Positions 1 to 64,000 of a stretch of DNA of 64,000 bases are shown here, in pieces; the first letter of the stretch is position 1, and each line of letters begins with the position of its first letter. A program made the position numbers and the translations under genes. The notes under the pieces are model-generated. The model saw nothing but the letters and a program-made list of their open reading frames with translations. It was not told where the DNA came from and did no database searches. The stretch lies in contig JAJQGO010000026.1 of NCBI GenBank assembly GCA_021200415.1, forward strand, positions 50,571 through 114,570. Reading direction: 5' to 3'. This DNA is from Ruminococcus sp. (GTDB taxonomy: Bacteria; Bacillota; Clostridia; Oscillospirales; Ruminococcaceae).

Positions 1-579
1 GATGAAAGCGTTGCCGTTGTGGATCAGGAGGGAGTTGTTACCGCCGTGGGAAGCGGCAGCTGTCAGATAATCGCCCTCATAAACGGCGTGAATTACGTCA
101 TGAACGTAACGTCCGAGTATGCGCCTGTGGCTGCGATTGAGATATACGCCGAATCCACGGAGATAAGCGGCATTGGCAATACGCTTGCCCTGACCGTGTT
201 GAATACGGACGAAACGCCCGAATGGATTTCGACCGATATTAACGTTGCGACTGTTGACGAAAACGGAGTTGTAACCGCCATGGGCGAAGGCACGGTTCTC
301 ATAATTGCGAAAATCAACAATGTGCCATATACAATAACAATCACCGTCAAATCAGATGTGTTGTATGGTGATGCCAATTTAAGCGGAGATGTCAATATAT
401 CTGACGCAGTTGCAATTCTGAGCTATGTTTCAAATTCTGATAAGTACGCATTGTCAGAGCAGCAGATTGACGCTGCCGATGTGTATATGCGTGGCGACGG
501 CTTAAACAACATGGATGCACTTTCCGTTCAGAAATTTATTTCAAACAATCTATCTGTACTTCCTGAGTCATATACGTAA
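1..579 (+). CDS. Secreted Big2/dockerin protein, 3' end only
   Basis: The reading frame is already open at base 1, so the gene starts outside the window; the GTG at 19 in the ORF track is not a credible start. What remains holds parts of two bacterial Ig-like (Big_2) repeats, recognisable by the recurring 'ATVDENGVVTAMGEGT' pattern, and a C-terminal dockerin of about 70 residues with two calcium-loop repeats ('GDANLSGDVNISDAV' and 'RGDGLNNMDALSVQ') and the tail 'LPESYT'. Dockerins bind cohesins on scaffoldin proteins, so the product is an extracellular cellulosome component. Its catalytic or binding module, if any, lies upstream and cannot be named. A terminator follows at 598. Confidence 0.9.
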   Translation, partial: DESVAVVDQEGVVTAVGSGSCQIIALINGVNYVMNVTSEYAPVAAIEIYAESTEISGIGNTLALTVLNTDETPEWISTDINVATVDENGVVTAMGEGTVLIIAKINNVPYTITITVKSDVLYGDANLSGDVNISDAVAILSYVSNSDKYALSEQQIDAADVYMRGDGLNNMDALSVQKFISNNLSVLPESYT

Positions 580-597
580 AATAATTTTAGCACAAAT

Positions 598-627
598 AAG
601 GCTGTATCAAACGATACAGCCTTTTTT
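598..627. terminator. Bidirectional rho-independent terminator
   Basis: A perfect 8-bp stem (gctgtatc/gatacagc) with a 4-base loop is flanked by A residues on the left and a T7 run on the right. It can end the dockerin gene on plus and the pflA transcript on minus, which converge here. Confidence 0.85.
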
Positions 628-630
628 TAT

Positions 631-1374
631 TTATCCCTTGTGTTTTAACTTTGACTTCAATCCGTTCATTATAATATCACGTGCCTTGATGGCTTCCTCC
701 TTCGGGAGCGGCTCTACGTCCTTCAAAGCGTAATCGATTCCCAGATTTTCGTACTTCACCTTGCCCATGTCGTGATATGGCAGGACGTCCAGCGCCTTGA
801 GATTTTTGAGCGTTGAGAGATACTCCCCCAAGCGGAAAAGATACTCCTCGTTGTACGTGATTCCGGGAACAACAACGTGACGCACCCACAGGTCAACATT
901 CCTGTCGCGGAGATACTCCGCAAACGCCAGTATATGTTCATTTCCCATGCCCGTGAGCTTCTTATGCTCCTCGCTGTCGATGTGCTTTATGTCGAGCATT
1001 ACAAGGTCTGTATTGTCAATAATTTTGTCAATTTTCTCGTGTGATTTCGGATTAAACACCGCACCCGACGTGTCGAGGCAGGTGTGGATTCCCTTTGCTT
1101 TCGCCTTCGCGAAAAATTCCGCAAGAAATTCCGGCTGAGCCATGGGTTCACCGCCTGTCGCCGTAATTCCGCCCGATTTCAGAAATTCCTTGTAGGAATC
1201 GTACTCCTCGAGAAGCTCCTCCGCCGTAGTTTCTTTGCCGCCGTTGAAATTCCAAGTATCGGGGTTGTGGCAGTAAAGGCACCTCAGGGGGCAGCCCTGA
1301 AAAAACACCACAAAACGCACTCCGGGACCATCAACGGTTCCGAAGCTTTCCGTTGAATGTATATGTCCAATCAT
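631..1374 (-). CDS. pflA: Pyruvate formate-lyase activating enzyme (radical SAM)
   Basis: This 247-residue protein is the S-adenosylmethionine radical enzyme that abstracts a hydrogen from the active-site glycine of pyruvate formate-lyase, switching the lyase on under anaerobiosis. The cluster-binding motif is seen near residue 30 as 'CPLRCLYCHNPDTW' (CxxxCxxC), preceded by the usual 'STESFGTVDGPGVRFVVF' and followed by 'GGITATGGEP'. Length is normal for the family. The ATG overlaps the stop of cca (ttATGA), so translation is coupled, with GGAGG inside the cca end. Its target, the glycyl-radical domain, is encoded separately three genes upstream in the same orientation. Confidence 0.97.
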   Translation of the reverse strand: MIGHIHSTESFGTVDGPGVRFVVFFQGCPLRCLYCHNPDTWNFNGGKETTAEELLEEYDSYKEFLKSGGITATGGEPMAQPEFLAEFFAKAKAKGIHTCLDTSGAVFNPKSHEKIDKIIDNTDLVMLDIKHIDSEEHKKLTGMGNEHILAFAEYLRDRNVDLWVRHVVVPGITYNEEYLFRLGEYLSTLKNLKALDVLPYHDMGKVKYENLGIDYALKDVEPLPKEEAIKARDIIMNGLKSKLKHKG

Positions 1375-2693
1375 AAATTTAACCTCCGTTTCACATAATT
1401 TATAAGAGTCTTTCTATCATTATTTAACTCATCATCTATTACAGCATTCAAAAGCTCCTCTAACATTTTACCTATTTCGTTTCCGCAAAGCCCGAGTTCA
1501 AGCAAATCATTGCCGTTCACCGCAAGCTGACCATAGGAATAGCACTCCCCCGACCTGCAAATTTCACGTGCCATTTCCGCAAATTCGTCAAACTCCTCGT
1601 TTTCCTTCAGCACGAAGTCCCTTTTCGCCAGATTGTCGCACTTTTTCATCTCGATCAGCTCCAAAAAGAGTGCCTCCCCAAGCTCATTCAGAAGCCTTTT
1701 CACATGAGCCTTCGTCCTGATTTTATCGCTGTGATGGCGAATCAGGAGCGCCGTCTCCCCAGCCGAAACACTGTCATACCTGAGCCGCTTCATGATTTCC
1801 AATGCCATTTCCGCGCTCTTTTCGGCGTGACCCTTGAAATGCCCCTTGCCCATAGAATCAAATTTTGCGCAAAGAGGCTTCGCAACGTCGTGGAACAGCA
1901 GACTCCTCCGAAGCCGCAGATTGTCGGTCGGCGCACTTGCCATCGCCCGCACAGTATGCTCCCAGACATCGTAGCAGTGGTAGTCGGAATGCTGCTCGAA
2001 GCCTATACACTGGGAAAATTCGGGAATTACAGCCGCAATCACATCGCTGAAATTCAGCATGACATCAACGCAGCCCTCGCCGCAAATGAGCCTGTCAAGC
2101 TCGTTCCGGATGCGCTCATGGGAAATCCTGTTCAGCGTTCCGCACATCTCGTGAACAGCGTCCGCCGTATTTTTTTCGATGCCAAACCCGAGCTGCGCGG
2201 CAAATCGCACGGCACGCATGATTCGCAGCGCGTCCTCGCCAAAACGCTTAGTCGGCTCGCCAACACAGCAAATTATTTTATTTTTTATATCATCTGCTCC
2301 ACCAAATGAGTCAATGATTTTACCGTTTACATCCATTGCAATAGCGTTCATTGTAAAATCACGCCGTGCAAGATCAGTTTCAATGTGGTTCGTGAAGGTA
2401 ACGCTGTCGGGGCGGCGGCTGTCGGAATAGTTTCCATCCACACGAAACGTGGTGATTTCGTAGGAATCCCCATGAACCGCAACCGTAACCGTGCCATGCT
2501 TCACACCTGTCGGAATCACGGTATATCGGCAAAAAACACGCATTATCTCCTCCGGCAGGGCATTTGTGGCGATGTCCACGTCGTGGGCTGGCTTATTCAT
2601 GAGCCTGTCGCGGACGCAGCCGCCGACGTAGTAGGCTTCAAACCCCGCGTCACCGAGCTTTTTCAGAATTTCGTCCGGATTCACCGTATACAC
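1371..2693 (-). CDS. cca: CCA tRNA nucleotidyltransferase with HD domain
   Basis: This protein adds or repairs the 3' CCA end of tRNAs. The N-terminal nucleotidyltransferase signature 'YYVGGCVRDRLMNKPAHDVDIAT' contains the GG(X)nDxD catalytic motif, followed by the 'RRDFTMNAIAMD' region and a head domain; a C-terminal HD domain is indicated by 'LRRSLLFHDVAKP' and 'LLIRHHSDK'. Length (440 residues) matches clostridial class II enzymes. The start is a GTG; a second GTG three codons later has better spacing to the GGCGG-like site, so the exact start is uncertain. Both tRNA genes in this window already encode CCA, so a repair role is likely here. Confidence 0.93.
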   Translation of the reverse strand: MYTVNPDEILKKLGDAGFEAYYVGGCVRDRLMNKPAHDVDIATNALPEEIMRVFCRYTVIPTGVKHGTVTVAVHGDSYEITTFRVDGNYSDSRRPDSVTFTNHIETDLARRDFTMNAIAMDVNGKIIDSFGGADDIKNKIICCVGEPTKRFGEDALRIMRAVRFAAQLGFGIEKNTADAVHEMCGTLNRISHERIRNELDRLICGEGCVDVMLNFSDVIAAVIPEFSQCIGFEQHSDYHCYDVWEHTVRAMASAPTDNLRLRRSLLFHDVAKPLCAKFDSMGKGHFKGHAEKSAEMALEIMKRLRYDSVSAGETALLIRHHSDKIRTKAHVKRLLNELGEALFLELIEMKKCDNLAKRDFVLKENEEFDEFAEMAREICRSGECYSYGQLAVNGNDLLELGLCGNEIGKMLEELLNAVIDDELNNDRKTLINYVKRRLNL

Positions 2694-2728
2694 CGCCTTT
2701 CATCAGTTAAAATTTTACTGCTTTTAGT

Positions 2729-2767
2729 TAAAAACAACCGCCTACCGTTTCCGGCAAGCGGTTGAAA
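2729..2767 (-). terminator. Terminator hairpin after the glycyl-radical gene
   Basis: On the minus strand an 11-bp stem with one mismatch (aaccgcttgcc/ggtaggcggtt) is followed by gtttttaac. It lies between the 79-aa radical-domain gene and cca, so cca-pflA may depend on read-through or on a promoter not recognised here. Confidence 0.65.
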
Positions 2768-2780
2768 TTTGTTTAGCTAA

Positions 2781-3020
2781 TTAGAGATTGCTGTGGAATG
2801 TTCTGGAGATTACATCATCCTGCTGCTCTTTCGTGAGCTTGATGAAGTTTACAGCGTAACCTGAAACTCTGATTGTGAGCTGAGGATAATTCTCCGGATG
2901 CTTCTGAGCGTCTAAAAGTGTCTCTCTTGTAAGAACATTTACATTGAGGTGATGACCGCCTTTTTCAGCATAACCGTCAAGCAGTTCAACAAGATTATCA
3001 ACCTGTTTTTTGTTTTCCAT
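2781..3020 (-). CDS. Stand-alone glycyl-radical domain of pyruvate formate-lyase
   Basis: This 79-residue protein is the C-terminal piece of a normal pyruvate formate-lyase: '[18 protein letters not shown]', '[15 protein letters not shown]' with the radical glycine in RVSGYA, and the end '[13 protein letters not shown]'. It resembles the autonomous glycyl-radical cofactor GrcA/YfiD, which in E. coli rescues oxygen-cleaved PFL, but here the neighbouring PFL core lacks this domain, so the small protein is expected to be the obligatory radical subunit rather than a spare part. A strong AAGGAGG site precedes the ATG. It is the third gene after the PFL core, with an unknown 67-aa gene between. Activation would be by PflA, encoded downstream. 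Confidence 0.93.
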
Positions 3021-3041
3021 AATAGAATCCTCCTTTTGAAA

Positions 3042-3245
3042 TTAGTCTTCTTCGGTTTCCAGCTCTGTCGGCTGGCAGCAAGCGCCCTTTTTACCGCCGC
3101 ACTCCCTGCTGTTCACGGTAGTTACGGAGTATCCGTCACCGTCCTCCAGAGCCGAAATATTCACACTGCCGTTGCCGCTTGCCATGAGCTTATCAATCAT
3201 TTCTGCAAGCTCGGCAGCTTTTTCAGCATTTTTGTTATCGTTCAT
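3042..3245 (-). CDS. Unknown 67-aa protein between the two PFL pieces
   Basis: I do not recognise this protein. It starts 5 nt after the PFL-core stop and is followed 21 nt later by the radical-domain gene, so it is very likely real and co-translated. The N-terminal half is a predicted helix rich in Lys, Ala and Glu; the centre looks like a short beta pair ('NGSVNISALEDGDGYSV'); the C-terminus holds a cysteine group 'ECGGKKGACCQP' and an acidic tail. No signal peptide or membrane segment is seen. Position suggests a role in assembling, protecting or activating the split enzyme, but this is inference only. Confidence 0.8.
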   Translation of the reverse strand: MNDNKNAEKAAELAEMIDKLMASGNGSVNISALEDGDGYSVTTVNSRECGGKKGACCQPTELETEED

Positions 3246-3250
3246 TTTAA

Positions 3251-5347
3251 TTATTCTCCGAGCTTGTCGATGTCAATATCACCGACAAATACCTTCATGT
3301 CCTTGCCGAGAGCGTCAGGAATAATCGAGAATGTGTTTGAAATTCCGTCCTGTGCGTCTGTGAAGGGGAGCTTAGCAACTGAAGCAAGTGAAGCTACAGC
3401 GCCATGAGTATCACGTCCGTGCATCGGGTTTGCACCGGGGGCAAGCGGAACACCAAGCTTACGTCCGTCAGGTGTGCTGCCTGTGTTCTTGCCGTATACA
3501 ACATTGGAAGTGATTGTAAGGATAGAGGTTGTGGGAACGCCGTTTCTGTAGCAGTGCTGCTGACGAACCTTATTCATGAACTTTTCAAGAATTTCAACTG
3601 CGATTGAGTCTACTCTGTCATCGTTGTTGCCGTACTTCGGGAAATCGCCCTCAATCTCATAATCAACAGCGACATTCTTTGCAACGCCTGTAACCTCGCC
3701 CTTCTTGTTCTTGATTTCGATGTCCTTGCGGATAATCTTAACCTTTGCGTACTTGATTGCGGAGAGGGAGTCAGCGACAACTGAAAGTCCTGCAACACCT
3801 GTTGCGAAGTAACGCTTAACCTCTCTGTCATGAAGAGCCATCTGGAGGCTTTCGTAGCAGTACTTATCGTGCATATAGTGAATGCAGTTAAGTGTATCAA
3901 CATACAGACCTGCAAGCCAAGTCATCATGTCGTCATACATGGACATAACTGTATTGTAGTCGAGGTATTCACCCTCATACGGGCGATACTTAGGTCCAAC
4001 CTGAACGCCTGTCTTTTCATCGACACCGCCGTTGATAGCGTAGAGGAGGCACTTAGCGAGGTTAGCTCTTGCGCCGAAGAACTGCATTTCCTTGCCGACT
4101 CTCATTGAAGATACGCAGCAAGCGATAGCGTAGTCGTCGCCATGAGTTACGCGCATGAGGTCATCGTTCTCGTACTGGATAGAGGATGTCTTGATAGAAA
4201 TCGAAGCTGCATACTCCTTGAATCCGACAGGAAGTCTTGTTGACCAGAGAACTGTAAGGTTCGGTTCAGGTGAGGTTCCGAGGTTTTCAAGAGTATGTAA
4301 ATAACGGAAACTGTTCTTTGTAACCATGTGTCTGCCGTCGATTCCGACACCGCCGATAGACTCTGTAACCCACTGAGGGTCGCCCGAGAAGAGCGAATTG
4401 TACTCGGGAGTTCTTGCGAAACGAACAAGGCGAAGCTTCATGATGAAGTGGTCGATAATTTCCTGAGCCTGTGTTTCGTTGAGGATACCTTTCTTTATAT
4501 CACGCTCGAAGTAGATGTCGAGGAAGGTTGATGTACGTCCAAGGGACATAGCTGCGCCGTTCTGATCCTTAACTGCGCCAAGGTAGCCGAAATAAACTGC
4601 CTGAACAGCCTCTTTAGCGGTTGTAGCGGGCTTAGAAATATCGCAGCCGTAAAGCTCAGCCATTTTCTTGAGATTCTCGAGAGCGCGGAGCTGATCAGCA
4701 ATTTCCTCACGTGCGCGGATTTTTTCTTCGGTCATCGGGCGGGTATAGAAGTCCTTCTGAGCCTTCTTGTCAGCGATGAGCTTATCAACACCGTAAAGAG
4801 CGACACGTCTGTAATCGCCGATAATACGTCCTCTGCCGTAAGCATCGGGAAGTCCCGTAAGAATCTTGTTGGATCTTGCGGCTCTCATTTCAGGTGTGTA
4901 AACGTCGAAAACGCCCTGATTGTGGGTTTTGCGGTATTCGGTGAAGATATGCTTGATTTCGTCGTCAACCTCATAGCCGTTGTCAGCGCAAGCCTTAGCA
5001 GCCATATTCAGACCACCGTAGGGCATAAGCGCTCTCTTGAAGGGCTTATCTGTCTGAAGTCCCACGATCTGCTCGAGGTCCTTGTTGAGGTAGCCCGGAC
5101 CGTGTGAAACGAGTGAGGAAACAACCTTGGTATCCATATCGAGAACGCCGCCGGCTTCTCTTTCCTGCTTCATGAGGTCAAGAACCTGATCCCAGAGGGT
5201 TTTTGTAGCCTCCGTAGGGTCAGCGAGGAATGAGGAATCGCCGTCATAGGGCGTGTAGTTTTTCTGAATGAAGTCACGGACATCAATACGCTCGCACCAT
5301 TTACCTGTTACGAAGCCTTCCCAAGCCTGGGGCAATGTTTTTTCCAT
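3251..5347 (-). CDS. pflB: Formate C-acetyltransferase core lacking the radical domain
   Basis: This is pyruvate formate-lyase, which converts pyruvate and CoA to acetyl-CoA and formate. The 698 residues cover the N-terminal barrel and the active-site dicysteine ('[17 protein letters not shown]'), and end with '[18 protein letters not shown]' plus about 14 residues. Typical PFL is about 740-760 residues and continues directly into the glycyl-radical domain; that part is missing and is encoded separately at 2781-3020. The break is clean, with a normal stop and a downstream gene 5 nt away, so it does not look like a frameshift. A promoter with TTGACA lies upstream (5398-5426), and GGAGAG precedes the ATG. 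Confidence 0.96.
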
Positions 5348-5397
5348 GTTTAACTTCTCTCCTTTTGAATATATATTGAAGATTTTTGTCTTAATTT

Positions 5398-5426
5398 ATA
5401 GTACCACATCTGCGGCAGAATGTCAA
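5398..5426 (-). promoter_or_regulatory. Promoter of the split pfl operon
   Basis: Read on minus: TTGACA, 17-nt spacer, TACTAT, with TGTGG just before the -10, the same pre -10 pattern seen at other promoters in this window. The rest of the 5348-5645 intergenic stretch is AT-rich and shows no gene; I see no clear regulator site in it. Confidence 0.7.
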
Positions 5427-5645
5427 TATACATATTGCACTATCGCTTTAAAATTTAAATGCCAATTTTTGGTGATTTTGCACAATTACTTAAAAATCGT
5501 AAAGTATTTTCAACATTTTGCACTAAAAAATCAGCCGTAGATTCAGAAAAACAAGTTAAATCGGTCGAATTTCTAAAAAACGAAAGTAAATTTCAGCGAT
5601 ATGACTATAATTATACTGATTTTTCACAATATTCTGTAAATTTCG

Positions 5646-6572
5646 TCAAAGAGATAAATTCGGGTAAAATCCACGAAAAATTTCTTCGATTTCGCGCTTT
5701 TCAGCCAGTCTGTCGGAAAACGCCGTTGCGCTTCCTGCGGCAGTTCCAAGGGCGAGTGCCACCTCGTAATCATTAAATAATTCAAGTCCCGCCAAGAAGC
5801 CTGCAACCATAGAATCTCCTGCACCGACAGAATTTTTAACAGTTCCCACAGGTGATTCGATCTCGAATTTTTCGCCGTCCTCGCACAGCAAGACAGCACC
5901 GTTCCCTGCGAGCGACACAAGGACGTTCCGTGCGCCCATCATTTGCAGCTTTTCCGCTCCCTCAAAGGCTTCAGTTCGCGTATTTATCTCATATCCGCAA
6001 ATTTCTCCAAGCTCAAAGTTATTCGGTTTAACAAGAAACGGCTTCATCTCAAGCAGTTCAACAAGCAGTTCACCCGAAGTATCCGCAGCAATTTTAACAT
6101 TCTTTCCCGAAAAGCACCTCATAATTTCAGCGTAAATGCTGTCCGGCACGGACTTCGGCACGCTCCCCGCAAGAATCAGCGTGTCCCCCGAAGATACCGT
6201 ATTTGTGAGAGTTCCGATAAATTCGGACAGCTCCTTTTCGCCTATTTCAGGGCCTTTTCCGTTGATTTCAGTTTCCTCCGCGCCTGCGTGAAGCTTAACG
6301 TTGATACGCGTCAGCTGCCCCTCAAGCTCGTTCAGGCAATAGGGGCAGTTTTCATGCTCCAGAAGCCTGCACAGGAGATTTCCCGTGTCGCCGCCCTTAA
6401 ATCCCAGCGCAATTGTCGGGATTCCCAAACGGCTCAGAATCACCGACATATTTATCCCCTTGCCGCCTGCCGTCAGGATTTCCCTGTCCGCACGGTTGAC
6501 TCTGCCGGTAAAATATTCGTCAAGCGCCATGGCACAGTCAACGGCAGGATTCAGCGTTACCGTGTAAATCAT
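5646..6572 (-). CDS. pfkB: PfkB-family 1-phosphofructokinase / tagatose-6-P kinase
   Basis: A 308-residue ribokinase-fold sugar-phosphate kinase. The start 'MIYTVTLNPAVD' and 'AGGKGINMSVILSRLG' are characteristic of the 1-phosphofructokinase (FruK)/LacC branch; 'KPNNFELGEI' and the C-terminal 'NSVGAGDSMVAGFLAG' carry the ATP-binding site and catalytic Asp. The likely reaction is ATP-dependent phosphorylation of fructose-1-phosphate or tagatose-6-phosphate to a bisphosphate; substrate choice cannot be fixed from sequence. No PTS or aldolase gene is adjacent. It lies 53 nt downstream of the AI-2E permease gene and may share its promoter. Confidence 0.92.
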   Translation of the reverse strand: MIYTVTLNPAVDCAMALDEYFTGRVNRADREILTAGGKGINMSVILSRLGIPTIALGFKGGDTGNLLCRLLEHENCPYCLNELEGQLTRINVKLHAGAEETEINGKGPEIGEKELSEFIGTLTNTVSSGDTLILAGSVPKSVPDSIYAEIMRCFSGKNVKIAADTSGELLVELLEMKPFLVKPNNFELGEICGYEINTRTEAFEGAEKLQMMGARNVLVSLAGNGAVLLCEDGEKFEIESPVGTVKNSVGAGDSMVAGFLAGLELFNDYEVALALGTAAGSATAFSDRLAEKREIEEIFRGFYPNLSL

Positions 6573-6625
6573 ATAACAATCCCTTTCCGCAAATCTTTAG
6601 GGCGAACGCCGTCCGCCCTTGGATT

Positions 6626-7870
6626 TTACTTTTTATTTTTAAATTTAAAACTGAATTTTTTTCTTATCTTTGATTGTTTCTTTTTCTCCTGTTTTCCCTC
6701 CGATTCGGGCGGATCTGCAATTCCCAGCTTCAATTCCCTTTCATTTAACTTTTCGTGGTAAATCTTATACACAGTTGCCAATGTCGGGACACCCAGCAGC
6801 ATTCCCAGAATGCCAAAAAGTCCGCCGCCGACGGTTACTGCCGCAAGAACCCAGATTCCCGGGAGTCCGACTGACGTTCCCACGACCTTCGGGTAGATGA
6901 CGTTTCCCTCAAACTGCTGAAGCAGAACGAGGAAAATCAGGAAAATAAGGGCTTTCATGGGGTCAACCGTGCAAATCATGAACGCTCCCACAGCAGCTCC
7001 CAGGTACGCACCGACAATGGGTATGAGCGCCGTGACGCCGATTACAGCTCCGGTCATTGCTGCATAGGGAATCTTCAGGATGGACATTCCAATCGTACAG
7101 AGAGCGCCAAGGATTATCGCCTCCGTGAACTGTCCCACGAAGAAGCTTTTGAAGGTGTCGTGAGTGATGTGCAGAACCTTTGTCAGGCTCCTGTTGACCT
7201 TCTCGTTCAGGTACGCATTTTTCGTTCTGACAAGGTCAGACCTGAGCTTATCCTTGCGCAGAAGCAGATAAATTGCAAAAATTATAGCAATAATGATATG
7301 TGTTACTGTTATTGCAACGGAGCTTACAATCTCGGCAATTGTTGTTATAATTCCGCTTGCTCCGACCTTTACAATATTAAATGCGTTGTCTAAAAGCTCC
7401 TTCCAGTCAATTTCGATATTCGAAATCTGGCTCTGAATATCGGGATAATCTTCCATATATTTAACTATGTAGTCCTTTATTTTTACGGCATATTTCGGAA
7501 TTTCAGCTGAAACAAGCTTCATTGCGTCCACAAGCTCAGGGATTACAATGTTAAGCAGCAAAGCGATAACGAAAATTATAATTGCGAACGTCAGCACAAG
7601 GCATACGGGACGCCGTATGTAGGTAATGAAGCCGGTCTGCCTTTTCGGAAAAAAGTGACGCTCGAAAAACGACATTATAATATCACACACATATGCGATG
7701 GCGCAGCCGATAAGCAGCGGCGACAGGGCGGAAAAAAGCAGCGCTATTATTTCGCCGAACCACGATAAATTTTTTACTACTACGCAAATTCCAACTATAA
7801 ACGCTGAAATTATAAGGCATCTTTTTAATTCTTTTCTCTCCATAGACTCACAGCGTTGAGAATAACGCAT
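6626..7870 (-). CDS. AI-2E family (DUF20) membrane permease
   Basis: A polytopic membrane protein of the AI-2E transporter family (TqsA/YdiK-like), with about eight hydrophobic segments, a long soluble loop in the middle ('VKYMEDYPDIQSQISNIEID') and the family end region 'VGLPGIWVLAAVTVGGGLFGILGMLLGVP'. Members export small solutes or sodium; the substrate here is unknown. The track start at 7933 lies within the predicted promoter, so it is too far upstream; I place the start at the Met at 7870, with the Met at 7843 (MERKELKRC) equally possible since neither has a well-spaced ribosome site. The C-terminal tail is very basic. Confidence 0.85.
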   Translation of the reverse strand: MRYSQRCESMERKELKRCLIISAFIVGICVVVKNLSWFGEIIALLFSALSPLLIGCAIAYVCDIIMSFFERHFFPKRQTGFITYIRRPVCLVLTFAIIIFVIALLLNIVIPELVDAMKLVSAEIPKYAVKIKDYIVKYMEDYPDIQSQISNIEIDWKELLDNAFNIVKVGASGIITTIAEIVSSVAITVTHIIIAIIFAIYLLLRKDKLRSDLVRTKNAYLNEKVNRSLTKVLHITHDTFKSFFVGQFTEAIILGALCTIGMSILKIPYAAMTGAVIGVTALIPIVGAYLGAAVGAFMICTVDPMKALIFLIFLVLLQQFEGNVIYPKVVGTSVGLPGIWVLAAVTVGGGLFGILGMLLGVPTLATVYKIYHEKLNERELKLGIADPPESEGKQEKKKQSKIRKKFSFKFKNKK

Positions 7871-7904
7871 TCTCCCCCTTATTTTAATCTGTTTCCTACA
7901 GATA

Positions 7905-7933
7905 ATTATACTCCACCTGCGAATCAATGTCAC
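7905..7933 (-). promoter_or_regulatory. Promoter for AI-2E permease and pfkB
   Basis: On minus: GTGACA, 17 nt, TATAAT. Its expected transcription start (about 7898) lies inside the longest ORF, which rules out the upstream ATG at 7933 as start codon. Confidence 0.65.
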
Positions 7934-7991
7934 GGAAAAAATTGTTAATTTTCAATGAATCAGATGTTTATTTTGATGAATGCAGATTTTG

Positions 7992-8020
7992 TTGACCTTG
8001 GGGAAAATAAATGTTATAAT
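7992..8020 (+). promoter_or_regulatory. Promoter of the GGDEF gene
   Basis: TTGACC, 17 nt, TATAAT. A second TATAAT lies two bases downstream. The ORF begins 33 nt further with AGGAG before the ATG. Confidence 0.75.
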
Positions 8021-8052
8021 TGTTATAATGTAACAAAAAAAGGAGCTGCCAT

Positions 8053-9843
8053 ATGAACGATTTGAATGATCCCCTTTCCGAGGGGCTGTATACCGTCGGC
8101 AGGGTTACTGTTGACAAGAGCTTTCACACCCAAAGCGCCGATGAGGAATTTTTCCGCTTTTTCGGAAACGACGTTATCTACTCAATCAAAAGAACTGTCC
8201 ATGAAAAGGATTTCCCACGCCTTGAGGGCTGCGTTGCTTCGGCTGTGTGCGGAGAGGCTCTCCGAACCGTCGTCCGCATGAAGGGCGTTGATACGGATTT
8301 CCGCTGGATGCTGGCAACTGTGAAAATGCTGTCCGATACCTCCGCCGAGCCGCTCTACAGCATTACTCTGAGCGATATTTTTTCCCTCGAGGCTCTGGCA
8401 TACAGCCGTGAACGCCGTATTGCGGAGTACCGCCACGTTTTCAGCATGACAAGCGACCTTGCATTCGAATACAGCTTCGAAACAAAGCTCATCAGGATTT
8501 ATATGTTCGACTGCTTTCGTGAAATAACTATCACAAGGGTCAGCCTCTCCCAATGGCGTGAGAACGCTCTTGACTCCGGCTATATTTCCTCACGCTATAT
8601 CGACACCTTCAAACGCCTGTGCAGCAGCATCGAAAGCGGCGTGTACCGATTCGACTGCGAATTTGAAGCAAGCCTGCTGACAGGCGGCAAGACACGTGAA
8701 ATGTACCTGTTCCGCGGTCTGACACGCTATGACGACCCTGAGCATAAAAAGGTTACGGGAATTATCTCCGTGATAAATTCAAGAAACAAAACAAAGGATC
8801 TGAACATCACCATCGAATCGAACAGGGATTCCATCTCGGAGCTGCTTAGCAAGCGCGCCATAACCTCATTTTCCAACGAAATACTCAACGCAAAGCCAAA
8901 TTACAACGTCAACATTATTCTTCTGGATATTGACAATTTCTCGCAGATAAACAGCAGCTACGGGCATCTCTTCGGCGATGAGGTTATACATACCGTTGCG
9001 GGAATAATTAAAAATGAAATCGGCTCCCGTGGAATCGCAGGCAGAACCGGCGGCGGAAATTTTCAGATAATCGTGGAGAATACGAGAGATGAAACGGATC
9101 TCCGTGGTATCCTTCGAGCTATACGCACCAAAACGGAATGGGCGTTTGCGGACAGATTCGATAATTTCAGAGTTACCTGTTCAATGGGCGTATCAACCTA
9201 TCCTGTCGACAGCCGAAGCTATGACGAGCTGTTCATGCAGGCGGACAAGGCACTCTACCTCGCAAAGGAAAAGGGGCAGAACCGCTATGTCATCTACGAC
9301 ATCAACAAGCACGGCCCTGTTGAAAAGGATCTGGAAAATAAAATCGTCTTTCTGAGCAGCAAGAAGGACGCCTCCGAAAAGCTTGCCTTTATCGGGGATC
9401 TGGCGGATATGCTTGTCCTTGGAAAAATTCCCGATATTATGGTTCTCCTTGAACAGATACGTTCCATTTTCGCCATTGACGATGTATGCGTCTTTGCGGG
9501 AAATGAGCTGAGCCTCATGATAAGCTGCGGTAACGCCGCTGCAAAAAATGCGGTGTATATACTGGAAAATAACTACACTGACCGCTTTTCCGGCGACAGC
9601 ATCTTCGTTATCGACAACGTAAACGAGCTTGAGGGCAGGGACGACAACGCCTTTGAAATAATGACCTCCCAGCACATAGGCGGCGCGGTTCAGTATCTGA
9701 TCACCGAGGACAGCATGATCAAGGGGCTTATCTCCTTCTGCTACATTGACAGATTTAAAAAATGGTCGGTTACGGATACAAATTATCTGACTATAATTGC
9801 CCGAACAATTTCAGCTATTCTCCGAAAGCATACATATATATAA
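8053..9843 (+). CDS. PAS-like/degenerate GGDEF/GAF-like signalling protein
   Basis: A 596-residue cytoplasmic protein with no membrane segment. Residues about 1-250 look like two PAS-type sensor folds; about 268-425 form a GGDEF domain ('LLDIDNFSQINSSYGHLFGDEV', 'QADKALYLAKEKGQNRYVIYD'); about 430-596 resemble a GAF domain. The signature loop reads RTGGGNFQI where active diguanylate cyclases have R-x-GG[DE]EF, so the catalytic acidic residue is replaced and cyclic-di-GMP synthesis is unlikely, although the metal-binding Asp in LLDIDNF is kept. It may bind GTP or act as a regulatory partner. No EAL domain is present and no other c-di-GMP gene is nearby. Confidence 0.88.
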   Translation: MNDLNDPLSEGLYTVGRVTVDKSFHTQSADEEFFRFFGNDVIYSIKRTVHEKDFPRLEGCVASAVCGEALRTVVRMKGVDTDFRWMLATVKMLSDTSAEPLYSITLSDIFSLEALAYSRERRIAEYRHVFSMTSDLAFEYSFETKLIRIYMFDCFREITITRVSLSQWRENALDSGYISSRYIDTFKRLCSSIESGVYRFDCEFEASLLTGGKTREMYLFRGLTRYDDPEHKKVTGIISVINSRNKTKDLNITIESNRDSISELLSKRAITSFSNEILNAKPNYNVNIILLDIDNFSQINSSYGHLFGDEVIHTVAGIIKNEIGSRGIAGRTGGGNFQIIVENTRDETDLRGILRAIRTKTEWAFADRFDNFRVTCSMGVSTYPVDSRSYDELFMQADKALYLAKEKGQNRYVIYDINKHGPVEKDLENKIVFLSSKKDASEKLAFIGDLADMLVLGKIPDIMVLLEQIRSIFAIDDVCVFAGNELSLMISCGNAAAKNAVYILENNYTDRFSGDSIFVIDNVNELEGRDDNAFEIMTSQHIGGAVQYLITEDSMIKGLISFCYIDRFKKWSVTDTNYLTIIARTISAILRKHTYI

Positions 9844-9862
9844 TACTATATCAGCATAAACA

Positions 9863-9895
9863 AAAAGAGATGCATTTCTGCATCTCCTTTTTATT
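9863..9895. terminator. Bidirectional terminator
   Basis: Stem agatgca/tgcatct with loop tttc, A-rich on the left and T-rich on the right, between the converging GGDEF and pectinase genes. The same stem core is found at 16481. Confidence 0.8.
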
Positions 9896-9905
9896 TTTAC
9901 CTAAA

Positions 9906-12900
9906 TCAATAATCAGTCGAATATGATTCAGGGAGAGAGGTTAATACCTGCGAAATAAGCTTCTGAACGGCAAGTGCGTCCATATTGCTTACTCCGTCGC
10001 CGCGCTGATTTACATCCGAAACATTCAGTGCCTCATCACTGAGAGGATATTTCTCGTTGTTTGATACATAGCTCAGTATATTTACGGCATCTGCAATTGA
10101 GATTACACCGTCAAGGTCTGCATCTCCGTAAAGAATATCGTCATCCGGCGTTGTTGTTGTTTCAGTTGTAGTAGTCGTTACAGTTGTTGTTGTCGCTGCT
10201 GTCGTTGTGGCTGATGTGGAGTCCTCAGAATAAATCATGTAGTAGAGATTTGCCGTGTCAGCCTTTGTAATCGTATGGTCGCCCGCTTCAAGGTCAACCG
10301 TAATGATTCCGTCTCCGGAGGAGGTATATTTAACTCCGTCAACATAAACAGTTGCTGCCGATTCAAGGAATACAAGCGTAAGCTGACCGCTGTTTGCAGC
10401 TGTAAATGTAATGCTTGTTGAGGATTCCATTTTAAGGCACTGTGTAAGCACCTTGCCTGCGTATTCTACCGTTCCCTTTGATGTGGAAAGATTTCCTGAA
10501 ATCGTGTAAAAGCTGCTGGAAAGTCCGTTTTCTGTGAAGTCGTGAACATATCCGCCTGAAACCTCTGTCTGTGCGGAAGCTGTTGTTGTTGTGGTTGCTG
10601 CCTGTGCGGAGGCTGTTGTGGCAGTTGTTGTTGTTTCCGGTGAAACTACCGATGCACTGTCAAAATGATAGCCAAGGCTCTCATATGTTCCTGTTGTTTC
10701 GGCAAATCCGCCTGTATTTATGCTGCCGTCGGAATTTCTCCATGCCGTGTGGAAATCAGTTCCCATTGCGGGTACGCTGAGAGTGATAAAATCAGATTCT
10801 GTGGGAGTTACAATATCGCCAAGCTTAACAGAGCTGCCTGTTGTGCTGATTGAGCTAACTGTGTAGTAGTATTTTGAGTTGTAGTAGATTGAATTTGTAA
10901 CTGTTCCGTAGAATTTATCGTTGGCAATTGAAATGCCCGATGCTCCTGTGTCGGAAACAAGGTCGAGGTTATAATATGACATGAGGTTTGTGAAGTCACA
11001 GCCCGATGTGCAGCGATATACCGAGAAGTTAGGCTTGCCGTTTCCGCCAACGCCGTTATTGTAGGCTGTGCAGTCCGTAAGACTTCCCAGTTCAGGGTTG
11101 TTGTTGTCGGTGAAGCCACAGTTAAGGTTCTCGAAGGCAAGACAGTTCTTGACAATATGAGCTGTACCGACGCCTGCGCCGCCCAGCTTGAAGCCGTTGC
11201 CGTCACAATCGCCGTAGCCCTCGCCGAACTCCGTATATCCGTTTCTGAAAGCAACGCAGTTCTGGATAGTTACAACGCCGATAGGGCCTGTTTCCTCCTT
11301 TGCGTAGAGATCCCAGCCGTCGTCCGAGTTGTTGTAGGACATACAGCCGTCAAATACGTTGCCCTCTCCGCAGGTAAGCTTAGCCGCAAATCCGTCGGCA
11401 TTTTCCATTGTTTCGTCATCGCAGTTGTTTTTCGATGTGCAGTTGAGAATATAGTTGTTTGACGGCCATGTGTCGATTGTTGCGCAGTCCGTACGATAGC
11501 GTGAAATCTGGAGTCCTGTATCCTGATTATCGTTGAATACCATCATTTCGATTGTATTGTTGCTGCCCGAAAGAAGCATACCATTATCGCCCGCTTTTGT
11601 AATCTCGAAGCCGTAGAAATGCCAGTATGAGCCGTCAAGGACGATGCCTCTGTTTGAATCCGATGTTGCCATTTCCGAGAAGTCGAACACAACCTCCGCG
11701 CCGGGATAAGCCGAAATTGTCTTGAGCGCGCCCGATTCGCCGTTATTATCCTGATCGATAACGATTGTGGAGCTGAAGCTGTATGTTCCCTCAAGGAGAT
11801 AGATAGTTCCGCCCGCCTGAACGGAGCTTATAGCCGTAAGAACGTCTGTTGGCGTGCTTATTGTTTTGCCGTCGCCGCCGCCGCTTGGTGAGCAGTAGAT
11901 TACATCTGCGCCTGTTACGGGGGTCTGAGTTGTTGTCACTGCGGCAGCTGTCGTTGTTACGGTTGTTGTGACTGCTGCTGCGGTGGTTGTGGTTGTGGTT
12001 GCAGCTGCTGTGCCTGAATCCGAAGTAAATCCACTGCCGATAGCGATTACAGAAGGAGTATAAGCCTGAAGAGCAGCCATAAGCTCATCATTTACAGCAT
12101 AGCTTGTATCATCATCGCTTGTGAATGTGAAATCGAAATCTCCGCCGTCAAGGCGTCCTGCGTAGGTCATTACCTTTTCGGGAACATCAGCTGCGTCATC
12201 AGCTGTATAGCTGTACATCACACTGCTTGTGTCGAAGTTGTTGTAGGTATTTCCGCCCTGCTTTGATGTTACAGTTGAGGGGACTGTATCGGTTTTATTT
12301 TCTACAACGTACGCGTCAAATTCAACATTATCCTCGCTGTAGGGAACAAATGCCGTCTGACCCTCCATGTAGTTTCCGTATGCCTTGATTGTACCGCCGT
12401 CCTCGCTTGAGAAGGTTCCTGTACCTGTGGCAATATCAGAGCCTTGCATTGATGTCAGCATAGGATATTTGCAGTTTCTGAAATAATTTGATTCAGCGAA
12501 AAGGGACGAACCGAGAGTTGAACCCATTCCGTATTTTGAGTTGCCGTCATAGTAGTTATTATAAATGTGTGCAGAATAATATCTTACACGAGGATGTCTT
12601 GAATCCGAATGGTCATACCAGTTGTGGTGATATGTGATATAAAGTCCGTCCGTAGTGCCCTCGCTCAGACCGAGAAGATTGCACTTTCCGTTATCCCAGA
12701 AATGGTTGTATGAGAATGTGATATATGTGGACTTTTTGCAGTCAAGAGCGCCGTCGCCCTTTACCTGATCGGAATCGCTGCCGGGCATTCCGTAGAATGA
12801 ATCACAGTTGTGAACCCAGATGTGGTCGCAGGACTGCTGGAGGCTGATATTATCACCCTCGTCGCTGTCAACGAGCATTACTCCGATGTTTCTTATTTCG

Positions 12901-13700
12901 CAGTTTGAAAGATTCTTGAGTCTGATGCCGAAGCCGTTGAGCGTTGCGTCCGAGCCGATACCCTCAATTGTAATGCCGCATGAAAGTCTTTTCGAATCGC
13001 CGCTTCCGCTGACTACGAGATCTCCGCTTGTCAGGTAGGAGGGATCTGTAACCGTGCCTATAATTCTGATGTCAAGGGGTCTTGTATCGTAACCCTTTTT
13101 GTAGCTGTCGAGAATATTCTGCAAGCCCGTTGAGGTTGTTGTAGCTCCCTTTGAGCTTGTTACAACGTCAAGTGTAACCGTATCCTTTGTATCCTCAGTG
13201 ACGTAAAGCACTACAGCGTCAGATTTGAGAGTTCCGTCCTCATTGTATGCTCCCGAGGCTGTTCCGTCAACCCATGCGAAGCCTGTTCTGTCATGAGCTG
13301 TTGCTGTGAGCGTTACGGAGGCTGCCTTTGAGGAATCCTCACTTCCGCTGATGACGGGAACTACCATGAGCGTATGACTGCCTGCCGCAAGACCTACGGC
13401 ATCGGCTCTGAAATAGCCGGAATACTGGCGTATGAGCATGGAATCAATCTGCACGCCGTCGCAGTAAACATTATAGCCCGACGCATCTGTTACAGGCGAC
13501 CATTCGGCATACACGCCCTCTGCGTAGCCCTTGCTTGCCGTGAATACAACGCTGCTGCTTGCGGCATATGCGGAAATTTCTGTTCCGAAGGGTGCGGCAA
13601 TCTCTGCTGTTCCGAAAGCTGCTCCGCTGATGCCCGTTATGGTCATTACAGCTGCTGCCGCAATTGAAGCAATACGCTTCTTCATAGTTGAATTTTTCAT
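9906..13700 (-). CDS. Bimodular pectate lyase PL1-PL9 with dockerin
   Basis: A 1264-residue secreted enzyme. Order: signal peptide (about 1-46, ending AYA), fibronectin-III-like module (about 50-135), PL1 pectate lyase (about 140-560; 'VKGDGALDCKKSTYITFSYN' and 'SDSRHPRVRYYSAHIYNNYY'), Thr/Ala linker, PL9 right-handed beta-helix (about 600-1010; 'NNSDDGWDLYAKEETGP'), Thr linker, a beta-sandwich of about 110 residues resembling CBM77 ('DFTENGLSSSFYTISG'), Thr linker and a C-terminal dockerin ending 'SLPESYSTDY'. PL1 and PL9 both cut polygalacturonate by beta-elimination using calcium. The R. flavefaciens PL1/9 enzyme that defined CBM77 has the same parts, from memory. AGGAGG precedes the ATG; a palindrome in the leader may be an operator. 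Confidence 0.95.
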   Translation of the reverse strand: MKNSTMKKRIASIAAAAVMTITGISGAAFGTAEIAAPFGTEISAYAASSSVVFTASKGYAEGVYAEWSPVTDASGYNVYCDGVQIDSMLIRQYSGYFRADAVGLAAGSHTLMVVPVISGSEDSSKAASVTLTATAHDRTGFAWVDGTASGAYNEDGTLKSDAVVLYVTEDTKDTVTLDVVTSSKGATTTSTGLQNILDSYKKGYDTRPLDIRIIGTVTDPSYLTSGDLVVSGSGDSKRLSCGITIEGIGSDATLNGFGIRLKNLSNCEIRNIGVMLVDSDEGDNISLQQSCDHIWVHNCDSFYGMPGSDSDQVKGDGALDCKKSTYITFSYNHFWDNGKCNLLGLSEGTTDGLYITYHHNWYDHSDSRHPRVRYYSAHIYNNYYDGNSKYGMGSTLGSSLFAESNYFRNCKYPMLTSMQGSDIATGTGTFSSEDGGTIKAYGNYMEGQTAFVPYSEDNVEFDAYVVENKTDTVPSTVTSKQGGNTYNNFDTSSVMYSYTADDAADVPEKVMTYAGRLDGGDFDFTFTSDDDTSYAVNDELMAALQAYTPSVIAIGSGFTSDSGTAAATTTTTTAAAVTTTVTTTAAAVTTTQTPVTGADVIYCSPSGGGDGKTISTPTDVLTAISSVQAGGTIYLLEGTYSFSSTIVIDQDNNGESGALKTISAYPGAEVVFDFSEMATSDSNRGIVLDGSYWHFYGFEITKAGDNGMLLSGSNNTIEMMVFNDNQDTGLQISRYRTDCATIDTWPSNNYILNCTSKNNCDDETMENADGFAAKLTCGEGNVFDGCMSYNNSDDGWDLYAKEETGPIGVVTIQNCVAFRNGYTEFGEGYGDCDGNGFKLGGAGVGTAHIVKNCLAFENLNCGFTDNNNPELGSLTDCTAYNNGVGGNGKPNFSVYRCTSGCDFTNLMSYYNLDLVSDTGASGISIANDKFYGTVTNSIYYNSKYYYTVSSISTTGSSVKLGDIVTPTESDFITLSVPAMGTDFHTAWRNSDGSINTGGFAETTGTYESLGYHFDSASVVSPETTTTATTASAQAATTTTTASAQTEVSGGYVHDFTENGLSSSFYTISGNLSTSKGTVEYAGKVLTQCLKMESSTSITFTAANSGQLTLVFLESAATVYVDGVKYTSSGDGIITVDLEAGDHTITKADTANLYYMIYSEDSTSATTTAATTTTVTTTTTETTTTPDDDILYGDADLDGVISIADAVNILSYVSNNEKYPLSDEALNVSDVNQRGDGVSNMDALAVQKLISQVLTSLPESYSTDY

Positions 13701-13752
13701 TTTAATTCCTCCTAAAGAATTTTGAAAAATAATATGTGTTTAATCCGGATTG

Positions 13753-13764
13753 TGAAAGCTTTCA
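13753..13764. promoter_or_regulatory. Perfect palindrome, possible operator of the pectinase gene
   Basis: TGAAAGCTTTCA is a 12-bp perfect palindrome about 15-26 nt downstream of the expected transcription start, where a bound repressor would block the polymerase. It resembles a LacI-family half-site pair but is two bases shorter than a catabolite-responsive element. No copy was noticed upstream of the other enzyme genes. Confidence 0.4.
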
Positions 13765-13785
13765 TCAGCTTTACTCATTGTTATC

Positions 13786-13814
13786 ATTATACTGTAAAAA
13801 AGCCCCCTTTTCAA
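13786..13814 (-). promoter_or_regulatory. Promoter of the PL1-PL9 pectinase gene
   Basis: On minus: TTGAAA, 17-nt spacer, TATAAT, about 85 nt before the ATG. The stretch between this and the rpmG promoter (13815-13953) shows no gene. Confidence 0.75.
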
Positions 13815-13953
13815 TGATGAATAGTACTTAATAACTGATTTTTTATGCTCATTTCATACTTTTTCACGCACAATCAGTCAGCTTCAGTCGCTTCACGATT
13901 CGCAATGGCTTGAAAATAATCGAAAAAATATCGTAATTTGCCCCAAAAAACCC

Positions 13954-13982
13954 TTGACAAGCCCGACGCTCTGTGATATAAT
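13954..13982 (+). promoter_or_regulatory. Consensus promoter of the rpmG-secE-nusG-rplK-rplA operon
   Basis: TTGACA, 17 nt, TATAAT, preceded by TGTGA: a perfect vegetative consensus. It is followed by a leader of about 100 nt containing two small hairpins (cctcggttgagg and cttccgcttaacggaag) of unknown role. Confidence 0.9.
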
Positions 13983-14084
13983 GAAGTTACCTCGCATGGG
14001 GTCTATTTTTTTGTCCTCGGTTGAGGGAGGCAAACAACCTACCTTCCGCTTAACGGAAGAAGTATTATTTCAGGAGGTGCCGAT

Positions 14085-14234
14085 ATGAGAGTAAAGGTTA
14101 CTTTAGCTTGCACGGAGTGCAAACAGCGCAACTATGTTTCTAAGAAAAACAAGAAGAATGACCCTGACAGAATTGAAATGAAAAAGCATTGTAAGTTCTG
14201 CAGAAAGCATACTCTTCACAGAGAAACAAAGTAA
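14085..14234 (+). CDS. rpmG: 50S ribosomal protein L33
   Basis: This 49-codon gene is too short for the ORF track. It starts at an ATG with CAGGAGG 8 nt upstream and reads [12 protein letters not shown]...[13 protein letters not shown], the complete L33 sequence. Two CxxC pairs (CTEC and CKFC) make it the zinc-binding form. L33 is a small protein of the large ribosomal subunit near the E site. rpmG in front of secE-nusG is the usual Firmicutes order. Confidence 0.97.
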
Positions 14235-14249
14235 TCGGAGGTATTTTTT

Positions 14250-14498
14250 ATGGCTAAGGAAAAAGAGAATACAACTCCGGAAAAGAAGTCCAAAAAATCA
14301 GAAAAGAAAAAGCCCAACAGGGTCGTTAAATGGTTTAAGGACTTAAGAAGCGAATTTAAAAAGGTGGTTTGGCCCACAAGAAAAACTGTTGTCAATAATA
14401 CGGCTGTCGTCGTTGCGGTAGTCGCAATTGCAGCAATTCTTGTCGGTGCGCTTGATGCAGGATTCTTAAAAATTATGGATCTGATCTATAACCACTAA
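14250..14498 (+). CDS. secE: Preprotein translocase subunit SecE
   Basis: 82 residues: a very basic Lys-rich N-terminus, the conserved amphipathic segment 'WFKDLRSEFKKVVWPTRKTV' and one C-terminal transmembrane helix. SecE clamps SecY in the Sec export channel used by the secreted enzymes in this window. GGAGG precedes the ATG; 15 nt separate it from rpmG. Confidence 0.97.
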   Translation: MAKEKENTTPEKKSKKSEKKKPNRVVKWFKDLRSEFKKVVWPTRKTVVNNTAVVVAVVAIAAILVGALDAGFLKIMDLIYNH

Positions 14499-14525
14499 TC
14501 ACAGGAAATCTAAGGAGGATTTGCA

Positions 14526-15053
14526 ATGTCAGAAGCAGCAAGGTGGTATGTGATTCATACCTATTCGGGCTACGAAAATAAAGTCGCTCAGAATATTGAA
14601 AAGGTTGTCGAAAACCGGAAGCTTCATGATCTTATCCAGGAGGTTAGAGTTCCTACAGAAAAGGTAACCGAAATCACCGACGGCAAGACTAAGGAGGTTG
14701 AGCATAAAACCTACCCTTGCTATGTGCTGGTGAAGATGGTGGTTACCGACGATTCTTGGTATGTCGTAAGAAATACAAGAGGCTGTACGGGCTTCGTTGG
14801 CCCTGCCTCCGAACCGACTCCCCTGTCGGATGAAGAGGTGAAACAGCTCTTCGGAATTGACGTTTCATCTGTTAAGGTGAACTTCAAGGAGGGCGACAGA
14901 GTAAGAATCTCAGGCTCGGCTATGGACGGATTTGTCGGCGTAGTTCAGAGCATCAATCTCGACGAGAAAACTGTTGACGTGCTTGTCTCAATTTTCGGTC
15001 GTGAAACCCCCGCGACGCTGCCTGTCAGTCAGGTTGTTCTCGTGGAGGATTAG
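14526..15053 (+). CDS. nusG: Transcription termination/antitermination factor NusG
   Basis: 175 residues with an N-terminal NGN domain ('RWYVIHTYSGYENKVAQNIE', 'CYVLVKMVVTDDSWYVVRNT') and a C-terminal KOW domain ('FKEGDRVRISGSAMDGFVGVV'). It binds RNA polymerase and modulates pausing and transcription-translation coupling. The start has AAGGAGG 7 nt upstream. Standard length and position after secE. Confidence 0.98.
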   Translation: MSEAARWYVIHTYSGYENKVAQNIEKVVENRKLHDLIQEVRVPTEKVTEITDGKTKEVEHKTYPCYVLVKMVVTDDSWYVVRNTRGCTGFVGPASEPTPLSDEEVKQLFGIDVSSVKVNFKEGDRVRISGSAMDGFVGVVQSINLDEKTVDVLVSIFGRETPATLPVSQVVLVED

Positions 15054-15066
15054 TTCAGGTCAAAAG

Positions 15067-15126
15067 GAAATCCGCAGGGATTTCAGTGGGAGAGATAAAA
15101 TAATTCTTATCTCGCCATTTACCACA
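15067..15126 (+). promoter_or_regulatory. Predicted L1-binding mRNA operator upstream of rplK
   Basis: A small hairpin (gaaatcc/ggatttc) is followed by agtgggag, a gagataa/ttatctc stem and cgccatttaccac. The GTGGGAG ... TTACCAC pair mimics the 23S rRNA L1-stalk site (GGUGGGAGG ... AUACCACC, from memory). It ends just before the rplK ribosome site, as expected for translational feedback by L1. Confidence 0.65.
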
Positions 15127-15145
15127 TTTATGGAGGTGCGAATAC

Positions 15146-15571
15146 ATGGCACAGAAAGTAGTTGGCTACATTAAGCTTCAGATCGCAGCAGGAAAGGCTA
15201 CTCCTGCACCGCCTGTTGGTCCGGCACTCGGTCAGCACGGCGTAAACATCATGGCATTCACAAAGGAATTCAATGAAAGAACAAAGAACGACATCGGTAT
15301 GATTATCCCTGTTGTTATTACAGTTTACGCTGACCGTTCTTTCACTTTCATCACAAAGACTCCTCCCGCAGCTGTCCTCATTAAGAAGGCTTGCAATATC
15401 AACAGCGGCTCGGGAGTCCCCAACAAGACTAAGGTTGCTAATATCACTAAAGAGCAGGTCCAGAAAATCGCTGAGCAGAAAATGCCCGATCTTAACGCAG
15501 GATCACTCGAAGCAGCTATGAGCATGATCGCAGGTACAGCTCGCTCAATGGGCGTTGTAGTTGTTGACTAA
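15146..15571 (+). CDS. rplK: 50S ribosomal protein L11
   Basis: 141 residues, normal length. The N-terminal domain begins '[31 protein letters not shown]', with the proline-rich segment contacting release and elongation factors, and the C-terminal rRNA-binding domain includes '[14 protein letters not shown]' and ends '[10 protein letters not shown]'. L11 forms the GTPase-associated centre. The ATG follows TGGAGGTG, directly after the predicted L1 operator. Confidence 0.98.
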
Positions 15572-15617
15572 TCAATTTTGAATGAAGATAAAGAACACCA
15601 GTTCTTATTCTGACTTC

Positions 15618-15677
15618 TCATGGTGGGAGGAAAATTCCGCTAATCGGGTAAGCGTTTAAGCTCCCGATATTACCACT
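15618..15677 (+). promoter_or_regulatory. Predicted L1-binding mRNA operator upstream of rplA
   Basis: The rplK-rplA gap contains TGGTGGGAGG and, 33 nt later, GATATTACCACT, flanking an inner taatcggg/cccgatatta pairing. This copies the 23S rRNA L1 site more closely than the copy before rplK. It lies just upstream of the rplA AGGAGG, so L1 binding should shut its own translation. Confidence 0.7.
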
Positions 15678-15695
15678 TAAATAGGAGGAAATATA

Positions 15696-16391
15696 ATGAA
15701 ACACGGCAAGAAATATGTTGACAGCGCAAAGGCTGTTGATTCTGCAAAGCTTTATGAGTCCACAGAGGCTCTTGACTTGGTCTGCAAGAACGCAAAGGCT
15801 AAGTTTGATGAAACAATTGAAGCACATATCCGCCTCGGCGTTGACTCAAGACACGCTGATCAGCAGGTTAGAGGAGCTGTTGTTCTCCCTAACGGTACAG
15901 GTAAGAATGTCAGAGTCTGTGTTTTCTGCAAAGAAGACAAGTACGAGGCTGCAAAGGCTGCTGGCGCTGAGTTTGTCGGCGGTCAGGATCTCGTTGATAA
16001 GATCATGAAGGAAAACTGGATGGACTTCGATGTTGTTGTTGCTTCACCTGATATGATGGGTCTTGTTGGACGTCTTGGTAAGGTTCTCGGACCTCGTGGT
16101 CTTATGCCGAACCCCAAGGCAGGTACTGTTACACCTGACGTTGCAAAGGCAGTTACAGAGGCAAAGGCAGGTAAGATTGAGTATCGTCTTGATAAGACAA
16201 ATATCATCCACTGCCCCATCGGCAAGGCTTCATTCGGCGCAGGAAAGCTCGAGGAGAACTTCAATACTCTTATGGAGGCTATCGTTAAGGCTAAGCCGGC
16301 AGCAGCTAAGGGTACTTATCTCAAGTCCTGCACAGTAACTTCTACTATGGGCCCCGGAGTTCCCGTTGCTACAACAAAGTACGGAGTTTGA
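15696..16391 (+). CDS. rplA: 50S ribosomal protein L1
   Basis: 231 residues with the family landmarks '[22 protein letters not shown]', '[30 protein letters not shown]' and '[16 protein letters not shown]'. L1 forms the mobile stalk that moves deacylated tRNA out of the E site, and in many bacteria it represses its own operon by binding an rRNA-like mRNA site. AGGAGG precedes the ATG. rplJ and rplL, which often follow, are not here: a strong terminator closes the operon directly after rplA. Confidence 0.98.
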
Positions 16392-16411
16392 TTTAAATTT
16401 CGAATAAATAA

Positions 16412-16438
16412 ACATCCCCGTCTGGGGATGTTTTTTTT
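16412..16438 (+). terminator. Terminator of the L33-L1 operon
   Basis: Stem acatcccc/ggggatgt with loop gtct and a following T8 run, 20 nt after the rplA stop. Confidence 0.92.
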
Positions 16439-16480
16439 GCTGTTTTTCTTTAATCGGGATTCCATAGATTCACCGGAGCA

Positions 16481-16516
16481 TAAAAAAAGGGATGCATTTC
16501 TGCATCCCTGTTTTTT
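16481..16516. terminator. Bidirectional terminator after the GH9 gene
   Basis: Stem agggatgca/tgcatccct, loop tttc, with A7 on one side and T7 on the other. It ends the minus-strand GH9 transcript. Confidence 0.85.
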
Positions 16517-16531
16517 TAAATTGATTCAGGA

Positions 16532-19438
16532 TTACGAATATGATTCAGGAAGTGAATCAATTACCTGTGAAAGCAATCTCTGAATTGCAAGAGCGTCGTT
16601 GTTTCTTATGCCGTCGCCGTTTGCGTTTACGTCAGCGTTTACAAGTCCCTGTGCAGTAATAGGATACTTCGAAGGATTGTTTACATAAGACATAATGAGT
16701 GTAGCGTCTGCAATATCAACATCGCCGTCAACGTCTGCGTCGCCCCAAAGGGTTACATCGAGATCACCATCTGTAGGATCTTCTTCAACGTCGGGAGCTT
16801 CAACAATCTCGTCCTCGAGGAATGAGATTACCCAAGCGAACGGAGCGTTCCAGTTGATTGTTACCTCGTTTACAGACCATGCTTCAACTGAGTCAACATA
16901 GCACTTCTGAGGAGCAACCTCGCCTCTTGTGTAGCCAAGACCACCAACGTATGGATCCTGAAGTCCTGATCCGGGTCCGCCTGAGAGAACGCCGTCTGGA
17001 GCCATCGGGAATGAGTTATCAAGCTCATATGACCAATATCTGTGGTGAGGATTGCTTGTGTGGTATGTACCTGTACCTGTTACATAGGAGATGCCAAGTC
17101 CGTTACGTCCGAAGATGTAGTCGAGAGCTGTTGACACACCGCTGATGTACTCGTTAGTACCGTTAATCATGTAAGCATAAGCCATTACGATAGCGTTGTT
17201 TACAACGAATGAGTTTGAACCCCACTCATAACCTGTAACCTCGATTGCGTTACCGTTGGAATCGTAACCAATGTTAATCGGGTCAGTAAATGTTGCTCCA
17301 CGGTAAGGAATTCCCATACCTTCGCTGTTTTCCTGATCGATATACTCATCAGCAGCATTTGTGATAGCTGTTTCTACAGCTGTTGCTTCAGATGTAGTAA
17401 GAAGATCCTCGTGGAGGTAAAGTGAAAGAGTACCAAGACCAGCTGTACAGCCCCAGTTGAATGAGCTGAATGAACCTGCATTCTCACCGCCTGTAAGGTT
17501 TGTTGTGAGGCTGAATGCCTTATCCTTGCCTGTTTCATCGTTAGGATTGCTGTAGCTCTTGAGGTCGTTGTAGTATGTTGTATCGCCTGTTGTGATGTAA
17601 AGCTCACAAGCTGCCCAGTAGAAGTCATCTTCAACGTAGCTGTCACCGTAAGCACCGCCGCCGATAGCCTGATCAAGAGGAGCAAGAACATCGGGGTTAG
17701 ACTTAGCAGCTTCGTAGCACTTCTTAGCGTTTGCAAGACACTCAGCAGCGAAAGCATCATCATAGCCTTCCCACAGACGTGCAGCCTGTGCAGCGCAAGC
17801 TACGAGGTTAAGTGTAGCTGCAGTCGACGGAGGCTTAACAATACGAACAGTTCCCCATTCGTCTGCATAGTCCCAAGGTCTTGTTGCAAGTCCGGTCCAC
17901 TTGTGGTCGTGGAGCTTGTGGTAAACCATGTTTGTATAGTTGCCGACTGAACCGTTTGAGCCGTAGTAAGGATCGCTCGAAGAAACGATCATCTTGAACA
18001 TCCACTCAAGCTCAACTCTTGTTTCATCGAGGATATCAGGATTAGCGTCGCCGCTCTCAGGAATAACCATTGTGCCGCTCGTCCACTTGGAATCTGTACC
18101 CTGCTGAGCTGAAACCTCATACATATTCTGGAGCGTCCATACAGAGATACCGCCGTTAACTACGTATTTACCGTGGTCACCAGCATCGTACCAACCGCCT
18201 GTACCGTCGATCTGGTATGTCTTATCACCATCGGAGAAGTCGCTTGCGTAGGACTTAACCCACTGGGACTGAACATAAGCCATATCGGGGTTATGACCGC
18301 CCTGATGTGCAAGAGCTGTCTTATCGCCTGATGTAATGTAAGCTGACTCAATATCAACACCTGAACGGTTCTGATAGTAGTAGTTCAAAGCGTTTGTGAG
18401 TACAGTGTCGTATACGCTGTCTTCTGAAGGATCAACAATGTCGAAGTCGTGGCTAACCCACATCTGATATGTTGTATCTTTCTTTTCGTTGTAGTAGGTA
18501 TTTGTCTCATCCTCAACCTCGATGTGGAAGTCTTCACCTGTTACATCAACATCTGTGAAGTCGAGAATCTGAACATACTCACCTGCGGACTCATCGTAGC
18601 CGAACTTCTCGCCTGTACCTGTGTAAACAACGTTGCCTGAAGAATCAACAACGTGGAATGTTACAGGGTCAAGATCCGAATCTGTAGCGTATGAAGCCTT
18701 CTTTGTGAGGTTAGTCCAGTAACCAACCTGATTGATTCTGACGTCACTTCTTGGAGTGATAACGCCCATTTCGTTTGACTGATCCCAGTTACAGCCTTCG
18801 CCTGATGTATCGTCACAAGTTTCGCAAGTGAGATACATATTATCGAACTTGAGAACGTCGCCGGACTTTGTACAGTCAGTTGCCTGATAGTCGCCTGCGC
18901 CGCCGTAGTGGAATGCCCACTCAGCAACCTCAAGAGTCTGAGTAGCTGTAAATGTTGAGTCATAGGAATGCTTGCCGGCACTTACCTGAATAGCTTCCCA
19001 TTTCTCGTTGAATGTAGAGTCGCTGCAGTTGTTGTGCCAAACCTCGATGTCGCCGCTAAGGTCGCCAATCTTTGTGTAGATCTGGACATCTGCTGAAGCT
19101 TCTACTTCCCAGTGAACAGTATATGTATGGCCGGACTGAATTTTAAGTCCTCTGTGACGGAACTGAAGGTCCCATCTTGATTCGCCGCCCTCAGCAGCTC
19201 CGCCGGGATTGTCAATAGTGATTACATACTGACCATCTGTAAGCTCGAAGTACTGGTTAGCGGGGTTTGTCTGGCACACGTGCCATGGAAGTCCAATACC
19301 CTCATCAAAGGTATGCTGACCGAGCATATCACCAGCTGAAGCGCTCATTGGAATAAATGCTGTTGCTGAAGTAGCGAGCATTGTTGCAGCAATAAGGCTA
19401 CCGGTAATAGCTTTTGCAAATTTCTTATGCTTGTGCAT
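16532..19438 (-). CDS. GH9 endoglucanase with CBM4-type module and dockerin
   Basis: 968 residues: signal peptide (about 1-36, ending SASA), CBM4/9-type carbohydrate module (about 37-205; 'ESRWDLQFRHRGLKIQSGHT'), Ig-like CelD_N domain (about 225-320; 'SDVRINQVGYWTNLTKKASY'), GH9 catalytic domain (about 340-870) and dockerin (about 900-968). GH9 landmarks are 'GGWYDAGDHGKYVVNGG' with the catalytic Asp, 'SNPHHRYW', and 'VNEVTINWNAPFAW' with the general-acid Glu. It is an inverting beta-1,4-glucanase acting on cellulose; the CBM4-Ig-GH9 order is typical of processive or cellobiohydrolase-like cellulosomal enzymes such as CbhA/CelK. AAGGAGGG precedes the ATG; the leader holds an 11-bp hairpin at 19476. 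Confidence 0.96.
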   Translation of the reverse strand: MHKHKKFAKAITGSLIAATMLATSATAFIPMSASAGDMLGQHTFDEGIGLPWHVCQTNPANQYFELTDGQYVITIDNPGGAAEGGESRWDLQFRHRGLKIQSGHTYTVHWEVEASADVQIYTKIGDLSGDIEVWHNNCSDSTFNEKWEAIQVSAGKHSYDSTFTATQTLEVAEWAFHYGGAGDYQATDCTKSGDVLKFDNMYLTCETCDDTSGEGCNWDQSNEMGVITPRSDVRINQVGYWTNLTKKASYATDSDLDPVTFHVVDSSGNVVYTGTGEKFGYDESAGEYVQILDFTDVDVTGEDFHIEVEDETNTYYNEKKDTTYQMWVSHDFDIVDPSEDSVYDTVLTNALNYYYQNRSGVDIESAYITSGDKTALAHQGGHNPDMAYVQSQWVKSYASDFSDGDKTYQIDGTGGWYDAGDHGKYVVNGGISVWTLQNMYEVSAQQGTDSKWTSGTMVIPESGDANPDILDETRVELEWMFKMIVSSSDPYYGSNGSVGNYTNMVYHKLHDHKWTGLATRPWDYADEWGTVRIVKPPSTAATLNLVACAAQAARLWEGYDDAFAAECLANAKKCYEAAKSNPDVLAPLDQAIGGGAYGDSYVEDDFYWAACELYITTGDTTYYNDLKSYSNPNDETGKDKAFSLTTNLTGGENAGSFSSFNWGCTAGLGTLSLYLHEDLLTTSEATAVETAITNAADEYIDQENSEGMGIPYRGATFTDPINIGYDSNGNAIEVTGYEWGSNSFVVNNAIVMAYAYMINGTNEYISGVSTALDYIFGRNGLGISYVTGTGTYHTSNPHHRYWSYELDNSFPMAPDGVLSGGPGSGLQDPYVGGLGYTRGEVAPQKCYVDSVEAWSVNEVTINWNAPFAWVISFLEDEIVEAPDVEEDPTDGDLDVTLWGDADVDGDVDIADATLIMSYVNNPSKYPITAQGLVNADVNANGDGIRNNDALAIQRLLSQVIDSLPESYS

Positions 19439-19475
19439 TAATGTACCCTCCTTGAAATTTGAAAAAATTTAAACT

Positions 19476-19509
19476 ATAACGCAATGCCAGTGCAAAACAT
19501 TGCGGTTAT
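19476..19509 (-). promoter_or_regulatory. Leader hairpin of the CBM4-GH9 mRNA
   Basis: ataacgcaatg pairs with cattgcggttat around an 11-base loop, in the untranslated leader between promoter and ribosome site. It has no T run, so it is more likely a stability or control structure than a terminator. Confidence 0.5.
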
Positions 19510-19576
19510 ACTACATATTTGATGGAAGATGAAGAGCTGTCACACAGCAAGCACCGGTTCTTCACCTTTCATTAAC

Positions 19577-19604
19577 ATTATACTATATCCTCGAAAAATG
19601 TAAA
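19577..19604 (-). promoter_or_regulatory. Promoter of the CBM4-GH9 gene
   Basis: On minus: TTTACA, 16-nt spacer, TATAAT, giving a leader of about 130 nt. Confidence 0.65.
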
Positions 19605-19680
19605 TAGTTTTCTGGAAATTCGTGCAAATTTCCAATATCGGTAATCCGTTTTTGTGCATCTTGCACATTTCAAAACCAAA

Positions 19681-19717
19681 TCAAAAAGGAGGTCGAACGC
19701 CTCCTTTTGATTTTTTA
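19681..19717. terminator. Terminator after the second GH9 gene
   Basis: Stem tcaaaaaggag/ctccttttga around a short loop, T-rich on both sides; it ends the minus-strand GH9-CBM3 transcript. Confidence 0.8.
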
Positions 19718-19735
19718 TAAATAAGTTTTTTGATT

Positions 19736-22099
19736 CTACGAATATGACTCCGGCAGCTGAGATATTACTTCAGAAATATATCTTTGAACCGACAGTGCAT
19801 CCATGTTGCTGAGTCCGTCGCCGCGCAGATCTACGTCCGCATTATCAATTCCCTGTTCCTCGAGAGGATACTTTTCGCCATTATTTACGTAGCTCAGAAT
19901 TGCCACAGCGTCAGAAATATCAACGGCTTCGTCAAGGTTAGCGTCACCGAAAAGCTGTCCTGATGTGGTTGTTTCCTCAGTCGCATCCGTTGTATCGCTT
20001 GCGTCTGTAGTATCGCTGACTGCTGTGTCGGGAGTTGTGCCGTCCGGCTCTGTACCCCAGACAAGAACGCCGTCTATATACATTGTGATGTGGTCGTTGA
20101 GCGCGTCATCGGAGTTAAGGTCGTTCGGAGCATCGGCAACGCCCTCATAAGACCAGTCGTTTGTCGGATCCCAAGCTCCCTTTGTGGACTGTCCGTTTAT
20201 AGCGTCGGGAATCGAGATTCTGAACTGAACCTCATCTCTGTGTTCACTCTGACCGGTCGGCTGAATCGCCCTTGCGTCCTCGAACTCTATTTTCGCGTAG
20301 TAGGTATTTCCCGTCGGGTCGCCTTCATAGAGATACGGCCCTGAAACGGTGGCGTAGCCCTGTTCGCCCTCCTGATACTGCTGCGAATTGCTTTGAATTG
20401 TTATATCATCAATGGAAAGACCCGCTTCAAGTATCTCGGAAACGTCAAAATAATAATTATATGAGATATGCTCCTCAACTCGTGCCGGCCAAGCTGTATG
20501 ATTCATTGCCCATGCCTTGATTTCGGTGTAGCTGTCGCCAGAACCGTTGAGCGTTGCGGAAATTTCCCATTCAGCCCACTTCGGCTCTTCCGTTTCGGGG
20601 AAGTCCTCAAGAATCTCGCCGCCGTAATCGTCAATAAGCGCACAGAGGGCAGCTGTAAATCCTGCGTTGTAGTCGATAGCAACCTCCGAATACTCATACT
20701 GCGCAACGGAGTTCACGTACTGACCGGAGCTGTCCGGACCGCCCACGAGAGCGCCGTAAAGTGTGTGGGCATATTCAGTCTGCCAGCCGTCACTGCTTGA
20801 CTCCTGACCGAGATCGTTCCAGTGGTCGTCATGGATGCCCGAAGCCGTTCTGTGGTGGAATGCCGTAGGCTGGAGATCGCCCATGCCGAGAACGTAGCTC
20901 ATGCCAAGGTCGTTGTCGCCGAAGCAATAGTCCATCTGACTTTTTGCCCATGTGCTGTACTTTTCAACAAGTTCCTCATCATCAGCAAAAATCGTATCGC
21001 AGGCAAGCTCCGCAAGCCAAGCCGTATTAGCCGCATGGCGGAGCGAACCCCAGTTCATGAGGTACGCAAGTCCGTCGGGAGTATACTGAATCTGCTTTCC
21101 GCCATAGCCGTCAATCCAGTAATCAAGGTGATGTGAAATGTGGTCAATCCAGTCCTGATCGCCTGTGTTTATAGCGTAGAGAAGCGCTGCTCCCTGAGTT
21201 GTGTCATCCCAGCAGAAGCCCCATGTGTACTTCCATTCGGTTGACTGACTTTCCGTCGGGAACTGCGGAATATAGTCGGTTTCGCAAAGGTCAAGGTAGC
21301 TCTGATCGCCCGTAGCCATATACAGCCAGTTTGCCGCATACATAAGGTCGTCAACCCATGTTGTTGTGGGATAGTAGTTTTTCTGTGTTCCCTGATCATC
21401 ATTGCTTCGTGTGGAATCTGCAAGCTCAAAGAGGCTCTTTGCGTGAGTGAGATACTCCTCAGCCTTTTCGGAATCGTAGTCCTTGAATATAATGTATCCC
21501 TCCGCAAGAGCTGCCGCTGAAAGGGCAACGGTTGTGGAATCGGTTATTTCATCGTAGGCACGTTCCTCATCGCCGTAATTGAGCTTATGCTTTCTCATGT
21601 AAACCTCGGCGCTGCACCATACAACGTGATCGTTGGCATCGCCGATTGTTCCGATCATTTTGTCGCCTTCATCGCAAGCCATAACGTAATCAAGACCCCA
21701 CTGGATATTGTTGCGGTAAAGCTCGCCAAGTCCCGCATCGTCAACTGCATCCTGATACTCGATATAGCCCCATGCAAGAACAGACGCGCTGTATGCGTTC
21801 GTGAGTGTGAATTTGTAGTGATCCCCCGCATCGAACCAGCCTCCGTCAACAACATCGGCTGAAGTTCCGTCCTCCTTCAACATTGAATCGGCACGCCATG
21901 ATACCTCATTCCAGTCCGGCAGAGTGCCTGCCTGCTGAACCTCATAGAAGAACATGGATTTCTGGAGCGCCTCAGCGTAGTTATAGTTGCTTGAGGATTC
22001 AGCGCTTACGTTTGAATCCTGCTGCTCCGGAAGATAAGACGCTGTTCCTGCCGTAAGAACAAGCGCAGCCGCACAGGCGGCAATTTTCCTAAATACCAT
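19736..22099 (-). CDS. GH9-CBM3c endoglucanase with dockerin
   Basis: The ORF opens at 22213, but the ATG at 22099 starts a clear signal peptide (MVFRKIAACAAALVLTAGTA) and has GAGGGG upstream, so 787 residues are assigned. Order: signal peptide, GH9 domain (about 38-490; 'YNYAEALQKSMFFYEVQQAG', 'GGWFDAGDHYKFTL', 'AFHHRTASG', 'YEYSEVAIDYNAGF' with the acid Glu), CBM3c (about 505-695; 'AEWEISATLNGSGDSYTEIK'), Thr/Asp linker, dockerin ending 'QLPESYS'. In GH9 theme-B enzymes CBM3c sits next to the catalytic cleft and makes the enzyme a processive endoglucanase. It complements the CBM4-type GH9 downstream. Confidence 0.96.
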   Translation of the reverse strand: MVFRKIAACAAALVLTAGTASYLPEQQDSNVSAESSSNYNYAEALQKSMFFYEVQQAGTLPDWNEVSWRADSMLKEDGTSADVVDGGWFDAGDHYKFTLTNAYSASVLAWGYIEYQDAVDDAGLGELYRNNIQWGLDYVMACDEGDKMIGTIGDANDHVVWCSAEVYMRKHKLNYGDEERAYDEITDSTTVALSAAALAEGYIIFKDYDSEKAEEYLTHAKSLFELADSTRSNDDQGTQKNYYPTTTWVDDLMYAANWLYMATGDQSYLDLCETDYIPQFPTESQSTEWKYTWGFCWDDTTQGAALLYAINTGDQDWIDHISHHLDYWIDGYGGKQIQYTPDGLAYLMNWGSLRHAANTAWLAELACDTIFADDEELVEKYSTWAKSQMDYCFGDNDLGMSYVLGMGDLQPTAFHHRTASGIHDDHWNDLGQESSSDGWQTEYAHTLYGALVGGPDSSGQYVNSVAQYEYSEVAIDYNAGFTAALCALIDDYGGEILEDFPETEEPKWAEWEISATLNGSGDSYTEIKAWAMNHTAWPARVEEHISYNYYFDVSEILEAGLSIDDITIQSNSQQYQEGEQGYATVSGPYLYEGDPTGNTYYAKIEFEDARAIQPTGQSEHRDEVQFRISIPDAINGQSTKGAWDPTNDWSYEGVADAPNDLNSDDALNDHITMYIDGVLVWGTEPDGTTPDTAVSDTTDASDTTDATEETTTSGQLFGDANLDEAVDISDAVAILSYVNNGEKYPLEEQGIDNADVDLRGDGLSNMDALSVQRYISEVISQLPESYS

Positions 22100-22126
22100 A
22101 AGATTTCCCCTCTCGTTGAATTTTAC

Positions 22127-22190
22127 TGCAATACCGCAAAAGCGCTGTGCAGATATGCGGCAAGGCCGCAAGCATCTTGTGCGATATTGA
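22127..22190. repeat. Short degenerate relative of the 175-bp palindromic element
   Basis: tgcaataccgcaaaag at one end and ttgtgcgatattg at the other are near inverted repeats, and the right part 'gcagatatgcggcaaggccg' matches the right arm of the element at 46493 with a few changes. It sits in the untranslated leader of the GH9-CBM3c gene and looks like an internally deleted copy. Confidence 0.5.
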
Positions 22191-22225
22191 TTCAGTACAG
22201 CCTCCCGCTGCACCTATACACATTA

Positions 22226-22254
22226 AATGTACAACATTATTTCCAATTTGTCAA
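22226..22254 (-). promoter_or_regulatory. Promoter of the GH9-CBM3c gene
   Basis: On minus: TTGACA, 17 nt, TACATT. Confidence 0.6.
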
Positions 22255-22348
22255 GAGTGCCGCAGAACCTATTTTAATTTTAGGAAGTTTGCACAAATTT
22301 TTGCTGTAATTATTGTAATCATCGGAAGGCGTGATTATCGGAAAGCAA

Positions 22349-22380
22349 AAAGGACTGCGCCGAAGCACAGTCCTCAATTT
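22349..22380 (-). terminator. Terminator of the tepA-to-ispH run
   Basis: On minus: gaggactgtgc, loop ttcg, gcgcagtcc followed by TTTTTG, directly after the ispH-S1 stop. Confidence 0.8.
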
Positions 22381-22390
22381 CTGAAGCAAA

Positions 22391-24373
22391 TTATTCAGCG
22401 TCGTCCTCAGCGGGAGTTTCCTCCTCCTCGTCCTTTTCGGCAGGTGCCTCAAGGAGAGCGCGCATGGAAATGCTGATTCTCTTAGCGTCAGTGTCAATGT
22501 CAATAATCTTAACGTCAACCTCCTGACCTACAGAGAGAATATCCTTAACATTTTCAACCTTCTTGTCAGCAATCTGGGAGATGTGGATAAGGCCGTCAAC
22601 TCCGTCAATAATCTGAGCGAAAGCGCCGAATGAAGTGATTGAAACGATAGTTGCCTTAACAACATCGCCAACCTTGTAGTTAGCCTTGAAGATTTCCCAA
22701 GGGTTGTCCTCTGCCTTCTTGAAGCCGAGGGAGATTCTGTTTTCCTCCTGATTGAGATCCTTGATATAAACCTCAAGAGTATCGCCAACGCTTACAACCT
22801 CGCTGGGGTGCTTGATTCTCTTCCATGAAAGCTCGGAGATGTGAACCATTCCGTCAATTCCGCCAAGGTCAACGAATGCGCCGAAGCTTGTCAGTGACTT
22901 AACCTTGCCTGTATAAACATCGCCGACATTTGCTGCTGCCCAGAATTTAGCCTTAGCCTCTTCCTTCTTAGCGTTGATTACGGCTCTGATTGAACCTACA
23001 GCGCGGCGTCTGCCCTCTGTAACGTCAATGATCATGAATTCAACCTTTTTCTTAAGGAGCTGATCAAGCTCTGCGCCTCTCGGAAGACCTGTCTGCGAAG
23101 CTGGGATAAATACTCTTACGCCATAGAGGCTGAGAGTTACGCCCTTATTTACAACGTGCTGAACAGTGCCCTCAAGGACAGTTCCCTCTTCCTTAGCCTT
23201 AACAATTTTCTCGAAGCCTGCCTGCTCGTCAACCTTTCTCTTGGAAAGCGCAGCAGTTCCCTCCTGATCGTTCACCTTCAGTACAACAAGCTCGATTTCG
23301 TCGTCAACGCTGACAACGTCTGAAGGCTTCTTTGTGGGGTCGTCGGTGAGATCGCTGAGTGAAACATAGCCGGTGTGCTTTGTTCCGAGGTCTACAATAG
23401 CTTCTGTGTTATTAACGGCAACAACCTTGCCCTTAACCTTCTCTCCTGTATGTATTTTTTTGAAGGACTGATCAACCGCCTCCGCGAAATTGATTTCCTC
23501 GTCCTGATTTGCTGTGAGATTTACATTCTCTGTCATGTTGGTTTGTACCTCCTTAATTATATAAGCCGGAGTTGAAGCTCCGGCAGTAATGCCGATTTTT
23601 TCAGCAGCGGGAAGATGCAGAGTGAGAAGCTCGTCCGCGTTTTCGATGTGATAGGTTTTACAATATTTGCTGCACACTTCAAAAAGCTTTACAGTATTTG
23701 AACTGTGGCGTCCTCCCACGACGAGCATCAGGTCTGAGCACTGCGCAAGTTCACGTGCGTCCGACTGTCTTGCATCGGTAGCGCTGCAAATAGTATCAAA
23801 GATAACGACATCGGGATCGTTCTTAGGTATCACCTTTATACAATCCCCCCATACTACTATATTATACGTCGTTTGCGCGACAATTGCAACCCTTTTTTTC
23901 AAATTTACATATTTTTTTTCAAAAAAGTCTTTTAGCTCAAAATTATCCTTAAAAACGAAGAAATTTTCGTCACAATGACCAACGATTCCCTGAACCTCCG
24001 GATGAGATGAATCACCTGCAATGAGAATAAAATATCCCTCCGCTGTTTTTTCAGCCACGATTTTGTGTATTCTGGAAACGAACGGGCAGGTGGCGTCAAG
24101 CATTCTGCTGCCCCTTTGGGCGATTTTCTCGTACACATCACGTCCCACGCCGTGGGAGCGTATAACAACCGTTTCACCGTCACGCAGCTCGTCAACGGAA
24201 TTTATAATCCTTGCTCCCTTCGCCTGCATATCGTTTACAACGTCCTGATTATGTATTATCGGGCCGAGTGTCGCAACCCTCGAGTTTCCCTCAAGCTCAT
24301 TGTACACCATTTTTACGGCTCTGTCCACGCCAAAGCAGTAGCCTGCCGATTTCGCAACCGTAATACTACTCAT
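22391..24373 (-). CDS. ispH: IspH - ribosomal protein S1 fusion
   Basis: 660 residues. Residues about 1-280 are 4-hydroxy-3-methylbut-2-enyl diphosphate reductase, the last step of the MEP isoprenoid pathway, with three cluster cysteines in 'SAGYCFGVDRAV', 'DATCPFVSRIHK' and 'TICSATDARQSDARELA'. From about 300 on, four S1 RNA-binding repeats follow ('GEKVKGKVVAVNNTEAIVDLG', 'VGDVYTGKVKSLTSFGAFVDLG', 'VGDVVKATIVSITSFGAFAQI'), then an acidic tail. The same fusion is annotated in many Clostridia. The start overlaps the plsC stop by 8 nt. Whether the S1 half works on ribosomes is not settled by sequence. Confidence 0.95.
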   Translation of the reverse strand: MSSITVAKSAGYCFGVDRAVKMVYNELEGNSRVATLGPIIHNQDVVNDMQAKGARIINSVDELRDGETVVIRSHGVGRDVYEKIAQRGSRMLDATCPFVSRIHKIVAEKTAEGYFILIAGDSSHPEVQGIVGHCDENFFVFKDNFELKDFFEKKYVNLKKRVAIVAQTTYNIVVWGDCIKVIPKNDPDVVIFDTICSATDARQSDARELAQCSDLMLVVGGRHSSNTVKLFEVCSKYCKTYHIENADELLTLHLPAAEKIGITAGASTPAYIIKEVQTNMTENVNLTANQDEEINFAEAVDQSFKKIHTGEKVKGKVVAVNNTEAIVDLGTKHTGYVSLSDLTDDPTKKPSDVVSVDDEIELVVLKVNDQEGTAALSKRKVDEQAGFEKIVKAKEEGTVLEGTVQHVVNKGVTLSLYGVRVFIPASQTGLPRGAELDQLLKKKVEFMIIDVTEGRRRAVGSIRAVINAKKEEAKAKFWAAANVGDVYTGKVKSLTSFGAFVDLGGIDGMVHISELSWKRIKHPSEVVSVGDTLEVYIKDLNQEENRISLGFKKAEDNPWEIFKANYKVGDVVKATIVSITSFGAFAQIIDGVDGLIHISQIADKKVENVKDILSVGQEVDVKIIDIDTDAKRISISMRALLEAPAEKDEEEETPAEDDAE

Positions 24374-25007
24374 TTGCCTTCACCTCGGGCTTTCGTTCGT
24401 TTTTTTCGGGGACCTCCCCCTCAACAAGCCTTACTATTTCAGCCATGTAGACATTTTTCAGCTTCACAAGGGTGCGCGGGTCGGGTTCCTTGCCAATCTC
24501 GCAGTAATCGGCAGTGTTGATGGGCTTGCCGTACCTGACCGTGATTTTGCAGCGGAATCTCATTTTCTCCCCGAAAACAATGCCTACGGGAACAATCTGC
24601 CTTCCCGATTTGGCGGCAATAAGAGCCGCTCCGCTTTTGCCCTTGTGAACCCTGCCGTCCTTAGAGCGTGTTCCCTCCGGAAAAATTACCAGACTTCGTC
24701 CGCTGTTCAGGCGTTCAACGGCAGTATCTATAGCTGCCAGATCGCCCTTTCCTCTCGAAACCGAAAACGCTCCCAAAGCCCTTATAAACCATGCAAAAAG
24801 CTTGTTTTTGAAAAGCTCCTCCTTTGCCATGAACGAGAAAACTCCTCTCGCTCCTGCCCCCACCATAGGCGGATCGGCATTCGTCCTGTGATTTGAAACA
24901 TATATCACAGGCGTTTTTTTCGGAATATTTTTTCTGCCCTCGTAGTGGAAGTTAAAAGCTATATGAAACGCTATCCAGACCAATACCTTTGCAAAATGAT
25001 ACATCAT
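24366..25007 (-). CDS. plsC: 1-acyl-sn-glycerol-3-phosphate acyltransferase
   Basis: 213 residues of the LPLAT/PlsC family, which adds the second acyl chain to make phosphatidic acid at the membrane. The catalytic HxxxxD box is 'SNHRTNADPP', and the substrate motif is 'FPEGTRSKDGRVHKGKSG'. One hydrophobic N-terminal stretch would dip into the membrane. The ATG overlaps the cmk stop (ATGA), in the cmk-plsC-ispH order common in Clostridia. Confidence 0.94.
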   Translation of the reverse strand: MMYHFAKVLVWIAFHIAFNFHYEGRKNIPKKTPVIYVSNHRTNADPPMVGAGARGVFSFMAKEELFKNKLFAWFIRALGAFSVSRGKGDLAAIDTAVERLNSGRSLVIFPEGTRSKDGRVHKGKSGAALIAAKSGRQIVPVGIVFGEKMRFRCKITVRYGKPINTADYCEIGKEPDPRTLVKLKNVYMAEIVRLVEGEVPEKNERKPEVKANE

Positions 25008-25678
25008 TTATCATCTCCCATCAGCTTTTCACGTATTAGCTCGCATATACGGCTGCTCGACTGCTCCAGCGTCATTCCCGTGGTGTCAAAAAGTACAGCA
25101 TCCTCCGCCTGCTTCAGGGGCGACGTGCTGCGGTTCATATCATTATAGTCACGCTCGATGATGTCCTTCAGTATCTCCTCATACGTCGGGCAGTCCTGCT
25201 TTCCGGCAAGCTCACGGAAGCGGCGGTTCGCGCGTTCCTCCGCCGAAGCCGTAAGATAGATTTTCACGTCCGCATCGGGCAGCACAACAGTTCCAATATC
25301 TCTGCCGTCCATTATGACATTATTTTCACGGGCAATTTTACGCTGCGTTTCGAAAAGATAATCCCTGACCGCCTGAATGGATGAGGTTCGTGAGGCAGCC
25401 ATTGAAATCTCGGGAGTCCTTATCAAATCGGAAACATCCCTTTCCCCGAGAAAAACACGCTGAACGCCGTCTATGAAGCGCAGTGAAACGTCCGCTCTCG
25501 GGAGATTTTCCGCTATATCCCCATCGCTGATATTATTTTCCGTCACGAACAGAGCTATAGCCCGATAAAGCGCCCCCGTATCAACGTAAATATATCCAAG
25601 CTGTGCCGAAGCCGCCTTTGCTACGGAGCTTTTTCCTGCTCCCGCAGGCCCGTCAATTGCAACATTAACTGTACTCAT
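25004..25678 (-). CDS. cmk: Cytidylate kinase
   Basis: 224 residues. The P-loop 'IDGPAGAGKSSVAKAASAQLG' is at the N-terminus, followed by 'YIYVDTGALYRA' and 'VIMDGRDIGTVVLPDADVKIYLTASAEERANRR', all diagnostic of CMP/dCMP kinase. It phosphorylates CMP to CDP for nucleic acid and phospholipid synthesis. AAAGGAG precedes the ATG. It overlaps the following plsC by four bases. Confidence 0.97.
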   Translation of the reverse strand: MSTVNVAIDGPAGAGKSSVAKAASAQLGYIYVDTGALYRAIALFVTENNISDGDIAENLPRADVSLRFIDGVQRVFLGERDVSDLIRTPEISMAASRTSSIQAVRDYLFETQRKIARENNVIMDGRDIGTVVLPDADVKIYLTASAEERANRRFRELAGKQDCPTYEEILKDIIERDYNDMNRSTSPLKQAEDAVLFDTTGMTLEQSSSRICELIREKLMGDDK

Positions 25679-25703
25679 AAGTTATCTCCTTTTATTTTAT
25701 TTT

Positions 25704-26921
25704 TTACATATACAAAGCCGCGCAGTATGCCGTGGAAAAGGCAATCTGCAAATTGAAGCCGCCTGTGTACGCGTCAACGTCTATGACCTCTCCCGCAAAA
25801 AACAATCCCGAAGCAAGCTTCGATTCCATAGTTTTCGGATTGATTTCCTTTACGGAAATTCCGCCGCTTGTGATAATTGCCTCGTCAATGGGACGGAATC
25901 CCGATATTCTCACGGGGAAAGCCTTTATAAGCCTGCCGAATGCATGGCGCTGCTCTCTTGTAACGCTGTTTGCTTTCTGCTCGGGAGGTATCCCCGAAAG
26001 CCCGACTGCCGTGGGAATCAGCTTTGACGGCAGCAGCCTTCTGACTGCGTTTACGAAATCACGGTTGATATTCTCCGCAAAATCCCTTTGAAGCCTTGCG
26101 TCCAGCTGCTCCGCCGTCAGACCCGGCTTCAGGTCGATGAGCAGCTTATAGCGGTTCGGGGACATCTCACGTATATGAGAGCTTGCGCTAAGCACGAGAG
26201 GCCCCGACACGCCGAAGTGGGTGAAGAGCATCTCCCCAAGCTCGGAATAGATGAGCTTATCTCCGTCGTAAAGCTTCAGGGTGACGTTTCGCAGGGAAAG
26301 TCCCATTAAATCGGCACAGTACCTGTCAGGCGAAACGAGCGGTACGAGCGAGGGTTTCAGCTCCGTTACCGTATGCCCAAGCTCCGAGGCAAGCCTGTAG
26401 CCGTCCCCCGTTGAGCCTGTATTCGGGTAAGACTTCCCGCCGCAGGCAATCAGAACCGACTGTGAAAAATAGTCCCTGCCGCCTGCCCGAACTCCCTTGC
26501 ACACACCGTCCTCGCAGATTATTTTATGCACCTTTTCATGAATAATTCTTACCCCGAGACGCTTCATTTCCCTGTCAAGCGCATTTACAATATCCTCCGC
26601 GTTATCGCTTACAGGGAAAACCCTGTTTCCGCGCTCCGTTTTCAGGGGAACGCCAAGCTCCTCGAAAAAGCTCATGGTATCCTGCGGCGTGAACATGGAA
26701 AACGCGCTGTAGAGGAAACGTGGATTCACGGGAATGTTGTCCATCAGCTCACGTTCCGTGCAGTTATTCGTGACGTTGCATCTGCCCTTGCCCGTAATGC
26801 GGAGCTTTCTGCCAATGCGGTCATTTTTCTCGAACACAAGCACGCTCCTGCCAAGCCTTGCGGCATGGACTGCGCAAAAGCAGCCTGCCGCTCCCGCTCC
26901 TATTATAATAGTATCAGTCAT
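25704..26921 (-). CDS. HI0933/YhiN-family FAD-dependent oxidoreductase
   Basis: 405 residues. The N-terminal FAD-binding motif reads 'IIIGAGAAGCFCAVHAARLG', followed by 'RIGRKLRITGKGRCNVTNN', typical of the HI0933/BaiN flavoprotein family; the end has 'GLFFAGEVIDVDAYTGGFNLQIAFSTAY'. Members reduce C=C bonds in some cases, but most, including this one, have no proven substrate. It overlaps the end of the DUF3006 gene and lies upstream of cmk in a conserved clostridial gene order. Confidence 0.92.
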   Translation of the reverse strand: MTDTIIIGAGAAGCFCAVHAARLGRSVLVFEKNDRIGRKLRITGKGRCNVTNNCTERELMDNIPVNPRFLYSAFSMFTPQDTMSFFEELGVPLKTERGNRVFPVSDNAEDIVNALDREMKRLGVRIIHEKVHKIICEDGVCKGVRAGGRDYFSQSVLIACGGKSYPNTGSTGDGYRLASELGHTVTELKPSLVPLVSPDRYCADLMGLSLRNVTLKLYDGDKLIYSELGEMLFTHFGVSGPLVLSASSHIREMSPNRYKLLIDLKPGLTAEQLDARLQRDFAENINRDFVNAVRRLLPSKLIPTAVGLSGIPPEQKANSVTREQRHAFGRLIKAFPVRISGFRPIDEAIITSGGISVKEINPKTMESKLASGLFFAGEVIDVDAYTGGFNLQIAFSTAYCAALYM

Positions 26922-27135
26922 TTTCCCTGTTCCTCCGAAGTCTGTTGAATCTGTTCCGCAGCTCCTGTCGCCTTGCTTCGGTTGCGGCGGCGTCTACAAC
27001 ATATACGCCGTTTTCAAGGCGCAGCACATCGCCCTCCGCGGCATCTGCGGAAATCAAGGCTCTGTCGGCATTCATCATTCCGCCGTCCGTTTCAAGGACA
27101 GCCTTATCTCCTTCAAATCGGTCAATAATAATCAT
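26914..27135 (-). CDS. DUF3006 family small protein
   Basis: 73 residues, matching DUF3006 in its 'IIDRFEGDKAVLE' start, the central 'EGDVLRLENGVYVVD' and a basic Arg-rich end. The fold is probably a small beta barrel; function is unknown. DUF3006 genes are usually found next to ComEC-like metallo-hydrolases, as here: it starts 2 nt after that gene's stop and overlaps the next gene by 8 nt, so the three are translated together. Confidence 0.85.
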   Translation of the reverse strand: MIIIDRFEGDKAVLETDGGMMNADRALISADAAEGDVLRLENGVYVVDAAATEARRQELRNRFNRLRRNREND

Positions 27136-27137
27136 AA

Positions 27138-28088
27138 TTACCTTTCCGTCCGAATCACCAGCGTTGTTCCGTCGGACTCAAAAATAACATTTCCGTTCAG
27201 GTCTGTGCGGTAAATCTGCTTCACGTACTCCGAAAGCCTGTCAAGAACCTCCTCATGAGGGTGTCCGTAGGAATTTCCCTCGCCGCACATTATTACTGCG
27301 TATTCGGGAGATATGGCTTCAAGAAATTCCTCCGACGAGGACGTATCGCTGCCATGATGATTTACCTTGTACACACGGACGTGGCTGAGCTTGCCGCTCT
27401 CCAGCATTTCGCTTTCCGCAAGCTCCTCCGCGTCACCCGTAAAAAGAAAGCTGTTGCTGCCGTGCGTCAGGATTATTCCCACGGAATAATTATTAGCTCC
27501 GCTGTAATCCTCACTTATGGGGGCAATTATTTCCGCTTCGGCATCGCCCAGGGAAATAACTCTTCCAAGCTGCGCCTCCGTAACCTGTAAATCCTTCTCC
27601 TCGCAGGCATCGAGAAATTTCTCGAAATAACGTGTAGTCGGTATGTCGCTGTCGTCAAGATGGGGCATAATCATTTCGCCGATTTCGTAATTCAACACAA
27701 TTTCGCTCATGCCTCCCATGTGGTCGGAGTGTGGGTGAGTTGCGACAACGTAATCTATACTGCTTACGCCAAGCTCCTCAAGATACGCGGCAACCCTGTC
27801 CGCCTCCGAGGCTTCGCCGCAGTCAATGAGCATATTTTCATCTCCGGTGCTTATGTAAATGCAGTCTCCCTGTCCCACGTCAATGAAGCTCACGGTCAGC
27901 TCATCGCTGACATCAGAGGAGAGGGTATCGTCAAGCCTTTCCTTAATGCTGTTTAAGGGGTCGTATCCAAGACCCTCGGCTGCCGCAATAAAAATCACGC
28001 AGCATACGAGAAGCGCGCCGATTATCCGCGCCCCTGAGATTTTCCTCTTTTTGTCTGTTTTCCTGTTTTTTGATTTTTGCTTTGCCAT
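27138..28088 (-). CDS. ComEC/Rec2-like metallo-beta-lactamase hydrolase
   Basis: 316 residues: a basic N-terminus, one membrane anchor (about 20-42) and an extracellular MBL domain with 'SFIDVGQGDCIYIST', the metal motif 'ATHPHSDHMGG' (HxHxDH) and 'YKVNHHGSDTSSSEEFL'. This is the nuclease-like domain of ComEC without the DNA channel, so it may degrade external DNA or another phosphodiester; it is not evidence of competence by itself. The start lies 67 nt inside the end of the YgiQ gene, which encodes a different, Lys/Gly-rich tail there. Confidence 0.9.
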   Translation of the reverse strand: MAKQKSKNRKTDKKRKISGARIIGALLVCCVIFIAAAEGLGYDPLNSIKERLDDTLSSDVSDELTVSFIDVGQGDCIYISTGDENMLIDCGEASEADRVAAYLEELGVSSIDYVVATHPHSDHMGGMSEIVLNYEIGEMIMPHLDDSDIPTTRYFEKFLDACEEKDLQVTEAQLGRVISLGDAEAEIIAPISEDYSGANNYSVGIILTHGSNSFLFTGDAEELAESEMLESGKLSHVRVYKVNHHGSDTSSSEEFLEAISPEYAVIMCGEGNSYGHPHEEVLDRLSEYVKQIYRTDLNGNVIFESDGTTLVIRTER

Positions 28089-29929
28089 TTATTTCCACTG
28101 CCTTTTTTCGCATTCTTATTAGTATTTTTATTTGCCGGAAAGTCCTCCACGAGACATTTCGGCGATGTGCCGATGAGATCCCTCCTGCCCGCTTTTTTCA
28201 GGGCTTCGAGAACAATCTCCCTGTTCTTCGGGAGATAATATTGCAGAAGCGCCCTCTGCATTGCCTTTTCATGGGGAGTTTTCGGAACATACACCTTTTC
28301 CATCGTATAGGGGTCAAGCTCCGTGTAAAACATACAGGTTGAAATCGTACCCGGCGTGGGATAGAAATCCTGAACCTGTTCGGGACGTATCTTGTTCTCC
28401 TTGAGGAAAACCGCCAGATCCACAGCCTCCTTCAGGGTGCTTCCCGGATGGGAGGACATAAGATACGGCACGAGATACTGTTCCTTGCCGATGCCTTTTG
28501 TGATTTCGTAGAAGCGCTTCTGGAACGCCTTGTACGCCTCAATGTGAGGCTTGCCCATTTTATCGAGAACTGCCGCTGAGCAATGCTCGGGGGCAACCTT
28601 GAGCTGTCCGCTTACGTGGTATTTTATCAGCTCACGCATGAACTCGTCGTTTTCGTCCTTCATGAGGTAATCGTAGCGGATTCCCGAGCGTATGAAAACT
28701 CGCTTGACGCCCTTGACCTTACGGAGCTTACGCAGCATTGCGAGATATTCCGTATGGTCGGCTTTGAGGGCAGGACAGGGCTTCGGAGCAAGACATTTCT
28801 TCCCCATGCAAAGTCCCTTGGAGAGCTGCTTTTCGCAGGAGGGATGCCTGAAATTTGCCGTAGGTCCTCCCACATCGTGAATATAGCCCTTGAAATCGGG
28901 CATTTTTGTGATTTTTTCGGCTTCACGGAGAACGGATTCCTCGCTTCGGCAGGTAACTCTTCTGCCCTGATGAAGGGCGATTGAACAGAAATTGCAGTAC
29001 CCGAAGCAGCCCCTGTTGTGGGTTATGGAAAAGCGAACCTCCTCGATTCCGGGAACTCCCCCAAGCTTCTCGTAGGAGGGGTGATACGTCCGCATATAGG
29101 GCAATTCGTATATTTTGTCAAGCTCCTCCGTTGTAAGGCTGAGGGCAGGGGGATTCTGCACCAGCATCATTTTTCCGTGACGCTGAATTATAGTTTTTCC
29201 GTACACCTCGTCCTGCCAGTCGTACTGAATTTTAGTTGCCTTTGCGTATTCGGGCTTGCTTGCGCACACCTGTTCAAAGGAGGGGCACTGTGCTGCCCCG
29301 AGAGGAGTATTTATCGGCTCGGTCATATAGCACGTTCCGCGTATATCGTGGATTTCACCGATTTTTTCACCTGCCGCAAGCCGCCCCGTAAGCTCGGTTA
29401 TCTGATGCTCGCCCATGCCGTACATGAGCAAATCCGCTCCGCTGTCCACAAGGATAGACGGGCGAACGGCATCGTCCCAGTAATCATAATGAGCAAAGCG
29501 GCGGAGGGATGCCTCCAGACCGCCTATTGCAATGGGAACATCACCGAAAATTTCCCGAAGCCTCCTGCAATAGACTATAACGGCTCTGTCGGGACGCCTG
29601 CCAGCCTTTCCTCCGGGAGTATAAGCGTCATCTGATCTTTTTCTCTTTGCGGCAGTATAATGAGCCACCATAGAATCTATATTTCCCGAGGTCACAAGGA
29701 ATGCGTATTTCGGTCTGCCGAAGCGTTTAAAGTCCTTATCACCATGCCAGTCCGGCTGTGAGATTATCCCGACCGTGTATCCAAGGGACTCAATAAGCCG
29801 TGTTACAATGGCAGCCCCAAAGCTCGGGTGATCCACATAGGCATCGCCCGTTATATAGATGAAGTCGAACTGCTCTATATGCAGCTCGTCCATTTCCTGT
29901 TTTGTTGTAGGTAAAAAGCCCTCGTACAT
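28022..29929 (-). CDS. YgiQ-family radical SAM protein
   Basis: 635 residues. It carries the UPF0313/YgiQ N-terminal domain ('FIYITGDAYVDHPSFGAAIVTRL'), a radical SAM domain with the cluster motif 'NRGCFGYCNFCSIALHQGR' (CxxxCxxC) near residue 315, and a C-terminal region with 'EQVQDFYPTPGTISTCMFYT'. The reaction is unknown. The last 40 residues are low-complexity and basic and overlap the MBL gene, so they may be poorly conserved. AAGGAAC precedes the ATG. Confidence 0.94.
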   Translation of the reverse strand: MYEGFLPTTKQEMDELHIEQFDFIYITGDAYVDHPSFGAAIVTRLIESLGYTVGIISQPDWHGDKDFKRFGRPKYAFLVTSGNIDSMVAHYTAAKRKRSDDAYTPGGKAGRRPDRAVIVYCRRLREIFGDVPIAIGGLEASLRRFAHYDYWDDAVRPSILVDSGADLLMYGMGEHQITELTGRLAAGEKIGEIHDIRGTCYMTEPINTPLGAAQCPSFEQVCASKPEYAKATKIQYDWQDEVYGKTIIQRHGKMMLVQNPPALSLTTEELDKIYELPYMRTYHPSYEKLGGVPGIEEVRFSITHNRGCFGYCNFCSIALHQGRRVTCRSEESVLREAEKITKMPDFKGYIHDVGGPTANFRHPSCEKQLSKGLCMGKKCLAPKPCPALKADHTEYLAMLRKLRKVKGVKRVFIRSGIRYDYLMKDENDEFMRELIKYHVSGQLKVAPEHCSAAVLDKMGKPHIEAYKAFQKRFYEITKGIGKEQYLVPYLMSSHPGSTLKEAVDLAVFLKENKIRPEQVQDFYPTPGTISTCMFYTELDPYTMEKVYVPKTPHEKAMQRALLQYYLPKNREIVLEALKKAGRRDLIGTSPKCLVEDFPANKNTNKNAKKGSGNKWQSKNQKTGKQTKRGKSQGRG

Positions 29930-29948
29930 TTCTGTTCCTTTCCGCCTG

Positions 29949-32552
29949 TTACTCGCTCTTCATTCTTGCTCTGCGCTCGTCAAGCTGCATTCTCGACATC
30001 AGCACCTTACGTGGCTTTGCTCCCTCGCTTGGCCCGATTACGCCCATTTCCTCAAGCTCGTCCATAATTCTTGCGGCTCTTGCGTATCCCAGCTTGAGCT
30101 TTCTCTGGAGCATAGAGGTTGAAAGCTGACCGTTGTCAACGGCGACTGCCATAGCTCTCTCGATATAGTCCTCATCGCTTCCTGCCGCATAGGGGCTTTC
30201 AGCTATGCTGTCCCTGTCGTTTTTCGTTACGGGAACAAGGCTTTCCACAGCCTGAATTATCTCTTCGTCATAATCGCCTTGAACCTGCTCCTTGATAAAT
30301 TTAATTGTTTTGTCAATATCACTGCTTGAGGCAAAGCAGCCCTGAACTCTCACAGGCTTGTTCGTGCCGATAGGCATATAGAGCATATCGCCGTTGCCGA
30401 GAAGCTTATCCGCTCCTGCCTGATCTATAATAGTGCGCGAATCCACCTGCGACATAACGGAAAGGGCGATTCTGCTGGGGATATTCGCCTTGATAAGACC
30501 TGTAATTACATCGGTTGTCGGACGCTGTGTAGCAACGACAAGATGCATTCCCGCAGCACGTCCCATCTGCGCAAGGCGGCAGATAGAATCCTCAACCTCC
30601 TTGCCTGCCACAAGCATCATATCGGCAAGCTCGTCAATAAATATTACAATCTGAGGGATTTTTTCAACCTCCTCATTTGTTTCAGCAAGCTCGTTGTAGG
30701 ACTTTATATCGTTAGCTCCGTCCTCCGCGAACATCTGATACCTGCGCATCATCTCGTTGACCGCCCAGTTCAAGGCTCCGGCAGCCTTCTTGCTGTCGGT
30801 GACAATGGGAATGAGAAGATGGGGTATTCCGTCAAATGTTTTAAACTCAACGATTTTCGGGTCAATGAGAATCAGCTTTACCTCATCGGGAGTTGCGTTG
30901 TAGAGGATACTCATAATTATCGAACGTGTGCAGACGGACTTACCCGAGCCTGTAGTACCTGCAATAATAACGTGGGGCATTTTCGCAACGTCGCCCAGAA
31001 TGACATTTCCTGCAATATCCTTACCGACCGCAAAGGTGAGCTTGCTCTTTGTGCTGCGGAATTCGGGGGACGCAAGAATTTCCCTCAGAGTAACCATATC
31101 TCTTTTTGCGTTGGGGACTTCGATTCCTACGGCGGCTTTGCCCGGCACAGGAGCTTCAATGCGGACTCCCGATGCCGCGAGATTCAGCGCTATGTCATCC
31201 TCAAGTCCCTTTATTTTGGAAACCTTGACGCCTGCCCCCGGCTGAAGCTCATAGCGTGTAATGGATGGTCCTCGGCAGATGTTACATATGCGAACGGTTA
31301 CACCGAAGCTTTTGAGTGTGTTGACTATTTTCTCAGCCTTCTCATGCATTTCGGCGGAGGCTTCCTCAGAATTTAATCTATTATCGGGAGGTGTCAGAAA
31401 ATCAAGGGACGGCAGCTTATACTGGGGCTTCGGAGCTTCCTCCACAATGGCAGGCGGCTCGTAGTATTCGCTTGGGAAATCCCCCTGCTTCTGTGCCGAA
31501 TCGGCAGCCTGAGATATAAGCACATCAAGCGCCTCCACGGGCGGCTGCGGCTCGCCGTTTTCGTCAAGGAAAATCTCCTCCTCGGCAGCCTTCGGAGCTT
31601 TGCCTTTATCGGAGCCTTCGGTTTTCCCGCTTTCGGCGGCGGCATTTACGTTATCTGTCGGCAACGGCACATCAAACAGAAAGTCACGTTCCTCTGTGTC
31701 GTCCTCCTTTGAACGTGAGGCTGCGGATTTCCTTGTATTTTTCTTGTTGACAAGATCAATTGCCTCCATATCGGCTTCAAAGTCCTTTTTCTCCTCATCG
31801 TCGTCAAAGGCGTCCTCAAAATCGCCGCCTGTAATGACGTTTTTCAAGCCGATAATGCATTTCCAGATAAACCTGAACGGTCGGCTGAGAAGCTCAAGAA
31901 ATTCAATAAGTCCCTTTCCCGAAAGGAGCATGACGAACACGAAAAACAAAATGACAATTATTATCTGCGTTCCTGTTTTCCCGAATATTTTCAGCAGCGG
32001 CAGTGAAATTAAAAGGCTTGCGACGCCGCCGCCCTTCAGCTGCTTGCCTGCCCTGTAGAGAGCCGTAACGTTGGAGAAGAAGCCGCTGCCGGGGATTTTC
32101 CCGACACCGAAAATCTGTATAACCGAGCTGATGAGAAACGTTAAGGCTACTCCCCAGCCTGCACGTCCCGAAACGCATTCCTGACTTTTTTCCAATCCGA
32201 TAAGAACGGCTGTGTAGATAAAAACAACCGGAACGAAAAATACTGAAATTCCGAATACTCCCAAAAGGAAATTATGTATTGCGTTCCAGCCGGCAGTTCC
32301 CTCGATAACCGCCATGAGGAATATGAGGATTCCCAGCGCAAACAAAATTATCGACCAGAACTGATTTTTTCTGTTTTTGCCATGACCCTTTTCCTCGGTT
32401 TTTTTCTCCTTGGGAGAGCTTTTCACCGAGTCCTCCTGACCCGATGAAGCGCTCTTTTTTGAAGCCGTGCTTTTCTTTTTTGTCCCCTCTGATTTGCCTG
32501 CGGACGACTTTCCCGAAGCCGCAGTTTTCTTTTTCTTGGTGCTTTCTGCCAT
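29949..32552 (-). CDS. ftsK: FtsK/SpoIIIE DNA translocase
   Basis: I place the start at the Met at 32552, preceded by AGGAGGAG; the track start at 32624 has no such site. The 867-residue protein has a Lys/Ser-rich N-terminus, four membrane helices (about 60-210), an acidic/proline linker, the alpha-beta motor domain with Walker A 'GTTGSGKSVCTRS' and 'IVIFIDELADMMLVAG', and a C-terminal gamma DNA-reading domain ('QRKLKLGYARAARIMDELEE'). It pumps chromosomal DNA across the division or sporulation septum. The neighbouring TepA-like gene matches the Bacillus spoIIIE neighbourhood, and the SpoIIP and GerW genes nearby make a sporulation role plausible. Confidence 0.96.
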   Translation of the reverse strand: MAESTKKKKTAASGKSSAGKSEGTKKKSTASKKSASSGQEDSVKSSPKEKKTEEKGHGKNRKNQFWSIILFALGILIFLMAVIEGTAGWNAIHNFLLGVFGISVFFVPVVFIYTAVLIGLEKSQECVSGRAGWGVALTFLISSVIQIFGVGKIPGSGFFSNVTALYRAGKQLKGGGVASLLISLPLLKIFGKTGTQIIIVILFFVFVMLLSGKGLIEFLELLSRPFRFIWKCIIGLKNVITGGDFEDAFDDDEEKKDFEADMEAIDLVNKKNTRKSAASRSKEDDTEERDFLFDVPLPTDNVNAAAESGKTEGSDKGKAPKAAEEEIFLDENGEPQPPVEALDVLISQAADSAQKQGDFPSEYYEPPAIVEEAPKPQYKLPSLDFLTPPDNRLNSEEASAEMHEKAEKIVNTLKSFGVTVRICNICRGPSITRYELQPGAGVKVSKIKGLEDDIALNLAASGVRIEAPVPGKAAVGIEVPNAKRDMVTLREILASPEFRSTKSKLTFAVGKDIAGNVILGDVAKMPHVIIAGTTGSGKSVCTRSIIMSILYNATPDEVKLILIDPKIVEFKTFDGIPHLLIPIVTDSKKAAGALNWAVNEMMRRYQMFAEDGANDIKSYNELAETNEEVEKIPQIVIFIDELADMMLVAGKEVEDSICRLAQMGRAAGMHLVVATQRPTTDVITGLIKANIPSRIALSVMSQVDSRTIIDQAGADKLLGNGDMLYMPIGTNKPVRVQGCFASSSDIDKTIKFIKEQVQGDYDEEIIQAVESLVPVTKNDRDSIAESPYAAGSDEDYIERAMAVAVDNGQLSTSMLQRKLKLGYARAARIMDELEEMGVIGPSEGAKPRKVLMSRMQLDERRARMKSE

Positions 32553-32595
32553 TGATTCTCCTCCTGAGCATGACCTATATCTTTTAATATATATA

Positions 32596-33303
32596 TCACA
32601 TATATCTTTTTTCGCTGTTTTCAATCATATCGTAAAGACACTGCATAGCGTCGCTAAGACCTCCCAGCTCGTCAATAAGTCCAAGCTCGACTGCCCTTTC
32701 TCCCTCAACAACGCTGCCCACGTCCATCGTCAGCTCCTCCGTATTCATCATAAGGCTGCGGAAGGTTTCCTCCCTGATATTGCTGTTTTTCAGAACGAAG
32801 TTAATTATTCTGTCCTGCATTTTATCGAAATACGAAAGAGTCTGAGGTACTCCCAAAACCGTACCGTTCATGCGCACAGGATGAATAGTCATGGACGCGG
32901 ATGGAACTATAAACGAATATTTCGCGCTGACGGCAAGCGGAACTCCGATTGAATGGCCGCCTCCCACAACAAGTGAAACGGTAGGCGTTTTCATTCCCGC
33001 AATCAGCTCCGCAATCGCAAGTCCCGCTTCGACATCTCCGCCGACGGTATTGAGGATAATCATAAGCCCCTCAACGCTTCTGTCCTGCTCGATTGCCACA
33101 AGCGCGGGAATTATATGCTCGTATTTTGTAGTCTTATGCTGCTCGGCAAGGACGTAATGCCCCTCAATCTGACCGATAACCGTCAGACAGTGTATGAGAT
33201 GCTTTGCGTTCTGAGAAACAGTTTTCCCCAGCTTCTCGGCAAGCTCAGCTTCATCGAGAGCCTCATCCTTTTGATTTTCAGTATCTTTATTTTCGCTGCA
33301 CAT
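32596..33303 (-). CDS. ClpP/TepA-type serine protease
   Basis: The start is moved to the ATG at 33303, which has CAGGGAGGG 8 nt upstream, giving 235 residues. The core shows the ClpP/crotonase-fold protease pattern of Bacillus TepA (YmfB): '[20 protein letters not shown]', the probable nucleophile Ser in '[15 protein letters not shown]' and the His in '[13 protein letters not shown]'. The N-terminus is acidic and lacks a signal peptide, so it is cytoplasmic. TepA has been linked to degradation of proteins and translocation in Bacillus; the substrate here is unknown. It leads the ftsK run. Confidence 0.9.
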
Positions 33304-33397
33304 TGAATATACCCTCCCTGAAATATCGCCGCACATCAGCTTATGCGCGGTATAGCATAGTTATTTTGCCCTGTTCCGGAGAGAATATACATATTTT

Positions 33398-33426
33398 ATT
33401 ATAGCCTCTTTTCATTGCAAAGTCAA
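33398..33426 (-). promoter_or_regulatory. Promoter of the tepA-ftsK-...-ispH run
   Basis: On minus: TTGACT, 17 nt, TATAAT, about 95 nt before the tepA-like start. Confidence 0.7.
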
Positions 33427-33508
33427 CTGCTGTCGAGTAAAAGTCAAGTAAAAACAGCTTTTTTGTGTGATATATAGAAATCTATATTTTCATATTCTTT
33501 TTCTATAT

Positions 33509-33537
33509 TTTACACAATCTTGTTATATTGTTATAAT
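33509..33537 (+). promoter_or_regulatory. Promoter of the hydrogenase-galK-galT operon
   Basis: TTTACA, 17 nt, TATAAT, preceded by TATTGT. The divergent tepA promoter is about 85 nt away, so both regions could share a regulator site, though none is recognised. Confidence 0.7.
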
Positions 33538-33606
33538 TAAAATGATAAATTATAGGCATTTTCTGCCTGTACTGTATATAATATGTCCCGAAGGGAGTTT
33601 TTCATA

Positions 33607-35037
33607 ATGAGAAAATTTGACACAAAGGTTCAATATCATAAATACAAGGTTCTCAGGGAGGTCGCCCGTCAGGCATGGGACGATACTCTCCTCCAGAATC
33701 TTTTCAGGATACCAAAGCTTATTATCCCCGGTCCTAAGCCTACTATGCGCTGCTGCATCTACAAGGAACGGGCAATTCTTCAGGAGCGTGTGAAGCTCGC
33801 AATCGGCGGCGACCAGACCAATCCCAACGTAATCGAGGTTATCGATATTGCCTGCGACGAATGTCCTATGGGCGGCTATCAGGTTTCCGAAGCGTGCCGC
33901 GGCTGTATGGCTCACCGCTGCGAGGACGTCTGCCGAAAGGGAGCTATCACCTTTGACAGTCAGCAGAAGGCTCACATCGACAAAACAAAATGCGTCGAAT
34001 GCGGACAATGCGCCAAGGTATGCCCCTTCAACGCCATCGTAAACCATATACGTCCTTGCATTAACGCCTGCAAAATCAAGGCTATCTCCATCGCCGAGGA
34101 TCAGTACGCTCAGATTGACAACGACAAATGCATCTCCTGCGGAGCGTGCGTTTACACCTGCCCATTCGGAGCAATTCAGGATAAATCTTTTATTCTGGAC
34201 GTCATCAGCCTCATAAAGGGCAGCTCGGATAATCAGGAATACAAGGTCTATGCCGTTGTCGCCCCCGCAATCGCAAGTCAGTTCCGCTACGCAAAGCTCG
34301 GACAGGTCATAACCGGCATTAAAAAGCTCGGCTTCTTCACCGTTGTCGAAGCCGCGCTGGGAGCTGATATGGTGGCTTATTCCGAGGCGGAGGAGCTTGC
34401 GGAAAAGGGCTTCCTCACAAGCTCATGCTGCCCTGCCTTTGTTAAATATGCTCAGTCCTTCCCCAACATCAAGGACAAGGTATCAACAAATCTTTCACCT
34501 GCCGCCTCCATTTCCAAATACATAAAGGATAACAATCCCGGCTCAAAGGTGGTATTTATCGGTCCATGCACAGCAAAGAAAATGGAGTTCCAGAAGGAAT
34601 CCGTCCGCCCCTATATCGACAGCGTTATTACCTTTGAAGAGCTTCAGGCTCTCTTCGACAGCCGTGACATCGACATTACGGCTCTGGAGGAATCGGAGCT
34701 TGACACAGCTTCGTATTACGGAAGAATCTTCGCCCGCTGCGGCGGTCTCAGCGATGCCGTCGCACAGGCGCTCAAGGAACAGGGCAACGAGGACTTCCAG
34801 CTGAATCCGCTTGTCTGCGACGGAATTTCAGAATGCCGCTCAGCTCTTATGAGAGCTGATAAGAAGGTGCTGAAAAACAACTTCATTGAGGGCATGGCGT
34901 GTACCGGAGGCTGCGTTGGCGGCGCAGGCTGCCTCACCCACAGCGAAAGAAACCGTATCGACGTGGACAAGCACGGCTCTCTCGCCCACAACAAGACTAT
35001 TACAGACGCGCTGAATATTACAGATGGGGAGATTTAA
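33607..35037 (+). CDS. Monomeric [FeFe] hydrogenase (group B-like)
   Basis: The start is the ATG at 33607 with AAGGGAG upstream; the earlier ATG at 33583 has none. The 476-residue protein carries N-terminal cysteine clusters ('CDECPMGGYQVSEACRGC', 'CVECGQCAKVCPF', 'CISCGACVYTCPF') for several [4Fe-4S] centres and an H-cluster domain with 'TSSCCPAFVKYAQ' (motif L1), 'IGPCTAKKMEF' (L2) and 'EGMACTGGCVGGAGCL' (L3). The variant L1 (TSCCPAF, not TSCCPGW) fits group B rather than the classical ferredoxin hydrogenases. It should catalyse H2/proton exchange with ferredoxin; the physiological direction is not known. galK follows 4 nt after the stop. Maturation genes are not in the window. Confidence 0.93.
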   Translation: MRKFDTKVQYHKYKVLREVARQAWDDTLLQNLFRIPKLIIPGPKPTMRCCIYKERAILQERVKLAIGGDQTNPNVIEVIDIACDECPMGGYQVSEACRGCMAHRCEDVCRKGAITFDSQQKAHIDKTKCVECGQCAKVCPFNAIVNHIRPCINACKIKAISIAEDQYAQIDNDKCISCGACVYTCPFGAIQDKSFILDVISLIKGSSDNQEYKVYAVVAPAIASQFRYAKLGQVITGIKKLGFFTVVEAALGADMVAYSEAEELAEKGFLTSSCCPAFVKYAQSFPNIKDKVSTNLSPAASISKYIKDNNPGSKVVFIGPCTAKKMEFQKESVRPYIDSVITFEELQALFDSRDIDITALEESELDTASYYGRIFARCGGLSDAVAQALKEQGNEDFQLNPLVCDGISECRSALMRADKKVLKNNFIEGMACTGGCVGGAGCLTHSERNRIDVDKHGSLAHNKTITDALNITDGEI

Positions 35038-35041
35038 CATC

Positions 35042-36325
35042 ATGAAACCAAATGAGCTTATAGAAAAAATCAGCGGAGGAGAGCTTGATTCTCAGCTGGA
35101 GCTTCTCTACGGCAGCTCCCCTGCCGACCTTGAATCTCAGCGAAGCAGATATATAGCGGCAGTCAGAGAGTTTATGAGAATCTATCCCGAACGTGACGAT
35201 GTGCATATTTTTTCGGCTTCGGGCAGAACCGAAATAGGCGGAAATCATACCGACCACCAGCACGGCTGCGTTCTTGCGGCAGCTGTAAATCTGGACGTAA
35301 TCGCAGTCGTTTCCTTTCACCGTGACGGCGTTATTCGTCTGAAATCATCGGGTCACAAGCAGAATCACGTGGATCTGTCCGACCTGAACGCCAAGCCGTG
35401 GGAAAAAGGAACCTCCAACGCCATGATTCGCGGAATTGCCGCAAAATTTGCGGAAATGGGCGTTAAAATGGACGGCTTCGACGCATATACAACCTCGGAC
35501 GTTCTCGGCGGCAGCGGACTTTCATCGTCGGCGGCATTTGAGGTTCTCGTGGGAACTGTCATCGACAAGCACTACAACGAGGGCAGGGCAGGAGCTGTTG
35601 AAATCGCGAAAATAGGTCAGTTTGCCGAAAACGTCTACTTCGGCAAGGGCAGCGGACTTATGGATCAGATGGTAAGCTCTGTGGGCGGATTCGTCTTTAT
35701 TGATTTTCACGATACGGAAAATCCCGTAATTCACAGGCACAGCTTCGATTTCGGCAGGGCAGGCTACAGCCTCTGCATTACCGACACAAAGGGAAGTCAT
35801 TCCGACCTTACGGAGGATTATGTCGCCGTCCCCACCGAAATGAAAAGCGTTGCTCAGCAATTCGGGAAGGAGTTTCTGCGCGATGTCAGCGAGGAGGAGT
35901 TTTACTCCGCTTTGCCGAAGCTCCGTGAAAAATGCTCGGATCGGGCAATTCTCAGAGCAGCCCACTTCTTCGGTGAAAACAGAAGAGCCGCGCAGGAGGC
36001 TGAGGCTCTTTCGGCAGGCGATATTGACAGGTTCCTTGAAATCGTGCGCTGCTCGGGGGATTCCTCCGCAAGCCTCCTCCAGAATCTCTATTCCGTCCGC
36101 AAGCCGACTAATCAGGAAATCCCCCTTGCCATAATGATGAGCAAGCGCATTCTCGGAGGGCGCGGAGCTGTGAGAGTTCACGGGGGCGGCTTCGCAGGTA
36201 CGATTCAGGCTTTCGTTCCCACGGACACGGCGGAGGAATATTCCCGTGAAATGAACCGCATTTTCGGAGAGGACAGCTGCCATATCCTGAGAATCAGACC
36301 TGTCGGCGGAATTGAAATTGTATGA
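35042..36325 (+). CDS. galK: Galactokinase
   Basis: The chosen start (35042) follows GGGGAGA at the end of the hydrogenase gene. The 427-residue GHMP kinase has 'SASGRTEIGGNHTDHQHG' for galactose binding, the ATP loop 'LGGSGLSSSAAFEVLVG' and 'RVHGGGFAGTIQAFVP'. It phosphorylates galactose at C1, the entry to the Leloir pathway. Its TGA overlaps the start of galT (ATGA), so the two are coupled. Galactose could come from pectin side chains or galactomannan broken down by the secreted enzymes. Confidence 0.96.
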   Translation: MKPNELIEKISGGELDSQLELLYGSSPADLESQRSRYIAAVREFMRIYPERDDVHIFSASGRTEIGGNHTDHQHGCVLAAAVNLDVIAVVSFHRDGVIRLKSSGHKQNHVDLSDLNAKPWEKGTSNAMIRGIAAKFAEMGVKMDGFDAYTTSDVLGGSGLSSSAAFEVLVGTVIDKHYNEGRAGAVEIAKIGQFAENVYFGKGSGLMDQMVSSVGGFVFIDFHDTENPVIHRHSFDFGRAGYSLCITDTKGSHSDLTEDYVAVPTEMKSVAQQFGKEFLRDVSEEEFYSALPKLREKCSDRAILRAAHFFGENRRAAQEAEALSAGDIDRFLEIVRCSGDSSASLLQNLYSVRKPTNQEIPLAIMMSKRILGGRGAVRVHGGGFAGTIQAFVPTDTAEEYSREMNRIFGEDSCHILRIRPVGGIEIV

Positions 36326-37836
36326 ACGGAGAATGCAGAATGATTTATAAATACGCTCAAAAGCTTATTGATTACGGGCTGGCAAAGTCCCTTATCGCTC
36401 CGGAGGACGTTTTCGTTGTGCGAAATCAGCTCATGGACGCCCTCATGCTCACCGACTGGGTATCCCCTGCGCCCGACGGAGAAATGCCCGATATTGACGA
36501 AATACTTGCACGCCTTACGGATTACGCCTGCGAAAACAATATCATCGGGGACACCACGGCTTCACGAGATTTGTTCGACACGAAGCTTATGGGGATTCTC
36601 ACTCCGATTCCTCACGAGGTTATCGGAAGATTCATCAGCCTCTACAACAGGGAGTCCCCGAAGGCGGCAACCGACTGGTATTACGACTACAACAAAAACG
36701 TCAACTACGTTCGCAGCGGACGTATCGCCAAGGATCTGAAATGGCAGTACGAGTCGGAATACGGCACCCTTGATATTACCATCAACCGCTCCAAGCCGGA
36801 AAAGGATCCCCGTGATATTGCGGCTGCACGCTCGCAGAAAAACGCAGCCTATCCGAAATGTCAGCTCTGCCCCGAAAACGCCGGCTATGCGGGACGTCAG
36901 GATCACCCTGCAAGGCAGAATCTCCGGCCGATTCCAATGACGGTAAACGGCGAGAACTGGCAGCTTCAGTATTCCCCCTACGGCTACTACAACGAGCATT
37001 GCATTGTTTTCAACGAAAAGCACGTCCCAATGAAAATCGACAGCGCAGTCTTCGAAAAGCTGTTTGACGTGATTGATTTTCTCCCCCATTATTTTATCGG
37101 CTCGAATGCCGATTTGCCGATTGTCGGCGGCTCGATTCTCACGCACGAGCATTTTCAGGGGGGAAATTATACCTTCGCTATGGCAAAGGCTCCTGTGGAA
37201 ACGCCGTTCCCGATGGAGAGCTTCCCGGACGTCAGCGCAGGCATTGTTAAATGGCCCATGTCGGTAATTCGTCTGCGCAGCATGAACCGCAGGGAGCTTG
37301 CCGATGCAGGCACGTATATTCTCGACAGGTGGAGAGGCTACAGCGATCCGCAGCTGGGAATTTTTTCGGAAACGGACGGAACTCCCCACAACACGGTAAC
37401 TCCCATTGCACGCATGAACGGCGATTTTTACGAATGCGACATTGTCCTGAGGAACAACCGAACCTCCGATGAGCTGCCCCTTGGTATCTTTCACCCTAAC
37501 CCCTCCCTCCATCACATAAAAAAGGAAAATATCGGACTGATTGAGGTTATGGGGCTTGCCGTTCTTCCGGCAAGGCTTGCTTCGGAGCTTGAAATCCTCA
37601 AAACGGCTATGCTTGAGGGAGCGGAGCTTTCTTCAGATTCCGCAACGGCGGCTCATGCTCCTTGGGCGGAGGATATTCTCAAACGCCACAGGGATTTCTC
37701 CCCCGAAAACGCAGATGAAATACTGCGTCGGGAGGTGGGAGCTGTCTTTGAACAGGTTCTTTGCGACGCGGGCGTCTTTAAGCGTAACGCCGACGGAATG
37801 AATGGATTCAGAAGATTTATCGGGATTCTGAAATAA
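36322..37836 (+). CDS. galT: UDP-glucose--hexose-1-phosphate uridylyltransferase, class II
   Basis: 504 residues of the Firmicutes-type (class II) GalT family, with 'HFIGSNADLPIVGGSILTHEHFQGG' holding the active-site His region and 'FNEKHVPMKI' earlier. It exchanges UMP between UDP-glucose and galactose-1-phosphate. Two starts are possible: the ATG overlapping the galK stop (36322) or the one 18 nt later after GGAG. No galE or aldose epimerase follows; a terminator lies 5 nt after the stop. Confidence 0.95.
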   Translation: MNGECRMIYKYAQKLIDYGLAKSLIAPEDVFVVRNQLMDALMLTDWVSPAPDGEMPDIDEILARLTDYACENNIIGDTTASRDLFDTKLMGILTPIPHEVIGRFISLYNRESPKAATDWYYDYNKNVNYVRSGRIAKDLKWQYESEYGTLDITINRSKPEKDPRDIAAARSQKNAAYPKCQLCPENAGYAGRQDHPARQNLRPIPMTVNGENWQLQYSPYGYYNEHCIVFNEKHVPMKIDSAVFEKLFDVIDFLPHYFIGSNADLPIVGGSILTHEHFQGGNYTFAMAKAPVETPFPMESFPDVSAGIVKWPMSVIRLRSMNRRELADAGTYILDRWRGYSDPQLGIFSETDGTPHNTVTPIARMNGDFYECDIVLRNNRTSDELPLGIFHPNPSLHHIKKENIGLIEVMGLAVLPARLASELEILKTAMLEGAELSSDSATAAHAPWAEDILKRHRDFSPENADEILRREVGAVFEQVLCDAGVFKRNADGMNGFRRFIGILK

Positions 37837-37840
37837 TATA

Positions 37841-37877
37841 AGGCTGCATCGCAGATTCATGTGCGGTGCAGCCTTTT
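37841..37877. terminator. Terminator after galT, also serving the minus-strand gene
   Basis: Stem aggctgca/tgcagcct with inner gcatcgcagattcatgtgcggtgc pairing and a T5 run; the two genes on either side converge on it. Confidence 0.85.
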
Positions 37878-37888
37878 TCGGCGGATAT

Positions 37889-38452
37889 TTATTTGTCGTC
37901 CGACACTGAGTAATCGTCAACATGGATAACGGAGTCGTCCTCGGGCGGCTTCTTGCTTCGCAGAAATTCAAGGGCAATGAGGGCAATTCCGCCAACGAGG
38001 AGTATTATTCCCACAGCCTTTACTATAAATGAACCAACATTTACGGGATTCGTGATGAGGAAAAGTCCGCATACAACCAGCAGAACCGATGAAACTGCGG
38101 AGGAAATCCAGCGCTTAGGATTGAGCCTTCTTTTTTCAATTGCGCTGAAAAATCCGTCCACGCCCGACAGGAGAAACAGGATTCCCAGAATAATCGGCAC
38201 GCCGATTCCGACAAACCTCGGGAAAACAATAAGCGCAAAGCCAATGCAAATCTCAACAATCGCCTTTGGAATTGATGTTGCGTACGTTCCCCGTGAGATG
38301 CCCAGAGCCATACTTATGATGCTGTAGATAATCAGCGCGGCTCCCGCAAAGTAGAAGAGTCCCGAAAGAAGCTTCGGCAGAAAGAGTACGAAAATTCCTG
38401 CCACGAGAAGAACGATTCCTTTCACATATGAGTCAATTTTTATTTTTTTCAA
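37889..38452 (-). CDS. DUF308/HdeD-like membrane protein
   Basis: A small integral membrane protein of about 187 residues with six hydrophobic helices in three pairs, matching the DUF308 (HdeD) family, and a cytoplasmic tail rich in Asp. The track starts at a GTG only 2 nt from AGGAG; the TTG at 38452 (LKKIKIDSYVKG) is better spaced and is preferred. Function is unknown; HdeD in E. coli is tied to acid resistance. It follows the transglutaminase gene closely and may be the last gene of that operon. Confidence 0.8.
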   Translation of the reverse strand: MKKIKIDSYVKGIVLLVAGIFVLFLPKLLSGLFYFAGAALIIYSIISMALGISRGTYATSIPKAIVEICIGFALIVFPRFVGIGVPIILGILFLLSGVDGFFSAIEKRRLNPKRWISSAVSSVLLVVCGLFLITNPVNVGSFIVKAVGIILLVGGIALIALEFLRSKKPPEDDSVIHVDDYSVSDDK

Positions 38453-38463
38453 AGCTATCACTC

Positions 38464-41184
38464 CTAAAAAAGTACGGGAATTATTTTAAGGTAAAGCCTG
38501 CGGAAGAAGCCGATATTTTTGTTTATATTTTCGGCAAGCTCTTCAGTAAATTCAAGAGCCTTCTTTACATCCTCGCCGCTCAGGTCGCTGCCGCCGAAGC
38601 TGCCCTCAAGAGCGCAGCTCATGAAGCTTATGAACTCCCCCGAACCGCAGTATTCCGGAACAAGAAATCTCTCGGCATATTCGGCAAAATCCGAATAGAG
38701 CATACCGCCTCTTTTTATTTTAATGGCGGCAAGGAGCTTTTCAACGTAGCCGTACATAGCTGAAACGCGGCTTCTGTTTGTTCCCTTGGCAAACCTTTTC
38801 CGTCTTGCTTTTATTATAATACATCTCCGCAAATAAATCAACAGTACAATCAAAATTAAAGCTGCCGCTGCCGCAAGGACTGCGATATTCGTTCGGCTTA
38901 TGCCGCTCTCGCCGCTGCCGTCGCCAAGACCTATGCCGTTATTTTGTTCATCCGTCGATTCTGTCTGTGATGCAGCTGCCGTTACGGATACAGTGCTGCT
39001 CTCGGAGCTGCTTTCAGCCGATGTGATTTCCTGCGTGCTTTCGGACGATTCCGATGCAGCCTCGGATGTCGTTTCCGTTGTGTTGCTTTGGGTTGTTTCG
39101 TCTGTAGCTGATTCCGTTTCCTCGGTATTGCTTATGCTGCTGCTTGTATACCCCTCGGTAAATTCAAAGGGAACCCAGCCGTAACCGTCAAGGTAGACCT
39201 CCGCCCATGCGTGGCTTCGGTTGTCCTGAACATTGATTGTATACGTTCCGTCACTGTTTTCGGTGTCCTCATTGAAATCGTCCCCGACAACAACATATCC
39301 CGTGGCATATCGTGCGGGAATCCCTGCCATACGTGCAAGAATTACTCCCGCGGTGGCGTAATGAACGCAGTAGCCCTCATGATTTTCCAAAAGGAAGTAG
39401 CTTACAAAATCACGGTTTGAGGGCGTTTCCCCCGGGGACAGGGTATAATCCGCCATAGAGGCAATTCGTTCACGTATTTCGTCCAGAACGGCAAGCTTCT
39501 CCGCAGCTGTTTCAGCCTCTGAGGCTGAATCGAGAATATCCGCAAAGGCTTCACGAACATCGTCCATATCTTCATTTTCGGGAACCTGCAAATAATTTTT
39601 GTACACAAAGCTTCGGTAGTTGCTTTCAAGGAGGAACGTCAGAACAAGCTCGCCGTCAGACGTGGCATTGCACTGACGCAGCGAATCCATGCTCAGCGTG
39701 GTGCTGAATCCGAAGCCCTCCGAAGCGTCAACTCCGTTTTCCTCGCAGAAGCCGCTTATCATCTGACGAAGCGTTTCATCGGAAATATCGTCCGCCGTGC
39801 AGCCGATAATGCTTTCGGTTTCGAGATATTGGGCGATTTCCTCCGTATCGACAGCCGTGAATTTGTAGGAATACTCGCTTTCATCGTCCTCTTTGGAGCT
39901 TACAAGGGTATCGTTTATGTATTCCATATCGCCGTAATTATTCGTGCCGTAGGGAGCATAGCTCTTGTTCTTTTTGCGCTTTGCCTCAATCCAGACGGTT
40001 ATATCGGAGCTGTCGGGTAAAAGCCTCTCCGAAATTATATGGGGATAATCCTGCGGATATATTTCAAATTCGCTGAAATAGTCAAAAAGCCCGCTGCTGT
40101 TTTTGTAGACGGGATTTTTCAGCACCTGCCATTCGTTGTCGCCGTAAACCGAGCCTGTGTAGCCCTTGAGATACACAGCTCCGTCGCATTTTTTATCAAA
40201 GGTCGCCGTTATATCCGTAACGTTCTTGTATTTTATATGATCTACATTTCCAAGCTTGTGGCTTTCGAGGCTGAACGTGAAGCCGAGGGCTTCGGTGAGG
40301 TCCGAGATGCTCGATGAAAAGTCGTCCATGCTGAACGAGTTCACAGCCTCCTTTATATCGACACGCTTCTGATTTAGGCTGTCGCTGCGCTCATAGCCGG
40401 CAGCGTTCATAACTGCGAGAGCTGCGGCAGCGGCTGCGGCAATGGTAAAAATCATGCCCAGAGCGCATTTTTCTGTTACCTTGAAGCGCATTTGCCTTTT
40501 CGGAAAGAATGCGTCGCCCCTGCGGGCAAATCCGCCGTTTCCGCCGTAATATTCCCCTGCGTCAACGATAAACATTGACGCATTCGCAAACCAGTAGGCA
40601 ACTGTAAGAATCCCCCAGAACACGGGAATATTTATGCCGTTGTAGAGTCCGATTTCGATGATGGGGAATGTAAAAATCATAACTACAAGCGGATTCGTAC
40701 GGCTTATTGTAAAGGTGTATATTACAATTGCCAGCAGCCAGATGCAGAAAATATAAAATACCGTCGTGCAATAGACCTCATTGTCGGGGTCGAGGAGCTT
40801 ATAATAGCTTATTTCCGTGTGATGGGAAACGCTGTAGATAATATTGTAGACATATTTAAAGCCGTCCGTAACGGCTTCGGCGAATCTGAACAGAGCCGCG
40901 GCAAACAGGACAAATGAGCCTCCCGCAAGCCACAGGGATTTTTTTCCTGAAAGGGCTGTCCCGATGTGAACAGCCGAGAAAATCAGCGCGGCTGCAATTA
41001 CAGCTCCGGTGCTGTAGCTTGTGTCGAACATATCAAGAAAGGACATGATAACGGACACAAATCCGATTATGGCAATCAGGACGGATTCGGGCTTTCTGAA
41101 ATCACGTCTGTTCTTTTTTAGGGACATTGAGATACTGTCGCAGATAACAATGCCGCTGAAATTTTTATTTTTTTTGCTTTTCAT
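38464..41184 (-). CDS. Membrane-bound transglutaminase-like protein (TgpA family)
   Basis: 906 residues. The N-terminal 200 residues hold several membrane helices; a long extracytoplasmic region includes a transglutaminase domain with the catalytic Cys in 'HEGYCVHYATAGVILARMAG', and His/Asp in 'NRSHAWAEVYLDGYGWVPFE'. A Ser/Thr/Glu-rich stretch of about 80 residues and another membrane helix precede a cytoplasmic C-terminal domain (DUF4129-like). MoxR-DUF58-transglutaminase genes form a conserved trio, here in order; the trio is thought to act on envelope proteins, but no reaction is proven. The start has only a weak GAGG. Confidence 0.9.
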   Translation of the reverse strand: MKSKKNKNFSGIVICDSISMSLKKNRRDFRKPESVLIAIIGFVSVIMSFLDMFDTSYSTGAVIAAALIFSAVHIGTALSGKKSLWLAGGSFVLFAAALFRFAEAVTDGFKYVYNIIYSVSHHTEISYYKLLDPDNEVYCTTVFYIFCIWLLAIVIYTFTISRTNPLVVMIFTFPIIEIGLYNGINIPVFWGILTVAYWFANASMFIVDAGEYYGGNGGFARRGDAFFPKRQMRFKVTEKCALGMIFTIAAAAAAALAVMNAAGYERSDSLNQKRVDIKEAVNSFSMDDFSSSISDLTEALGFTFSLESHKLGNVDHIKYKNVTDITATFDKKCDGAVYLKGYTGSVYGDNEWQVLKNPVYKNSSGLFDYFSEFEIYPQDYPHIISERLLPDSSDITVWIEAKRKKNKSYAPYGTNNYGDMEYINDTLVSSKEDDESEYSYKFTAVDTEEIAQYLETESIIGCTADDISDETLRQMISGFCEENGVDASEGFGFSTTLSMDSLRQCNATSDGELVLTFLLESNYRSFVYKNYLQVPENEDMDDVREAFADILDSASEAETAAEKLAVLDEIRERIASMADYTLSPGETPSNRDFVSYFLLENHEGYCVHYATAGVILARMAGIPARYATGYVVVGDDFNEDTENSDGTYTINVQDNRSHAWAEVYLDGYGWVPFEFTEGYTSSSISNTEETESATDETTQSNTTETTSEAASESSESTQEITSAESSSESSTVSVTAAASQTESTDEQNNGIGLGDGSGESGISRTNIAVLAAAAALILIVLLIYLRRCIIIKARRKRFAKGTNRSRVSAMYGYVEKLLAAIKIKRGGMLYSDFAEYAERFLVPEYCGSGEFISFMSCALEGSFGGSDLSGEDVKKALEFTEELAENINKNIGFFRRLYLKIIPVLF

Positions 41185-41206
41185 ATTGTATCCTCAGATT
41201 TCAGAA

Positions 41207-42400
41207 TCAAAGCTCAATATCCTTGACGGACGATGAGATTCTGCCTATTACAACGGGAGTAACGCTCAGCGAGGGGCAGCAGTCACGGGCAATTTCAGCT
41301 GAAGCCTCGTCCTTGACGACAACAACGGCATTTTTAATTTCAGAGCTGATTTCTCTGTCGATATAATCAAAAGCCTTTTTATCCTGCTCCGCAGTTATGA
41401 AGGTAAAGGAGGTGAAGCTCTTTTCAACGCATTCCGGAAGAAATTCCTCCGGCGGACGAAAGCTCAGATCATCTCCGAGTGAAACAAGCAGCTCGGAAAC
41501 TGCCTCGGAAAGGGATTCTCCGCTGTCAACACGGCGCTGGACAAAGCACGACTCCGAAGCGCTGTAATAGATGATCGTATGCGCTCTTTCGTTTTCAATC
41601 AGAAACTGGGACAGGGATACAAGCGCCTCTATGAGCGTATCGTATATGGGCAGTGTATATTCTGAATTTTCAGAGCAGCGGAGGTTGAGGAAAAGAGCCG
41701 TGCGCGAATCTATAGGCATACCGAAATCCTTGACAATCAGCTCGTCGCTTTTGCTGCTCAGCTTCCAGTGAACACGGTTGAGCTTATCGCCGTCAACAAA
41801 TCCGCGCAGGTCGAAAATTTCGGACGGATCGTCGCCTGTCCTGTGTTCGGAGAAAGCGGTGCTTTCATCGCTGCTCATGTCGCAGCTGCCAGGACAGGCT
41901 CTTATGCTGTGCCCCTCCGGAAGAATTACAATATCATCGCCGATATTTTTGCCTATGCGGAATTTGAAAATTCTCAGGGGGTCGTAGATGTTGATTTCCG
42001 CCGTGCTGATATTTATTATGCCGCAGAATTTGGATTCCAGCTGAAACGTCATAAGCTGACTGTTCCGCTGCTGTATGGGGAAGTGGATTTCAAAATAATT
42101 TATCTGATTGTTGAAAATGTTATAGTATTCGATAAAGGCTTCAGCCTTGGCAACAGGAAATATGCTGCGGTTTGAAATGCTGAGCTGAATATCGAAAGGC
42201 TCGTTCTTTGCGGCAGTTGTTTCCTTTACGTTCAGGCTGACGGTAATGAGCTTTTTTGTAATCAGCGTCATGATGAACATCAGCACGGGCAGGGCGATTA
42301 CAACTATCAGCAGCACGAGGGAGAAATCCCAGACGTACAGGACGTAGAACGCCGCGCTTATGACGATAAGGAAAATAAACATAAATTTTACAGAAGTCAT
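41207..42400 (-). CDS. DUF58 domain protein
   Basis: 397 residues: two membrane helices near the N-terminus, a beta-rich region, then the DUF58 core 'GDDPSEIFDLRGFVDGDKLNRVHWKLSSKSDELIVKDF', which resembles a von Willebrand A-like fold. It is the standard partner of MoxR ATPases, probably linking the ATPase to the membrane transglutaminase. It starts 6 nt after the moxR stop. Confidence 0.92.
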   Translation of the reverse strand: MTSVKFMFIFLIVISAAFYVLYVWDFSLVLLIVVIALPVLMFIMTLITKKLITVSLNVKETTAAKNEPFDIQLSISNRSIFPVAKAEAFIEYYNIFNNQINYFEIHFPIQQRNSQLMTFQLESKFCGIINISTAEINIYDPLRIFKFRIGKNIGDDIVILPEGHSIRACPGSCDMSSDESTAFSEHRTGDDPSEIFDLRGFVDGDKLNRVHWKLSSKSDELIVKDFGMPIDSRTALFLNLRCSENSEYTLPIYDTLIEALVSLSQFLIENERAHTIIYYSASESCFVQRRVDSGESLSEAVSELLVSLGDDLSFRPPEEFLPECVEKSFTSFTFITAEQDKKAFDYIDREISSEIKNAVVVVKDEASAEIARDCCPSLSVTPVVIGRISSSVKDIEL

Positions 42401-42406
42401 TTTATA

Positions 42407-43366
42407 TCACTTAATTTTCGGTAAGGGCGTATTGCTTATGATGTCAGAAATTATATCCGCAGCCGACTTATTGGCAAGCTTTGCCTTGGAATTGAGAATT
42501 ATCCTATGCTCAAAAACGTCGCGGCAGATATACACAACATCGTCGGGAATTATATAGCTGCGTCCCATAGCGAGAGCGATTCCCTTTGAAATCTGCATAA
42601 GTGCGAGAGTTCCGCGGGGACTTACGCCAAGCTTCAGAAGCGGATGATTTCTTGTTGCGGCGGAAAGGCTGACTATATACTCATAGATACGGTCGTCGGC
42701 ATATACGGAATCAACAGCGCTGCGGAGCTGCATAATAGTGCCTGCGTCGGCAACGGCTCTTATGCTGTCAATTGGATTTGCGCTGCTTTTTGATTTCAGG
42801 ATTGCTATTTCCCCCTCATGGTCGGGGTAACCCATGCTAAGCTTAATCATGAAGCGGTCAAGCTGGGAATCGGGAAGATTATGCGTGCCGGCAGAGCCGA
42901 TAGGATTCTGAGTTGCGATAACGGTATACGGCTCGGGCAGCTTATATGTTACACCGTCAACGGTAATGCTTTTTTCCTCCATAAGCTCAAGAAGCGCCGA
43001 CTGTGTTTTGCTTGAGGTACGGTTAATTTCGTCCGCAAGAAAGAGATTACAGAATGCCACACCGGGGCGGAACTCAAACTTTCCGGTCATTTTGTTGCAG
43101 ACGGAAAATCCCGTAATATCGGACGGCAGAACATCAGGCGTGAACTGCATTCTGTTATGCTCCAGCGACAATGCTCTTGAAAAGGCGAGGGCAAGAGTTG
43201 TTTTGCCGACTCCGGGAATATCCTCAATGAGAATGTGCCCCTTGCAGAGAATCGCAAGCAGAACCTTGATAATCACAGTATCCTTGCCCACAACGGCTTT
43301 TTTTACCTCTGAAATTATATTATTGATTTGATTTGTATAGATTGATGTATTCATTGCTTGCTCCAA
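42407..43366 (-). CDS. MoxR family AAA+ ATPase
   Basis: 319 residues. Walker A is 'IEDIPGVGKTTLALAFSRAL', Walker B 'NLFLADEINRTSSKTQSALLELMEE', and sensor and arginine residues follow in 'VIATQNPIGSAGTHNLPDSQLDRFMIKLSMGYPD'. MoxR ATPases act as chaperones for metal-centre or envelope protein maturation. It opens the moxR-DUF58-transglutaminase-DUF308 operon, with a promoter at 43394. Confidence 0.94.
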   Translation of the reverse strand: MEQAMNTSIYTNQINNIISEVKKAVVGKDTVIIKVLLAILCKGHILIEDIPGVGKTTLALAFSRALSLEHNRMQFTPDVLPSDITGFSVCNKMTGKFEFRPGVAFCNLFLADEINRTSSKTQSALLELMEEKSITVDGVTYKLPEPYTVIATQNPIGSAGTHNLPDSQLDRFMIKLSMGYPDHEGEIAILKSKSSANPIDSIRAVADAGTIMQLRSAVDSVYADDRIYEYIVSLSAATRNHPLLKLGVSPRGTLALMQISKGIALAMGRSYIIPDDVVYICRDVFEHRIILNSKAKLANKSAADIISDIISNTPLPKIK

Positions 43367-43393
43367 TCAAAAATGTTGTATGATTACTTTGTA

Positions 43394-43422
43394 ATTATAC
43401 CATTTTATTTGAAATAATGCAA
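43394..43422 (-). promoter_or_regulatory. Promoter of the moxR operon
   Basis: On minus: TTGCAT, 17 nt, TATAAT with TGG before it. Confidence 0.65.
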
Positions 43423-43448
43423 CAGGAAATATTGTCGTGGAAATGCAA

Positions 43449-43480
43449 AATAAAAAACAGCACCCTGCGTTTGCGCAAGA
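43449..43480 (-). terminator. Terminator after the zinc-ribbon gene
   Basis: On minus: cagcatcttgcgc, loop aaac, gcagggtgctg with one mismatch, then TTTTTTATT. Confidence 0.8.
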
Positions 43481-43492
43481 TGCTGTGTTGCT

Positions 43493-44656
43493 TTAATCAT
43501 CTGTACCAAGATGCTCCGCTCCCCTGAGCTTTTGATTTTCGTTTAAAAATGCTGTTCTTATGTTTTTAATTTGCTGCGTGAAGAAGTCAATCTGCTGCTG
43601 TAATTCATCTCTTTTAACACGAAGCGCTCTGTTTTGCACGAATCCCAAAACTGCCGCAGCTGCGAAGATAATGCCCCATACGATCGATGAACCACCGTCG
43701 CCGAATAAGAAAAATCCGAGTGCCAGAATTATACCAATAACCATCAGTGCCTTGAAAAACGACATTTTCCCCTGAACAGACTTTTTTTCGGCAACTAAAT
43801 CCTTATACACCTGCGCACGCTGAGGGTCAACAGGTGAATCCTTATCATAAAAAAGCTTTTCTCCATCTCCGGAAATATAAAGTGTGTTAACACCCGAGCC
43901 GTATGTAACTTTAATCTTATGCATCGCCGCCAGAACCTTTGTAGATTTATCAACCTCCATATTGCAGTTCCCGCTGATATTGAGATTGCGATATTTTCTA
44001 TTGCCGATTTGCTTGATTGCGCTATTCTTCAAGGCTTCCTCCATATCCGGACGAACATATTTATCCATAAGCTCCGAGTCAGGACGGGTAAACTTCAATG
44101 TGGTGGCACTAAGCGGAATTTCCAGACTTTCCACGTCCACCAATACGCCGTTTTTGTAAGGTGAATACATTTTATCAATTACAAAATCATAATCCCTGTA
44201 GCCCGAAACGATTCGTTCAAATTCTCCACGAACGTTACCGCTGACAGTTGACCAGTTTGTTTCAACAACCTGATTTTTACTGCCGTTGCTGTCCTTATAT
44301 GTTCGGGTATTGTCATTGCCAATATCGCAAAGATAGTCGGACGTGCCGTTTGCGTGATAATAATACGCAGGAACGAAAAGATATTCCGCAGAGGTTATTT
44401 CAGACGCGCTTAGAACATCAAGAGGTGCTGCTTCGTTTGATGTCAGATACTTGACAACGACCTCGTGCAGTCTTTTTGACGACGCTTTAAATGGCACGCC
44501 GCTTATGACATTCTCTGTTTTCGCAAGCTCCTGACATTCCTTCAGGCTCTCGATTACATAGGATGTTCCGCAATATTCGCATTTTCCCGTGGGTTTGTTC
44601 AGATTATCAATAGACGCACCGCAGCTTTGGCAGGTGTAGCTTTTTACAACAGGCAT
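43493..44656 (-). CDS. Zinc-ribbon protein with two membrane helices, function unknown
   Basis: The start is set at the Met at 44656, preceded by GGAGAGGAG (387 residues). The N-terminus has a rubredoxin-like zinc ribbon 'CQSCGASIDNLNKPTGKCEYC'. The middle 200 residues are soluble and unassigned; a pair of hydrophobic helices lies at about 310-350, followed by a predicted coiled coil. I recognise no enzymatic motif. Such proteins are often paired with membrane stress or protein-quality systems, but nothing here proves that. It is monocistronic and divergent from the Wzz-like gene. Confidence 0.8.
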   Translation of the reverse strand: MPVVKSYTCQSCGASIDNLNKPTGKCEYCGTSYVIESLKECQELAKTENVISGVPFKASSKRLHEVVVKYLTSNEAAPLDVLSASEITSAEYLFVPAYYYHANGTSDYLCDIGNDNTRTYKDSNGSKNQVVETNWSTVSGNVRGEFERIVSGYRDYDFVIDKMYSPYKNGVLVDVESLEIPLSATTLKFTRPDSELMDKYVRPDMEEALKNSAIKQIGNRKYRNLNISGNCNMEVDKSTKVLAAMHKIKVTYGSGVNTLYISGDGEKLFYDKDSPVDPQRAQVYKDLVAEKKSVQGKMSFFKALMVIGIILALGFFLFGDGGSSIVWGIIFAAAAVLGFVQNRALRVKRDELQQQIDFFTQQIKNIRTAFLNENQKLRGAEHLGTDD

Positions 44657-44701
44657 ATTTTCATACTCCTCTCCTATATTCATAAATCGCCTTATATTTA
44701 C

Positions 44702-44729
44702 ATTATATCACTTTTTTTACTATTGTCAA
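44702..44729 (-). promoter_or_regulatory. Promoter of the zinc-ribbon gene
   Basis: On minus: TTGACA, 16 nt, TATAAT with GTGA before the -10. Confidence 0.7.
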
Positions 44730-44803
44730 GCTTTTTCCAACAGCACCCCCAATTTTCCAATCCTACGTCAAAAAAGAAATATCTGTAACTTTTTTCATAA
44801 TGC

Positions 44804-44832
44804 TTTACAATTTTGAAGATTTGTGATATAAT
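44804..44832 (+). promoter_or_regulatory. Promoter of the Wzz-like gene
   Basis: TTTACA, 17 nt, TATAAT, preceded by TGTGA. Confidence 0.75.
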
Positions 44833-44900
44833 AGGATCCATGGCGGCTACACGCTATGTATTTTCATGTATTTTCAATTTATTTTATAATGGAGGGCAAA

Positions 44901-46448
44901 ATGGCAAAAAAAGATGAGCGTTACCTTAACGTAACACTGAAAAATGAATCCGATGAAAGCGGCGACATTATCGTTTCTTTTTCCGGAATTTTCAAAATGC
45001 TAAAAAAATATTTCCTGATCTGGATCGTTACCGCCGTTGTGGCAGGTGTCCTTGTGTTTACCTGCTCGGCTATAACCTCCGGTAATCAGAACAAAAGCTT
45101 AACCGCTTTAATCAGCTTTTCCTACGACGGAATTGAAGATGGTCTTGACCCTGAGGGAAACACATTTGATGTCAACACTATCAAGAATCCAACTGTTATC
45201 GAATCGGCTCTGACGGAGCTTGGACTTTCCGTTGAAAGCCTTGAGGAAATCCGACAGAATATCTCTATTGACGGTATCATTCCTTCCGACGCTATTGATA
45301 AAATAACTACATACAAGAGCGTCTACGAAAGCGCGTCCGGCTCAAGCAGCGCATTGTCGGCTGCTCAGGCTATGCTCGATACCTCCTACTACCCTACGCA
45401 ATTCAAGGTCACCTTCAATTACAGCTCTACAGGCTTTGATGAGGACGAGGCTGTCGATGTGTTCAACACAATGCTCGAATGCTACCGTGATTACTTCATT
45501 TCAACCTATGGCAGCAATGAAGCTCTCGGAAGCGCCGTAAAATCAATCGATTACACAGAATACGACTACGCAGAGGCTGTCGATGTCTTTGATTCAACTC
45601 TCACAACTCTCAAAAGCTACGTGAACGACCTTGCTTCAGAGGACACAACACGCTTCCGCTCAAATTCAACAGGATATACCTTCTCCGACCTTTCCGAATC
45701 CATCTCCACTATCCAGAGCATGGATCTCGATATTCTCTCCTCATACATCACGGTAAACAACGTAACAAAGGACAAGGATTCTCTTATTACCTATTATCAG
45801 TACAGAATTGATTCCCTCACCCGTGAGAAAACTGTTGCGGAGGAAAAGCTTGCGTCAATCGTTGAATCAATTGATAATTATCAGAAGGATACAATTATGG
45901 TTTTCGGCAACGGAACTGAAACAACCGATACCGAATACAGCCAGTATTCCGAGGAATATGATACTCTCATCAAGCAGAAAATTTCAACTCAGACTGAGGT
46001 TTCAACTGCAACTCAGCGCATAAATTACTACAATCAGAGAATCACAGCCCTTAAATCAAAGGCCGCAGGCTCGGATACATACGTTGAAAAGGTTGAGGAG
46101 GATCTCGCTTCACTCAGCGACAAGGTTAATCAGCTGATTGACGATATAAACACCACTGCCGAGGAGTATTATGAAAATGTTCCGTTCGCAAACGCATATA
46201 ATATTCTCGTTCCTGCCTCCGGCTCAGGCGCAGTAAGCTTTGTAAAGCGCACCATCAGCAGCGCTATGGTTCCTTTGGTTGTAATCGAAGCTCTGCTCGT
46301 TCTGGTTTATATATGTGCCGCATTTGTTCTTGCAATCATCAACGAAAGCAAAAAGAAAAAGGCTCTTGCAGAAGCTGAGAGCGTTGAAGCTGAATCGGAA
46401 TCTGAATCTGAAGAAGCTGAAACCGATACCGAAAATACGGATAAATAA
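44901..46448 (+). CDS. Wzz-like chain-length determinant membrane protein
   Basis: The ATG at 44901 has GGAGGGC directly upstream; the track start at 44856 does not. The 515-residue protein has a membrane helix at about 35-60, a long extracytoplasmic part rich in predicted coiled coil, and a second helix near 450-475, the topology of polysaccharide co-polymerases (Wzz family). The cytoplasmic tail is a run of Lys followed by about 30 mostly acidic and Ser residues. Wzz proteins set the chain length of surface polysaccharides with a flippase and polymerase; no such genes and no tyrosine kinase are nearby, so the family call is moderate. Confidence 0.72.
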   Translation: MAKKDERYLNVTLKNESDESGDIIVSFSGIFKMLKKYFLIWIVTAVVAGVLVFTCSAITSGNQNKSLTALISFSYDGIEDGLDPEGNTFDVNTIKNPTVIESALTELGLSVESLEEIRQNISIDGIIPSDAIDKITTYKSVYESASGSSSALSAAQAMLDTSYYPTQFKVTFNYSSTGFDEDEAVDVFNTMLECYRDYFISTYGSNEALGSAVKSIDYTEYDYAEAVDVFDSTLTTLKSYVNDLASEDTTRFRSNSTGYTFSDLSESISTIQSMDLDILSSYITVNNVTKDKDSLITYYQYRIDSLTREKTVAEEKLASIVESIDNYQKDTIMVFGNGTETTDTEYSQYSEEYDTLIKQKISTQTEVSTATQRINYYNQRITALKSKAAGSDTYVEKVEEDLASLSDKVNQLIDDINTTAEEYYENVPFANAYNILVPASGSGAVSFVKRTISSAMVPLVVIEALLVLVYICAAFVLAIINESKKKKALAEAESVEAESESESEEAETDTENTDK

Positions 46449-46463
46449 TCCGGATAAATATAA

Positions 46464-46492
46464 ATCCTCCGACAGCTGCCGGAGGATTTTTT
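46464..46492 (+). terminator. Terminator of the Wzz-like gene
   Basis: aatcctccg, loop acagctg, ccggaggatt followed by TTTT. The palindromic element begins exactly at the end of this T run. Confidence 0.85.
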
Positions 46493-46667
46493 AGGCAACA
46501 CCGCACAAAGATTGTCGTGCAGATGTGCCATTAGATTTTTCGTCAGATTGTATAAAAGCGACGCAGGCATACTTGATGTATGGCAAGGAGTTTTTGTGCA
46601 AGACGACGGAAAAGATAAAAGCAGATGTGCGGCAAAGCCGTCAGGCGTTCTTTGTGCGGTGTTGCCT
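46493..46667. mobile_element. 175-bp palindromic MITE-like element
   Basis: Perfect 19-bp terminal inverted repeats (AGGCAACACCGCACAAAGA at the left, its complement at the right) bound a sequence that folds back on itself through most of its length: an inner arm tttttcgtcagattgtataaaa matches the complement of ttttgtgcaagacgacggaaaa, with gcatac/gtatg(c) at the tip. No transposase is encoded; the overlapping ORFs in the track are shadows. It lies between two convergent transcripts, inserted at the poly-T of a terminator. A shorter relative is at 22127. Confidence 0.8.
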
Positions 46668-46674
46668 TTATTAT

Positions 46675-46709
46675 AATAAAAGCCCGATACCAAAAGCATC
46701 GGGCTTCTT
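46675..46709 (-). terminator. Terminator of the GH5 gene
   Basis: On minus: agcccgatgc, loop ttttgg, tatcgggctt followed by TTATT. Confidence 0.85.
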
Positions 46710-46727
46710 GTGTTATTTTCTGTCGGC

Positions 46728-48500
46728 TTAGCCAACAACCATGTCTGTTCCTGTAATTGTGAAGCTTACCTCAAAGCTGTCCGTGGGCATTTCGTATTCC
46801 ATTTCCGATGTGTCCGTATTGTAAATGTTGACAATTTCAATATACAGATTTCCCGCGTCATCCGTGGAAACTATAGGATTCTTTACGGCATATTCCGTAT
46901 CGTCACAGTAAAGAACAACATCCTTGATTCCCATTGTGCTGTAGTACGGGAAATCCGTGCTGATAAAGAGCATATTCAGACCCTCGCTGTCCTGTGAGAA
47001 ATCATAGCCTGAAACTCCGACAGTATATGTTCCGTCACCTGTAATTGTCGCGTCCTCAAAGACAGCTCCCGTATCAATTATTTCATCGTCCTCGCCCCAC
47101 TTGATAAGGGTGTTGAACCACTCGGAATCTGCTCCGTATGTGCCGTCCGTATAGGAATTTCTGAATGTGTAAGCCTGTGTCTGAATGCCTATATACGCAT
47201 GAACCTCCGACTGCGTTTCGGTTTTCTGAGTTACCGTCATGCTCATGCCGACCTCAGGATTCTTATCCCTTACGGCTGTAACAATTGCCTCAATAATTTC
47301 CGGCTGCGTCTGCTCGTATGTGCTTCTGTTGAACAAGCCAAAGCCGAAATTTCCGTTATATCCGTTATCCCAGTAAACGGGAACGATTCCCATTGAAGCC
47401 GCCGTACCTGCCACAAATCCGTCATAGTAAACGCGGTTCAGGGTGATTTCATCTATAATGCCCGAATTGGCGGACGACTTGTCAATACAGCCATATTCGC
47501 CGATAACCACCGGTATTCCCTGATCAACGTACTGCGTTTTGAGCTTCTGGAGCTGCTCCTCGACGTATTCCTCTTCGCCCCATGAAGCCTTTGCGTTCGG
47601 GCTTGCCTGATTAACTTCAACAATCTGCTGACCCATATCGCCCCAGAGGTACGTTCTTGTATCCTCCTGTCCTGCATAGTCCCAAGGGTCGTAGCAGTGA
47701 ACCGAGAGAAGGAGTCGGTTTTCGTCTGCGGAATTGCCCTCATCTGTCGGCATTTCGAATCCGTAATCACCGCAGGTGTAGTTAATATCGGTATTCCAGC
47801 CCGGAACCATAAGCCAGCGGTGAGTGTTGTTTGAGCCTGTTTCACGTACCGTATCAACGAAAATCTGATTATACTCAACAAGGTTTGCGTACATTTCCTC
47901 CGGCGGATCGCTGTATTCGCCGTTGAACACCTCGTTCATTGACTCGAAAATCAGATGCTCGTCATAATCGGCAAAGCGTTCGGCAATCTGCCTCCAGACG
48001 GCTTCGTATTTCTCCTTGATTGTATCCTGATCATCGCCGTTTACGAGAAGCCAGCCGCCCTCAACGGAATTATATCCATCGCCGTGGATATTGATAATAA
48101 CGTACATATCATTATTGTAGCAGTAGTTTACGACCTCTTCGATTCTGTCAAGCCATTCCTCATCAATCGTGTAGTCGTTAGCGTCGTCGATTTTGCTGAG
48201 GTACGACACGGGAACTCTCACGGTATTGAATCCCGCTTCGGCAACCGCGTCAATCATTTCCTGACTTGCCTCTGGGTTGCCCCACGCCGTTTCGATTGGA
48301 GTACCGCCGCTGTTAGCCTCAAGGGTGTTTCCGAGATTCCAGCCTGCGCCCATATCGGCTGCAATATCCGCCACAGAAACGGTGAAATTTCCGTCATTCT
48401 TCTCTTCGCTCTCGCTGTCCTTTGAACCGCAGCCGACAAACGCCGAAAGCGTCAGCGCCGCTGAGCAAAGCAGAGAGAGTATTTTTTTGGTTTTGCTCAT
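46728..48500 (-). CDS. GH5 endo-glucanase/hemicellulase, lipoprotein
   Basis: 590 residues. The signal ends with a lipobox-like 'LSAFVGCGSK', so after lipid attachment at Cys the enzyme would stay on the outer face of the membrane. The GH5 barrel (about 50-410; best fit subfamily 4) shows 'GAGWNLGNTLEA', 'GFNTVRVPVSY', the acid/base Glu in 'HLIFESMNEVF' and the nucleophile Glu in 'IPVVIGEYGC'. A C-terminal beta-rich module of about 170 residues is unassigned and may bind carbohydrate. Substrates of the subfamily include cellulose, xyloglucan and beta-glucan. Unlike the other cell-wall enzymes here it has no dockerin. Confidence 0.93.
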   Translation of the reverse strand: MSKTKKILSLLCSAALTLSAFVGCGSKDSESEEKNDGNFTVSVADIAADMGAGWNLGNTLEANSGGTPIETAWGNPEASQEMIDAVAEAGFNTVRVPVSYLSKIDDANDYTIDEEWLDRIEEVVNYCYNNDMYVIINIHGDGYNSVEGGWLLVNGDDQDTIKEKYEAVWRQIAERFADYDEHLIFESMNEVFNGEYSDPPEEMYANLVEYNQIFVDTVRETGSNNTHRWLMVPGWNTDINYTCGDYGFEMPTDEGNSADENRLLLSVHCYDPWDYAGQEDTRTYLWGDMGQQIVEVNQASPNAKASWGEEEYVEEQLQKLKTQYVDQGIPVVIGEYGCIDKSSANSGIIDEITLNRVYYDGFVAGTAASMGIVPVYWDNGYNGNFGFGLFNRSTYEQTQPEIIEAIVTAVRDKNPEVGMSMTVTQKTETQSEVHAYIGIQTQAYTFRNSYTDGTYGADSEWFNTLIKWGEDDEIIDTGAVFEDATITGDGTYTVGVSGYDFSQDSEGLNMLFISTDFPYYSTMGIKDVVLYCDDTEYAVKNPIVSTDDAGNLYIEIVNIYNTDTSEMEYEMPTDSFEVSFTITGTDMVVG

Positions 48501-48521
48501 TAAATTTTCCTCCTGTATAAA

Positions 48522-48568
48522 TCTCTGTAGGCAGCACCGCGCAAACCTATTTCCGCGGTATACAGAGA
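48522..48568 (-). promoter_or_regulatory. 5'-terminal stem-loop in the GH5 mRNA leader
   Basis: tctctgta/tacagaga (8 bp) enclose accgcg/cgcggt (6 bp). With the promoter at 48581 the mRNA should start about 6 nt before this hairpin, a position typical of structures that protect mRNA from 5' decay. The inner part 'ggcagcaccgcgcaaa' resembles the end of the palindromic element. Confidence 0.5.
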
Positions 48569-48580
48569 GTTGTTTATTCC

Positions 48581-48609
48581 ATTATAACAATTTTCGCATC
48601 AATAGTCAA
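48581..48609 (-). promoter_or_regulatory. Promoter of the GH5 gene
   Basis: On minus: TTGACT, 17 nt, TATAAT. Confidence 0.75.
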
Positions 48610-48690
48610 TGATAATTTGCACATTTTGAAAAGGCTTTGTACACTTTTGCCTAAAACTTCACAATCGGCAGGATTTTTTCTGTTTTTCCC

Positions 48691-48719
48691 TTGACATTTC
48701 AAATTCCCTGTGGTATAAT
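48691..48719 (+). promoter_or_regulatory. Promoter of the tRNA-Leu gene
   Basis: TTGACA, 17 nt, TATAAT, with TGTGG before the -10; the tRNA begins 23 nt later. Confidence 0.85.
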
Positions 48720-48742
48720 ATATAGCGTTGACTAATCAGCTT

Positions 48743-48829
48743 GCGGATATGGCGGAATAGGCAGACGCGCTGGCTTCAGGTGCCAGTCGGGGCAACTCGG
48801 TGCAGGTTCAACTCCTGTTATCCGCACCA
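48743..48829 (+). tRNA. tRNA-Leu (CAG)
   Basis: An 87-nt class II tRNA with acceptor stem gcggata/tatccgc, anticodon loop ttCAGgt closed by tggc/gcca, a long variable arm (tcggggcaactcgg) and T arm caggttcaactcctg. The 3' ACCA is encoded. It reads CUG codons. Confidence 0.97.
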
Positions 48830-48871
48830 TTTTTTTCATAATAAACTCCTTCCTAATTTATTTCTACTAAA

Positions 48872-48917
48872 ACACTCCACCCTTTGGTTCTGAACCGGAG
48901 GGTGGAGTGCTTTTTCT
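48872..48917 (+). terminator. Terminator of tRNA-Leu
   Basis: cactccaccct/agggtggagtg, an 11-bp perfect stem with a 15-base loop that itself has ggttc/gaacc pairing, followed by CTTTTTCTTT. Confidence 0.85.
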
Positions 48918-48924
48918 TTGCAAA

Positions 48925-48960
48925 ACACAAAACCGAACGGTTCTTCCGTTCGGTTTGGTG
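48925..48960 (-). terminator. Terminator of tRNA-Arg
   Basis: On minus: aaaccgaacgg, loop aagaa, ccgttcggttt followed by TGTGTTTT, directly after the tRNA 3' end. Confidence 0.75.
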
Positions 48961-48966
48961 GGGATT

Positions 48967-49041
48967 TGGTGCGCCTGAATGGGATCGAACCATCGCGCAT
49001 GGCGTCGGAGGCCATTGCTCTATCCGCTGAGCTACAGGCGC
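48967..49041 (-). tRNA. tRNA-Arg (CCG)
   Basis: On minus: gcgcctg acceptor pairing with caggcgc, D arm gctcagcggatagagc, anticodon loop ctCCGac closed by atggc/gccat, T arm with ggttcgatccc, and encoded ACCA. It reads CGG codons. Confidence 0.97.
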
Positions 49042-49146
49042 ATTTCTGATGCTTCGCATGATTCATTGTGCAGAACCGCAAAAAAATGCCCGTCGGGCGG
49101 CACGGAAAATTGTGACAATTTCATCATGTGAAAGCACATTGATTTT

Positions 49147-49175
49147 ATTATACCAAAAACTCTTGAAATTTGCAA
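49147..49175 (-). promoter_or_regulatory. Promoter of tRNA-Arg
   Basis: On minus: TTGCAA, 17 nt, TATAAT with TGG before it. It overlaps the plus-strand promoter at 49163, so the two cannot be occupied together. The leader of about 100 nt to the tRNA holds a short gcccgacgggc hairpin followed by T7. Confidence 0.65.
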
Positions 49176-49191
49176 GCCCCTGTGATATAAT
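49163..49191 (+). promoter_or_regulatory. Promoter of the permuted NlpC/P60-like gene
   Basis: TTGAAA, 17 nt, TATAAT with TGTGA before the -10. Confidence 0.75.
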
Positions 49192-49233
49192 ATTTTTTGA
49201 TAACAATCTTCATCATTTAAGGGGAGAAATTTT

Positions 49234-49794
49234 TTGGACGATTTTATTTATCTGATCATTGCGCAGACAGGTACACGGCCTGCAAGATTCTTTAAATTTA
49301 TCACTAAAAAACCGTACAATCATGTTTCATTATCCAGGGATATAAATCTTTCGGAGATGTACAGCTTCTGCCGTACATACCGTCCGTTCCCGATTCCCGC
49401 CACGTTTAACAAGGAGATAGTCGGTAAGGGAACCTTGGGGCAGTTCAACAGTATACCGTGTGAAATCTATCAGATTCCTGTTACACATAGGCAAAAAAGA
49501 ACATATGAACACATCATTCACCATTTCAGCAAGAACAGAAAGGTCTACTCCTATAATATTCTCGGTCTTTTGGCAGTCTACCTCAACATCGAGTGGAACA
49601 GGAAAAAGAATTTCCTCTGCTCACAGTTTGTCGCATACACCATGCTCAAAATGGGGATTCCGCTGAAAAAGCCCTTCTGCCTCTATACGCCCGACGATTT
49701 CAGAAACTTCCCCGGGGCGGCTCTGGTTTATCAGGGCGAGCTTAATAATTTCTACTACAATATGCACGCAAATTTAATCGAGCAGAGATATTAG
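49234..49794 (+). CDS. Permuted papain-like (YiiX/NlpC-P60 type) protein
   Basis: 186 residues starting at a TTG six bases after GGGGAGA. The order of the probable catalytic residues, His first in 'KPYNHVSLSRDI' and Cys later in 'NFLCSQFVAYTMLKMG', matches circularly permuted NlpC/P60 (YiiX/DUF830) enzymes, which cleave amide bonds in peptidoglycan or lipids. No signal peptide is seen. The family assignment is from these motifs only. Its 3' end overlaps the convergent 99-aa gene by 21 bases. Confidence 0.7.
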   Translation: MDDFIYLIIAQTGTRPARFFKFITKKPYNHVSLSRDINLSEMYSFCRTYRPFPIPATFNKEIVGKGTLGQFNSIPCEIYQIPVTHRQKRTYEHIIHHFSKNRKVYSYNILGLLAVYLNIEWNRKKNFLCSQFVAYTMLKMGIPLKKPFCLYTPDDFRNFPGAALVYQGELNNFYYNMHANLIEQRY

Positions 49795-50073
49795 CACACC
49801 ATAGAGCTTCACCTCATCGGGAGCTGTCATGTAGAGTATATAATATAATCTGCTCTCCGGCATTATGCTCTCAATGCTGAATTCATATGTTTCCTCAAGT
49901 ATCTTCATTTCAACTGTTTCATTCCTCAACGTCAGGCTTGCGGGGCTTATCTTTTCCGTGGTAAGCTTGTTGTAGGAATTTGCGTATGACATCAAAAACA
50001 TCCATAATCCTGTAGCCAGCAGAAGGTATAACAGCACCGCCCTGACTACAGCTTTTTTCTTATTCCTTTTCAT
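49774..50073 (-). CDS. Small single-pass membrane protein downstream of spoIIP
   Basis: 99 residues, not recognised. A basic N-terminus is followed by one membrane helix (about 12-32) and an extracytoplasmic part of about 65 residues. AAAGGAG stands just before the ATG, and the gene starts 15 nt after the spoIIP stop, so both are likely made together; the partner may be SpoIIP, but this rests only on position. Confidence 0.75.
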   Translation of the reverse strand: MKRNKKKAVVRAVLLYLLLATGLWMFLMSYANSYNKLTTEKISPASLTLRNETVEMKILEETYEFSIESIMPESRLYYILYMTAPDEVKLYGVLISLLD

Positions 50074-50088
50074 TTTTCTCCTTTCCCG

Positions 50089-51264
50089 TTACATAAGGGA
50101 TTTAAGCAGCCTTGCAAGGGAGGCTCCTATAAGCTCCCCCGAATACTGAACCTGTTCCAGTGTGTTGCCGTGCGAGCCTACCTCAATCAGCAGACTTCCC
50201 GTTGTCAGATCTTGATTATACTTCCTGTAATCGAACAAAATCGGTCGGGTAAATCCCGGATAATCCCCCTCCAGCTGCTGCTGAAGGCTTGAAGCAAATC
50301 TGAAATTCTTCATATAGTTCGGCATATCCAGCGTTCCGTCGTCACAGCCGGATATTATCATGACCTGCGCTGCCTCCCTGCCGTTTATCTCAACAACAGG
50401 CTGATACGCTCCGCTGTCGTTCTGTATTGCGTCACGGTGTATATCAAGCACAACCTTAATTGTCGGGTACTGCTCAAGAATTTCCGTAACCGTTTCTCTG
50501 CTTCTCGCGTATGAGCCGTTATACGAGGGATAGTCATGTATATCCGTTGCGTGAATAACGCCGATTCCCTCCGCCTCAAGCTGCTCGCAGATTGCATTCC
50601 CCACCATTACCATATTTTTCGTTTCATCGGTTGTGCGGTAGTTGAAATTTGCGTCAAAGAAATCCCGCACATATGGTTCAAAGCTTTCCGTGGTATGGGT
50701 GTGATATATGAGAACCTGCGGTTCGTCCGTGTCGGTTATGGTAAAATCGGGGAGATACTTGCTCTCCGCCAAAAGCGTTTCATTCGAAACGGATGTCTTA
50801 TTATTGACCTGTCCGCAGCCCTCAAGGTCGAAGTAGGTTGTTCCGCTGAATTTTCCATAGGTGGTGCGTATAATGCTGCCTCCCTGAGTCCACTCGTCCT
50901 CCGTGGGATACGGCTTCGGCCCGGGATCATCCGAAACTGCGTCAAGGGGATTTTCCGAGCCGGATATTACGGCTTCATCGTATTCCTCCTCGGCATATCC
51001 GTATCCCTCCGAAAGAATATACTCCTCATTTATAACGTCCTCGGCGTCCTCGGGAATTTCCATGCTGTAATAGGACTGACTGTCCTGAACATTCAGATTG
51101 CCCTCGAGCTGATTTGTCTTGCCGAGATTCACGCTTCCCGCCTTCCTGAAAAAAGCTCCTATATCCGATGCGCTGCTCATGAGAGCTGCCGCCGCAAGGG
51201 GGAGCGTAAGCAGCGTGCAGCACTTTATTATGCTCAGGATTTTCCTTTTCTTATGCCTTGTCAT
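50089..51264 (-). CDS. spoIIP: Stage II sporulation protein P
   Basis: 391 residues: N-terminal membrane anchor (about 12-32), an acidic, poorly conserved stretch, and the SpoIIP amidase/endopeptidase domain with 'PQVLIYHTHTTESFEPY', 'VLDIHRDAIQ' and 'TGSLLIEVGSHGNTLEQV', which hold the zinc-binding His and Glu residues. In endospore formers SpoIIP thins septal peptidoglycan during engulfment with SpoIID and SpoIIM. Presence here, with GerW and FtsK/SpoIIIE, argues that the organism descends from or still is a spore former. GAGGTGAG precedes the ATG. Confidence 0.95.
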   Translation of the reverse strand: MTRHKKRKILSIIKCCTLLTLPLAAAALMSSASDIGAFFRKAGSVNLGKTNQLEGNLNVQDSQSYYSMEIPEDAEDVINEEYILSEGYGYAEEEYDEAVISGSENPLDAVSDDPGPKPYPTEDEWTQGGSIIRTTYGKFSGTTYFDLEGCGQVNNKTSVSNETLLAESKYLPDFTITDTDEPQVLIYHTHTTESFEPYVRDFFDANFNYRTTDETKNMVMVGNAICEQLEAEGIGVIHATDIHDYPSYNGSYARSRETVTEILEQYPTIKVVLDIHRDAIQNDSGAYQPVVEINGREAAQVMIISGCDDGTLDMPNYMKNFRFASSLQQQLEGDYPGFTRPILFDYRKYNQDLTTGSLLIEVGSHGNTLEQVQYSGELIGASLARLLKSLM

Positions 51265-51414
51265 AAGCTCACCTCGTTAATACTTGTGCTACCTTAATTA
51301 TACTCACCTTTTTCCGAAATTATGTGATTGTATAATTGCGCTGTTTCCCATGCATTTTATTTTTACCGCGCTCATATTCTATTATTACCCATTTTTTTCA
51401 CGGAGATGATAATA

Positions 51415-52299
51415 ATGTATGAATGCTGCAGCGCAAAACGCTTCCTTCGCCTCGTTATGCTCGATATGATAATTTTCAGTATCATTTTCGTACTGTTTTT
51501 CATCGGGAAAGCTATCGTCTATTCCGCGGCGGGCAGGGATAATGATGAGGATAAAATATTTCTTCCGGTTATAATGTACCACAGCATACGCAGCGGAACT
51601 CCGCAGGAATATGCCGTTACGCCGGAACAGGTCGAGGCGGATCTGGCATACCTGAAAAGCGGCGGCTTCACCTCCGTTTCCGCGCAGGAGCTTGTTGACT
51701 ACGTTTACAACGGCGGCTCTCTTCCGGAAAATCCCGTGCTTATTACTCTTGACGACGGCTTCTATAACAATCTCTGCTATCTCGTCCCCCTCCTTGAAAA
51801 ATATGATATGAACGCAGTTGTTTCAGTTGTGGGGAGCTACACAGACAATAACGCTGCCGCCGACCCTCACGTTCCCGAATATTCGTACCTGACGTGGGAG
51901 GATATAAACGAGCTTCTTGCCTCGGGACGAATCGAAATCGGCAGCCATACATATAATATGCATTCTGACACCTCCGCTCGCCGTGGGTGTGGCATCAATG
52001 ACGGCGAAACGAATGAGGAATACGCCGAAATTCTCAATGAGGATATTTCACTGCTCCAATCGGAAATGTGCCTGTACACGGGGTCTGTTCCCTTTGTATT
52101 CGCCTATCCCTATGGAATCGTCAGCCGTGAAAGCCTTCCCGTGCTGAGGGAAAACGGATTTCTCATAACCCTGACCTGCCGTGAAATTCCGAACTACATA
52201 ACCCGTGACGCCGACTGCCTTTTCGGCTTGGGAAGATACAACCGCAGTGGTCTTTACTCAACTGAGGAGTATATGCAAAAGCTGCTCGAAGGGAGATAA
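51415..52299 (+). CDS. Polysaccharide deacetylase (NodB fold), membrane anchored
   Basis: The ATG at 51415 is preferred over 51328: it has CGGAG upstream and begins just before a membrane helix (294 residues). The NodB domain shows 'ENPVLITLDDGFYNNLCYL' (Asp-Asp motif), 'RIEIGSHTYNMHSD' (HxxxH metal site) and 'PFVFAYPYGIVSRESL'. It would remove acetyl groups from peptidoglycan or another surface glycan. The next gene starts 9 nt downstream. Confidence 0.9.
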   Translation: MYECCSAKRFLRLVMLDMIIFSIIFVLFFIGKAIVYSAAGRDNDEDKIFLPVIMYHSIRSGTPQEYAVTPEQVEADLAYLKSGGFTSVSAQELVDYVYNGGSLPENPVLITLDDGFYNNLCYLVPLLEKYDMNAVVSVVGSYTDNNAAADPHVPEYSYLTWEDINELLASGRIEIGSHTYNMHSDTSARRGCGINDGETNEEYAEILNEDISLLQSEMCLYTGSVPFVFAYPYGIVSRESLPVLRENGFLITLTCREIPNYITRDADCLFGLGRYNRSGLYSTEEYMQKLLEGR

Positions 52300-52308
52300 A
52301 AAATAACA

Positions 52309-52725
52309 ATGAACATTACACAGCTCCGCCGCCGCAAAAGCCTGATTATAGCGCTTCTTCCCCTTGTGGCAATTCCGCTTGCCTACCTTGCGGCTTACAT
52401 CTATTTCCGTTACGTCAAAATATATATAATGCCCTGTCCCGTGAGAGGCTTTCTCCATATCTACTGTGCCGGCTGCGGAGCTACACGCTGCGTTTACGCC
52501 CTCCTTCGGGGAGATTTCCTTTCGGCTATTCGCTGCAATGCCGTTGTGGTGGGACTGATTTTCCTCCTCGTGCTGTATTATATCGAGAATCTTCTTGCTC
52601 TTTTCGGGAAAAGGGTAAAAATAATTCCCCGAAGCAATGCATTTTTTTACATTGCCGCGGGGATAGCTGCCGTATATTTTATTCTCAGGAATTTCTTTCC
52701 CATTCTTGCTCCTATAAATTTATAG
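52309..52725 (+). CDS. DUF2752 membrane protein
   Basis: 138 residues with three membrane helices and the DUF2752 core 'YCAGCGATRCVYALLRGDF' (CxxCGxTR-type). Function is unknown. It is translated right after the deacetylase and probably shares its mRNA. Confidence 0.85.
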   Translation: MNITQLRRRKSLIIALLPLVAIPLAYLAAYIYFRYVKIYIMPCPVRGFLHIYCAGCGATRCVYALLRGDFLSAIRCNAVVVGLIFLLVLYYIENLLALFGKRVKIIPRSNAFFYIAAGIAAVYFILRNFFPILAPINL

Positions 52726-52731
52726 GCAGCA

Positions 52732-53241
52732 CTATATTATTGAATCCTCCGAAGCTACTTCATTGTACCCATCAATAAAATCGTCAAAGAATTCGTTGAA
52801 GCTCTCATATCCGTATGATTTCCAGAAGGCTTCGTATTCATCATCGTTGTATTTTTCGAGATAATCGGGAAGCTCGCCTGTTTCCTGATATTCCTCTATT
52901 ACCGTATCAGCCTCGCCCACAAAGGTTATATAGTCGCCGTACACCTGCTTTATCGTCGGGCCGTAGAGGACGGTATACGCAAGGGTGAATATAAGTGAAA
53001 TCGCCGCAAGCACGATTCCCACGATGGACATGGCTTTTCCGCCGCGGTGCTTTGCAAGTGAGATTATGCCGAAAATCAGCGCAAGAGGAGCTGCGATAAA
53101 GCCCAGTCCGCAGCAGCAGCATACGACGCTTACGATGCCAAGCACCAGCGCTGCTATAGCGAAGCCCTTTTTGCCGCTTTTTTTATCCGGCTCCTCCTCC
53201 TGATAGTAAACATTGTTGTCTATATAATAATCATTGCTCAT
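52732..53241 (-). CDS. DUF4190 domain membrane protein
   Basis: 169 residues. After a short charged N-terminus two long hydrophobic helices enclose 'ALIFGIISLAKHRGGKAMS', the DUF4190 pattern, with an unusual CCCC run in the first helix. The C-terminal 65 residues are extracellular and very acidic. Function unknown. Its leader contains a hairpin also found upstream of gerW. Confidence 0.85.
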   Translation of the reverse strand: MSNDYYIDNNVYYQEEEPDKKSGKKGFAIAALVLGIVSVVCCCCGLGFIAAPLALIFGIISLAKHRGGKAMSIVGIVLAAISLIFTLAYTVLYGPTIKQVYGDYITFVGEADTVIEEYQETGELPDYLEKYNDDEYEAFWKSYGYESFNEFFDDFIDGYNEVASEDSII

Positions 53242-53244
53242 AAA

Positions 53245-53294
53245 ATTCTCCGTTCTGCCGCCATTATCGGGGAAGTCCCCACAGCGGCGATGTG
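53245..53294 (-). repeat. Leader hairpin repeat, copy 1
   Basis: The 5' leader reads (minus) gcggc...gccgc around an inner ggggac/gtcccc pairing, followed by agaACGGAGAAT as ribosome site. The segment attctccgttctgccgc is identical in the leader of gerW at 56691. Confidence 0.6.
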
Positions 53295-53307
53295 ATTTAA
53301 AACTGCC

Positions 53308-54255
53308 TTAAACATTTGTTTCCCAGAGCCAGTTGCGAATTTCAAGCTCCTCGAGATTATAGGGCGTTTTCTGATAAACGCAATAGTTCAGCCAGTTGGC
53401 AAACATCAGATTCGCCGTGCATTTCCATGAAAAAACAGGCGTATTTTCGGGGTTGTCCTTCGGGAAATAATTATACGGTATCTGAATATCAATTCCCTTT
53501 TCAAGATCCCTGAAATACTCGTTTGCGATTGTTTCCCTGTCATATTCCGAATGCCCCGTTATGAAATACTGTCTGCCGTTGCGGTTGGCGACAATATGAA
53601 CTCCCGAAATTTCGGACGATGTAAGTATTTCAAGCTGCGGCACCTTCAGAATATCCTCTCGCCTGACCTCCGTATTTCTCGAATGGGGAACAAGAAAAAT
53701 ATCGTCAAAGCCTCTTAAAAGAGCGCAGTTTTCAACCTCCGCCCTATGTGGGAAAATTCCGAACATTTTTTTCTCAAGGGGATATTTCGGGATTCCGAAG
53801 TGATAATAAAGCCCCGCCTGAGCCGCCCAGCATATATGGAGAGTTGAAAATACGTGAGTTTTCGACCATTCCATTATCTCGCAGATTTCCTCCCAGTAAT
53901 CGACATCCTCATATTCAAGCAGCTCCACGGGCGCGCCTGTGATTATCATGCCGTCATAGCGCTTATCCTTTATTTTGTCAAATGTTGTATAGAAAGCCTC
54001 CAGATGATTCTGCGAGGTGTTTTTTGATACATGGGACGCAACGTGAAGCAGCTCAATATCAACCTGAAGAGGCGTGTTGCTGAGAAGCCTCAGCAGCTGA
54101 CTTTCCGTTTCGATTTTTTTAGGCATTATATTTAATATAACAACGCGGAGAGGACGTATATCCTGATGCTCAGCTCTCTCGCTGGACATGACAAATATAT
54201 TTTCTTCTCCAAGGGTTTTGAATGCCGGAAGCTCCGATGAAATTCTGATTGGCAT
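53308..54255 (-). CDS. metA: Homoserine O-acetyltransferase, MetA type
   Basis: 315 residues of the MetA family, first step of methionine synthesis from homoserine. The nucleophile is Cys142 in '[18 protein letters not shown]', and the His/Glu pair lies in '[17 protein letters not shown]'. Residue 111 is Glu ('GAPVELLEY'), the residue that in MetA enzymes favours acetyl-CoA over succinyl-CoA (Gly in E. coli), so acetyl transfer is predicted. It lies 29 nt downstream of rluB; no SAM riboswitch is seen in that short gap. Confidence 0.95.
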
Positions 54256-54284
54256 TTCAAATTACTCCTTTCATTTAGACCGCC

Positions 54285-55016
54285 TTAATTTTCCTTACCC
54301 ATTGCGCTGCGCAGCGCCCTCAGCTCCTCGGAGGTAAGCTCCCTGTACGTTCCCGGCTTGAGCATTCCCAGCTTCAGCGGACCTATACTGATCCGGCGCA
54401 GACGCGCAACCTCAAGACCAACAGCTTCACACATTTTGCGTATCTGTCTGTTTCTGCCCTCCCTGATGGTTATGAGCAGAACAACTCTGCCTGCCTCCTT
54501 TTCCTTCACCACCACGCTTGCGGGGAGAGTTTTCCTGCCGTCTATCTCAACTCCCTCGGAAAGCCTCACAAGCTGCTCGTCGCTTATGTCGGGGCGCACC
54601 GTCACACGGTATGTTTTGGAAATATGGCGGCTCGGGTGCATGATATTATTCGCAAATTCGCCGTCGTTCGTAAACAGAAGCAGACCCTCCGAATTTCTGT
54701 CAAGACGTCCCACAGGGTACACACGCTCCTCCACGTCCGTCAGCAGATCCATGACGCATTTTCTGTCAAGCTCATCCGAAACGGTTGTAACATAGCCACG
54801 GGGCTTGTTGAGCATGATGTACACGTAATTCTTTTTCCTCGGAACAGCGATGCGTTCGCCGTCAACGGTTATAATATCCTTGAATCCGCACTTGTCGCCC
54901 AGCTTGACGCTGCGGCCGTTCAGCCTGACTCTGCCCTGTGTAATCAAAGCCTCCGCCTTTCTGCGTGAACAGAAGCCTGAATCGGCAATCATCTTTTGAA
55001 TCCTGATTTTTTCCAC
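54285..55016 (-). CDS. rluB: rRNA pseudouridine synthase RluB/RsuA family
   Basis: 243 residues. An S4 RNA-binding domain (about 1-60; 'RIQKMIADSGFCSRRKAEALITQGRVRLNG') is followed by the synthase domain with the catalytic Asp in 'VYPVGRLDRNSEGLLLFTND' and 'RNRQIRKMCEAVGLEV'. It isomerises a uridine in 23S (RluB) or 16S (RsuA) rRNA. The start is a GTG after GGGAGG. Confidence 0.94.
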   Translation of the reverse strand: MEKIRIQKMIADSGFCSRRKAEALITQGRVRLNGRSVKLGDKCGFKDIITVDGERIAVPRKKNYVYIMLNKPRGYVTTVSDELDRKCVMDLLTDVEERVYPVGRLDRNSEGLLLFTNDGEFANNIMHPSRHISKTYRVTVRPDISDEQLVRLSEGVEIDGRKTLPASVVVKEKEAGRVVLLITIREGRNRQIRKMCEAVGLEVARLRRISIGPLKLGMLKPGTYRELTSEELRALRSAMGKEN

Positions 55017-55034
55017 ATTTACCTCCCAAGCGGT

Positions 55035-56201
55035 TCAGCTGAAGATTTTTCTCAGCCGTGCCGCTATTTTTTCTATTAAACTTTTTTTCTTGTTGCTGTC
55101 CTCATTATCCTCATCGGGGCGGACAGCCTCGTAATCGCCATCGGCGCAAAGGGGAATTTCGCACACCTCTCTGCCCTTATATGTAATACGCAGCAATGCC
55201 GCCTGTTCGCCGTCCGATACGGGCGCATAGACGAAGGGCGGCGATATGACGCAGCACGAGAATTCGGACAAATCAGTCTCAGCCGTTGTAATTCCCGCAA
55301 AATCCGAATCAGGCTTCAGCAGAATTTTTTCCTCCGCCGCCCCGACAATATCAAGCTCCACACATTCGGAAAGCTCCGGACTGCTGCACGTCACAGCCTG
55401 AAATCCGTAATCGTACATGGCGATATGGTCGTTCCAGTCGTCCTTATCGTTGAGCGTGACGCAGATGAGATTTTTCCCGTCACGCTCGCAAGCCGAAACA
55501 AGGCATCTTCCCGCTTCATCGGTAAATCCCGTTTTCACGCCGTAAACGCCGTCATACATGGAGAGAAGCTTGTTTGTATTCGTAAGCCACCTCTCGTATG
55601 GGGGATTGCCGAAGGACACCTTAATTGTTTCGGCTGAGCATATTTCGCGGAACACCTCATTTTTCAGTGCCTCACGGGCGAGGAGCGCCATATCATATGC
55701 GGAGGAGCCGTGCCCCTCCCCCTCCAGACCGGAGGGCGTAACAAAATGCGTTGCGGTCAGCCCGATTTCCTCCGCACGCTCGTTCATCATGTCGGCAAAG
55801 GCGTCAATGCTCCCTGCAATTTCCACAGCTGCCGCGTTGGCAGCGTCATTTCCCGAGGGCAGAAGCATTCCGCAGCAAAGGGCGTATTTCGTGACAATAT
55901 CGCCCTCCTGCAAGCCCATAGACGAGCCTTCAACCTTGATTGCTTCGCTGTCCACAACAAATTCATCGTAGAGATTTCCGCTTTCTATGCAGAGAAGCGT
56001 GGTCATGATTTTAGTTGTGCTTGCCATAGGGAGCTTTTGTTTTTCGTTGACTGCGTAAATTATTTCTCCCGTGTCGGCTGAAATCAGAACTGCCGCCAGT
56101 GCGGAAACTGAGGGCTTATCATCACCGTAGGAATCAATCCGAGGGATAATATTTACAGCTATCAGCAAGGACAGGGCAATTGATATAAATTTGTTTTTCA
56201 A
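55035..56201 (-). CDS. dacB: D-alanyl-D-alanine carboxypeptidase (DacB/DacF type)
   Basis: 388 residues: signal peptide, then a penicillin-binding S11 peptidase with SxxK in 'KLPMASTTKIMTTLLCIES', SxN in 'CGMLLPSGNDAANAAAVE' and KTG in 'DGVYGVKTGFTDEAG', followed by a C-terminal beta domain and a basic amphipathic end for membrane contact. It trims the terminal D-Ala of peptidoglycan stems. Its place next to gerW and scpAB is the gene order of B. subtilis sporulation PBPs, so a spore-cortex role is possible. Confidence 0.94.
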   Translation of the reverse strand: MKNKFISIALSLLIAVNIIPRIDSYGDDKPSVSALAAVLISADTGEIIYAVNEKQKLPMASTTKIMTTLLCIESGNLYDEFVVDSEAIKVEGSSMGLQEGDIVTKYALCCGMLLPSGNDAANAAAVEIAGSIDAFADMMNERAEEIGLTATHFVTPSGLEGEGHGSSAYDMALLAREALKNEVFREICSAETIKVSFGNPPYERWLTNTNKLLSMYDGVYGVKTGFTDEAGRCLVSACERDGKNLICVTLNDKDDWNDHIAMYDYGFQAVTCSSPELSECVELDIVGAAEEKILLKPDSDFAGITTAETDLSEFSCCVISPPFVYAPVSDGEQAALLRITYKGREVCEIPLCADGDYEAVRPDEDNEDSNKKKSLIEKIAARLRKIFS

Positions 56202-56269
56202 TGTACATTCCTCCGTAACAAGTCCGTTATGCTATTACAGAGTATGCACATTTCAGCCGCAATATGACT

Positions 56270-56686
56270 TTACAGAGTCTCCGTGTCCTCCGTCACGTCA
56301 GCCGAATCATCGCCTTTTCTCTTTTTTATGAAGCTTGTTATCTTGTCAACAGCTTCGGGAACTGTATTTATCAGGCTGCTGATGGGGTCGCTGCCCGTTT
56401 CAATGTTCACCATTTTTGCGTTTCCGTTTGAAATAACGAGAAAGCCCTCCGGCTTTATGGAAATTCCCGCTCCTGCTCCACCGCCGAAAAGCTTTTTCTC
56501 GGACTTTGACGGCAGATCTGAGCCTCCCGAGGCGAATCCGTAGGAAACCTTGGATATGGGGATAATAGTTGTTCCGTCCTCAAGCTTGATGGGGTCGCCG
56601 ATGATCGAATTGATGTCAGCCATTTCCCTGACCTTTTCCATTGAAACTCCCAGAAGCTCGCTGATTGGCGTCTGATTTGAATTCAT
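56270..56686 (-). CDS. gerW: GerW family sporulation protein (YtfJ)
   Basis: 138 residues with the GerW/YtfJ pattern: 'GDPIKLEDGTTIIPISKVSYGFASGG', a glycine-rich centre 'FGGGAGAGISIKPEGFLVI' and a charged end. In Bacillus GerW is required for normal germination with L-alanine. The leader shares a hairpin repeat with the DUF4190 gene. It follows the DUF2953 gene as in many Clostridia. Confidence 0.94.
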   Translation of the reverse strand: MNSNQTPISELLGVSMEKVREMADINSIIGDPIKLEDGTTIIPISKVSYGFASGGSDLPSKSEKKLFGGGAGAGISIKPEGFLVISNGNAKMVNIETGSDPISSLINTVPEAVDKITSFIKKRKGDDSADVTEDTETL

Positions 56687-56690
56687 ATCT

Positions 56691-56745
56691 ATTCTCCGTT
56701 CTGCCGCTTTAATTCAATCAAAATCCCCAAAGCGGCAATGGAGAT
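56691..56745 (-). repeat. Leader hairpin repeat, copy 2
   Basis: gccgcttt/aaagcggc stem in the gerW leader, ending in agaACGGAGAATAG as ribosome site. It shares attctccgttctgccgc and the ccccaaagcggcaatg side with copy 1 at 53245. Confidence 0.6.
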
Positions 56746-56764
56746 TCCACGAAAATCAGCTTAG

Positions 56765-57523
56765 TCACGCGGACTTCGCCTCACATTTTTGACTTTTTGC
56801 TTTTTTATTTTTTCTCTTTTCAGGCAGATAGAGCCTGAAAATATATGTTATCAGGAACCATGCTCCTGCGATAACAGCTGTAATCGGCAGAAAACGCACA
56901 TTGAAGCCTGCGTCCCACCGACTTTTTTCCTTCCCGAAACCGCATTCAACGTCAACAGTTTTAAGCCTCACCGTAAATAAATTCTGCATACAAGCGATAG
57001 AATTATAAACAGCTCCGCATATTTTGCCGTACCTTAAAGCACATTTATACGCGTCCTCATGGGCGACAAGGAAATCAATATACAAATCGTTAATGTGGAA
57101 TCCCTTCAGGAGCTTCCCCAGCGGATGCTTGGCGCAGCCCCATATTTCCATGAGCAGACCAACTCTTTCCCCGAGAGTTTTTTTCTCCTTTGCCTCCGGT
57201 TCGGCTTCGTCCTGCGGATCACTGCCGCCCCCCGATTCAGCTTCGGTATCGGGCTTGCTTTCCTCTTGGGCATCTTTAGCCTCCTGCGCAGGAGCTTCAT
57301 ATTTTCGGGAGCTGCCCTTGGATTCAGGCTTGCCGCCCCGACCCTTTCCGCCTATAATTCCGCTGCCGTCGGAGTTGATAATATTAACGAATGAATATTT
57401 CAGGCTGTATTTTAATTTGTCCCCGATAAAGCTGAATTCCACCCTTACCGGCATGAGCAGCAGCAGTAATATTATGCCTAAAATGGCAAGAAGTATAAAT
57501 AAAATTATCTTTATCACTATCAT
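56765..57523 (-). CDS. DUF2953 membrane protein (YtfI-like)
   Basis: 252 residues: N-terminal membrane helix with a run of Leu/Ile, a low-complexity charged stretch (about 55-115, Glu/Lys/Ser), the DUF2953 core ('LYIDFLVAHEDAYKCALRYGKICGAVYN') and a second helix near the end before a basic tail. B. subtilis YtfI, next to ytfJ, is the counterpart. The function is unknown. Confidence 0.9.
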   Translation of the reverse strand: MIVIKIILFILLAILGIILLLLLMPVRVEFSFIGDKLKYSLKYSFVNIINSDGSGIIGGKGRGGKPESKGSSRKYEAPAQEAKDAQEESKPDTEAESGGGSDPQDEAEPEAKEKKTLGERVGLLMEIWGCAKHPLGKLLKGFHINDLYIDFLVAHEDAYKCALRYGKICGAVYNSIACMQNLFTVRLKTVDVECGFGKEKSRWDAGFNVRFLPITAVIAGAWFLITYIFRLYLPEKRKNKKAKSQKCEAKSA

Positions 57524-57547
57524 CGCTGCTTCTCCCTGTAAAAATAA

Positions 57548-58114
57548 TTATTCGACAGCTGCTTCATCTGAATCCGAAGCCTCGACCTCCCGATTTTCGG
57601 CAGGATGTCCCGGCAGAGGCGGAAGGTCGGCAAGGGAATTTAACCCGAAGCTTCGCAGAAAAACGCTTGTTGTTTTGTAGACGATGGGCTTTCCCGGAAC
57701 ATCAAGGCGTCCTGCCTCCTCCACGAGTCCCTTTTCCACGAGATTATTCACCACGGATGAGCTGTCAATACCTCTGACGCTCTCCACGAAGCCCTTGGAT
57801 ACAGGCTGATTGTAGGCAATGACAGTCAATGCCTCCATTGCGGCATTCGAAAGGGGCGCTGATTTTTTCGTTTCAAGGGCAAGCTTAATCTGCGGCGCAA
57901 ATTCGGCTCTTGTACACATCTGATAGCTGCTCTCCAGCTTTTTTATGCAGATGCCGCTTCCGCAGTCGTTATATCTGTCGTTAAGGAGCTTTATCATGGC
58001 AGGGATATTTCCCGTTTCCACCTCGCTTGCCTGCGAAAGCCTGTAAATCTCCACAGGCTCACCGCTGGCGAAAAGAATTGCCTCGATAGCTCCGAGCTGC
58101 TCTTTAATTTCCAT
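57548..58114 (-). CDS. scpB: Segregation and condensation protein B
   Basis: The start is set at 58114 (MEIKEQLGAIEAILFASGEP), overlapping the scpA end by 11 nt; the longer ORF runs back through scpA. The 188-residue winged-helix protein contains 'ALTVIAYNQPVSKGFVESVRGID' and 'LVEKGLVEEAGRLDVPGKPIVYKTT', typical of ScpB. With ScpA and SMC it forms the condensin complex for chromosome segregation. An acidic C-terminal tail is extra. Confidence 0.95.
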   Translation of the reverse strand: MEIKEQLGAIEAILFASGEPVEIYRLSQASEVETGNIPAMIKLLNDRYNDCGSGICIKKLESSYQMCTRAEFAPQIKLALETKKSAPLSNAAMEALTVIAYNQPVSKGFVESVRGIDSSSVVNNLVEKGLVEEAGRLDVPGKPIVYKTTSVFLRSFGLNSLADLPPLPGHPAENREVEASDSDEAAVE

Positions 58115-58838
58115 GATTTTTTTCGCCGTCCCTTCTTCCCTTGAAATAAACAGTGAGATTGTCGTCGCTGATGCAGATTCTTCCGTGCCTTGTAAGCTCG
58201 AGTACGGCAAGAAATGTTGCGACTCTTTCGGAGCGGTCGGTGATGCCATCGTAGAGCTTATCCATGCAGACCTCTCCCGTTCCGTAAAGCTCACGGAGAA
58301 TATGAACCACCTTCGACAAAACGGAAACGATTTTCCGCTTCACCACGGAATTTATTTTATCTTCAATGTGCAGCTTTTTTGATTCGGGCGTGAGATTTTT
58401 ATTCGACAGGGCGGAATAAGCCGACGTCAGGCGTTCAGGCTCGTGGACAAGGCTGTATGTGGCGTCCACCTTGATTTTCATGGGCTGTCTTACGAAAATA
58501 TCTCCGCCCACATAGCGTGACGCAAGCACCTCAGCCGCCTGTTTGCAGATTGAATACTCAATAAGCGCGCCCTCAAGCTCCTTTTTCATCTGTTCAGCCT
58601 CCTCCGGCTGTGGGAGGAGGGACGCAGTTTTTATATAGATAAGCCTTGCCGCCATTTCGAGAAATTCCCCCGCAAGCTCTAAATCCTGCTCACGGCACTG
58701 ATCTATATACAGCAGATATTGATCCAGAAGCTCGGAAATTTCAATATCGCAGATATTCAGCTTATGCTTTGATATGAGGCTCAGGAGCAAATCAAGCGGC
58801 CCTTCGAACACATCAAGCTTAAATGAAAGGGTACTCAT
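58104..58838 (-). CDS. scpA: Segregation and condensation protein A
   Basis: 244 residues of the ScpA kleisin: 'FKLDVFEGPLDLLLSLISKHKLNICDIEI' at the N-terminus, 'YLLYIDQCREQDLELAGEFLEMAARLIYIKTASLLP', and a C-terminal winged helix ('VATFLAVLELTRHGRICI'). It bridges the two SMC heads. It is coupled to scpB downstream and starts 5 nt after the site-2 protease stop. Confidence 0.96.
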   Translation of the reverse strand: MSTLSFKLDVFEGPLDLLLSLISKHKLNICDIEISELLDQYLLYIDQCREQDLELAGEFLEMAARLIYIKTASLLPQPEEAEQMKKELEGALIEYSICKQAAEVLASRYVGGDIFVRQPMKIKVDATYSLVHEPERLTSAYSALSNKNLTPESKKLHIEDKINSVVKRKIVSVLSKVVHILRELYGTGEVCMDKLYDGITDRSERVATFLAVLELTRHGRICISDDNLTVYFKGRRDGEKNHGN

Positions 58839-58843
58839 TTAAA

Positions 58844-59536
58844 TTAGCTCCATCTTTTTTCGGGAATCCAGCTAACCGCGTTCCAGAGGAGATCGCTTAC
58901 CGCGTCCGTAGCCTTGTACAGAATGTTGTACTCCGAGGGAAGTCGGCTTATAAGGAGAATCACAACTAAAAATATTATGGAAATCTCACGCTGATGCATA
59001 TAGAACCAGCGGTCTACCCTTTCGCTTGTGAAGTAGCGCAGCACGTTAAATCCGTCAAGGGGCGGAATCGGGATGAGATTGAAAATCGCAAGTCCCACAT
59101 TGATGCTGAAAACGTACTGCAAAATCAGCATAAGGCACACAAGAGGAGTTACCGTGCCGTAATACACATATTCAACGTACTGGAGGGCGACAGTTTCCGA
59201 GCAATACAAAAGATTGAACGCAAGTCCGCTGATAAAGGCAGCAATCAGGTTTGAAACAGGGCCTGCCAGAGCCGTCAGGGCAACTCCTCCGCGATAGCTT
59301 CTCATACGTGTCGGGTTTATCGGAACAGGCTTCGCCCAGCCGAATCCCGTAAGCAGCATAAGAACAGATCCGATAGGGTCGAGGTGCTTAAAGGGATTCA
59401 GGGTTATTCTGCCCTGCATTTCGGCAGTATCATCGCCCATCTTCTTTGCCACGAATCCATGTGCGGCTTCGTGGAGGGGAATAACAAGAAACAGGGTCAG
59501 CGCCCTTGACAAATATTTTAAAAAAGTCGTACTCAT
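58844..59536 (-). CDS. Site-2 metalloprotease (M50), multi-pass membrane
   Basis: 230 residues with about six membrane helices. The zinc site is 'IPLHEAAHGFVAKKMGDD' (HExxH) near residue 22 and the third ligand motif is 'PIPPLDGFNVLRYF'. Such intramembrane proteases cut single-pass proteins; in spore formers the SpoIVFB branch activates sigma-K, but this smaller S2P-M50B-like type is a general clostridial neighbour of scpAB with no proven target. Confidence 0.92.
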   Translation of the reverse strand: MSTTFLKYLSRALTLFLVIPLHEAAHGFVAKKMGDDTAEMQGRITLNPFKHLDPIGSVLMLLTGFGWAKPVPINPTRMRSYRGGVALTALAGPVSNLIAAFISGLAFNLLYCSETVALQYVEYVYYGTVTPLVCLMLILQYVFSINVGLAIFNLIPIPPLDGFNVLRYFTSERVDRWFYMHQREISIIFLVVILLISRLPSEYNILYKATDAVSDLLWNAVSWIPEKRWS

Positions 59537-59611
59537 AATCTACCTCTTACTTTTCAGTGTTGACGTTTTTCTGCGGTCTGATTCGCATCTTCAAAAATGT
59601 AATCAAACTAT

Positions 59612-59640
59612 ATTATACTATGAATGCTCTTTTTTTTCAA
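59612..59640 (-). promoter_or_regulatory. Promoter of the protease-scpAB run
   Basis: On minus: TTGAAA, 17 nt, TATAAT. Confidence 0.7.
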
Positions 59641-59696
59641 GTGGTATGTGAAATTTTCGCTCACAAAAATTTTTCTGATTTTTTTTCGGAAAAGGC

Positions 59697-59725
59697 TTGC
59701 AATTTTCTGTGATATGTGGTAAAAT
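59697..59725 (+). promoter_or_regulatory. Promoter of rpmB
   Basis: TTGCAA, 17 nt, TAAAAT preceded by TGTGG, about 52 nt before the rpmB start. Confidence 0.65.
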
Positions 59726-59777
59726 ACTAATGTTGTATTTTTATAAGGCAATTTAACGATGAAGGAGGTGCGACCTA

Positions 59778-59963
59778 ATGGCAAAATGTGATATCTGCGG
59801 AAAGGGTGTTACTTTTGGTATTAAAGTTTCTCACTCACACAGACGCTCAAACAGAACATGGAAGCCTAATGTAAAGCGTGTTAAGGCTATCGTCAAGGGT
59901 ACTCCTTGTCATATCTACGCTTGCTCAAGATGCCTGCGTTCAGGTAAGGTTGAGAGAGCTTAA
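59778..59963 (+). CDS. rpmB: 50S ribosomal protein L28
   Basis: 61 residues with the full L28 pattern: 'MAKCDICGKGVTFGIKVSHSHRRSNR', 'KPNVKRVKA' and a closing 'IYACSRCLRSGKVERA'. The two CxxC pairs show the zinc-binding form. AAGGAGGTG before the ATG is close to ideal. It is monocistronic, as usual in Clostridia. Confidence 0.97.
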   Translation: MAKCDICGKGVTFGIKVSHSHRRSNRTWKPNVKRVKAIVKGTPCHIYACSRCLRSGKVERA

Positions 59964-60052
59964 TTGCGTACATTGGTTGAATTTCAAATCATTTTATGCG
60001 TTCCCTTCCGGAACGCTATTGATTTTTTCAGGCAAAATTTCTTTATGCCAAA

Positions 60053-60086
60053 AAGGACGATTCATCTGAACCGTCCTTATTTTTTT
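60053..60086. terminator. Terminator between rpmB and the esterase gene
   Basis: aaggacg/cgtcctt with a 12-base loop, then TATTTTTTT on plus; A-rich on the other side, so it can serve the convergent minus transcript as well. Confidence 0.75.
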
Positions 60087-60100
60087 GGTGTTGCCTTTAT

Positions 60101-63100
60101 TTACTTCACATACTGCGAAAGAGGAATATCAAGCTCCCTGATTGCGTTTGCGACAAGTCCCGCAACCGCATTTGCGCCTGTTTCGGTGAAGTGCGTCATA
60201 TCCGTGTCTGAAAGATCTGTCGATATGAGATGATAATAATATGCCGCGTCATATCCGATTGAATTATAATGATCAACCATAAGGCTGTTCAGGTCAATGC
60301 ACGGAATATCATACAGCTCAGCCATATCCTTCATTGCCTGACAGTATTCCGTATAGCTGTTTACAAACTGTCCGTTAGAGTACGCCTTAAGCCCGATTAC
60401 CGTTGTAACCATTACAGGTGTTGCTCCCTTTTCAAGCGCACCCGTGATGTACTTTTCAATGTAATACTCAAATGAGCCTTCCGTGGGATTTTCCGCATCG
60501 CCGCAGACAGGAGCGTATCTCTCCGCATTCGATGATGCCGAATCGTTTATGCCAAACTGCACAAGGAGATAATCTCCCTCCTTGATGGTGCTGAGTATCG
60601 TATCAAGACGTCCGTTGTCGTAAAAGCTCTTGGAGCTTCTGCCTGCGATTGCCTGATTCGAAACAGTTACATTTTCTGTGAAATAGTCAGCCAGATAATA
60701 TCCCCAGCCCTGCTGCGGAGCATAGCTTTCACGATAGCTCTGAACTGTTGAGTCGCCTGCAATATAAATTACAGGATTTTCGTTTTCGATAACTAATGTT
60801 GTTTCCTCGGGAACATATGTTTCCGCAACAGGTTCTTCCGTCAGCTCATAGCGGATGTAGTCGAAGTTAGGACCGCCGCCTGAGGTCAGCGAGGTAAGCT
60901 TTATTACGTTTATTCCAGCCGTCAGGGGAAGTACGATTCCTCTCTCCTCCCAATTTGTCCATGAATCCGTTGTCAGGAACGACTGTACCCAATAATCCGA
61001 AGCTCCGTTCACCTCAATCTTCATCTGTCTGTCGTCGGTGCTGCCGTTGGCAACCTTAAATGTAATAAGATAATTTCCCGAAGTCTCAACGTCAAGAACC
61101 CATGTAATATCGCTTTCGGTTGTGTTGTCAAGATTTACATAGGCGTCGCCCATAAATCCCTCGTTTACCGTTTCGGTCACGCCGTTGTTGTAAACGGCAT
61201 CAATTGCGTAATAGTACACAGTGTCCATTGATTCAAGCTCAAGCGTTCCGACAAGATACTTCTGAACATCGAGAGCGTCCATGTTGCTGAGTCCGTCACC
61301 CTTCTGGTTCACGTCAGAATTTATAAGTCCCTGTGCCGTAAGGGTATATTTCTCGTTATTGTTTACATAGCTGAGAATTGCAACCGCGTCGCTTATGTTG
61401 ACGACCTCGTCACGGTTTGCGTCACCTGCCCTGTTCACGCTTGCGGGTGTGGGGGTAAGCTCCTCCGTTGTAGCTGTTGTGTCCTCTGTCGGGTCTGTGG
61501 TTTCCTCCGGCGGGTACTGAACTGCCTCGGCATACCAATGCTGGCAGCTGTAGCCGTTTATTTCCCACTCCTGAACATTTGCTCCGCTTTCTGTGGAAGC
61601 GTTTATAATCTCAACTGCGCTCTTATCCGAGGAATTTTTCGTCACGATTGTATACGAGCCATCGCCGTTATCCACAAACTTAAAGAGCTGCGCGTCCGAA
61701 TATGTATTCGTGTAAATGCCGATATTCGTGCCGTTGTCCGCCAGTCCGTAATCGAGGTCGAGGTAATACGTCTGCCCGTCCCCGAGCATGGACAGGATAT
61801 AGTAGTAGCCGTCCGAGGCAGCCTTAACCTGCCATGTATTATTTGCGGCTGCACCGTCTGCTCCCCACTGCTGTACATTTGTTCCTGCGGCAGCCGTGCC
61901 GTCCTGAACCTCCATATAAAGACCGCTGTTCGCATTGCGGAACATATAATACGCTGTTTCGTCCATTTCAGCGCCTGTCAGAAGCTCGTCAGCCGAGAAA
62001 TCAATCTGAGATGCCACAAGCTCCGCAAGCTTTATTGCTCCCTGTCTATTGGGGTGAAGCGTATCGCCGTCCATGTAGAGAGCCGTCACCTCATCGGTTG
62101 TAAGCGTGAGGCAGTAATCCTGCCACAGATTAAAGAGGTCGATAACCTGAACGTCCTGTTCATCGCCAATCTGGTCAAGCTGTGTTCCGAACCATCTTCC
62201 CGTGAGGAGCGGACTTCTCGAGCAGTCGCCGTTTCTGCCCTGCTGCTTCACAAGAATTACCTCCATGCCCTTTGCCTTTGCGGCTTCAACCATGTATGTA
62301 ACCGTTTCGTAATACTCATCGGCAGTAGAATAATTCGTATCGTTTATGCCTATGGAGATTATATAATAATCCCCCTCCTTGCCGTAATACTCAATAGGTG
62401 TGAACTGTCCCGCGTCCACAAAGCCCTTTGCGTACTGACCGCTTGCCGCCATGTTGCGTATCTCGTAAACGCTTGTATCAACATACTGATTCAGCATTTG
62501 TCCCCAGCCGCCCTGAGTGCTTGTATCGAGAGGGTAGTAGTTGCAGACCGTGGAATCTCCGCAAATCCAGATGGTCGGCTTCATTGTGGGGTCGTCGGAA
62601 ATTTTCTCGATTTCCAGTGCGCTCATGGTAAATGCGTATCCTGCCTTGCCCTCGGTCGCCATAATATTCAGCTGACCGTCCGTAACAGGAATCTGGAAGG
62701 TATCAACAGCGTTATTGCCCGTCATGTTGATAATCTGGAGCATCCCCTCCGCCTTGACGCTTGTTCTGTTTGTGTTGCCTAAGTAAACAGTAACCTGATA
62801 AAGTCCGTCTGACAGATCCACGTTGAACGTGTTCGAATCGTCAGTGCTTTTGAACTGTACAGCGTCGCTCAGCGCACCCGAGCCTGCCGCCGAAACATCG
62901 GACATATTTGAGGGTGTGTTGAATCCGTATCCCTTGTCCGAAGAATAGGATTCGGAAGCGGAAACTCCCGTATATCCGCTTTCCGTGCCGCCGCTGCCGA
63001 AATCGAACATAAGAACCTCACCCGCTGCGTCAGCTGAACTGCCCGTTTCCGGCTTTGAGAGGGTCAGACCGGCAGCAGCCGACAGCGACAGCACAACTGA

Positions 63101-63133
63101 AGTCATACAGCTTATGATTTTTTTAAGCTTCAT
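60101..63133 (-). CDS. Double CE12 acetylesterase with internal dockerin and CBMs
   Basis: The start is set at 63133 (MKLKKIISCMTSVV), with GGAGG upstream; 1010 residues. Order: signal peptide; beta module (about 30-165); first SGNH/CE12 esterase (about 175-410; 'IWICGDSTVCNYYP', 'GDTLHPNRQGA'); ricin-type CBM13 (about 415-560); Thr/Glu linker; dockerin (about 575-640); CBM35-like module (about 655-775; 'GGGPNFDYIRYELT'); second CE12 esterase (about 790-1010; 'IYIAGDSTVQSYRESYAP', 'DTDMTHFTETGANA'). CE12 enzymes remove acetyl groups from rhamnogalacturonan or xylan, easing attack by lyases such as the PL1-PL9 enzyme. The dockerin lies between the two catalytic halves, not at the end. Confidence 0.95.
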   Translation of the reverse strand: MKLKKIISCMTSVVLSLSAAAGLTLSKPETGSSADAAGEVLMFDFGSGGTESGYTGVSASESYSSDKGYGFNTPSNMSDVSAAGSGALSDAVQFKSTDDSNTFNVDLSDGLYQVTVYLGNTNRTSVKAEGMLQIINMTGNNAVDTFQIPVTDGQLNIMATEGKAGYAFTMSALEIEKISDDPTMKPTIWICGDSTVCNYYPLDTSTQGGWGQMLNQYVDTSVYEIRNMAASGQYAKGFVDAGQFTPIEYYGKEGDYYIISIGINDTNYSTADEYYETVTYMVEAAKAKGMEVILVKQQGRNGDCSRSPLLTGRWFGTQLDQIGDEQDVQVIDLFNLWQDYCLTLTTDEVTALYMDGDTLHPNRQGAIKLAELVASQIDFSADELLTGAEMDETAYYMFRNANSGLYMEVQDGTAAAGTNVQQWGADGAAANNTWQVKAASDGYYYILSMLGDGQTYYLDLDYGLADNGTNIGIYTNTYSDAQLFKFVDNGDGSYTIVTKNSSDKSAVEIINASTESGANVQEWEINGYSCQHWYAEAVQYPPEETTDPTEDTTATTEELTPTPASVNRAGDANRDEVVNISDAVAILSYVNNNEKYTLTAQGLINSDVNQKGDGLSNMDALDVQKYLVGTLELESMDTVYYYAIDAVYNNGVTETVNEGFMGDAYVNLDNTTESDITWVLDVETSGNYLITFKVANGSTDDRQMKIEVNGASDYWVQSFLTTDSWTNWEERGIVLPLTAGINVIKLTSLTSGGGPNFDYIRYELTEEPVAETYVPEETTLVIENENPVIYIAGDSTVQSYRESYAPQQGWGYYLADYFTENVTVSNQAIAGRSSKSFYDNGRLDTILSTIKEGDYLLVQFGINDSASSNAERYAPVCGDAENPTEGSFEYYIEKYITGALEKGATPVMVTTVIGLKAYSNGQFVNSYTEYCQAMKDMAELYDIPCIDLNSLMVDHYNSIGYDAAYYYHLISTDLSDTDMTHFTETGANAVAGLVANAIRELDIPLSQYVK

Positions 63134-63182
63134 AAAAATTCCTCCAAACTCATATGAAATTTCGCTTATTTTCTTTAATCTA

Positions 63183-63211
63183 ATAATATCATATACAATT
63201 TTCAAAGTCAA
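63183..63211 (-). promoter_or_regulatory. Promoter of the CE12 gene
   Basis: On minus: TTGACT, 17 nt, TATTAT with ATGA before the -10. Confidence 0.65.
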
Positions 63212-63326
63212 CACGTGAAATATATAAGATACGCTCAAATTTTCCTCAAATTATGAACATCAGGTGAAGTCCGCATATGCATTTTTGAATCATCGTCCGG
63301 AGAGGAGTGGATTATTTTACATGATA

Positions 63327-63361
63327 AAAAAATCCGCACAAGGAAATCCCTGCGCGGACAA
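63327..63361 (-). terminator. Terminator of the last, truncated gene
   Basis: On minus: tccgcgcaggga, short loop, tccttgtgcgga followed by TTTTTTTATC. Confidence 0.85.
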
Positions 63362-63402
63362 AAAATATAAAACAAGAAAATGAAATATGCGGTAATTCAA
63401 AA

Positions 63403-64000
63403 TCAATCGCGGAACGCCTTTCCGAAGTACCCCACATCCGAAAGCGGTTCGCCTGCCATATGAAGATGAGTCGTGTCGCCGATTACAGATGCTCTGAATG
63501 ACGCAATTCCACGCTCTCTTTCCTCCGACTGGAAAATCGACAGGGAGCATGGCAGCATACACATTCCGTGAATCATGCTGATAGGCGACATATTCATAAG
63601 ATGACTCATGAGCATGAACGCCATGCCCATAGGGCAGAACAACACAAGCGTCTTTTCCGAATGTACCGTGTAGCGATAATATTTTTTATTTCTTTTGTAG
63701 CCGTAGCCTTCGAGAAGCTCATCGAAGCATTTCACGACTCTGTCGTATTCCTCGGCAACATTGCCGGTTTTCATAATATCGGCCTTGCTCCACTTGTCGT
63801 ACGAAAGCAGCTTTTCGTCCTCCGTCCAGTGGGACGGGAGGAAATCCCAAGGAACTCTGCGTGCGCCGTTCCAGTCCTTTACCAGTACGTCAAACTCCTT
63901 GAGCCAGTCAAGGGTTACAGCCTCCCTGCCCGTATCGTTCAGGGCGATTTCGCAGGTAAGCTTATCACGTCCCAGCATTGAGCAATAGTAGTCAATATCA
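63403..64000 (-). CDS. Unknown protein, N-terminus beyond the window
   Basis: The frame stays open to base 64000 upstream of the ATG at 63978 (reading ...DIDYYCSMLGRDK), so the real start is probably outside the window. The visible 198 residues are soluble and contain 'LTCEIALNDTGREAVTLDWLKEF', 'RRVPWDFLPSHWTEDEKLLSYDKW' and a Met-rich stretch 'MGMAFMLMSHLMNMSPISM'. I do not recognise a family. It lies beyond the CE12 promoter and has its own terminator. Confidence 0.8.
   Translation of the reverse strand, partial: DIDYYCSMLGRDKLTCEIALNDTGREAVTLDWLKEFDVLVKDWNGARRVPWDFLPSHWTEDEKLLSYDKWSKADIMKTGNVAEEYDRVVKCFDELLEGYGYKRNKKYYRYTVHSEKTLVLFCPMGMAFMLMSHLMNMSPISMIHGMCMLPCSLSIFQSEERERGIASFRASVIGDTTHLHMAGEPLSDVGYFGKAFRD

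Follow-up and report, generated by a model that had tools for sequence, protein, structure and literature searches.

Pyruvate formate-lyase (PFL) is a main enzyme of fermentation in gut anaerobes, and oxygen destroys it by attack at the glycyl radical. E. coli can rescue the oxygen-cleaved enzyme with the autonomous glycyl radical cofactor GrcA (YfiD), and residues 696-733 of the cleaved PFL are required both for YfiD to bind and for activation, 32-fold less radical being formed without them. This segment contains the beta-10 strand, which duplicates one in YfiD (PMC8683613). Small Cys-containing proteins encoded beside a large catalytic subunit are also present in other glycyl radical enzymes. 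Examples are BSS beta/gamma, HPAD gamma, and MASS delta, whose folds resemble HiPIP or rubredoxin and hold [4Fe-4S] clusters or Fe (PMC12358834). The lineage described here carries a separate radical domain, GrcA3, together with a third, small protein that copies part of the segment essential for the E. coli spare-part rescue. As in the E. coli stub 696-733, a second copy of beta-10 stands alongside a spare radical domain; here, however, it belongs to a separate small protein with cysteines, and the enzyme is permanently split. No paper on this 67-aa family was found in a literature search that had most subscription journals outside its scope.

In the window, by which we mean the whole stretch of 64,000 nucleotides of Ruminococcus sp. 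DNA that was analysed, the PFL core, the 67-aa ORF, and GrcA3, followed by a terminator, are predicted to form one transcription unit (Table 1). The ORF starts 5 nt past the core stop, in agreement with the tight coupling to the core that had been claimed in the original prediction, and ends 21 nt short of GrcA3. Beyond the terminator, the same strand carries a tRNA nucleotidyltransferase gene and pflA. The core scores 1070 bits against TIGR01255, above the cut-off, but the match stops at position 666 of the 744 in the model, and GrcA3 provides the end that is absent. The core has the PFL fold with adjacent catalytic cysteines, and the C410-C411 pair is invariant across 85 aligned relatives. 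In the window genome, neither another PFL-like enzyme nor a further glycyl radical domain was found. For the core end and beta-10 we use E. coli numbering on a mapping that we take to be correct and that goes beyond the residues named in PMC8683613. C120, H402, and C433 of the window core are kept in split cores and mostly missing from fused PFLs, a pattern that may only mark descent.

Table 1. Features of the split pfl locus and its surroundings, in window coordinates
Feature	Position	Strand	Basis and remarks
67-aa accessory protein gene ("mid")	3042..3245	-	ATG start; N-terminal helix and strand homologous to GrcA3 residues 3-31, then C-terminal two-Cys tail and acidic end
Docking-like module, roughly residues 7-35 of the 67-aa protein	3141..3227	-	Homology to the radical-domain helix and beta-10 strand (hhalign; AF2, low confidence)
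Two-Cys motif C49-x6-C56 of the 67-aa protein, with non-conserved C57, and P59	3069..3101	-	Conservation; similar tails on some cores
PFL core (formate C-acetyltransferase) with catalytic cysteines C410-C411; no glycyl radical domain at its C-terminus	3251..5347	-	TIGR01255
GrcA3, glycyl radical domain as a separate protein; contains the RVSGYA loop	2781..3020	-	NF038360, 167 bits (cut-off 158); PF01228
Promoter-like site upstream of the core, sigma-70-type TTGACA-17-TACTAT with TG	5398..5426	-	Consensus match only
Strong predicted intrinsic terminator downstream of GrcA3, at the end of the three-gene unit	2735..2764	-	z -4.4
pflA, PFL-activating radical SAM enzyme, outside the three-gene unit	631..1374	-	TIGR02493, 303 bits

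The 67-aa ORF is a genuine gene under purifying selection. Relatives were collected from whole genomes and GTDB contigs, and the ORF is more than a chance reading frame because a profile search finds a homologous ORF in the same gap between core and GrcA3 at 88 of 115 distinct split-pfl loci, and because its dN/dS lies between 0.04 and 0.16 in ten pairs of relatives. Among 59 aligned members, the common residues are D18, G24, H27, C49, A55, C56, and P59; C56 is present in 59/59, and each of the others in at least 90%. Every member (59/59) has at least two cysteines, and 55 of the 59 have only two or three in total. The C-x6-CC group and acidic tail described earlier are present in the window protein (C49, C56, and C57), and most members also end in acidic residues, but the conserved cysteines are two rather than three, as C57 is not conserved.

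Searched alone against Pfam, NCBIfam, and PHROGs, the window sequence gives no match at E < 0.05. The earlier statement that the protein matches no family is therefore true of this single sequence, but it does not hold for its relatives, which match the GrcA3 model and have a first half homologous to it. Specifically, a 29-column alignment joins the family profile to GrcA3, placing positions 7-35 on GrcA3 3-31 (hhalign E 3.2e-8, prob 95). The real alignment scores 40.8, compared with a maximum of 16.3 among 200 column shuffles, and a reversed-alignment control returns nothing. NF038360, the GrcA3 model, is matched by 35 of the 59 members with a best E of 4e-6; the cut-off of 158 bits is not reached by any of them, and the window protein has no NF038360 match. 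Additionally, GrcA3 genes are recovered in whole genomes by the 67-aa family profile alone. Because of the hhalign result, the NF038360 matches, the whole-genome profile matches, and the negative shuffle controls, the first half of the protein is assigned, by sequence comparison, as a duplicated and since diverged form of the radical-domain helix and beta-10 strand. The second half is new and forms a two-Cys tail, which gives no signal, local or global, against the GrcA3 glycyl loop. Compared with GrcA3 and GrcA (YfiD), the small protein shares about 29 homologous N-terminal residues and a gene position beside the PFL core, but it lacks the RVSGYA glycyl radical loop and the C-terminal helix of the radical domain, and has the two-Cys acidic tail instead. 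The possibility that a Cys loop stands in place of the Gly loop was dropped, since no alignment joins the second half to the latter. A low-confidence AF2 model of the 67-aa protein contains a helix at residues 4-23 and a strand at 27-32, its overall form being a helix, two strands, and a loose tail. Single-chain AlphaFold2 models reach pLDDT values of 61 and 68, and a Foldseek search of the PDB with one of them gives nothing below E 1. Among solved structures, searches by sequence returned only troponin C and other chance matches, which were set aside.

The gene follows the split of the enzyme closely. In 299 genomes of the window's family, where a genome was counted as split if it had a separate GrcA3 in an open frame well under 200 aa, a full-length 67-aa protein is found in 41 of 55 split-PFL genomes versus 0 of 244 others, presence and absence being judged mainly on draft and metagenome-assembled genomes. 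Other families of the class add nine cases, each of them next to a split pfl, and a set of 399 genomes across the phylum contains one occurrence besides the window, in the same class. The protein represents a previously unnamed family of gut Clostridia that is nearly always encoded between the two halves of a split PFL. Absence of the ORF, or of its conservation as a protein, in other split genomes had been set beforehand as the refuting outcome, and the ORF does recur beside split pfl with conservation at the protein level. The original interpretation is partly supported, and its proposal of a three-part system withstands this test: the ORF is kept beside split pfl in at least five Clostridia families and occurs in none of the unsplit genomes sampled from the window's family. 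In two genomes (G192 and G112), the gene is missing at the split locus and is present on another contig beside a gene that is dCMP deaminase-like by sequence, so it has been retained after relocation. One locus (L178) has the order core, GrcA3, small gene. In two others (L105 and L109), pflA stands between the split core and GrcA3, and these loci have neither the 67-aa gene nor a Cys tail.

Where the small gene is missing, a similar Cys tail is often found on the core itself. The 115 split loci divide into 88 with the gene, 19 without it whose core carries a tail of two or three Cys (for example, DCGMGACNAPTLFEGLDDDDE in L084), and 8 with neither. Cysteines occur in the core tail at 0 of the 88 loci with the gene versus two or three in each of the 19 loci without it, a difference with a Fisher value of 9e-16 that is not corrected for descent. 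A profile built from the Cys half of the 67-aa family finds some of these Cys-tailed core ends (E 5e-5 for L084 and 0.01-0.25 for others), and it matches no other core C-terminus. On a tree of the cores, gene and tail each fall into clusters and each require four or more changes, so that few events underlie the switch between them, and a pairwise test of gene against core tail that allows for descent is not significant, there being too few independent pairs. This pattern is suggestive of the Cys tail being the working part of the protein, with the helix-strand half serving to deliver it to the core. In several genomes of the eight loci with neither element, no clear copy was found. These loci rule out a strict rule of one, and only one, Cys element per split PFL, and the 67-aa protein is therefore not strictly required. 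Of 11 fused PFLs of the family, 9 are free of Cys in the stretch that joins core and radical domain. One fused PFL that lies within the split-PFL clade (L161, from G123) has a Cys-containing insert, GCDNC, between these two parts and is perhaps a re-fusion.

The 67-aa protein is probably a third part of the PFL enzyme. More specifically, the explanation that we favour, and to which we give about an even chance, is that of an accessory third subunit of a naturally split PFL, which docks like the first part of a radical domain and presents a Cys pair. The N-terminal half would most likely dock at or near the site where the matching GrcA3 segment packs on the core barrel, and the flexible C-terminal tail would present the two conserved cysteines to the core. 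At the barrel mouth, this pair could serve as a local dithiol and, up to the loading of GrcA3 and its activation by PflA, keep the empty core fit for use, either by protecting or re-reducing the adjacent catalytic C410-C411 or by quenching stray radicals. The docking site, the dithiol chemistry, and the effect on loading or activation are what we infer from these data; metal binding, thiol chemistry, and help with assembly, all raised in the original prediction, may likewise be among the functions of the protein. A tentative and rather unlikely extension is a serviceable three-part PFL, in which GrcA3 would be a replaceable cartridge, while a resident pseudo-radical-domain with a redox dithiol would sit in the empty core, shield the catalytic cysteines from oxygen, and hand the core to fresh GrcA3 and PflA. 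If the accessory role is true, the locus would offer a testable system for what residues 696-733 do and for how a core without its radical domain stays ready.

Other explanations account for parts of the same evidence. The small protein could be a recognition element acting in trans, which replaces the stub 696-733 of oxygen-cleaved PFL and lets GrcA3 bind and be activated by PflA, its cysteines only stabilising the 67-aa protein itself. The core ends before the stub region, the small protein duplicates the beta-10 part of that region, and the 32-fold loss of radical in E. coli tPFL:YfiD without 696-733 is accompanied by no measurable binding (PMC8683613). However, cores with a short Cys tail stay split with no beta-10 duplicate at the locus, and the sole invariant residue is a Cys outside the strand; we regard this role as unlikely. 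The variable Cys spacing (from CC to C-x8-C) and the presence of only two ligands weigh against a metal clamp, in which the two cysteines, together with His or Cys supplied by GrcA3 (such as its invariant GGHH) or by the core (such as the split-specific C433/H402), would bind Zn or Fe and hold the radical domain. Such a clamp would fit the recurrence of Cys pairs in the 67-aa protein and in core tails, the invariance of GrcA3 H23-H24 in 37 sequences, the conservation of C433 and H402 in split PFLs and their general absence from fused ones, and the existence of metal-binding small subunits in other glycyl radical enzymes (PMC12358834). Yet the HH pair is present in fused PFL as well, and we regard the clamp as distinctly unlikely. 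The four Cys cluster ligands of HiPIP-like [4Fe-4S] accessory subunits are not conserved in the 67-aa family, which, in contrast to BSS beta/gamma, HPAD gamma, and MASS delta, has two conserved cysteines and is partly derived from a radical domain.

A placeholder cap is also conceivable: the strand would fill the beta-10 slot of the barrel when this is empty or when GrcA3 swings out for activation, and would stabilise the open state, in a manner similar to the gating of the benzylsuccinate synthase radical domain by BSS-beta. While the protein duplicates the very strand that GrcA3 would insert, and BSS provides a known case of gating by an accessory subunit, a cap offers no account of the strandless Cys tail that seemingly can substitute for it, and it is very unlikely. 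Finally, a partial copy that has no glycyl loop and is missing altogether in some lineages might be seen as a functionless, decaying leftover of a duplicated radical domain. This is hardly credible in view of the purifying selection on the gene, the two or more cysteines kept in every member, and the retention of the gene after relocation.

Further copies of the radical domain and of its helix-strand start are found away from pfl. Solo GrcA3 genes occur apart from pfl at several loci (L078, L082, L092, L094, L098, L100, L102, L104, and L106-L108); their genomes also carry the small gene beside another GrcA3, and the solo gene is seemingly a true spare copy. A second standalone family of small proteins with the same helix-strand start, not encoded next to pfl, is present at L114:4096-4290, L152:2494-2727, L153, L154:2551-2844, L155, L156, and L157:2636-2869. 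Most of its members have a [YH]HHGRCDVGSPWA-like motif, and one member matches GrcA3 with an E of 1.1e-6.
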